Shown: piece by piece, positions 1 to 31,376 of the stretch
How positions within the stretch are numbered: the first letter of the stretch is position 1
Layout of the letters: the number at the start of each line of letters is the position of its first letter
NCBI RefSeq assembly: GCF_946479715.1
Contig: NZ_CAMLHF010000042.1
Span: 1 to 31,376, forward strand
Direction: 5' to 3'
From: an uncultured Pedobacter sp.
Lineage (GTDB): Bacteria; Bacteroidota; Bacteroidia; Sphingobacteriales; Sphingobacteriaceae
Length of the DNA stretch: 31,376 bases
The notes under the pieces: generated by a model
What the model was told of the DNA's origin: nothing
The model's database searches: none
What the model saw: the letters and a program-made list of their open reading frames with translations, nothing else
Translations under genes and position numbers: made by a program

Positions 1-240
1 AAAGAGGTGCCTAAACCTCCACGTAAAAACCTTACTGCCAGAGTCAGTTACGATGAAGGACAAAGCTGGACGGTAAAGAAGGTGATCAATGCAGGTTCAT
101 CCGGTTATTCTGATGTGGCGGTTACATCCGATGGAACCATTTATTGCCTGTACGAAACCAATACCAGCAACGATTTTAACTACTCCATGGTGCTTAAAAG
201 GTTTAACACCAAATGGCTTACAACTGCTAACGAAAAATAA
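1..240 (+). CDS. Sialidase, C-terminal fragment (5' end outside window)
   Basis: The frame is open from base 1 to a TAA at 238-240, so this is the end of a longer gene cut by the window edge. The GTG at base 7 is only an internal codon. The visible 79 residues hold an Asp-box, S-x-D-x-G-x-x-W (SYDEGQSW, bases 46-69), typical of sialidase/neuraminidase beta-propeller blades. A GYSDVAV stretch follows (Tyr at 106-108), then an IYCLYE strand. In bacterial GH33 sialidases the nucleophilic tyrosine lies in such a YSD/YSS motif near the C-terminus, so this Tyr is probably catalytic. The enzyme would release terminal sialic acid from glycoconjugates outside the cell or in the periplasm. The next gene, N-acetylneuraminate lyase, follows after 25 bp, which supports the call. 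The N-terminal signal and the arginine triad cannot be seen. Confidence 0.8.
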   Translation, partial: KEVPKPPRKNLTARVSYDEGQSWTVKKVINAGSSGYSDVAVTSDGTIYCLYETNTSNDFNYSMVLKRFNTKWLTTANEK

Positions 241-265
241 ATAATCAATAAACAATTTAATATAT

Positions 266-1177
266 ATGAACAAAATAACCGGATTAATAGCCGCCACTTT
301 TGCGGCTTATCGTGAAGATGGAACAATTAATTTAGACATTATCCCAACGATAGTCGACAAAATGATAGCTGATGGATTATCTGGCGTTTTTATTTGCGGC
401 ACCAATGGCGAAGGGCCAAACCTTACAATTGAAGAGCGGATGGCCATTGCCGAAGCTTATGTTAAAGCTGCGGCCAAACGTATCCTTGTACTGGTGCACG
501 TAGGGCATAGTTCTATTCAGGAATGCCGCAAGCTTGCAGCTCATGCAGAGCAGATTGGGGCTGATGCCATTTCTTCTGTTGCCGCTTTTTATTTTAAACC
601 GACAAGTGTTGATAATCTGGTTAAAAGCATGTCACAGATTGCATCAGCAGCACCTAATACACCTTTTTATTATTACAGCATCCCAACCCTTACCGGCGTG
701 GGTATGGATATGATCACCTTTCTGGAACAGGCAGAAAAGGTAATCCCCAATCTTGCAGGGATTAAGTATACTGCCTCTACCTTGCATGAATACCAGGCTT
801 GCCTGAATTATAAGAACGGTAAATTTGATATCCTTTTTGGTTACGATGAAATGTTGCTTCCGGCACTTGCAGTAGGGGCCAAGGGGGCTATCGGCAGTAC
901 TTATACTTTCGCAGCTCCGCTGTATTTAAAAGTAATAAAGCTTTATAATGAAGGGAAGCAGGAAGAAGCAGCAGCCATGCAGCTGCATTCGGTAAATATG
1001 GTTCGCGCTTTGGTAAAGTATCCACCAATTCCTGCACAACGGGCCATCATGCAAATGGGAGGATTGGAGTTAGGAGATTGCCGATTACCTCTTGAACCGC
1101 TTTCAGACGCACAGGCAACACAATTTAAAACCTCCCTTGATGAGATCGGATTTTTCGATATCGTTAAAAAATCCTGA
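266..1177 (+). CDS. nanA: N-acetylneuraminate lyase
   Basis: A 303-residue class I aldolase of the DHDPS/NAL family that splits N-acetylneuraminate into N-acetylmannosamine and pyruvate in the cytoplasm. No signal peptide is present. The carboxylate-binding GTNGEG motif is at about residues 45-50, the catalytic tyrosine is in FYYYSIP (Tyr137) and the Schiff-base lysine is in GIKYTAS (Lys167). This matches Tyr137 and Lys165 of the E. coli enzyme in position and length. The ATG at 266 follows an A/T-rich leader without a clear Shine-Dalgarno sequence, as is usual in Bacteroidota. It lies 25 bp after the sialidase stop, and its TGA shares one base with the ATG of the next gene, so translational coupling is likely. 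Dihydrodipicolinate synthase or KDG aldolase are alternatives by fold, but the sialidase, mutarotase and acetylesterase neighbours favour sialate lyase. No epimerase (NanE) or kinase (RokA) gene is in view. Confidence 0.92.
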   Translation: MNKITGLIAATFAAYREDGTINLDIIPTIVDKMIADGLSGVFICGTNGEGPNLTIEERMAIAEAYVKAAAKRILVLVHVGHSSIQECRKLAAHAEQIGADAISSVAAFYFKPTSVDNLVKSMSQIASAAPNTPFYYYSIPTLTGVGMDMITFLEQAEKVIPNLAGIKYTASTLHEYQACLNYKNGKFDILFGYDEMLLPALAVGAKGAIGSTYTFAAPLYLKVIKLYNEGKQEEAAAMQLHSVNMVRALVKYPPIPAQRAIMQMGGLELGDCRLPLEPLSDAQATQFKTSLDEIGFFDIVKKS

Positions 1178-2241
1178 TGATGAACAGGTCTTTTAATCTT
1201 CTTCTTATTTTGTTTATGACTATACTCTTAAATAAAGGACTGGCGCAGCAGGTCTCCAGATCTGGCTTATTATGGGGCAACCTGCCGCCTGTTCCTGATC
1301 GCGTAGGTTTTGCAGGTTCTTTTGCAGGTGTTTCAAATGGTGCATTACTGGTTGCCGGCGGTGCAAATTTCCCCGATGGCGGTGCACCGTGGACAGGCGC
1401 TACCAAGGCCTGGCACGATCATATTTTTGTTCTAGAAAGTCCGGGTGGAAAATGGAAAGAGGCAGGTAAATTACCCTATCCGCTAGGTTATGGGGCTTCT
1501 GTAAACTGGAAAAATGCTTTAATTATACTTGGGGGCAGCAATGAAAAAGGCCACCGTGCAGAAGTATTTATGTTGAATTATAAGAACGGGAAAATTGAAA
1601 CAGTCAATTTGCCAAGCCTACCTCATGCAATTGCAAATACCTCGGCCACATTGGTTGGAAATGTAATTTATGTTGCGGGTGGAATTGAGAAACCGGATGA
1701 TAAAGTTGCTGCAGATAATTTCTGGGCACTAGATCTTAACACTATTGAAAAGGGCTGGAAAGTGTTACCAACCTGGCCGGGTGCCCCAAGAATGCTTAGT
1801 GTTGCCGGTGCACAAGGTGGCGCATTTTACTTGTTCAGCGGGGTAGCACTGATCAATGGCAACCGCGAGTATTTAAAAGATGCTTATCGGTACTATCCCG
1901 AAAAAGGATGGAAAAAAATAGCGGACCTTCCCGCTTCGGTAGCGGCAGCTCCAACACCAGCTTATGCCTCCGGACAATCGTCTTTACAAATATTTGGCGG
2001 CGATGATGGTAAACTAGCGGCCAGCGCTGCAGTGTTAAAAGAAAAACACCCAGGCTTTTCAAATCGAATCTTAAATTATAATACGCTTACCAATACCTGG
2101 ACGTCTGATAGAAAAGCATTTACTACCCAACCACCTGTAACCACAACCTTAACTGTTTGGAACGGAAATGTAATTATTCCCGGTGGCGAAATCAGACCAG
2201 CAGTGAGAACCCCTAACGTATTAATCGCAACTTACAAATGA
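1177..2241 (+). CDS. nanM: Kelch-repeat sialate mutarotase (NanM/YjhT-like, cyclically permuted type)
   Basis: 354 residues with an N-terminal signal peptide (hydrophobic core about residues 6-20, then GLAQQ), so it is exported to the periplasm. Repeated glycine-pair blades (VAGGANF, ILGGSNE, VAGGIEK, IFGGDDG, IPGGEIR) mark a Kelch beta-propeller. The opening WGNLPPVPDRVGFAGSFAG matches what I know of the cyclically permuted mutarotase family of Bacteroidota. E. coli NanM speeds the interconversion of alpha- and beta-N-acetylneuraminate released by sialidase. The same role is inferred here from the fold and the operon. The gene begins at the overlapping TGATG junction with nanA; a second ATG at 1180 is an equally possible start. 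Its stop overlaps the ATG of the MFS gene by four bases (ATGA). Confidence 0.85.
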   Translation: MMNRSFNLLLILFMTILLNKGLAQQVSRSGLLWGNLPPVPDRVGFAGSFAGVSNGALLVAGGANFPDGGAPWTGATKAWHDHIFVLESPGGKWKEAGKLPYPLGYGASVNWKNALIILGGSNEKGHRAEVFMLNYKNGKIETVNLPSLPHAIANTSATLVGNVIYVAGGIEKPDDKVAADNFWALDLNTIEKGWKVLPTWPGAPRMLSVAGAQGGAFYLFSGVALINGNREYLKDAYRYYPEKGWKKIADLPASVAAAPTPAYASGQSSLQIFGGDDGKLAASAAVLKEKHPGFSNRILNYNTLTNTWTSDRKAFTTQPPVTTTLTVWNGNVIIPGGEIRPAVRTPNVLIATYK

Positions 2242-3452
2242 AAAAATTCTACCCCTGGATCATTGTAGCCATGCTATGGATAGTGGCTTTTTTAAACTAT
2301 CTGGACCGTATTTTAATTACCTCCATGCGCGATCCTATCGTTACAGATTTCAATTTAACTGATGCGCAGTTTGGATTGCTTACCTCTGTGTTCTTATGGT
2401 CATATGGCTTTTTAAGTCCTTTTGGCGGTTACTTTGCCGATAGGTACAGCAGAAAAAAGGTAATCGTTTTTAGTGTAATGGTTTGGTCCGTGGTTACTTT
2501 ATGGACCGGCTTTACCACCTCATTTCACGAAATGCTGGCCGCCCGTTTTTTAATGGGCGTAAGCGAGGCTTGTTATATTCCTGCGGCACTGGCTTTAATT
2601 ACCGATTATCATAAAGGAAAAACCCGTTCGCTTGCAACGGGTTTACACATGAGTGGTTTATACGCAGGTCTGGCACTTGGGGGTTTAGGCGGGTACATTG
2701 CAGAACTATGGGGCTGGCGTTCCGGATTCCATGTTTTTGGAATTGTAGGTATCGTTTATTCCCTGATCCTTTTGTATGTATTGAAAGACCATAAAGCTGA
2801 TTCGACAGAAAGCCCCGCAGATGAAGAAATTTCTAAAATTAGTCTTACAGGAGCTTTAAAAGTGCTTTTTAGCGAAGCTTCTTTCTTTATCCTGTTGTTC
2901 TACTTTGCCATATTGGGTATCGTAAACTGGCTGGTTTATGGCTGGCTGCCCACTTTTCTTAAAGACCATTTTAATCTCAATCTTGGCGAAGCCGGTATTT
3001 CGGCAACAGGTTATATCCAGATCGGTTCCTTTGTGGGTGTAATTGTGGGGGGGATTTTGGCTGATAGATGGACCCGTAAAAATGACAGGGGCCGTTTGTA
3101 CATGCTCGTCATTGGTTTTACACTTGGTGCACCTTTCTTGTTTCTTATGGCCTCTACAAATGTCTTTAGCATCGCCATTATTGCCATGCTTGTCTTTGGT
3201 TTGGCCAGAGGATTTAATGACGCGAACCTAATGCCTATACTACGACAAGTGGCCGATGGAAGATACATCGCTACAGGTTATGGCTTTCTTAATTTCCTAA
3301 GTACAATTATAGGAGGCTTAATGGTGTATGTTGGTGGCGCGTTAAAAGATGCTCAGGTTGATCTTTCTATTGTTTATCAGGTTTCAGCAGTTGCAATGCT
3401 CCTGGCTACATGGTCATTACTGGCGGTCAAACTAAAAAAGAATAATGTATAA
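2238..3452 (+). CDS. MFS transporter, probable sialic acid importer
   Basis: 404 residues with the pattern of a 12-helix major facilitator. The first helix carries NYLDRILI, and the helix 2-3 loop carries the MFS signature GYFADRYSRKK with a charged loop. The second half repeats it as GGILADRWTRKN. The N-terminal NYLDR motif and the closely following helices resemble the anion:cation symporter branch. Translation is coupled to the mutarotase gene by an ATGA overlap, and its stop lies just before the acetylesterase start. The position inside a sialidase-lyase-mutarotase-esterase operon makes free sialic acid the most likely substrate, as proposed for MFS-type NanT in other Bacteroidota. The sequence alone does not fix the substrate: a hexuronate or another acidic sugar would also fit the family. 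Confidence 0.8.
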   Translation: MKKFYPWIIVAMLWIVAFLNYLDRILITSMRDPIVTDFNLTDAQFGLLTSVFLWSYGFLSPFGGYFADRYSRKKVIVFSVMVWSVVTLWTGFTTSFHEMLAARFLMGVSEACYIPAALALITDYHKGKTRSLATGLHMSGLYAGLALGGLGGYIAELWGWRSGFHVFGIVGIVYSLILLYVLKDHKADSTESPADEEISKISLTGALKVLFSEASFFILLFYFAILGIVNWLVYGWLPTFLKDHFNLNLGEAGISATGYIQIGSFVGVIVGGILADRWTRKNDRGRLYMLVIGFTLGAPFLFLMASTNVFSIAIIAMLVFGLARGFNDANLMPILRQVADGRYIATGYGFLNFLSTIIGGLMVYVGGALKDAQVDLSIVYQVSAVAMLLATWSLLAVKLKKNNV

Positions 3453-3462
3453 ATTTAGTGGT

Positions 3463-4863
3463 ATGAAAAAACATTTTATTGTCCTGGTATCTGTAATGCT
3501 TTTATGGAATACCACAGTCCTCAAAGCAAATGTATCATTGCCGGCCATCATTTCCAACGGCATGGTATTACAGCAGCAAAGCAATGCTACCTTATGGGGT
3601 ACAGCCAAATCTGGTGCAAAAGTAACCGTAATTACCTCCTGGAACCAAAAAGTATATAGCGTAAACACCACAAAAGAAGGAACATGGAGGTTGGCTGTAA
3701 CCACTCCTAAAGCCGGTGGGCCCTATAAGATTACATTTAACGATGGCAGTAAACTGGTAGTGGATGATGTTTTTATTGGAGAAGTATGGTTGTGCTCCGG
3801 CCAGTCAAATATGGAAATGCCGGTAAAGGGATATGCCAATCAGCCAATCCTGAATTCCAACGATATATTAATGGATGCCGATGAGCCGGGCATCAGGTTA
3901 TTCAGGGTAGAAAAGAAAATGTCTAAAACTCCGCAAACACAACTGGATGCCAAATGGCAAAGTGCCGATGCAGCCTCAGTTAAAGAGTTTAGTGCAGTTG
4001 GTTATCAGTTCGCCCGTATACTCCAGAAAAGACTAAAAGTTCCTGTGGGAATTATCCAATCAGCATTTGGTGGTACAGATATAGAAGCATGGATGACCAC
4101 AAGCAGTCTGCAGGGATTCAATGATTTTAAGGTCCCGGCCGATACTGCTAAAATTATGAAGAACAATCCGGGTGTATTGTTTAATGCTATGATCAATCCG
4201 ATTATTGGTTATTCCATTAAAGGCACATTATGGTATCAAGGAGAGAATAACCGTATGAACCCGCTTACTTACGATAAAAAAATGGCGGCCATGGTTAAGG
4301 AATGGCGGCAGTTATGGAATTCGGGAGAATGGCCGTTTTATTATGTGCAGATTGCACCAAACGTATATAAGGACCATGCCGATCAGATTCCACTTTTGTA
4401 TGAAGCGCAATCAAGAGCAATGAAACTGATCCCCAACTCCGGAATGGTGGTTAGTGTTGATGTGGGCAGCATGACTACCATCCATCCGCCTGATAAGACC
4501 ATTATCAGTAAAAGGCTAGCCTATTGGGCACTCAGCAATACCTATGGCAAGCAAGGAATCGCATTTAGAGGTCCGGTTTATAAATCTTTAGAAATAACGG
4601 ATGATAAAGCCTTTTTGAGCTTTGATGAGATTCCAAACGGGCTGACCGCTTATGATAAGAAGCTGATTTCTTTCGAGATCGCAGGTGGTGACAAAGTGTT
4701 TTATCCTGCCGAAGCATTGATAAAAGGTAAAACGGTTGTGGTACAGAGTGAATCGGTTAAAAGCCCGGTCGCTGTTAGATATGCCTTTAAAGACAGAGCC
4801 GAAGGAAATCTGTATAATGTAGAAGGATTACCTGCTGAACCTTTCAGAACGGATAGCTGGTAA
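3463..4863 (+). CDS. nanS: Sialate O-acetylesterase (SGNH hydrolase)
   Basis: I chose the ATG at 3463 because it places a normal signal peptide (MKKHFIVLVSVMLLW...LKAN) at the N-terminus. An upstream in-frame ATG at 3445 would overlap the MFS gene by eight bases. The 466-residue product has the features of the sialate O-acetylesterase family: an N-terminal beta-sandwich beginning LPAIISNGMVLQ, the nucleophile block CSGQSNMEMP (Ser115), IIQSAFGGTDIEAWM, the WYQGENN block and a late D-x-x-x-H stretch around TIHPPDK. It should remove O-acetyl groups from sialic acids in the periplasm so that the lyase and transporter can handle them. It is the last gene of the + strand sialic acid operon. The stop lies 7 bp from the stop of a convergent gene. 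Xylan acetylesterases share the fold, so substrate specificity rests on context. Confidence 0.85.
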   Translation: MKKHFIVLVSVMLLWNTTVLKANVSLPAIISNGMVLQQQSNATLWGTAKSGAKVTVITSWNQKVYSVNTTKEGTWRLAVTTPKAGGPYKITFNDGSKLVVDDVFIGEVWLCSGQSNMEMPVKGYANQPILNSNDILMDADEPGIRLFRVEKKMSKTPQTQLDAKWQSADAASVKEFSAVGYQFARILQKRLKVPVGIIQSAFGGTDIEAWMTTSSLQGFNDFKVPADTAKIMKNNPGVLFNAMINPIIGYSIKGTLWYQGENNRMNPLTYDKKMAAMVKEWRQLWNSGEWPFYYVQIAPNVYKDHADQIPLLYEAQSRAMKLIPNSGMVVSVDVGSMTTIHPPDKTIISKRLAYWALSNTYGKQGIAFRGPVYKSLEITDDKAFLSFDEIPNGLTAYDKKLISFEIAGGDKVFYPAEALIKGKTVVVQSESVKSPVAVRYAFKDRAEGNLYNVEGLPAEPFRTDSW

Positions 4864-4870
4864 TCCAGCT

Positions 4871-5422
4871 TTATAATCCTGCCTGAAACTCAGTCCCTCT
4901 GATGTAAACCTGGTCTGCTCTCTCCAGGTTTTCTTTACTTTTAGTGGTGATCTTGATGATGTCGATATCTTTTATAGCTCCTTTTAAAGAGCCAAAATCA
5001 CTTTCAGACAATATGTTGATGTTTAAAATATAGTTCTCATCAATTTTGAGGTTGGCTATATTTCCTTTTACCAGGTCATTATCTATCATATACAAGGTAG
5101 CAGGCGATGGAGATTTAACATATTTGTTTTTGATCTCATCTAATGTCATGAACCTGAATACACCAGGATTTTTAGTCATCACATAAACTTCTCCGATTTT
5201 ACTATCAGTACTTACATTAATGTTTTTAATTTCTTCCTGACTAAAGAGCGGAAGGCAAGAACCTATCAGCACACTATCCAGAAAATACTTAGGCTGGATA
5301 CCTGCTGGCAGCTTCTTAGCATCCTTTTCATAAACAACATTTACTTTATCAGATACCGGACTGGTTTGGCCTACTGCAGTTATAGCAAACAGGCAAAATG
5401 TAAACATGAATAATAACCTCAT
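4871..5422 (-). CDS. Secreted protein of unknown function with TonB-plug-like segments
   Basis: 183 residues beginning with a clear signal peptide (MRLLFMFTFCLFAITAVGQ), so exported. I do not recognise a named family. Two stretches resemble each other and the plug domain of TonB-dependent receptors: PKYFLDSVLIG...EEIKNINV...VYVMTKN (about 44-85), and LYMIDNDLVKG...GAIKDIDIIKITTKSKEN (about 109-167). Receptors carry the same order, a VIDG turn, a DIESI.VLKD helix-strand and a final VILITTK strand. That likeness is my reading by eye and is weak. No barrel, lipobox or catalytic motif is present. The gene is convergent with the acetylesterase and lies 53 bp upstream of the sulfatase stop on the opposite side; it reads toward the sialic acid operon. 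The sulfatase is transcribed toward it in the same direction, so the two could share a transcript. Confidence 0.7.
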   Translation of the reverse strand: MRLLFMFTFCLFAITAVGQTSPVSDKVNVVYEKDAKKLPAGIQPKYFLDSVLIGSCLPLFSQEEIKNINVSTDSKIGEVYVMTKNPGVFRFMTLDEIKNKYVKSPSPATLYMIDNDLVKGNIANLKIDENYILNINILSESDFGSLKGAIKDIDIIKITTKSKENLERADQVYIRGTEFQAGL

Positions 5423-5471
5423 AATTTCCCCCTTTAATAACGGAATATAAGGAATATTATCAAATAAATGT

Positions 5472-5496
5472 CAAATTATAAATTTTTTATAATTTG
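5472..5496. repeat. AT-rich perfect inverted repeat over the sulfatase stop codon
   Basis: Eleven-base arms (CAAATTATAAA and its complement) with a three-base TTT centre. The repeat spans the end of the sulfatase gene, including its stop codon. All but the outermost pair are A-T pairs, so the RNA stem would be weak. It may be a poor terminator or a 3' end stabiliser for the sulfatase transcript. Confidence 0.5.
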
Positions 5497-7038
5497 TTCG
5501 GCCTCCTCATCCTTGTATTCGAGGGTAGCTGCGTTTAGCTTTTTCTTCAGGTCGGCCATAACAGGTGCATATTGCTTAAGCTCAGCCAGATTCTTTAATT
5601 CGCTGGGGTCTTTTTTTACATCATAAAGCTCCCAATAATTTAGTTTTCCATAAAAACGGATCAGGGTATATTGATTTGTTCTGATGCCGAAATGAGGGTT
5701 TACTAAATGTGGGCCAGGGTATTCATAGTAGTGGTAATAAACAGGCTTATCTGGTTTTCCGGTTTTGTTGCCTTTCAACAACGGCCAGAAAGATTTCCCC
5801 TGTATGTCGGTAGGTACTTTTGCACCTGCAATATCCAGTAGGGTAGGTGCCCAGTCTATGTTGGCCACTATATCGTTTATCTTACTTCCTGCTTTTACTT
5901 TGCCTGGATACCTTACTATGAATGGGGTTTTTAAAGACTCTTCGTACATAAAGCGCTTGTCGAACCAGCCATGCTCGCCTAAGTAAAAGCCCTGATCTGA
6001 GGCATAAATTACAATCGTATTTTTGCTTAGTTGTTCCTTGTCAAGGTAATTCAGTATCTGGCCAATATTTCTGTCCAGCGAATTTGCCGTGGCATAATAA
6101 TCTTTCATGTAACGCTGGTATTTCCAGATGGCCAGGTCCTTGCCCGATGGCTTTTTCTGTTCAAAATCTTTGGTTACCTTTTGCTGGTAATAATCTGCAA
6201 AAGCTTTGCGCTGTGTGGCGTTCATCCTTTTGTACAGATTGAAATTGTTAAAGTCTGCATTGACCTTTAGGTCGCGGTCAAGCTGCATGGCATTTGCAAT
6301 GGTCATGTACTGCTGTTTGGCTGCTGGTCTTCCTTCATATTCATCAAAAAATGTTGCAGGCAGCGGGAAATCTATGTTGTCATAAGCACCAAGGTCCTGG
6401 ATATCGGGTAACCACTCCCTGTGGGTAGCCTTTTCGCCCACAACCAAAAAGAAAGGCTTGCTTTTATCACGGGACTCGAGCCATTGAGTTGCTTTATCGG
6501 TAATGATATTGGTCATATAGCCCTCAGTTCTGAGGGTATCGTTGTTTTTATTGATAAAATCAGGATTGTAATAAAATCCCTGATCGGGCATAATTTCCCA
6601 ATGGTCAAATGCCTTACCCGGCAAAGTACCTAAATGCCATTTGCCAATCCATGCGGTCTGATAGCCTGCACTACTTAATAGTCCTGGTAGCAATTGTTGA
6701 TCCACATTAAACTTGCCGTCGTTTGCCTTGTAGCCGTTTATGTGGCTGTACTTTCCTGTTAAAAAGCAGGCCCGGCTTGGTCCGCATATGGAATTGGTAA
6801 CCAGTTGGTTTGTTAACAATGCACCTTCTTTGGCAAGTCGGTCAATATTTGGTGTATGCGCTATTTTATTACCATAGGCCCCAATTGCCTGATAAGCATG
6901 ATCGTCGGAAATAATTACAATGATATTGGGTTGATCTGATGACTGTGGGGCAGCTTTGGTTTTTGATCCCATAAATTTTATGCTTCCCAATATTGCAAGT
7001 ATGCAGGCAACACTCCAAAAAATGACTGATCTTATCAT
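5476..7038 (-). CDS. Formylglycine-dependent sulfatase (S1 family, possibly GlcNAc-6-sulfatase-like)
   Basis: 520 residues with an N-terminal hydrophobic export segment (about 5-20). The core begins IIVIISDDHAY, giving the two metal aspartates (Asp45, Asp46), followed by the sulfatase signature C-x-P-S-R (Cys85 in SICGPSRACFLTGK), the cysteine converted to formylglycine. Later motifs are IGKWHLG, IYASDQGFYLGEHGWFDKR (metal Asp and His) and a C-terminal YYHYYEYPGPH...FGIRT...YWELYDVKKDPSE block. This last block resembles S1 sulfatases acting on N-acetylglucosamine-6-sulfate or related glycosaminoglycan sugars, which is an inference. Acting in the periplasm, it would remove sulfate esters that block glycan breakdown, and it lies beside the sialic acid genes. 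An anaerobic or aerobic maturase is needed in trans and is not in the window. The start gives a sensible export signal and no upstream alternative improves it. Confidence 0.88.
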   Translation of the reverse strand: MIRSVIFWSVACILAILGSIKFMGSKTKAAPQSSDQPNIIVIISDDHAYQAIGAYGNKIAHTPNIDRLAKEGALLTNQLVTNSICGPSRACFLTGKYSHINGYKANDGKFNVDQQLLPGLLSSAGYQTAWIGKWHLGTLPGKAFDHWEIMPDQGFYYNPDFINKNNDTLRTEGYMTNIITDKATQWLESRDKSKPFFLVVGEKATHREWLPDIQDLGAYDNIDFPLPATFFDEYEGRPAAKQQYMTIANAMQLDRDLKVNADFNNFNLYKRMNATQRKAFADYYQQKVTKDFEQKKPSGKDLAIWKYQRYMKDYYATANSLDRNIGQILNYLDKEQLSKNTIVIYASDQGFYLGEHGWFDKRFMYEESLKTPFIVRYPGKVKAGSKINDIVANIDWAPTLLDIAGAKVPTDIQGKSFWPLLKGNKTGKPDKPVYYHYYEYPGPHLVNPHFGIRTNQYTLIRFYGKLNYWELYDVKKDPSELKNLAELKQYAPVMADLKKKLNAATLEYKDEEAEQIIKNL

Positions 7039-7100
7039 ATCTTCTTAAAAAGTAATAGGTTTGAATTTGTGGATAAGATACGGAATATTAGAATTTTTCA

Positions 7101-7108
7101 TACTTTTG
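7101..7108 (+). promoter_or_regulatory. Bacteroidota-type -7 element upstream of the efflux operon
   Basis: TACTTTTG is an exact match to the TAnnTTTG -7 consensus known for Bacteroidota housekeeping promoters. It lies 15 bases before the GTG proposed as the start of the Cys-rich protein. The only nearby TTTG (7066-7069) is 31 bases upstream, too far for a normal -33 element, so the promoter may be weak or regulated. Confidence 0.45.
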
Positions 7109-7123
7109 GAAAAATTGTTTGCT

Positions 7124-7441
7124 GTGAAATTTTTCAGTTGGCTTATTTGTTTGATCATTATTGTTGTGAGCTTTACGCCTTGCAAGGATTTCGCTAATGC
7201 CAAGGTTTCTGAGCAAATCAGTGTGTCAAAAGCAGGCCATGTTGATGACCACAACAGCCAGGCAAATGACGACTGCTCTCCGTTTTGCGTTTGCTGCTGC
7301 TGCAGTACCCCAACAGTTGTAACACAAACATTATTAACCAGTACGGTTTCCTTAATTATTAATAAAGAGTATTCAGATATCGCTCCCGGCCATATCGCTT
7401 CTAATGATCCTTCAGTCTGGCAGCCGCCTAAGTTAGGTTAA
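7124..7441 (+). CDS. Cys-rich exported protein (DUF6660-like) heading a metal efflux operon
   Basis: With a GTG start at 7124 the product has 105 residues and a normal signal-like N-terminus, MKFFSWLICLIIIVVSFTPCKD. A TTG at 7061 would add 21 residues but precedes the exact -7 promoter element at 7101, so I reject it. The middle part contains DDCSPFCVCCCCST, six cysteines in ten residues. Flanking histidines are at HVDDHN, and the protein ends in WQPPKLG. This pattern matches my memory of small DUF6660 proteins that precede CusA-type pumps in Bacteroidota. A role in binding thiophilic metal ions in the periplasm is inferred from the Cys cluster and position; no function is established to my knowledge. 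The pump gene starts 95 bp downstream on the same strand. The sulfatase gene diverges on the other side. Confidence 0.72.
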   Translation: MKFFSWLICLIIIVVSFTPCKDFANAKVSEQISVSKAGHVDDHNSQANDDCSPFCVCCCCSTPTVVTQTLLTSTVSLIINKEYSDIAPGHIASNDPSVWQPPKLG

Positions 7442-7536
7442 TTTAAATTTCAGGTTTTATTGCACCGGATCTATCCTTATGGAATGATTCTGTTATGCAT
7501 TGCCTTGTTTTTTTCTTTAACATAATTTAAAATTCA

Positions 7537-10500
7537 ATGCTGAAAAAAATCATTCAGTTTTCTATACAGAACAAATTAGTTATCGGATTATTTACCCTCG
7601 CACTTATTGCCTGGGGTGTATATTCGCTAAAACAATTACCAATAGATGCCGTACCCGATATTACAAATAACCAGGTACAGGTCATCACACTTAGCCCTTC
7701 TTTGGCCACACAGGAGGTAGAAAGGTTAATCTCTTACCCCGTGGAACAAACCATGTCTACCATACCCGAAATTGAACAGGTACGCTCTATTTCAAGATTC
7801 GGTTTGTCGGTAGTGACCATCGTTTTTCATGATGATGTGGACATTTACTGGGCACGGCAGCAGGTTAATGAAAAGCTTGCCGAAGCAAAGAACAACATCC
7901 CTGCAGGATTGGGAAATCCTGAAATATCTCCTATATCAACAGGTCTGGGCGAAATATACCAGTATGTAATCCATGCAAAACCGGGCTTTGAAGAGAAATA
8001 CAATGCCCGTGAACTGCGCAGTATTCAGGACTGGATTGTGAGGAAGCAATTGCTGGGAACTCCAGGTATTGCAGAAGTAAACAGTTTCGGTGGGTTATTA
8101 AAGCAATACGAAATTGCGCTTGATCCGGATAAGTTAAGGGGCCTTAATTTAAGTATTGCTGATGTTTTCACTGCTTTGGAATCCAGTAACCAAAATACAG
8201 GAGGTGCTTATATTGATAAAAAACCAACTGCTTATTTTATCCGCAGTGAGGGCTTAATTGGTAGTCTGGACGACATCAATAAAATAGTGGTTAAGAACAA
8301 TGCCAACGGAATTCCGGTACTTATCCGCGATATTGCTGCTGTTCAGCTGGGTAGCTCCATCCGTTATGGAGCGCTTACCCGGGCAACAACCAAAGGCCAT
8401 GGCGAGGCCGTTGGCGGTATTGTAATGATGCTTAAAGGTGCAAATGCCAATGATGTGGTTAAAAAGGTTAAAACTAAAATAGAGCGGATCAATAAAACGC
8501 TACCTGAAGGGGTTGTTGTTGAACCTTTTCTGGACAGAAGTGCATTGGTAGACCGAGCCATGGGTACGGTAGCTAAAAACCTTATTGAGGGTGCGCTAAT
8601 TGTGATCTTTGTATTGGTGCTCTTTTTAGGGAATTTGCGGGCCGGATTGGTAGTTGCCTCGGTTATTCCGCTATCCATGCTTTTTGCCATTTCGTTAATG
8701 AACCTTTTCGGGGTATCAGGAAACCTGATGAGTCTGGGGGCTATCGACTTTGGTCTGATCGTAGATGGGGCTGTAATTATCGTGGAGGCCACCATGCACA
8801 TCCTGGCAGGTAATAAATTAGGCAGGGCCTATACCCAACGTGAAATGGATGCAGAGGTAGAGAAATCTTCAGTGCGTATGATGAGTGCCGCTGCCTTTGG
8901 TCAGATCATTATTCTGATTGTGTACCTACCCATCCTTGCACTGGTAGGTATAGAAGGGAAAATGTTTGGCCCAATGGCACAAACTGTTTCATTTGCTATT
9001 CTTGGTGCCTTCCTGCTTTCGCTTACCTATGTGCCAATGGTATCCTCGCTGGTATTAAGTAAAAAAGCAGTGCATAAAAGGAATTTTTCAGATCGGATGA
9101 TGGATTTCTTTCAAAGTAAGTACACACCTATCATACATGCCGCTTTGCGTAAACGCATGGTAGTGGTGGTGTCGTCGGTAGTGCTTCTAGCGATCAGTAT
9201 ATTGCTGTTTTTGAGAATGGGAGGAGAGTTTATTCCAACCCTTGAAGAAGGTGATTTTGCTGTAGAAACCCGTTTGCTTACCGGAAGCTCGCTTTCGCAA
9301 ACCATAGATAAAGTAAATCAGGCATCTGATATCCTGGTTAAGCGGTTTCCCGAAGTAAAAGAGGTGATCGGGAAGATTGGAGCAGCCGAGATCCCGACCG
9401 ATCCTATGCCTATGGAAGCATGTGATCTTACCATTATTTTAAAAGATAAAAAAGACTGGACAACCACTAATGACAGGGTAGAACTGGCAGAGCTTATGGG
9501 TAAAGCGCTTGAGGATGTGCCGGGCGTAAGCTTTGGTTTTTCTCAGCCTATTCAGCTTCGCTCTAATGAGCTGATCTCGGGAGTAAGACAGGATATCGGA
9601 ATTAAGATCTTTGGAGATGACCTGACTGCGTTAACCGATATTTCGCAAAAGATCGGGAAAATTGTATCAACAGTTGAGGGTGCAAAAGACCTTTATCTGG
9701 AGCAGGCCACAGGTCTTCCACAGATCGTAGTGAAGATCAACCGCGATAGGATTGCCCAATATGGTTTAACCGTTGATAAAGTAAATCAGGCCCTTAATAC
9801 TGCCTTTGCGGGTCAATCTGCCGGAGTGGTTTACGAGGGTGAGCAGCGTTACGATATGGTGGTGCGCTTGTCGCAGCAGAACCGTCAGGACATCAGTGAT
9901 GTAAAAAATGTTTATGTATCTGCACCTAACGGCAATCAGGTTCCGCTTGATCAGCTTGCGGATGTAGAATTTAAGATAGGACCAAATCAGATCCAGCGTG
10001 AAGATACCAAACGAAGGATCATTGTTGGGCTGAACGTAAGGGGTCGTGATATTGCCAGTGTGGTAACCGAGATTGAAGAAAAGATCAACGCGCAGATCAA
10101 ACTGCCTGCCGGTTATTACATCACTTATGGTGGTCAGTTTGAAAACCTGAAGGAAGCTACCCAAAGGCTTTCTATTGCCGTTCCTGTTGCCCTGGCACTC
10201 ATCCTGCTGTTGTTGTATTTCTCTTTTGGATCCGTTAAGCAATCGGTACTTATATTTTCTGCCATTCCAATGGCAGCCATAGGTGGAATTTTTGCATTAC
10301 TACTTCGTGGAATGCCTTTCAGTATATCTGCAGGTGTTGGTTTTATTGCGCTCTTTGGTGTTGCGGTATTAAATGGGATTGTACTGATCACCGAGTTTAA
10401 CAGGCTCCGTAAACTTGATAAATACGGCTTGGACGAAATTGTGCTTAAAGGTACAGCCATCCGTTTAAGACCGGTGCTGATGACCGCAACAGTGGCTTCA

Positions 10501-11922
10501 TTAGGTTTTTTGCCCATGGCCATTTCTACAGCCGCAGGGGCAGAGGTTCAAAAACCACTTGCTACCGTTGTAATCGGCGGGCTCATTACCTCTACTATTT
10601 TAACTTTAATTGTATTACCCGTGTTATATACTTATTTTGAAGGCTATAAACGTAAGCCTAAAACAAGTGTTCCGGCAGCAATAATTGCCATTATTGCTTT
10701 GTTCACTTTTACCGTACCCGTTGTGGCAAATGCACAGCAAACATCTTTAAAAGGAAGCCCGCTTACTATGGAACAAGTTGTGCAAACTGCTCTCAAAAAC
10801 AACCAGTCCATAAAATCTTCAGGCCTTCAGGTTAATCAGCAGCAGGCATTAAGAGGCAGTTCGACCGACTTAGGGAAAACAAATCTTGATGTGCAGTACG
10901 GACAAATTAACGGAATTAAAAAAGATAATAATTTTAGTGTTTCCCAAAGTATTCCGAATCCTGGACTATTTAGAAACCAGCGTAACCTGTATGATGCGCA
11001 GATCAAGGGTGCCGAAATTAATGTGGCGGTTACACAAAACGAACTGACTTATCAGGTTAAAAGCACTTATATGCACCTTGCTTATTTTATCGCTTTAAAA
11101 GACCTGTATAAAAGTCAGGATTCGGTGTATAGCAATTTCTTAAAAGCGGCCTCTCTAAGGTATGAAACAGGGGAGACCAACCTGCTGGAGAAAACTACAG
11201 CCGAAACGCAGTATAATGAAGTACGGAATCAGATGAGCGAAAATGAATCTGATATTCTTGCTTATACCTCTGAACTGCAGCGACTGCTCAATACACAAGA
11301 ACCTGTTGAAATTGTGAAGGATCAGTTTATACAAGCCGAATGGAATGCTGCAGCTGGCAATAGCGTTGGTGCAAACCCACAACTTGCCCTGCAAAAACAA
11401 CAGATTGAGATTGCCGATAAAGCGCTGGGTGTAGAGAAAGCCCGTTCAGGACCTGATTTTACTGTTGGTTATTTTAACCAGTCCATTATCGGCACACAAA
11501 CGGTTAATGGGAAGGATCAGTATTTTAATGGTGGTAAAAGATTTCAGGGCGTACAGGCAGGAGTAGCCATTCCTTTATTCTTTAAGCCTTTTTCGGCTCG
11601 TATAAAAGCAGCCAGAATAGAAAAGCAGGTAACGGAAAGTCAGTATGAACTTTTCCAGACCAATTTGCAGGGCGAATACAATAAGGCCAATCAAGGCATG
11701 CTTAAAAACTCACGGAGCATCGATTATTACAAAAAAAGCGCCCTGCCAAATGCCAACCTGATTTTAAAGCAATCGCAGATCGCGTTTCAAAACGGAGAGA
11801 TCGGTTATGTAGAATATCTTCAGGGATTAAGGACGTATTCGGAAACCCATTTTAGCTATCTGCAGGCTATTAATCAATACAATCAATCAGTTTATACACT
11901 TCAATACCTCAGTGGTTTATAA
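7537..11922 (+). CDS. CusA/CzcA-family heavy-metal RND pump fused to a TolC-type outer membrane channel
   Basis: 1461 residues in one frame. Residues 1 to about 1040 are a complete HME-type RND pump: the N-terminal helix and PDITNNQVQV, then the proton-relay helix DFGLIVDGAVIIVE (Asp404, Asp410, Glu417). Two large periplasmic regions and a second transmembrane block ending in VVIGGLITSTILTLIVLPVLYTYF follow. After KRKPK comes an extra hydrophobic stretch (about 1048-1062) ending VVANA|QQ, which looks exactly like a signal peptide. From 1067 to 1461 it is an outer membrane efflux protein: LTMEQVVQTALKNNQSIK, long helices and VGYFNQS strands. The pump and channel should form a tripartite exporter with the adaptor encoded 8 bp downstream. 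Metal choice (Cu/Ag or Co/Zn/Cd/Ni) cannot be read with confidence. Such fusions are known in Bacteroidota, so this is not a sequencing artefact. Confidence 0.92.
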   Translation: MLKKIIQFSIQNKLVIGLFTLALIAWGVYSLKQLPIDAVPDITNNQVQVITLSPSLATQEVERLISYPVEQTMSTIPEIEQVRSISRFGLSVVTIVFHDDVDIYWARQQVNEKLAEAKNNIPAGLGNPEISPISTGLGEIYQYVIHAKPGFEEKYNARELRSIQDWIVRKQLLGTPGIAEVNSFGGLLKQYEIALDPDKLRGLNLSIADVFTALESSNQNTGGAYIDKKPTAYFIRSEGLIGSLDDINKIVVKNNANGIPVLIRDIAAVQLGSSIRYGALTRATTKGHGEAVGGIVMMLKGANANDVVKKVKTKIERINKTLPEGVVVEPFLDRSALVDRAMGTVAKNLIEGALIVIFVLVLFLGNLRAGLVVASVIPLSMLFAISLMNLFGVSGNLMSLGAIDFGLIVDGAVIIVEATMHILAGNKLGRAYTQREMDAEVEKSSVRMMSAAAFGQIIILIVYLPILALVGIEGKMFGPMAQTVSFAILGAFLLSLTYVPMVSSLVLSKKAVHKRNFSDRMMDFFQSKYTPIIHAALRKRMVVVVSSVVLLAISILLFLRMGGEFIPTLEEGDFAVETRLLTGSSLSQTIDKVNQASDILVKRFPEVKEVIGKIGAAEIPTDPMPMEACDLTIILKDKKDWTTTNDRVELAELMGKALEDVPGVSFGFSQPIQLRSNELISGVRQDIGIKIFGDDLTALTDISQKIGKIVSTVEGAKDLYLEQATGLPQIVVKINRDRIAQYGLTVDKVNQALNTAFAGQSAGVVYEGEQRYDMVVRLSQQNRQDISDVKNVYVSAPNGNQVPLDQLADVEFKIGPNQIQREDTKRRIIVGLNVRGRDIASVVTEIEEKINAQIKLPAGYYITYGGQFENLKEATQRLSIAVPVALALILLLLYFSFGSVKQSVLIFSAIPMAAIGGIFALLLRGMPFSISAGVGFIALFGVAVLNGIVLITEFNRLRKLDKYGLDEIVLKGTAIRLRPVLMTATVASLGFLPMAISTAAGAEVQKPLATVVIGGLITSTILTLIVLPVLYTYFEGYKRKPKTSVPAAIIAIIALFTFTVPVVANAQQTSLKGSPLTMEQVVQTALKNNQSIKSSGLQVNQQQALRGSSTDLGKTNLDVQYGQINGIKKDNNFSVSQSIPNPGLFRNQRNLYDAQIKGAEINVAVTQNELTYQVKSTYMHLAYFIALKDLYKSQDSVYSNFLKAASLRYETGETNLLEKTTAETQYNEVRNQMSENESDILAYTSELQRLLNTQEPVEIVKDQFIQAEWNAAAGNSVGANPQLALQKQQIEIADKALGVEKARSGPDFTVGYFNQSIIGTQTVNGKDQYFNGGKRFQGVQAGVAIPLFFKPFSARIKAARIEKQVTESQYELFQTNLQGEYNKANQGMLKNSRSIDYYKKSALPNANLILKQSQIAFQNGEIGYVEYLQGLRTYSETHFSYLQAINQYNQSVYTLQYLSGL

Positions 11923-11930
11923 TTAAGAAA

Positions 11931-13118
11931 ATGAAAAGAACTATTCAATTGATCATCTATGTTTCCCTGGTCGCTGCGGTCTTAACCTCATGCGGAGGGA
12001 ACACTCCGAAATCAGAAGAAACAACAACAGTTAAAGAAGAAAGCGCTAGTCATGAGGACGAAAATACCGTGGAATTTACCGGAGCGCAATATAAAACCGC
12101 AGGCATTACACTAGGCTCACCGGAAATGAAAGATTTAAGTGGGCTGTTAAAAGTTAATGGCTTTATTGATGTGCCACCACAAAATCTGGTCAGTGTTACC
12201 ACTCAGATGGGTGGGATTGTTAAATCGACTCCTTTGCTGCAGGGCAGTACCGTAAGCAAGGGGCAAGTGATCGCGGTTTTACAAAATCAGGAATATGTAT
12301 TGTTACAGCAAGATTATCTGGAAAGCAAAAGTCAGCTGGAACTTGCCGATTCAGAATATAAAAGACAGCAAACGCTGGCAGAGCAGAATGTTAATGCAAA
12401 GAAAACGTTGCAGCAGGCACGCGCACAGTTCCAGACCATGCTGGCAAGAGAAAGCGCATTGAAACAAAGGCTACAGCTGATCAATATTAATCCTGCAAGT
12501 TTATCGGCCGCCAATATCAGGAGCCAGATCAATATTTATTCGCCAATTACGGGTTATGTAACCAAAGTAAATGTAAATACCGGGAAGTTTGTGAATCCGA
12601 ATGACGCGATGTTTGAGATTGTAAACAGTGCTAATCTGCATGTTGAGTTGAACGTGTTTGAAAGAGATGCTTCGAAAGTTAAGGCAGGTCAAAGGGTTCG
12701 TTTTTCTATGGCTAATGATGCAGAAGAGCAGATTGCGGTAGTAGATTTAGTTGGCCGGGAAATTAATGCCGATAAAACGATTACCGTTCATGCCATTTCA
12801 AAAGGAAGCACCAGCTTTATTCCGGGAGCATATCTAAAAGCTTATATTGAAACAGGCACCAGTAACTTGCAGGCATTACCGAATAGCGCTGTAGTAGATT
12901 TTGGAGGTAAGAAATACATCTTTGTTTCGGAGGTTTCGGAGAAAAAGGAGATGTATTATTTTAAAATGGTAGAGGTAAGTGTTGGGGTAAGTGATGGGGG
13001 ATATTTAGAGGTGCAGGTTCCGGAAGGTGTGAATGTAAATGGAAAGGTGGTTTTAAAGGGCGCTTATGATTTGCTGTCTAAATTGAAAAACAGCGAAGAG
13101 GCCGGGCACGGGCATTAG
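11931..13118 (+). CDS. Periplasmic adaptor (membrane fusion) lipoprotein of the metal RND pump
   Basis: 395 residues with a lipoprotein signal: a basic start, a hydrophobic core and the lipobox VLTSC (Cys21), so it is probably anchored in the inner membrane. The order is that of CusB/CzcB adaptors. First comes a lipoyl-like half (LVSVTTQMGGIVKSTPLLQGSTVSKGQVIAVLQNQEY), then a helical hairpin rich in Gln, Leu and Ala (about 125-185), then the second lipoyl half (IYSPITGYVTKVNVNTGKFVNPNDAMFEIVN) and beta-barrel and proximal domains. The end is EEAGHGH, a short His tail that could bind metal. It starts 8 bp after the pump-channel fusion and would bridge the inner-membrane pump and outer channel. 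It is the last gene of the operon. An inverted repeat and a convergent MFS gene follow. Confidence 0.9.
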   Translation: MKRTIQLIIYVSLVAAVLTSCGGNTPKSEETTTVKEESASHEDENTVEFTGAQYKTAGITLGSPEMKDLSGLLKVNGFIDVPPQNLVSVTTQMGGIVKSTPLLQGSTVSKGQVIAVLQNQEYVLLQQDYLESKSQLELADSEYKRQQTLAEQNVNAKKTLQQARAQFQTMLARESALKQRLQLININPASLSAANIRSQINIYSPITGYVTKVNVNTGKFVNPNDAMFEIVNSANLHVELNVFERDASKVKAGQRVRFSMANDAEEQIAVVDLVGREINADKTITVHAISKGSTSFIPGAYLKAYIETGTSNLQALPNSAVVDFGGKKYIFVSEVSEKKEMYYFKMVEVSVGVSDGGYLEVQVPEGVNVNGKVVLKGAYDLLSKLKNSEEAGHGH

Positions 13119-13138
13119 TTTAAAGGTGGTGGTTAGCA

Positions 13139-13178
13139 CTGTACGTCATCTCGAACGCATGCGAGAGATGACGTACAG
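13139..13178. repeat. Palindromic GTCATCTCGA-family repeat, intergenic copy 1
   Basis: Perfect 14-base arms, CTGTACGTCATCTC at 13139-13152 and its complement at 13165-13178, enclose a 12-base centre that itself contains the palindrome CGCATGCG. It lies between the convergent adaptor and MFS genes. It shares the core GTCATCTCGA...GAGATGAC with repeats at 25675 and 31248, so it belongs to a dispersed family. No T-run follows on either side, so it is not a typical intrinsic terminator, although the hairpin could still block or stabilise 3' ends. Confidence 0.85.
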
Positions 13179-13213
13179 TATAAAGTATGACGACGTAAAG
13201 CACGATGACAATG

Positions 13214-14623
13214 TTATTTTGCTTTAACGGGTTTGGGGATGAGGTAAAGCATGTATACTACTAAACAAAGGCAGGCCATGTTGGCCGCAATACCATAATC
13301 AAAAGCTTTAAGGTAATCGGGGTTGGTCTTGTTTATGCTAATCTCGTAATAAAATACACCTCCCAAAATGCTGATCCCCAATGCTGAAGCCGTTTGCTGG
13401 AAGGTAGAAAAGATACCGGCGGCAACACCGGCAAACTTTGTTGGAATGCTACCTAATGCAATGGTAAGCAGAGACGGAAGGACAAGTCCGTTGCCCAGGC
13501 CATACAGTCCAATGAGTAAAATGACACATAACCCGCTTACCTGTGGTTTAAAAAGCAGAATCTGGAGCATAAAGGATACCATGATAATGGCCACACCCAA
13601 TTGCAATACGAGTTTTCCAAATTTAACGATCAGCTTAGACGCCAGCATTGCCGATATCATAAAAAGAATGGCATGTAGTACGAAATACAGACCACAATCC
13701 AGTGCAGACAAGCCAAGGCCATTCTGAAGATACACCGCACTCATTAACAGAAAAGCCGTATGCATCATAAAATGGAACAATACAGCGAGTAGTCCGATGT
13801 TAAATTCCCTTAATTTAAAAAGCGACACATCTATTAAAGGAGCGCTGTTCAACAGCAGCTTTTTCTTCTGATTGCGGATGAAGCAGGCAAAGATAGGGGC
13901 CGACGATAGTATCATGATTATGCTCCATATCGGCCATCCCGCTTCGCGGCCTTCTGCAAGGGGGTAGATCAGGCAAAATAGTCCTGCCGTTAAAATCGTT
14001 GCACCGGAATAATCGAAGCTTTGTGTGGTGTCTTTAACGGTCTCGTTTAAATACTTCCATATTGCCCACAGCGCTGCAATTCCTACCGGCAGGTTTATTA
14101 AAAAGATCAAGCGCCAGCCCTCAATTCCTAAAAATGATTTGTCAACCAGGTATCCGCCCAATATCTGACCTATAATAGCGGCAATACTTAGGGTAACACC
14201 ATACCAGCCTATTGCTTTTGCCCGCTCTTGTGGATCGGTAAACAGCACTTGTATAAAGGCAATGGATTGAGGAACCATGATAGATGAGCTGATACCCTGA
14301 AAGAAGCGGGCAATGTTAAGTTGTAAGGCCGTTTGCGTAATGCCGCAGATACATGAGGTTAAGGTGAAGAGGAAAAGGCCCCAGAACAGCACTTTCTTTT
14401 TGCCAAGGTAATCTCCGGCGCGGCCGCCAATGATCAGAAAAGCGGCACTTCCCAGTAAATACCCTGCTATCACGAGCTGTACTTCTCCGTCGGTAGCGTT
14501 AACACCTGCTTTAATGCCCGGTATTGCCATGTTGATGATGAAAATGTCTATTACATAGAGCATGGGTGCGGTTAAAACGATTACTAATGCAAGCCATTTT
14601 GAGTTGTTTTTTTTCTTTTTCAT
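13214..14623 (-). CDS. MFS drug exporter, DHA2 (EmrB/QacA) type
   Basis: 469 residues, with the hydrophobic pattern of a 14-helix DHA2 major facilitator. The first helix carries LYVIDIFIINMAIPGI, which fits the D1 motif (L-D-x-T-x-V-N-V-A-x-P) of this family with changes. The next carries GGRAGDYLGKKKVL (motif A), then ARFFQGISSSIMVPQSIA (motif B) and GWYGVTLSIAAIIGQILGGYL (motif C, the antiporter motif). It would use the proton gradient to export small molecules; the substrate is unknown. A run of lysines opens the protein (MKKKKNN). It lies 82 bp downstream of ada in the same direction, and the spacer contains a nine-base inverted repeat at 14661-14681 that could be an operator or attenuator. 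The gene ends toward the palindrome beside the metal efflux operon. Confidence 0.88.
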   Translation of the reverse strand: MKKKKNNSKWLALVIVLTAPMLYVIDIFIINMAIPGIKAGVNATDGEVQLVIAGYLLGSAAFLIIGGRAGDYLGKKKVLFWGLFLFTLTSCICGITQTALQLNIARFFQGISSSIMVPQSIAFIQVLFTDPQERAKAIGWYGVTLSIAAIIGQILGGYLVDKSFLGIEGWRLIFLINLPVGIAALWAIWKYLNETVKDTTQSFDYSGATILTAGLFCLIYPLAEGREAGWPIWSIIMILSSAPIFACFIRNQKKKLLLNSAPLIDVSLFKLREFNIGLLAVLFHFMMHTAFLLMSAVYLQNGLGLSALDCGLYFVLHAILFMISAMLASKLIVKFGKLVLQLGVAIIMVSFMLQILLFKPQVSGLCVILLIGLYGLGNGLVLPSLLTIALGSIPTKFAGVAAGIFSTFQQTASALGISILGGVFYYEISINKTNPDYLKAFDYGIAANMACLCLVVYMLYLIPKPVKAK

Positions 14624-14660
14624 GATAGTTTAGTCTGTTTTTTGGGCACAGGAAATCCTT

Positions 14661-14681
14661 CTCATTCATCTCATGAATGAG
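14661..14681. repeat. Inverted repeat between ada and the MFS exporter gene
   Basis: CTCATTCAT-CTC-ATGAATGAG: perfect nine-base arms with a three-base centre, placed 37 bp upstream of the exporter start on the - strand. No T-run follows on that strand, so a regulator binding site or transcript hairpin is more likely than a terminator. No known operator was recognised. Confidence 0.45.
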
Positions 14682-14705
14682 TGAAATGTGTTTTTAATTA
14701 AGAAA

Positions 14706-15743
14706 TCAGGAGTTTGATTTTTCGAGATCGAGCAGCCATTTTTTTCTGACTAGTCCGCCGCCGTAGCCGGTCATGCTTCCGTCTGTACCAATTACCCTGT
14801 GGCATGGAATTAAAATGGAAATTCGATTCATCCCATTGGCATTTGCCACTGCGCGAACAGCATCAGATTTATTCAATGCCAGGGCCTGTTGTTTATAGTT
14901 ACGTGTTGCACCATATGGGATTTCCTGCAGAATTTGCCATACAGATTGCTGAAATTCTGTTCCGGGCGAAAACAAGGGCACTGTAAATTGTTTTCTTTTG
15001 CCAGCAAAATATTCATCAAGCTGTTGCTTTAGCAGCTCAAAATGTGGGTTGTTGCCTTGGATGATAGTGGCATTTAATTGTTTTGCCAGTGTTTTAAATT
15101 CCGTCTCCAGCATTTTTCGATCGGTAAATTCTAAAAGGCAAATGCCTTGCTTAGCGGCACAGGCAAACATGGTTCCGAGTGGTGTTTCGAGTCGGGTGAT
15201 GTTAATGACCTGTTTGTCTTTGCTGTTTACAGGAGAAACGCCAAAAATGGATTTAAAAGAATCACCAAAACCACTTAAAGATTCGTACCCTGCATCAAAC
15301 GCGGCGGTAGTAACGGCTTCGCCATCCTGAATTCTTTTAAATGCAGAATTGATCCGAAACATCCTTTGGTAGGCATGAAAGGTAATGCCATGATTTTTAA
15401 GAAACCATCTTCTGATCTTGCTGGGCTCAATTCCTTTTTGAATTAAGTCCCAGTCTTTAAATTTTAGAGAAGGATCTGCATTTAATTCCTCGAGGATCGA
15501 TTTAATAAAATCAGGTGTTTCTCCAATTTTTTCAAGTGGGTTGCATACTTTGCAGGGTCTGTAGCCTTTGCGTATGGCTTCGCTGGTTGTTTTAAAAAAC
15601 TCCACATTTTCTGCCTTGGGTTTTCTTGCGGTACAGGTTGGTCTGCAAAATATGCCTGTAGTTTTAACTGCTGTTATGAAAGTCCCCTCAAAAGTGATGT
15701 CCTTTTTAAGGATCGCGTTGTACATGATTTCGTTGGTCAGCAT
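14706..15743 (-). CDS. ada: Bifunctional Ada: methylphosphotriester-DNA and O6-methylguanine-DNA methyltransferase, AraC-type regulator
   Basis: 345 residues in the order of E. coli Ada (354). The N-terminal zinc domain carries Cys33 and Cys37 (GIFCRPTCTARKPK) and Cys64 and Cys67 (YRPCKVCNP). By analogy Cys33 would accept methyl groups from phosphotriesters and switch the protein into an activator. An AraC-type helix-turn-helix region follows (about 80-170; FHAYQRMFRINSAFKRI, FDAGYESLSGFGDSFKSIFG). The C-terminal domain carries ILIPCHRVIG (Cys314), the acceptor for O6-methylguanine. It repairs alkylation damage in the cytoplasm and probably activates its own promoter. A second in-frame ATG at 15725 (MYNAILKKD) is a possible start. 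The -33/-7 pair at 15760-15790 gives a leader of about ten bases to the ATG used here. The exporter gene follows in the same direction. Confidence 0.93.
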   Translation of the reverse strand: MLTNEIMYNAILKKDITFEGTFITAVKTTGIFCRPTCTARKPKAENVEFFKTTSEAIRKGYRPCKVCNPLEKIGETPDFIKSILEELNADPSLKFKDWDLIQKGIEPSKIRRWFLKNHGITFHAYQRMFRINSAFKRIQDGEAVTTAAFDAGYESLSGFGDSFKSIFGVSPVNSKDKQVINITRLETPLGTMFACAAKQGICLLEFTDRKMLETEFKTLAKQLNATIIQGNNPHFELLKQQLDEYFAGKRKQFTVPLFSPGTEFQQSVWQILQEIPYGATRNYKQQALALNKSDAVRAVANANGMNRISILIPCHRVIGTDGSMTGYGGGLVRKKWLLDLEKSNS

Positions 15744-15759
15744 TTCTGTTTCTTTTCTT

Positions 15760-15790
15760 CAAAATTAGATTAGTTGGGCGCAGTGTACAA
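15760..15790 (-). promoter_or_regulatory. Promoter of ada (TTG-N20-TAATTTTG)
   Basis: On the - strand a TTG (+ strand 15788-15790) is followed after 20 bases by TAATTTTG (15760-15767), a full match to the Bacteroidota -7 consensus TAnnTTTG. The predicted start of transcription lies about ten bases before the ada ATG. Confidence 0.6.
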
Positions 15791-15833
15791 CCGAAAACCT
15801 GACAAGTATTTTTTTAGTTCTTAACCTTAATCT

Positions 15834-17345
15834 TTAAGGGATTTTATCAAAGGCGAGATCGTTAAATAAGAAGTCATCGGAGTCGATATTTAGCTTGAAT
15901 CCCGTTATCTTTTTATTAGTATCCCTTACAAAAATTACTTCTCCCTCTGGTACAAAGAGATCATTGAAGACAATTTTACATTTATCCTCATCAATGTTAT
16001 ATAAAAATCCGGAAAAGAAATCCTTTGTGGGAAGCAATTCAAGAAAAGGTTTCCCTTTTTCTCTTCTGATCACCGCTTTACCGTAAGCCGTATCTTCATA
16101 TTCGCCTTCATAGCGGTTAAAATTGGGTATTACAGCACTCTTTTTAGGCTGAGGTTTTCTTTTCTTGTCCCAATCGAAAACAGTGCTCTTTCCAGACATA
16201 TTTTTGTCGACTTCCTTCCAGTTAAATGTATCTTTTTGGGCCATGTAGCCTGTAATTGCTTTAACCAGTTCATCGTTGACCTGAGATATTTTGTTGGTAA
16301 GGATCACTATGCCAGAACTGCTGTCGGGAAACAGGACAACGCTGGATATATACCCCGGCATCCCACCGTTGTGGTTAATTACTTTGCCATTTTTGGTGTG
16401 TCTAATGTACCAGCCTAGCCCATAACCATCGTCTTTATTGTTTGAGAACAGTGTTTTAACACTGGTTAGGGTGTAAATAGTACCATCTTTTAATATGGTG
16501 GTGTCATTGATGCGGCCATGTGCAAGCAACATTTGCATCCAGGTTAGCATGTCGTCGATATTTGAATCTACACCGCCTGCAGGGCTAATGTTGTGCATGT
16601 TGAGCGGTTTTATTGGTTTATTCTGGATGTGTGGCAGGGCAAAATTGCTTTCACTGGTTATTGAATCCCTATTGGTGGCGGTGCCTGTCATTTTGAGGGG
16701 ACTGAAAATTCGTTCTTTTAAAAACTCATCCCATGTTTTGCCGGTAACAGACTCAACAACAAGTCCGGCAACAAGGTACATGATGTTCTGGTAAGCAAAA
16801 TCAGTACGGAAATTGGTTCGGATTGGTGAGTAACGGATTAATTTTGCGATATCTTCTCTGGTGTTTTTTGTACCGTACCAAAGCAGGTCGCCATCAAATG
16901 TTTTTAAGCCAGACTTGTGACTTAAAATATCTGTAATGGTAAGTTCTTTGGTAATCCATGGGTCACTCAGTTTAAAATTGGGCAGGTATTTAATGACTTT
17001 GTCATCCCAGTAGATTTTTCCATCATCTACAAGTATGCCCAGTGCAGCTGCGGTAAAGGCTTTTGTGCAGGATGATATAGGAAAAATGGTTTGGGTGTTT
17101 ACCGGAAACCCTTTTACTGTGCTGGTTACACCATAGCCTTTTTTAAAGATCACTTTATTGTTTTTGATGATGCCAATGGCAAGACCGGGGATTTTGTAGT
17201 CGGCTATCTGTTTGGCAATAAACTGATCAAGACCGGCTGAGTCCGTTTGCTGGCTAAAAGAGAGGCAAGGAGCAAGCAAAAACAGAACTATAAAGATCTT
17301 TTGAATGGTTTTGGTTAATAGCTTGTGGTTCATTGGTTTAGTCAT
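15834..17345 (-). CDS. Exported serine hydrolase of the class C beta-lactamase/esterase family
   Basis: 503 residues with a signal peptide (about 1-32, cleavage near SFSQQ); a second Met at residue 5 is an alternative start. The catalytic residues of the PF00144 family are visible: S-x-x-K as SCTK (Ser92, Lys95), Y-x-N as YQN (Tyr185-Asn187), and HNGG in place of K-T-G. The last 120 residues form a separate beta-rich part (RYEGEYEDTAYGKAVI..., KCKIVFNDLFVP) like the DUF3471-type tail of these proteins. At this length and with HxG it is more likely an esterase or D-amino-acid peptidase acting in the periplasm than a true AmpC beta-lactamase (about 360 residues). The gene diverges from the sigma factor gene and shares a 122-bp spacer with it. 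Confidence 0.85.
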   Translation of the reverse strand: MTKPMNHKLLTKTIQKIFIVLFLLAPCLSFSQQTDSAGLDQFIAKQIADYKIPGLAIGIIKNNKVIFKKGYGVTSTVKGFPVNTQTIFPISSCTKAFTAAALGILVDDGKIYWDDKVIKYLPNFKLSDPWITKELTITDILSHKSGLKTFDGDLLWYGTKNTREDIAKLIRYSPIRTNFRTDFAYQNIMYLVAGLVVESVTGKTWDEFLKERIFSPLKMTGTATNRDSITSESNFALPHIQNKPIKPLNMHNISPAGGVDSNIDDMLTWMQMLLAHGRINDTTILKDGTIYTLTSVKTLFSNNKDDGYGLGWYIRHTKNGKVINHNGGMPGYISSVVLFPDSSSGIVILTNKISQVNDELVKAITGYMAQKDTFNWKEVDKNMSGKSTVFDWDKKRKPQPKKSAVIPNFNRYEGEYEDTAYGKAVIRREKGKPFLELLPTKDFFSGFLYNIDEDKCKIVFNDLFVPEGEVIFVRDTNKKITGFKLNIDSDDFLFNDLAFDKIP

Positions 17346-17413
17346 TGGTATGTTAAATATACATAAATCTCTAATCCTGTTGTTGTAGGGATACTTAATT
17401 ATTTTCAGTTTAA

Positions 17414-17447
17414 TTTGTTAACATTCCCTTAATATTGTATAGCTTTA
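17414..17447 (+). promoter_or_regulatory. Possible promoter of the ECF sigma factor gene
   Basis: TTTG at 17414-17417, a 22-base gap and TAGCTTTA at 17440-17447 approximate the Bacteroidota -33/-7 pair. The gap is slightly long and the last base of the -7 box differs. It would start transcription about 14 bases before the ATG at 17468. Confidence 0.3.
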
Positions 17448-17467
17448 TAGTTAGAGACTTATTGTTG

Positions 17468-18052
17468 ATGACTGACTATAGCAACTACACGGATGCTGAC
17501 ATCCTTGCTTTGATGAAAGCAGGCGATGAGCAGGCGCTTGCCCATATTTACAATAAATACTGGGAAGGACTTTTTGTATCTGTTCACAATATCTTAAAAG
17601 ACCAGCAAGCCTGTGAGGATATTATTCAGGAGATCTTTATTAAACTTTGGGATAAAAGAGAAAATCTGGAGATCAGTATTTCCTTAAAGGCATACTTGTT
17701 TGCAAGCTGCAGATACGAAGTATTCAGGCAAATTAAAACGCAAAAAGTTCATGTCGGTATATTCGATGGGTTGGAAGAGCGCTTGTATGCGCCTTCGGCT
17801 TATGGGAGTTTAGAGCATAAAGAATTGCTTCAGCAGATCAACTCAATTGTGGCAACTTTGCCTGAGAAATGCAGGGAAGTTTACAAACTCAGCAGAGAAG
17901 AAAATCTTAGTCATAAAGAAATCGCTGAAAAGCTGAACATTTCTACAAAGACTGTTGAGAACCATATGACCAGAGCGCTAAGTCAGTTGCGGGCATCTCT
18001 TGGTGGGTTGCTTACCATTGAATTGGTTACGTGGTTAATGAAGAACCACTGA
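17468..18052 (+). CDS. ECF-type RNA polymerase sigma factor (FecI-like)
   Basis: With the ATG at 17468 the product has 194 residues (MTDYSNYTDADILALMKAGDEQALAHIYNKYW), the usual opening of Bacteroidota ECF sigma factors. A TTG at 17435 would only add a poor leader. Region 2 is seen in LFVSVHNILKDQQACEDIIQEIFIKLWDKRE (core binding and -10 recognition), and region 4 in LPEKCREVYKLSREENLSHKEIAEKLNISTKTVENHMTRALSQLR (-35 recognition helix-turn-helix). Such factors are usually followed by a FecR anti-sigma gene and a SusC-type receptor. Here the gene is followed by a convergent symporter gene with only two bases between the stop codons, so it is an orphan by position. A FecR gene without an adjacent sigma gene lies at 30787. 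Its targets are not visible. Confidence 0.9.
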   Translation: MTDYSNYTDADILALMKAGDEQALAHIYNKYWEGLFVSVHNILKDQQACEDIIQEIFIKLWDKRENLEISISLKAYLFASCRYEVFRQIKTQKVHVGIFDGLEERLYAPSAYGSLEHKELLQQINSIVATLPEKCREVYKLSREENLSHKEIAEKLNISTKTVENHMTRALSQLRASLGGLLTIELVTWLMKNH

Positions 18053-18054
18053 GC

Positions 18055-19653
18055 TTAAGTTGCTATTCCAGATTTTGAGAACAGCACAAATAGAATAATC
18101 ATGATCAGTAACAGCAGTCCATTTACCCAGTGGCGGTTCTTCCATGGTTTTAAATCTACTACCTGTTTATTCTGTGCAACATAAGCGGTTTGCATAGGGA
18201 ACAATTTTCCGATGATTAGCATGATAGCAGTTGTGAGCAAGAAAAGGATGGCCAGGATATGCAGAAAGTGGATGCCTGTGTCAAATACAATTTGCGTAAG
18301 TATGTAGCCGATAAAACAGAACGCGAGCCCTATTTTAGCAGCAATTGGAGGAACTTTTTTGGTTACAAAACCCACAAACATAATGGTAAAGATGGGAATG
18401 CTGAAAGCGGCATTAATCTTCTGCATAAAGGTGTAGAAGGTGTCGCTGGAGAAAATGATCAGCGGTGCGATAAACATTGCCATTAGAGAGGCGAACATCT
18501 CAAATCTTTTGGAGTTCCTCAGCAGATCAGCTTCCGTAACAGTTTCTCCTTTCTTTTCTTTAAAAGGTTTGTACAAATTTAAGGTGAACAGCGTACTGGC
18601 ACTGTTTAGTCCGGGCGAGAAGGAAGTAATTGCTGCGCCAAAGATAACTGCTGCAATAAAGCCGCTTAATATGGGCGGAGATACATCACTTACCACTCGG
18701 GAGAATACCTCGGTAGTGTTTTGCATGCTGCTATACATATGAACCGCAATAATTCCGGGTAAAATGAATAGCAGTGGGCCAAGCAGTTTTCCGGCGCAGG
18801 CAAGGGCAATACCTTTCTGACTGGTTTTAAGATCGGATGATGCCAATGCCTGCTGCACAATAACCTGTTCAGTACCCCAGTAAAAGAGGTTCATCAGGAT
18901 CATGCCTGTAAAGATGGTAGAAAAGGGAACGGCATCTGCAGATGTACCTATGGAATTAAAATGTTCTGTTTTCGAGGTAAGGATGGTGTGTATACCTTGC
19001 TGAAGGTTGCCATTGCCCACATGACTCAATCCGAAGTAAGCAAGTAACAATGCTCCGGTAAACATGCAGATCCCTAAAACCAGGTCCGAGATCACAATGG
19101 CTTTTAAGCCGCCCAAAATAGAATATAAACTGCCCACAAGACCTATGCACCAAACCAAAATCCAGATGCTGCCTGTATAGCTGATGTTCCATATATCCGA
19201 AAAATGGAACAAACCATTCAGTGCTACTGCACCACTGTATAGTACAATAGGGAGCAGGTTTACCATGTAACTGATCAGGAACAGGAAGGATACCAATTTC
19301 TTGGTTCCGGGATCATACCTGTTTTCCAGAAAATCAGGAGTGGTAGACATGGCGCCTTTTAAATAAACCGGGATCACAAATTCAGAGACAACCAGCATGG
19401 CAAATACTGAGCTTATTCCCCAGGCCATTACCGTCATGTTGTTCACGTAAACCGATTCACTGCTGCCAACAAATTCTGCGGCGCTGATGTTCGTGAAAAA
19501 TAATGCGCTTCCTACAGCGGTAAAGCTTAAGGTTCGGTTGGCCAGAAAAAGACCTGCCGAGGTGGTTATTTTATGCCTTCTGGTTTTGAACCAGGAAATC
19601 ACCCCTACCAGGAAGGTAACCACAATAAAGGTGATAAAGGCCGTTGCATTCAT
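18055..19653 (-). CDS. Sodium:solute symporter (SSS/SLC5 family), probable sugar importer
   Basis: 532 residues, a multi-helix inner membrane carrier of the SSS family. The first helix is followed by SAGLFLANRTLSFTAVGSALFFTNISAAEFVGSSESVY, the start of the SSS core (AEFVG resembles the Na+-site helix). Later come TPDFLENRYDPGTKKL, SILGGLKAIVISDLVLGI (family signature in helix 5-6), GTEQVIVQQALASSDLKTSQKGI and FSPGLNSASTLFTLNLYKPF. The last three segments are typical of sugar-type members such as SglT. It starts 9 bp after the GntR regulator stop on the same strand, so the pair is an operon and the cargo is probably the sugar sensed by the regulator. That sugar would be the product of the divergent SusC/SusD and glycosidase genes. 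The exact substrate is unknown. Confidence 0.87.
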   Translation of the reverse strand: MNATAFITFIVVTFLVGVISWFKTRRHKITTSAGLFLANRTLSFTAVGSALFFTNISAAEFVGSSESVYVNNMTVMAWGISSVFAMLVVSEFVIPVYLKGAMSTTPDFLENRYDPGTKKLVSFLFLISYMVNLLPIVLYSGAVALNGLFHFSDIWNISYTGSIWILVWCIGLVGSLYSILGGLKAIVISDLVLGICMFTGALLLAYFGLSHVGNGNLQQGIHTILTSKTEHFNSIGTSADAVPFSTIFTGMILMNLFYWGTEQVIVQQALASSDLKTSQKGIALACAGKLLGPLLFILPGIIAVHMYSSMQNTTEVFSRVVSDVSPPILSGFIAAVIFGAAITSFSPGLNSASTLFTLNLYKPFKEKKGETVTEADLLRNSKRFEMFASLMAMFIAPLIIFSSDTFYTFMQKINAAFSIPIFTIMFVGFVTKKVPPIAAKIGLAFCFIGYILTQIVFDTGIHFLHILAILFLLTTAIMLIIGKLFPMQTAYVAQNKQVVDLKPWKNRHWVNGLLLLIMIILFVLFSKSGIAT

Positions 19654-19662
19654 TTCTGCAGA

Positions 19663-20679
19663 TTATAAGGATTTTCTTCTGATCAGCACAGTAGGAATGG
19701 TCTCCTGTACTTTTTCCTTTTTCAATACCGCCTGCGCGACTTTTATACCCATTAAAGAGAAATCGGCAGAATAGGTGGTAATGCCGCCGCCAATGATTTC
19801 TTTAACCACCTCATCGTTATGCGACAAGATGCCTATGTCTTTGCCAGGCTGTAACTGTTTTACTTCGCAGTCTTTAAGTATTTTCCATATTTCGGAATTG
19901 TTAAGGGTAAAATAAACCTTTCCCTTTTCTACGCTGCCGGGCTCATATTCGTTTAAGATCCTTGTGTTTACCTTAAAATCTTTAGTGAACTTTTTAAAGG
20001 ATTTAATGATCTCAACCGGATCCAGAGAGCCGGGTACATGGAAAAAGATCATTTCATCAAATTTCTTTATGGTTTCTGCCAGCTCCGCCAATACCCTGTA
20101 GGTAGATTGTTCAAATTCCTGGGTAATGTAGTTAAACTCGCCTTTAAGCGGTTCATAACGGTCGAACATGATGAACTTGTTGCTGGGCAGCATATCCAGC
20201 AGGTGTTTGGTTTTGGGGTGAGGTATCGGCGAAATCACATACACGCCATATTTGCCTTTAATCATATCCAGCATGGTTTCGAACATGGTGATGTTGCCAT
20301 GATGGAAAAAAACATCGATATGCACATTTGGCCCCAATTCATTTCTGAAGTTCCGGTAAAATTGCTCCTGAAAGGAGTCGATCAGGTACATAAGCAGCGC
20401 AACCTTTAAGGTTTGCTCAGTATCGTCGTTTGCCACAAAATAACCAAGTCTGTTTTTTGATTCTACTATTCCGCGGCTGATGAGTTCCCTGTAACCTTTC
20501 ATTACAGTTTCCCTTGCAAAGCCAAGCTCTTTGATCAGGACGTTTATAGAGGGTAGTGCCTCTCCCTTAGAAATGATCCTTTCGTCGATAGCATTAATTA
20601 TACCCTGTACAAATTGCTCGTGTTTGGAATAAGAAGGTACTTCTTCAAGTTCCTGTATTTTTTCAAAAATGGTTATCAT
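19663..20679 (-). CDS. GntR-family transcriptional regulator with sugar-binding-like C-terminal domain
   Basis: 338 residues. Residues about 18-82 form a GntR winged helix (FVQGIINAIDERIISKGEALPS..LIKELGFARETVMKGYRELISRGIVESKNRLGYFV). The rest resembles a LacI/periplasmic-binding-protein fold (GKYGVYVISPIPHPKTKHLLDMLPSNKFIMFD, KDIGILSHNDEVVKEIIGGGITTYSADFSLMGIKVAQAVL), similar in design to AraR-type regulators. It should bind a sugar and release DNA. The gene shares its operon with the sodium symporter and diverges from susC across a 227-bp spacer (to the ATG at 20907). ACTAGT-type palindromes lie close to both ends of the spacer, so control of both directions, including itself, is likely. 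Most SusCD loci use SusR, hybrid two-component or sigma/anti-sigma control, so GntR control is less common. Confidence 0.86.
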   Translation of the reverse strand: MITIFEKIQELEEVPSYSKHEQFVQGIINAIDERIISKGEALPSINVLIKELGFARETVMKGYRELISRGIVESKNRLGYFVANDDTEQTLKVALLMYLIDSFQEQFYRNFRNELGPNVHIDVFFHHGNITMFETMLDMIKGKYGVYVISPIPHPKTKHLLDMLPSNKFIMFDRYEPLKGEFNYITQEFEQSTYRVLAELAETIKKFDEMIFFHVPGSLDPVEIIKSFKKFTKDFKVNTRILNEYEPGSVEKGKVYFTLNNSEIWKILKDCEVKQLQPGKDIGILSHNDEVVKEIIGGGITTYSADFSLMGIKVAQAVLKKEKVQETIPTVLIRRKSL

Positions 20680-20694
20680 ATTGGTAGGTTGGGC

Positions 20695-20706
20695 TACACT
20701 AGTCTA
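20695..20706. promoter_or_regulatory. Candidate operator near the GntR regulator start
   Basis: TACACTAGTCTA is a 12-base palindrome with one mismatched pair, 16 bases upstream of the regulator ATG on the - strand. Its ACTAGTCTA part is the exact reverse complement of TAGACTAGT at 20858-20866 on the other side of the divergent spacer. This is what an autoregulating repressor would need. Confidence 0.45.
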
Positions 20707-20801
20707 TAGGTATAATAAATGATGTTTATCTCGTTTTTTTCACAAGGTAATAATTTTTGTTTAATCATTAAACACAAAATAAGATACTTATGAAACTAAA
20801 A

Positions 20802-20834
20802 TTTGCAATTATAAAAAAACTTCCTTTATATTTA
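20802..20834 (+). promoter_or_regulatory. Promoter of the susC operon (TTTG-N21-TATATTTA)
   Basis: TTTG at 20802-20805 and TATATTTA at 20827-20834 are 21 bases apart, matching the Bacteroidota -33/-7 arrangement except for the last base of the -7 box. Transcription would start near 20841, upstream of the ACTAG palindrome at 20853-20866 and of both possible susC start codons. Confidence 0.55.
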
Positions 20835-20852
20835 CGTAATAATAGAACAGCA

Positions 20853-20866
20853 TAGACTAGACTAGT
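20853..20866. promoter_or_regulatory. Candidate operator in the susC leader
   Basis: TAGACTAGACTAGT contains the perfect palindrome ACTAG-A-CTAGT (20856-20866) and two direct TAGACTAG units overlapping by three bases. It lies about 12-25 bases after the predicted transcription start, a usual place for a repressor roadblock. It matches the element beside the divergent GntR gene. Confidence 0.45.
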
Positions 20867-20906
20867 AGATATGCTGTACTATTTTCTAACCAAAACAAAA
20901 CCAAAT

Positions 20907-23900
20907 ATGAACGTGAAACTTACTATCCAAAAGTTAGGCTATCCTGATTTGCTCCGGAAAAAGCTTATTCTATTACTGCTCTTTTTTGTTTTTTATGCCC
21001 AGGCATTTGCTCAGCAGCAGATCACGGGAAGGGTAACGGACAATAATATTGGCTTACCAAATGCCACGGTACGCGTAAAGGGAACCCAGCTTGGTACTAA
21101 AACCGATGGCGAAGGGAAATTTAAACTGAGTGTCCCGGATAATGCAGTACTAATTTTCAGTTATATCGGATTTACGGATCAGGAGATTGCAGTGAACGGC
21201 AGGAAGCATATTGAAGTGCAACTTGCAGAAGCAGCAGGCTCCGGACTGAATGAAATTGTGGTGGTGGGCTATGGTACAAAGAAACGTGCAAACCTGACGG
21301 GAGCTGTAGCGACCATTAGTGGTGCGGAATTGGCCAAGTCACCATCAACCAATCTTACCAACTCCATTGCAGGTCAGGTTCCCGGCCTTATTGTAAACGC
21401 CAGAAGCGGCGAGCCGGGTAACGACAATGCCGATATATTTGTTCGTGGAAAGGGTACGCTTGGTAATTCAGGTGCTTTGGTGGTTATTGATGGAATTCCG
21501 GACAGGGCAGGTGGCTTTGCGAGGTTAAATCCGGCAGATATAGAATCATTTACTGTAATAAAAGATGCAAGTGCTGCTATTTATGGTGCAAGATCAGCCA
21601 ATGGCGTTATTCTCATTACCACAAAAAGAGGTAAGTCGGGCAAGCCGGTACTTACACTTGGAACCAACTGGGCCAGCACCCAGCCAACACGTGTTCCTCA
21701 AATGCTTAGTTCATACCAGTATGCGCAGGCAACAAATGAATATGATGCCCTAGTGGGGCAGCAGCTTACATGGCCGGCCGAAGCTATTGAGAAGTTCCGC
21801 AATGGATCAGATCCGCTTGCTTTTCCAAATACGAATTGGTGGGATGCAGTGATGAAAACACGTGCATTACAGCAAAACCATATCATGTCGCTAAGTGGAG
21901 GAACAGATAAAGTAAGTTACTTTTTCTCGGGACAGCACCAGAAACAAGACGGAATTTACAAGCAGGATGCTGCTTACTACAAGCAAGATCAGGCGAGGGC
22001 AAACGTGGATGTGAACGTGACTGATAATTTTAAAATAGGAGTTGATGTATCGTACCGCAATGAGTTTCGTAATGCAGCAAAAACCGGTTATGATGCGGGT
22101 AGTATTTTTAGAGAATTGTGGTTAGCCTATCCTTACCTGACCCCTGTTTATAGCAATGGACTTGTTGGCGTAGGTATTGGCGGCGGTCCGGATAACAGCA
22201 TGCTGTATGTTACTTCTGGCGAAGCAGGATACCAGCGGTTTACAACAGATTATCTGCAAACCAAGGCTTCATTTAGCTGGAAGCTGGACAAGGTTACACA
22301 AGGGTTATTTGTAGATGGTTATTATGCTTATGACAAAACCGTGTCTAAACTAAAGGCCTTTACCAAAACGCCACCACCGGCATACAGGTATGATCCTGCT
22401 ACAAAAGACTATGTAAAGGTAAGCTCGTCAATAGCACCATCGCTTATAGAACAAAGAGGCGACATTGGTGAGCGGTTAATCAATTTAAAGTTGGGATATT
22501 CAAAAACCATCAGCGATCATACATTTGACGCCTTTGTAGCCTTCGAGAGCTTTAAAGGAAATACCGATATCATTAATGCTTCAAGGTCGAATTTCCTGAG
22601 CAACAGTCTGGATCAATTGTCGGCAGGAAGCCTTATTGGTCAGCAAAATTTTTCTGACGCTGCAGAAGCTGCCCGTATCAATTACATCAGTCGTTTATCT
22701 TACAACTATAAGAGTAAGTACCTGATTGATTATACGATGCGTTACGATGGTTCACAGAACTTTCCCGAAGGTAAACGCTATGGGTTTTTTCCAGGAGTTT
22801 CTGCGGGATGGCGCATTTCTCAGGAAGACTTCTTTAAATCGGAAGTGATCAATGAGTTAAAGCTGAGGGGCTCATGGGGCAGAACAGGTAATGACAGGGT
22901 GAGCGACTTCAATTACCTTCAAACCTATCTTCTGGGCACAGGTTATGGTTACTCACTGGGATCTGGAGCTTCGCAGGTTTCGTCACTGGTACTTGGACCA
23001 ACACCCAACCCTAATATCACCTGGGAGCTTGCTACTACTACCGATATTGGTTTAGAATCACAATTCTTTAATGGTAAACTGGGTGTTAATGTTGATGTAT
23101 TCAGGTCTATGCGTTCCAATATCCTGATCACCAGAAGCGAATCCGTTCCGGGGTATACCGGGCTAACCCTGCCAAATGAAAACTTAGGAAAGGTATTGAG
23201 CCGCGGTATTGAGCTTGAAGCTACGCATAATAATGCTATCGGCAATTCCTTTACCTATAACATCAGGGGTAACATCACTTTTGCCAGAAACAAGGTGATC
23301 TTTATGGATGAGGCGGCAAATATTCCGTCGTACCAGCGCAAAACCAATATCCCTATCGATTCCTGGTTCCTGTATCAATCAGACGGTATTTACCAGAACC
23401 AGCAGGAAATTGATAACAGTCCACATCCGGCAGGAACGGGCGTAGGCGACATCAGGTATAAAGATGTAAACAATGATGGGGCGATAAATGACCTTGACAA
23501 AGTGAGAATGCCATTGGTACGCACACCAGAGATCATGTTTGGTTTGGCCTTGGGCGGATCATGGAAAAACATAGATGCTTCGGTTTTCTTCCAGGGGCAG
23601 GCAAGGGCAAAATCATACCTGGCACCTGCAGGCTTAAACATGGTGACCGAATTTTTTGACGAAAGATGGCAAAAACCGGGTGATACTAAGTATCCAAGAA
23701 ACTTTAGTGGCCCAACCGGAAGAACTTTTGGGGTAAATACACTTGAATCTGATCTGTGGTTAAGAGATGCTTCATTTGTAAGGCTCAAAAATGTAGAGTT
23801 AGGATATACTTTGCCAAAATCAGTATCTGAAAGGTTAAAAATGCAAAGTGCAAGGATCTATATCAGCGGTACCAACCTGTTTTCAATCGACAAGTTCGGG

Positions 23901-23990
23901 CCATCCTTTGATCCGGAAGTGCCGACCAACTCAGGGCAATACTATCCGCAACAGCGTTTGATCAATATTGGCGCAAACATCACTTTTTAA
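20907..23990 (+). CDS. susC: SusC/RagA-family TonB-linked outer membrane glycan transporter
   Basis: I prefer the ATG at 20907, preceded by an A-rich leader and giving a 1027-residue product with a long export signal ending YAQAFAQQ. An upstream ATG at 20871 would add 12 residues. The order is that of SusC proteins. A carboxypeptidase-like beta domain (ITGRVTDNNIGLPNATVRVKGTQLGT..) comes first, then the TonB box region (LNEIVVVGYGTKKRANLTGAV). The plug follows (DIFVRGKGTLGNSGALVVIDGIP...NPADIESFTVIKDASAAIYGARSANGVILITTKRG), then the 22-strand-type barrel ending with a terminal aromatic (INIGANITF). It imports oligosaccharides across the outer membrane with the SusD lipoprotein encoded 18 bp downstream. 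The substrate is not readable from sequence. No carboxypeptidase-unrelated extension or sigma-interaction domain is seen, which agrees with GntR rather than FecR control. Confidence 0.95.
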   Translation: MNVKLTIQKLGYPDLLRKKLILLLLFFVFYAQAFAQQQITGRVTDNNIGLPNATVRVKGTQLGTKTDGEGKFKLSVPDNAVLIFSYIGFTDQEIAVNGRKHIEVQLAEAAGSGLNEIVVVGYGTKKRANLTGAVATISGAELAKSPSTNLTNSIAGQVPGLIVNARSGEPGNDNADIFVRGKGTLGNSGALVVIDGIPDRAGGFARLNPADIESFTVIKDASAAIYGARSANGVILITTKRGKSGKPVLTLGTNWASTQPTRVPQMLSSYQYAQATNEYDALVGQQLTWPAEAIEKFRNGSDPLAFPNTNWWDAVMKTRALQQNHIMSLSGGTDKVSYFFSGQHQKQDGIYKQDAAYYKQDQARANVDVNVTDNFKIGVDVSYRNEFRNAAKTGYDAGSIFRELWLAYPYLTPVYSNGLVGVGIGGGPDNSMLYVTSGEAGYQRFTTDYLQTKASFSWKLDKVTQGLFVDGYYAYDKTVSKLKAFTKTPPPAYRYDPATKDYVKVSSSIAPSLIEQRGDIGERLINLKLGYSKTISDHTFDAFVAFESFKGNTDIINASRSNFLSNSLDQLSAGSLIGQQNFSDAAEAARINYISRLSYNYKSKYLIDYTMRYDGSQNFPEGKRYGFFPGVSAGWRISQEDFFKSEVINELKLRGSWGRTGNDRVSDFNYLQTYLLGTGYGYSLGSGASQVSSLVLGPTPNPNITWELATTTDIGLESQFFNGKLGVNVDVFRSMRSNILITRSESVPGYTGLTLPNENLGKVLSRGIELEATHNNAIGNSFTYNIRGNITFARNKVIFMDEAANIPSYQRKTNIPIDSWFLYQSDGIYQNQQEIDNSPHPAGTGVGDIRYKDVNNDGAINDLDKVRMPLVRTPEIMFGLALGGSWKNIDASVFFQGQARAKSYLAPAGLNMVTEFFDERWQKPGDTKYPRNFSGPTGRTFGVNTLESDLWLRDASFVRLKNVELGYTLPKSVSERLKMQSARIYISGTNLFSIDKFGPSFDPEVPTNSGQYYPQQRLINIGANITF

Positions 23991-24008
23991 AAACTTATAA
24001 AGCATATC

Positions 24009-25667
24009 ATGAAATTGAACATAAATAATTTTAAAATCAACAGCGCTGCTTTACTTGTTTGCACTGCGTTGATATTTGGAGGATGCAAAAAGGCATTAGA
24101 CCTGCAACCTCTTGACTCTTATTCTGAAAAGGATGTGTGGTCGGACCCGAAACTGGCCCAGGTTTTTGTAAACAATATTTACAACGAAACGGTGCTGGCC
24201 TACCAGGACGGTGGTTTTGGATGGGCAGCGCAAACCGATGAGCTTTACGGAAACTTTAACTGGACAAATGAAAACCTTTATGTGCGCGGAGAGGCTACAC
24301 CTGATAACCAGACTTCAGGTTCCCTGAACCATTGGAATAAAATGTATGCATCCATCCGTTCCAGCAATATTTTCTTCGCAAATATTGGGAAGATAACCGG
24401 AGCAGATGAGGCGGTTAGTACCATGAAGGGAGAGGTATACTTTTTAAGGGCCCTGGCTTATTTTGAGCTGCTGAAAAGATTTGGAGGGGTGCCGCTTATT
24501 GTAAAGGTTTACGATGTGAACGACAGAAGCTTTGATGAAAAAAGAGCTACCTGGCTAGAGACTAAAGATTTTATACTGGCAGATATTACTGAAGCTTTAA
24601 AAACCTTGCCTGCGGTTTATCCGAACGACAACGATAAAGGACGCGCAACAGCAGGTGCGGCACTGGCTTTAAAATCCAGACTGTTATTGTATGCTGCAAG
24701 TCCGTATTTTAATAAAAGCAATGACAGGAAATTGTGGGAAGATGCTAAGCTGGCAGCAAAAGCAGTGATTGATTTTACAGGTGTTAAATATGCTCTGTAT
24801 GGCAATGCCGCCAATGGTACTTATAATAAAACCTTTCTTGATTTCTTTAATCCGGAGATTATTTTTGGAAGGGTATATAGCGGTTTGGTAAAAGCCGACA
24901 GGTACAATACGGTGAGCAGAGATTTGAGTCCGAATGGCTATAATGGCTACAGTGCGTACAATGTTGTGCAGCAGATGGTAGATGATTTTGAGATGGCCGA
25001 CGGTACAAAATTCAGCTGGAGCAATCCGGAGCAGGCAAAAAATCCATACCTGAACAGAGAGCCCAGATTTTATGAGACCATATTGGCAAACAATCAGCAA
25101 TTTAAAGGAAGACTAACCGGATTTTTTGAAGGAGGGGATGATTCTCCGCAAAGTCCTTATTCGCCATGGAATGCTTCTAAAACAAGGTATTGTGTGAGGA
25201 AAATGGTTGATGAAACACATGACTGGAATGTTCAGGATTATGATGCTACGCAATGGGCAGTTTTCAGATTGTCGGAAATTTATCTGAACTATGCAGAGGC
25301 TTGTTCAGCATTGGGTGAGGATGGAGAGGCATTGACTTACCTGAACAAAATAAGAACAGAGAAGGCAGGTTTGCCTGCGGTTAGTGGTACTGGAACAGCA
25401 TTGATGGAGAAAATAAGACATGAGCGCAGGATTGAATTGTGTTTTGAAGGGCATCGTTATTTTGACATCAGAAGATGGGGAATTGCTGAGGTTGGTTCAG
25501 AGGATGCGAAAGGTGTGATTATCAGAAAGCAGAGCAATGGCACGTTTACGTATGAGGTAATGACGGTTCAGGAACGGACCTGGGTACCAAGTTTTTACTA
25601 TTACCCGATACCGAGAACTGAAATACAGAAAAATCCTGGTATAGTACAGAACCCGAATTACAATTAA
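24009..25667 (+). CDS. susD: SusD/RagB-family surface glycan-binding lipoprotein
   Basis: 552 residues with a lipoprotein signal and the lipobox IFGGC (Cys26), followed by KKALDLQPLD, the usual opening of SusD proteins. Helical TPR-like segments carry the common SusD stretches MKGEVYFLRALAYFELLKRFGGVPLI, ALKSRLLLYAASPYFN, RLSEIYLNYAEACSALGE and ALTYLNKIRTEKAGLP. Near the C-terminus is IRHERRIELCFEGHRYFDIRRWG, then a YYYPIPRTEIQKNPGIVQNPNY ending. It caps the SusC barrel and binds the glycan at the cell surface. The gene starts 18 bp after susC. After its stop the 38-bp-arm inverted repeat separates it from the two enzyme genes, which may lower or uncouple their expression. Confidence 0.95.
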   Translation: MKLNINNFKINSAALLVCTALIFGGCKKALDLQPLDSYSEKDVWSDPKLAQVFVNNIYNETVLAYQDGGFGWAAQTDELYGNFNWTNENLYVRGEATPDNQTSGSLNHWNKMYASIRSSNIFFANIGKITGADEAVSTMKGEVYFLRALAYFELLKRFGGVPLIVKVYDVNDRSFDEKRATWLETKDFILADITEALKTLPAVYPNDNDKGRATAGAALALKSRLLLYAASPYFNKSNDRKLWEDAKLAAKAVIDFTGVKYALYGNAANGTYNKTFLDFFNPEIIFGRVYSGLVKADRYNTVSRDLSPNGYNGYSAYNVVQQMVDDFEMADGTKFSWSNPEQAKNPYLNREPRFYETILANNQQFKGRLTGFFEGGDDSPQSPYSPWNASKTRYCVRKMVDETHDWNVQDYDATQWAVFRLSEIYLNYAEACSALGEDGEALTYLNKIRTEKAGLPAVSGTGTALMEKIRHERRIELCFEGHRYFDIRRWGIAEVGSEDAKGVIIRKQSNGTFTYEVMTVQERTWVPSFYYYPIPRTEIQKNPGIVQNPNYN

Positions 25668-25674
25668 ATTTGAT

Positions 25675-25762
25675 GCACTTACCGTCATCTCGACGATAGG
25701 AGAGATCTCTTGGTTATGCAGGTTCAAGAGATCTCTCCTATCGTCGAGATGACGGTAAGTGC
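25675..25762. repeat. Long perfect inverted repeat of the GTCATCTCGA family, intergenic copy 2
   Basis: Arms of 38 bases, 25675-25712 and 25725-25762, are perfectly complementary around a 12-base centre. The arms begin GCACTTACCGTCATCTCGAC and include the AGAGATCTCT palindrome. It starts 8 bases after the susD stop and ends 43 bases before the next gene. Its core is shared with the repeats at 13139 and 31248. The RNA would fold into one very stable stem. No T-run follows, so it is not a standard terminator. A role in 3' protection of susCD mRNA or partial termination is possible. Confidence 0.92.
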
Positions 25763-25805
25763 TATAACATGACGCCATTTTTAATGCCAAAACCCCAATT
25801 TTAAT

Positions 25806-27794
25806 ATGAAATATTTCCCTATAAAAAGTTTATTATTTTTCCTGTTTCTGCTGTATAGTGTTTCTGATGTAAACGCGCAAAACCTGCGATGGCATTTGGT
25901 AAAAAACGGTGGTATAGAATGGGCCGTGAAAAAAGGCGCTGCCCATACCGACCAGATTGAAATGAGCGGGAAACAGATCTCGGCAATAATTACTTATGGT
26001 GTAGATGATAAGGGCAATTTCATAGTAAAAAGGAAACTGGTGTTCCCTATGCTGCGCATTATTCCTAATGACACACGGGGAAGTCTGATCAGGGATTTTG
26101 ATCAGCCTATAGCGGCAGCATCCATAAATGGGAAAACTATAGAAGAACAGCCTGATGCTATTTCATTTAACGGCTCTCTAAAAGTGAGGTCGGCTATTGG
26201 AACGGTAAGCCTGTCGCGCGAGCTTTTTCCATCTGTTGATAAGCCTGCATTTATTGAGCAATACACCTTTAAAAACAAGGGGACAACACCTGTTGAAATT
26301 ACCATTCCGGAATTAGACAGGACAGACAGTACAAAGAAGAGCGAAGGCGTTTACGGAACTTACCTGTTAAATACTAAAATCTACGGATCAGGTAAGTTCA
26401 CCTTAAAACCGGGCGAAGAGCAGGCTTATGCCATTGTTCATACCGCCAGAAAAACTGCCGATCAGACCTATGATTTCTCTTCTGAATACGAATCTTTAAA
26501 ACGCAAAAAATTCATCACTGAAATTACCAAAGAGCTGGTTTTGAAAACTCCGGATGATACCCTGAACCAGATGTTCTCGTTTGCAAAGATCAGGGCTTCG
26601 GAAAGTATTTTTGATACCAAGGGTGGGCTAATGCACAGTCCGGGTGGCGGATCTTATTATGCAGGAATCTGGGCAAATGACCAGGCCGAATACATGAACC
26701 CGCTTTTTCCTTTTTTAGGCAATACCGCGGGAAATGAAAGTGCTATGAACAGCTTTCGGATGTTTGCGAAATACATGAATGACCAGTACAAACCAATTCC
26801 AAGTTCCATTATTGCAGAGGGCGAAGGAATGTGGAACGGGGCTGGAGACCGTGGGGATATGGCCATGATTGCCTATGGAGCGTCGAGATTTGCGCTTGCT
26901 TATGCCGATACTGCTGAAGCGCGGAAATTGTGGCCGCTGATAGAATGGTGTCTGGAGTTTTCGAGAAGGAAGAAAAGTGCTGATGGTGTAATTGCGTCAG
27001 ATTCTGATGAGCTCGAGGGTAGGTTTCCGGCAGGAAAAATAAACTTGTCGACCAATACACTTGCCTACGGTGCGTTGATCAGTGCTTCAGATCTTGCAGC
27101 TACTTTAGGCGATAAAGCTCTGTCAGAAAAGCTAGCTAAAGAAGCCGCAGAACTGAGAACAGCCATTGAGAAATATTTTGGTGCAAAAGTGCAGGGATAT
27201 AATACCTATCGCTATTTTGACGGAAACGATAAACTACGGTCATGGATAGGTATGCCATTGGTAATGGGGATATATAATAGAAAAGAAGAAACTGCAAAGG
27301 CACTTTTATCAAACCATTTGTGGACTAAAGATGGAATGCTTACTGAATCAGGATCAAAGACTTTTTGGGACCGCTCACTTTTATATGCCGTTCGCGGATT
27401 GTTTAATGCAGGTATCACCGATACTACACTTAAATACCTGAAATATTATACGTCAAAGCGTTTGCTTGGCGAGCATGTGCCTTATGCGGTAGAAGCGTGG
27501 CCAGAGGGAGATCAGCGCCATTTAGCGGCCGAAAGCGGCTTGTATTGCAGGGCCATAACGGAGGGATTATTTGGCATGCAGCCTAAAAGCTTTAAGTCGT
27601 TTTTGCTGCTGCCTTATCTTCCGGCAGGCTGGAAAGAGATGTCGCTTAATCACATCAGGGCCTTTAATAAGGACTTTAACATTACGGTTGCAAGGGCCGG
27701 TCAGAAGCTAAAAATTATTGTAGAGCAAGCCGGTAGTAAAAAACAGGAAATTAACTGGGACGGACAAAAGGCCGTAGAAATAAACTTATATTAA
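25806..27794 (+). CDS. Exported (alpha/alpha)6-barrel glycosidase-like protein, family not recognised
   Basis: 662 residues with a signal peptide (SLLFFLFLLYSVSDVNAQN). Residues about 27-240 look like a beta-sandwich domain (IEMSGKQISAIITYGVDDKGNFIVKRKLVFP, FIEQYTFKNKGTTPVEITIPE). Residues about 250-590 look like a helical toroid: FAKIRASESIFDTKGGLMHSPGGG, GIWANDQAEYMNPLFPFLG, GEGMWNGAGDRGDMAMIAYGASRFA, SDSDELEGRFP, EAWPEGDQRHLAAESGLYCRAITEG. A short beta tail with LPYLPAGWKEMSLNHIRAFNKDFNI closes the protein, as in GH78/GH95-like enzymes. Candidate acids are Asp and Glu in NDQAEY, the EGEG stretch and EGDQRH. The layout points to a periplasmic or surface glycoside hydrolase acting on what SusCD imports. 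I cannot name a CAZy family or bond. It is followed after 4 bp by another helical-barrel enzyme. Confidence 0.75.
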   Translation: MKYFPIKSLLFFLFLLYSVSDVNAQNLRWHLVKNGGIEWAVKKGAAHTDQIEMSGKQISAIITYGVDDKGNFIVKRKLVFPMLRIIPNDTRGSLIRDFDQPIAAASINGKTIEEQPDAISFNGSLKVRSAIGTVSLSRELFPSVDKPAFIEQYTFKNKGTTPVEITIPELDRTDSTKKSEGVYGTYLLNTKIYGSGKFTLKPGEEQAYAIVHTARKTADQTYDFSSEYESLKRKKFITEITKELVLKTPDDTLNQMFSFAKIRASESIFDTKGGLMHSPGGGSYYAGIWANDQAEYMNPLFPFLGNTAGNESAMNSFRMFAKYMNDQYKPIPSSIIAEGEGMWNGAGDRGDMAMIAYGASRFALAYADTAEARKLWPLIEWCLEFSRRKKSADGVIASDSDELEGRFPAGKINLSTNTLAYGALISASDLAATLGDKALSEKLAKEAAELRTAIEKYFGAKVQGYNTYRYFDGNDKLRSWIGMPLVMGIYNRKEETAKALLSNHLWTKDGMLTESGSKTFWDRSLLYAVRGLFNAGITDTTLKYLKYYTSKRLLGEHVPYAVEAWPEGDQRHLAAESGLYCRAITEGLFGMQPKSFKSFLLLPYLPAGWKEMSLNHIRAFNKDFNITVARAGQKLKIIVEQAGSKKQEINWDGQKAVEINLY

Positions 27795-27798
27795 ACAC

Positions 27799-29178
27799 AT
27801 GAAAAGAAACCTTTTTCTATACTTATTACTTAGCCTTTGCTGTGGCGCGTATGCCCAGAATGGCGGAGTAACTTTTACTTCATCAGACGCGGCATTGCAG
27901 ACTGCATTTGGCAGGGCTAAAGAAATGGCTTTAAGCTATAAAGGGAAGCTAGGTGATCGGGTGGGCCCATGGTATGAATCGGCATTGCCACCCCGAGCGG
28001 CATTTTGCATGCGCGATGTATCGCATCAGAGTATTGGCGGGGAGATTTTAGGATTAAATAAAGAGAACAAAAATATGCTCAGGCTATTTGTGAACAATAT
28101 ATCTGATGCTAAAGACTGGTGTTCTTACTGGGAGATTAACCATTTGGGTAAACCTGCGGTTGAGGATTACCGTAACGACAAAGAGTTCTGGTATAACCTG
28201 AATGCAAATTTTGATATTCTGACAGCCAGCTGGAAATTGTATTTGTGGACCGGTGATGAAGAATACATTAAAGGCGCTGCTTTTGATCATTTTCATGAAA
28301 AATCTGTTACTTCGTTTATTGACCGTTGGGTGTTGCAGGCTGATTCTCTTTTGAGCAGGCCGACTCATCCGAATGCACCGGTGCCTTTTAACGATGAAGA
28401 TTCTTTTCATCGCTGTCGCGGTTTACCTTCTTATTCTGAGGGTGTGCCCAACATTAAAATGGGGGTAGATCTGGTAGGAGCGATATACAGAGGACTGATG
28501 TCGTACGCTTCGATACTGGATGTGAAGGGTAAGCGCGACGAGGCAAAATTGTACAGGGAAAAAGCTGCGGCTTATCAGAAAAGTATTGATGATTTGTGGT
28601 GGAACGAATCTGCTTCACTTTATAACACCTATTATTCGACAGATCATAAATTTGGAATGGAAGAGGGTGAAACCTTTTTGCTGTGGTTTGATGCATTGAA
28701 GGAAGGCGAGAGAAAGGAAAAGACGATACAGCATTTATTGTCGAGAGATTGGAATGTAGAAAACCTGTCGTACTTTCCATTGATCATGTATCAGAACGGG
28801 CAGGCAGAAAAGGCTTATAACTACATGCTGCACCTGACCAATCCTGAAACGAAGAGAAGGGAGTATCCTGAGGTGTCTTATGGGGTAGTTAAAGGTTTCG
28901 TAGAAGGATTAATGGGCTTAGAAGCTGATGCGCGTTCCAGTAAAATAAGTACGCTGTATCGTGGGGAAAGTGATGTGACTTCGGAGCTGAAGAATGTTCC
29001 GGTATTGAAAACGCTGGTTACGATAAAGCATGAGGGGAATAAAAGATCTGTGTTGACTAATAGCGGGAAAAAGAAAATACTGTGGCAGCCTAAGTTTTTG
29101 AATGACAAAGGAGAGGTGGTTGCTAAGGCAGCGGTGTGGGTAAAGGCAGGAGGAACTTTGGCAGTAAACAGAATTTAG
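27799..29178 (+). CDS. Exported six-hairpin glycosidase-like protein, family not recognised
   Basis: 459 residues with a signal peptide (MKRNLFLYLLLSLCCGAYAQN). The mature part is almost wholly an (alpha/alpha)6-type domain with paired helices: LPPRAAFCMRDVSHQSIGGEILGL, FWYNLNANFDILTASWKLYLWTGDEEYI, DLVGAIYRGLMSYASILDVKGKRDEA, LWWNESASLYNTYYSTDHKFGMEEGETFLLWFDAL and FPLIMYQNGQAEKAYNYMLHL. An R-D pair in a first conserved loop (FCMRDVSHQ) recalls the substrate-binding loop of GH15/GH125-type and related barrels. Unlike its neighbour it has no N-terminal beta-sandwich, and it ends in a small beta domain. The gene starts 4 bp after the previous one, so the two enzymes are co-translated and may act in sequence on one glycan. 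Its TAG overlaps the stop of the opposite-strand VOC gene by four bases (TTAG). Confidence 0.75.
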   Translation: MKRNLFLYLLLSLCCGAYAQNGGVTFTSSDAALQTAFGRAKEMALSYKGKLGDRVGPWYESALPPRAAFCMRDVSHQSIGGEILGLNKENKNMLRLFVNNISDAKDWCSYWEINHLGKPAVEDYRNDKEFWYNLNANFDILTASWKLYLWTGDEEYIKGAAFDHFHEKSVTSFIDRWVLQADSLLSRPTHPNAPVPFNDEDSFHRCRGLPSYSEGVPNIKMGVDLVGAIYRGLMSYASILDVKGKRDEAKLYREKAAAYQKSIDDLWWNESASLYNTYYSTDHKFGMEEGETFLLWFDALKEGERKEKTIQHLLSRDWNVENLSYFPLIMYQNGQAEKAYNYMLHLTNPETKRREYPEVSYGVVKGFVEGLMGLEADARSSKISTLYRGESDVTSELKNVPVLKTLVTIKHEGNKRSVLTNSGKKKILWQPKFLNDKGEVVAKAAVWVKAGGTLAVNRI

Positions 29179-29543
29179 CCTTCTGGATCCATTGGCTCCC
29201 ACAATTCAATTTTGTTGCCTTCCGGATCATAAACCCAGGCGAATTTGCCATAGCTTTCGTTCTGGGTTTTCTCGTCGATTTTGACGCCTTCTTCTCTAAG
29301 TAGAGCAAGCAATTCATCGAGGTTGTTTACGCGGAAGTTGAGCATGAACTGTTGCTGATCGTTGCCGAAATAATCTGTGTTTTGGGCAAAAGGAGAAAAT
29401 ACGGTGGGGCCGGCTTCCTGATCCCAGATGTACCCGGTTTTCATGGAGTTGATGCCGAAGTGTTTTTCGTACCAATCTGCAAGTGCTTCCTGGTTTTTAG
29501 AGCGAAAGAAAATACCGCCAATGCCTGATATACGTGATGCCAT
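29175..29543 (-). CDS. VOC (glyoxalase/bleomycin-resistance fold) protein
   Basis: 122 residues with the beta-alpha-beta-beta-beta pattern of the vicinal oxygen chelate family: GIGGIFFRSKNQEALADWYEKHFG in the first half, then QQFMLNFRVNNLDELLALLREEGV and FAWVYDPEGNKIELWEP in the second, where the Glu of IELWEP is the usual metal ligand position. The length equals a single VOC unit, probably acting as a dimer in the cytoplasm. The reaction is unknown, as for most small members. Its stop codon overlaps that of the convergent glycosidase gene. A promoter pair lies at 29564-29595. The next gene on the other side diverges. Confidence 0.82.
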   Translation of the reverse strand: MASRISGIGGIFFRSKNQEALADWYEKHFGINSMKTGYIWDQEAGPTVFSPFAQNTDYFGNDQQQFMLNFRVNNLDELLALLREEGVKIDEKTQNESYGKFAWVYDPEGNKIELWEPMDPEG

Positions 29544-29563
29544 GATTTTGAAGTTTACTTACA

Positions 29564-29595
29564 TAAATATAAGTTTATTGAAGCTATTAATCAAA
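29564..29595 (-). promoter_or_regulatory. Promoter of the VOC gene (TTTG-N20-TATATTTA)
   Basis: On the - strand TTTG (+ strand 29592-29595) is followed after 20 bases by TATATTTA (29564-29571), the Bacteroidota -33/-7 layout. It predicts a leader of about 15 bases to the ATG at 29543. The -33 box overlaps the base of the terminator hairpin at 29593-29619. Confidence 0.5.
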
Positions 29596-29619
29596 ACTCC
29601 AACCACTGGTTGGAGTTTT
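29593..29619 (+). terminator. Rho-independent terminator between divergent genes
   Basis: AACTCCAACC, loop ACT, GGTTGGAGTT gives a ten-pair stem that extends by two A-T pairs. It is followed by a T-rich tail (through 29621) on the + strand; on the - strand the T-run is shorter (TTTTG). No + strand gene ends just before it. The nearest is the glycosidase gene ending at 29178, so it would stop transcripts of that operon after they have crossed the VOC gene in antisense. Confidence 0.75.
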
Positions 29620-29710
29620 TTATTTAGATGATGAAGGATGGCGTAAATGCCCCTTTATTTTGTCCGGCTTGCCCTTGAAGAGAGTGGTACATTCTTTTTA
29701 TCTTTAACCA

Positions 29711-30274
29711 ATGAGAAAGATAATCTATGGTATCAATCTGAGTGCAGATGGCTGCTGCGACCATACTAAATTCGGTGGCGGAGGAGAAACCCATGAGTAT
29801 TTTACGGACCTCATGCGGGATGTTGACCTGATTATTTATGGGCGCAAAACCTATGAACTGATGGTTCCTTACTGGCCTGATGTAGCAAAAAAACAGTCGG
29901 GGACGAAATCAGTGAATGAATTTGCGCAAACATTTGACGCAATTGACAAAGTTGTTTTTTCCCGAACATTAGATAAGGTTGAAGGAAATACAAAGCTTAT
30001 TCGTGAGAACCTTGGAGACGAAGTTCTAAAACTTAAACAGGAACCAGGCAAAAATATTTCAATTGGGGGTGTAAGTTTGCCCTCGGAACTGATATCACTT
30101 GGTTTGGTTGATGAGTTTTATTTTCTGGTTCATCCTACTATTGTTGGCGAAGGAAGGCGATTGTTCGATGGTACAGGATTTCAGGTGCAGTTGGATTTAA
30201 CGCTGGTGGATTCGAAGGTGCTTAAATCAGGATGTGTATCACTTCATTACTTAAAATTAAAACATTCAACATAA
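29711..30274 (+). CDS. Dihydrofolate reductase-like (RibD C-terminal domain) protein
   Basis: 187 residues without a signal peptide. The start MRKIIYGINLSADGCCDH, the LIIYGRKTYELMVPYW segment and the C-terminal ISIGGVSLPSELISLGLVDEFYFLVHPTIVGEGRRLFDG block are typical of the RibD_C/YwjB-YyaP family, which has the dihydrofolate reductase fold and probably binds NADPH. IGGVSLPSEL fits the nucleotide-binding glycine turn of the family. These proteins are small oxidoreductases with mostly unknown substrates and are not the housekeeping folate enzyme. The following VOC gene starts within 5 bp, so the two form a unit. A bidirectional-looking terminator lies upstream at 29593-29619, so the unit must have its own promoter in 29620-29710; I saw no convincing one. 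Confidence 0.85.
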   Translation: MRKIIYGINLSADGCCDHTKFGGGGETHEYFTDLMRDVDLIIYGRKTYELMVPYWPDVAKKQSGTKSVNEFAQTFDAIDKVVFSRTLDKVEGNTKLIRENLGDEVLKLKQEPGKNISIGGVSLPSELISLGLVDEFYFLVHPTIVGEGRRLFDGTGFQVQLDLTLVDSKVLKSGCVSLHYLKLKHST

Positions 30275-30279
30275 ATATT

Positions 30280-30705
30280 ATGAGATCAATAAATCCCTGG
30301 ATCAATTTCAATGGCAATGCCGAGGAAGCATTCACTTTTTACAAATCAGTTTTTGGCGGAGAGTTTACAAAGGTCATTCGTTTCAAAGACCTTGCGAGCG
30401 CCGAGTTTCCGGTAGCTGAGCACGAAGCAAATAAGATTATGCACATTGCTTTGCCTATTGGTAAAAACAATACGTTGATAGCCAATGATGTCCCCGAATT
30501 TATGGGACGGGTAAACGAAAGCGAGAACAGGTCGAAAATATCAGTTAGTGCAGAAAGCCGTGAAGAAGCAGACCAAATATTTAATGGCCTATCGGCAGGT
30601 GGAGATATTGAAGGACCGATTGGCGACAGCCCCTGGGGTACTTACGCCGGAATGTTCAGAGACAAGTATGGTATTGAATGGATAGTGGAATTTGAACCAC
30701 TATAA
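30280..30705 (+). CDS. VOC-family protein, PhnB-like
   Basis: I use the ATG at 30280 (MRSINPWINFNGNAEEAFTFYKSVFGGEF), five bases after the previous stop, giving 141 residues. The in-frame ATG at 30232 would overlap the reductase gene by 43 bases and add a leader unlike the family. WINFNGNAEEAFTFYKSVFGGE is the standard opening of PhnB-type vicinal oxygen chelate proteins. The C-terminal GDIEGPIGDSPWGTYAGMFRDKYGIEWIVEFEP carries the typical PWG..YG.. turn and the WIV strand. The real activity of most such proteins is unknown, despite old names such as demethylubiquinone methyltransferase-like. Tight linkage with the RibD_C-like reductase suggests a shared, unknown metabolite or stress role. 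Confidence 0.86.
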   Translation: MRSINPWINFNGNAEEAFTFYKSVFGGEFTKVIRFKDLASAEFPVAEHEANKIMHIALPIGKNNTLIANDVPEFMGRVNESENRSKISVSAESREEADQIFNGLSAGGDIEGPIGDSPWGTYAGMFRDKYGIEWIVEFEPL

Positions 30706-30786
30706 AAAATATTTTCTACGTGACTAGGGGATAGGGTTGCTTTTTTACTCTAAGGGTTAAAAGGCAGTACTTATACCTTAGGCAAA

Positions 30787-31376
30787 ATGGACAAGCAACA
30801 ATTTTTAGCACTTATAGATAAATACCTTGAAGGCCGGGCTTCAATAGAAGAAGAGCAGATGTTGCTTAACTACTATGGCAGCTTTCAACATACCAGGGCA
30901 TGGGATGAAAAGGTATTGGGTGTAAAAGAAGAAATAGAAAATAAAATGCTTGGTCGCATACAAGACCATGTTAAACTAAACAGGGTTAAAGAACCGGTTA
31001 GGTTATGGCCTCGTATAGCTGCTGCGGCAGCAATTTTGTTGGTGGTAGGAGCAGGCCTGCTCCTTTACAAAGCCCACTATGCTGAAAAAGCTCGTCACCC
31101 AGAACTTGTTTCAGGATCTCTGGATATTGCCCCAGGTAAAAACACAGCGATCTTAACTTTAGCTAATGGTAAAACGATCAGTTTAAGCGAAGCTAAAACA
31201 GGGGTAGTGGTTGGTGCTTCTGGTTTACGATACAACGATAATACTGCCGTCATCTCGAAAGAAGAGAGAGATCTCTTGAATAGCACAGGTGAGATGACGA
31301 GCCTTGCCACCCCTCGTGGCGGGCAATACCAAATCACATTGCCGGATGGCACCAAAGTATGGCTAAACGCTGCTTC
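30787..31376 (+). CDS. FecR-family anti-sigma factor, 3' end outside window, with two repeat-derived in-frame segments
   Basis: Open from the ATG at 30787 to the window edge (196 full codons). It begins [30 protein letters not shown], the cytoplasmic sigma-binding part. A single membrane helix follows (about residues 77-95), then the periplasmic FecR part: [20 protein letters not shown] and [25 protein letters not shown], the family's most conserved block. In an ordinary FecR the linker before IAPG and the stretch before TPRGGQY have other, variable sequences. Here the first contains [10 protein letters not shown], encoded by the repeat-like 31093-31120, and the second contains [18 protein letters not shown], encoded by the palindrome at 31248-31299. 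The reading frame stays open across both. The protein should hold an ECF sigma factor at the inner membrane until a SusC-type receptor signals. No sigma gene is directly upstream. Confidence 0.85.
   Translation, partial: [196 protein letters not shown]
31093..31120. repeat. Dispersed-repeat-like sequence inside the FecR gene ([8 protein letters not shown]-encoding)
   Basis: The sequence starts CGTCACCCAGAACTTGTTTC and ends AGGATCTC. It has an imperfect dyad, CCnGAA...TTCnGG, around 31107. Closely similar GTCACCCTGAACTTGTTTCAGG sequences are common dispersed palindromic repeats in many bacteria, and peptides with HPELVSGS are their usual translation product (from memory, not searched). It encodes residues 103-112 just outside the membrane helix. 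Confidence 0.6.
31248..31299. repeat. GTCATCTCGA-family palindromic repeat, copy 3, inside the FecR coding sequence
   Basis: Nine-base arms CGTCATCTC (31248-31256) and GAGATGACG (31291-31299) enclose AGAGATCTCT (31267-31276). The left part matches the intergenic copy at 25675 in GTCATCTCGA and GAGAGATCTCTTG. It is read in frame as part of the FecR periplasmic domain without a stop codon. Confidence 0.85.

Follow-up and report, generated by a model that had tools for sequence, protein, structure and literature searches.

In-frame pieces of palindromic repeats at three sites of a Pedobacter FecR subfamily

The FecR gene and its palindromic segments

The stretch of DNA analysed here, referred to as the window, comprises 31,376 nucleotides of contig NZ_CAMLHF010000042.1 from an uncultured Pedobacter sp., and near its end it carries a FecR-type anti-sigma gene that harbours pieces of two palindromic repeats, which we call F1 and F2 (Table 1). 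The FecR frame is open throughout (30787-31374) and runs past the window end. An alignment with full-length relatives places three sites in this protein, namely site A, between the membrane helix and the FecR domain; site B, which in the window gene is the in-frame segment 31248-31299 (residues 154-171); and site C, behind the FecR domain. Pfam gave no match for the 196 window residues, which end before the FecR and FecR_C domains end, and the domain calls are those of P0006, the nearest protein, a full-length sister that is 95% identical over the 196 residues and carries both inserts (A and B). Site C of P0006 is filled as well. P0006 has the architecture of FecR-type proteins, with a membrane helix at 74-100, FecR (PF04773) at 173-268 and FecR_C (PF16344) at 320-388. 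Directly upstream of the FecR gene (29711-30705) there is no sigma-factor gene, the two open reading frames (ORFs) there being RibD_C-like and glyoxalase-like. Farther away, at 7537-11922, the window has one ORF of 1461 amino acids in which an AcrB-type pump (5-1034) and an outer-membrane efflux domain (1280-1460) are fused.

Table 1. Features of the window discussed in the text
Feature	Position	Strand	Remarks
FecR-type anti-sigma gene, 5' part	30787..31376	+	open frame; 196 codons seen; gene cut by window end; site C lies outside
Site A, half of palindrome F2	31093..31119	+	in frame; RHPELVSGS, residues 103-111
Site B, left arm of palindrome F1	31248..31278	+	in frame
Site B, right end of palindrome F1	31291..31299	+	in frame; GAGATGACG, within GEMTS
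Intact intergenic F1 palindrome	25675..25762		two perfect 38-nt arms, 12 nt between
Intergenic palindrome with F1 ends only	13138..13179		CGTCATCTC...GAGATGACG, without the central AGAGATCTCT

The F1 arm, written as GTCATCTCGA-N(5-11)-GAGATCTCTTG, occurs three times in the window (25684-25712 on the plus strand, 25725-25753 on the minus strand and 31249-31278 on the plus strand) and not once in 100 dinucleotide shuffles of it, while the F1 terminus GAGATGACG is present in six copies against a shuffle mean of 0.05. For site A, CGTCACCCAGAACTTGTTTCAGGATCT has one match with one mismatch, at 31093-31119, and none in 100 shuffles. The original prediction, that an intergenic palindromic element lies in frame within a FecR gene whose frame stays open, is thus borne out on both counts, site B being matched by an intact intergenic copy elsewhere in the window. 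Both of the other copies it named are intergenic, but the one at 13138-13179 shares the F1 ends only. It overlooked the F2 half at site A of the same gene, and the element it described is no isolated case, there being two in this gene and three sites across the family. The F1 copy in the FecR gene is not a full element and appears to be internally shortened, keeping its left arm but, of the opposite side, no more than the end.

The RNA of the window FecR copy has a predicted fold of -22.1 kcal/mol (z -3.8), better than all 200 shuffles, and that of the intact intergenic copy one of -74.7 kcal/mol (z -16.8). This agrees with the suggestion that the mRNA could fold inside the gene, as is to be expected of any palindrome. 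A folded stretch of L199 did not include the element and was left out of account. A search of the window with Rfam returned nothing at gathering score.

The same sites in relatives

The state of the sites before insertion was judged from 40 loci of relatives taken from public genomes. In the orthologue of Pedobacter sp. V48 (L003), site B retains a longer element, VLSKEERGRLNSTDKGSLPAGGDDRKVEMTS, so that the window copy appears to have been shortened in frame. The genome of P. foliorum has no F1 arm, and its orthologue lacks the window segment and carries instead an F2 remnant, GRHPETSLEFSSGSGP, at site B. Thus, a genome that lacks the repeat family but has the same 18 residues, which would mark them as old protein sequence, was not encountered; the sister P0006 does share the segment but is not counted as such a case. 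The P. foliorum genome (G001; noted at contig C4:141506-141525) contains four F2 copies with up to one mismatch. The orthologue of the window FecR gene harbours two of them, and another lies some 200 bp ahead of the start of this orthologue.

Two relatives (L005 and L006) read NDNTAVIS without an element behind it, and in a third (L008) NDNTAVIS stands about 30 nt ahead of a separate F1 half of its own, PRHLGDRRDLLNSTEKIT. The AVIS of the window is therefore either ancestral or coincident with the repeat end, and the part of window site B that is surely extra is nearer 15 residues than 18. The proposal of a single clean insertion of 18 residues does not survive these observations and the internal shortening of the element. 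The more general proposal, of an insertion into a periplasmic loop, holds insofar as this place is empty in some relatives and occupied by different elements in others, but the insertion is neither unique nor that of a full-length element. A take-over of the insert as a useful linker, the other course suggested, is possible.

In P0064 an ancestral-looking VIS is followed directly by the VIS of a repeat (SVISSDNTVISNEVRDLLN), and at site A of L002 one element is nested in another, RHPEL being followed by SRHLDDRRDLLN. Serial repeat ends are also found at B or C in P0020, P0042 and P0047 (e.g., RHLEPSRHFESSRHLDDRRDLLN, RDDGARRNDGARRDDG), an arrangement which suggests that repeats were added in tandem, step by step, to a single landing place.

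Three sites across the FecR subfamily

In-frame pieces of several palindrome types occur at A, B and C in one FecR subfamily of the soil bacteria Pedobacter, with empty sites also present, L144 having no insert at B or C. Three Pedobacter genomes gave 122 FecR-domain matches (39, 44 and 39), and among the 121 genes that were extracted four (L160, L199, L203 and L206) had F1 or F2 matches, all of them of the subfamily form with a conserved 20-residue block and YNDNT or similar. The size of the subfamily differs between genomes: among 47 candidates scored per genome, at least 45 to 47 matched the profile in each of G014, G016, G028 and G034, and 0 to 21 did so in the rest of a set of 40.

We then counted motif patterns in the best 120 of 7994 homologues scored in a protein search, bearing in mind that the query alignment contained repeat peptides and may favour filled sites: A was occupied in 43, B in 49 and C in 49, against shuffled-loop means of 1.8, 1.8 and 2.6, and the protein outside the loops, although four times larger, had patterns in 10 of the 120. 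With a narrower set of patterns the counts in the same homologues were 33 for A, 51 for B, 43 for C and 7 for the remainder of the protein. A tree computed with the loops left out requires at least 23 changes of presence for A, 27 for B and 22 for C, compared to shuffled-label means of 35-38. These numbers are lower than for shuffled labels, yet still amount to 22-27, and the sites are therefore partly inherited and have changed many times.

Three frames are open in the consensus of F2, and in variants a fourth becomes open as well. Counted by site in the best 120 homologues, with patterns that differ in breadth between frames, the RHPELVSG-like frame was used 28 times, the ILKQVQD-like frame six times and ETSSGQ three times, and ILNLFQ, the hydrophobic open frame, not at all. 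This usage fits a filter that would act at the level of the protein.

Distribution of the repeats

The next question is how far the inserts are concentrated in FecR genes. In DNA sampled from four genomes, mostly from the surroundings of FecR genes with a further 400 kb of G034 picked by coordinate, and hence no measure of whole genomes, 107 FecR ORFs (recognised by motif) gave 13 match rows at 12 places in seven genes against a codon-shuffle mean of 0.16, and the 1141 other ORFs gave two matches against a mean of 1.5 (Fisher test on genes, 9e-7). The two matches outside FecR, in ORFs that by eye are sigma-factor-like and hydrolase-like, are a number expected by chance. None of the 126 ORFs longer than 850 amino acids in the sampled DNA had a match.

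A census of classified palindrome loci covered 101 (4 + 29 + 30 + 38), mostly the best one or two matches per genome, which biases it to intact copies, and with neighbours counted separately. Fifteen of them lie inside ORFs of at least 150 amino acids, namely 12 in FecR genes, all at A, B or C, two in GH2 glycosidases and one in a SusC-like receptor (L428), the last of which we take as a probable chance match rather than a true insertion. The FecR frame of L190, which has no start codon, and ORFs below 150 amino acids were excluded or counted as non-coding, among the latter L329, which at 145 amino acids falls below the limit and reads RHPELVSGS. The GH2 glycosidase is a second gene family with a common F2 insertion; two Pedobacter genomes (L304 and L315) have an F2 half, read in frame as ILKQVQDDD, at one and the same position of this gene. 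Among the genomes behind 22 further loci, 18 of which are non-Pedobacter, five had F2 with up to two mismatches, two of the five lying outside Pedobacter, and the single match there within a long ORF is the one in the SusC-like L428.

Searching six Pedobacter genomes for CACCCTGAACTTGTTTCAGG with up to two mismatches returned four places, three at site A of FecR genes and one in a GH2 glycosidase. With the limit unchanged, a slightly altered F2 pattern brings in one more place, in G014 and outside long ORFs (L431), and a looser scan a third FecR gene in G034 (L269), so that the count of F2 places depends on the pattern.

Across the genus, F2 is present in 72 of 145 Pedobacter genomes at up to one mismatch, a single genome having as many as 66 copies. 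F1, at up to three mismatches, is present in 22 of the 145, and reversed control patterns for both were found in none of them. Of the 60 exact F1 arms that G002 and G003 contain, many are paired, 57 fall outside ORFs of at least 150 amino acids and none lies in FecR, the FecR copies of these two genomes being diverged ones. The other three (L077, L081 and L103), which might have been taken as coding insertions, do not reach beyond residue 26 of their ORFs and probably precede the true start. In G100, where 30 of 127 F2 copies were classified, none lay in an ORF of at least 150 amino acids. The intergenic DNA of G034 is poor in repeats, containing no repeated 14-mer with five or more copies.

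Structural position of the inserts

The identity of the inserts, their positions, their recurrence and their concentration in FecR genes are established, and their placing in loops rests on a predicted structure. An AlphaFold model of P0006, built from 70 sequences, has a mean pLDDT of 84. In this model site A (residues 100-110) has a pLDDT below 50, site B lies between strands 146-149 and 170-174 with a short helix modelled at 158-165, and site C is a loop of lower confidence, with block means of 59 and 74, so that all three are predicted to fall in linkers or loops. With FecR at 173-268 and FecR_C at 320-388, the inserts flank the FecR domain and spare FecR_C.

The ordered part of P0006 aligns with BDI_1681 (4m0n) and PupR (6ovk) from residue 168-170 onward. 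The likeness to these cell-surface-signalling anti-sigma factors of the FecR/PupR kind thus begins past site B, and the segments at A to C are repeat-derived. In PupR, the interface with the receptor is described as the linker, beta17 and alpha2, and binding as requiring both subdomains (PMC7186176).

Relation to known repeats

CGTC-tagged REPs are described as short palindromes with a CGTC end that often form head-to-head dimers and are mostly intergenic, with some copies in frame within genes and with Bacteroidetes among the five phyla named; the main text has no mention of Pedobacter (Di Nocera et al., 2013; PMC3733652). Short CGTC-end palindromes that are mostly intergenic and sometimes in frame are thus common to that account and to the Pedobacter repeats. 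Both F1 (CGTCATCTCGA) and F2 (CGTCATCCTGAA) have such an end, with CGTC at one side and AT in the first stem positions, the window copies reading CGTCATC (F1) and CGTCACC (F2). F2 can be written CGTCATCCTGAACTTGTTTCAGGAT and, by reading, ATCCTGAA/CTTGT/TTCAGGAT gives a stem of 8 bp with a loop of 5 nt, which fits the REP dimensions of 8-9 bp and 4-5 nt. In single F1 units the stem is limited to ATCTC/GAGAT, the spacer between varies in length, and the fit to these dimensions is poor. Many copies, mostly intergenic and often in pairs of opposite orientation, are a further REP trait found here, in the pairing of F1 and in the up to 66 copies of F2. The difference lies in the genes entered, as the intragenic CGTC-tagged REPs of that account are in various genes, many of them for DNA replication and repair (PMC3733652), whereas here they gather at three FecR loops.

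The Rickettsia RPEs likewise are in-frame palindromes kept in protein genes, but a review gives them as about 150 bp long and as occupying unrelated metabolic genes (PMC10969869), whereas the Pedobacter inserts have arms of about 30 nt, are sometimes incomplete and recur in one gene family. Many unrelated genes, as in the RPEs, were not found, since the census gave 12 FecR genes, two GH2 genes with one common site and one probable chance match.

CGTC-tagged REPs have no dedicated transposase known. Y1 transposase genes are present in 25 of 25 F2-rich Pedobacter genomes against 6 of 25 F2-free ones, a link at the level of genomes that kinship may confound. F2 was absent near all 32 Y1 loci examined, and none of the three genomes of the F1 and FecR study had a Y1 match, which speaks against a Y1 transposase as the mobiliser. 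In the open-licence literature we found no earlier report of recurrence at three FecR loops. The in-frame insertion itself is genuine and has precedents in RPEs and intragenic REPs, and what is novel is that it recurs at three loops within a single protein family.

Discussion

We propose that a shortened, CGTC-tagged REP-like repeat was inserted in frame and kept, and that the FecR subfamily is a sink for such repeats by way of tolerant loops, a reading that we hold to be probable. Repeats of several types, in both orientations and in more than one reading frame, would be taken up at three periplasmic juxta-membrane loops, where those copies would survive that leave the frame intact and encode a hydrophilic, flexible peptide, and others would disappear, and a resident repeat could serve as the landing place for the next. 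Tolerance together with such landing-pad growth, rather than benefit, is what we infer to be the simplest cause of the concentration in FecR. The absence of matches from the 126 ORFs above 850 amino acids, taken as other loop-rich proteins, means that plain tolerance may not suffice, and a benefit to the cell is possible. Against the proposal also stand the 30 classified F2 copies of G100, none of them in an ORF of at least 150 amino acids, the exact F1 arms of G002 and G003, all outside FecR, the absence of F2 from the Y1 loci, and the repeat peptides in the homologue query, with their possible favouring of filled sites.

The strongest alternative is adaptive diversification, in which altered juxta-membrane loops would separate tens of parallel FecR/receptor systems within one cell or tune the breakdown of FecR. 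The strong concentration in FecR and the empty large ORFs speak for it, as do the four of 40 Pedobacter genomes with at least 45 subfamily members and the finding that in G034, G028 and G016 every F2 place (first pattern, up to two mismatches) lies inside a gene. Against this, the inserts spare the STN-like FecR_C, and the PupR interface, in the published description cited above (PMC7186176), consists of the linker, beta17 and alpha2, though both subdomains are needed. The codon changes between the window and V48 (one synonymous and two replacement changes in 10 codons of site B; four synonymous and none replacement in nine codons of site A) are too few for judging selection. We regard this explanation as unlikely.

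Somewhat less likely still is a target preference, by which the inserting agent would favour a DNA motif at the three FecR loops, the candidate at site B being GTCATC in the ancestral AVIS codons. The insertion sites are indeed fixed at three and the ancestral TAVIS stretch can read GTCATCTC, which is a repeat end, as in L008, but the TAVIS codons differ in L005 and L006 and the majority of copies are intergenic, without FecR-like surroundings. That the segments are ancestral protein sequence, or resemble the repeats by chance, is very improbable despite the occurrence of NDNTAVIS without a repeat, as the F1 and F2 segments have no match in 100 shuffles and the site B segment is missing or exchanged in relatives.

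A bolder view, to which we give only a small chance, is that the Pedobacter repeats are a standing supply of in-frame loop cassettes whose capture at three fixed loops would diversify a large set of parallel FecR regulators; if this were true, a selfish element would have turned into a source of signalling diversity. Returning to the preferred reading, uptake into tolerant loops, the capture of palindromes in frame has been known as an oddity scattered over unrelated genes, whereas here it concerns three loops of one protein family, with many uptakes, several types and frames, and a genus-wide range. This constitutes a replicated natural experiment in the passage of non-coding DNA into protein, in which filled and empty alleles can be compared, and it takes place in a signalling protein of the FecR type, for which crystal structures have shown the fold and the partners. 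To judge from the sequences compared here, stray palindromic DNA appears to have supplied new protein segments to the FecR proteins of Pedobacter.
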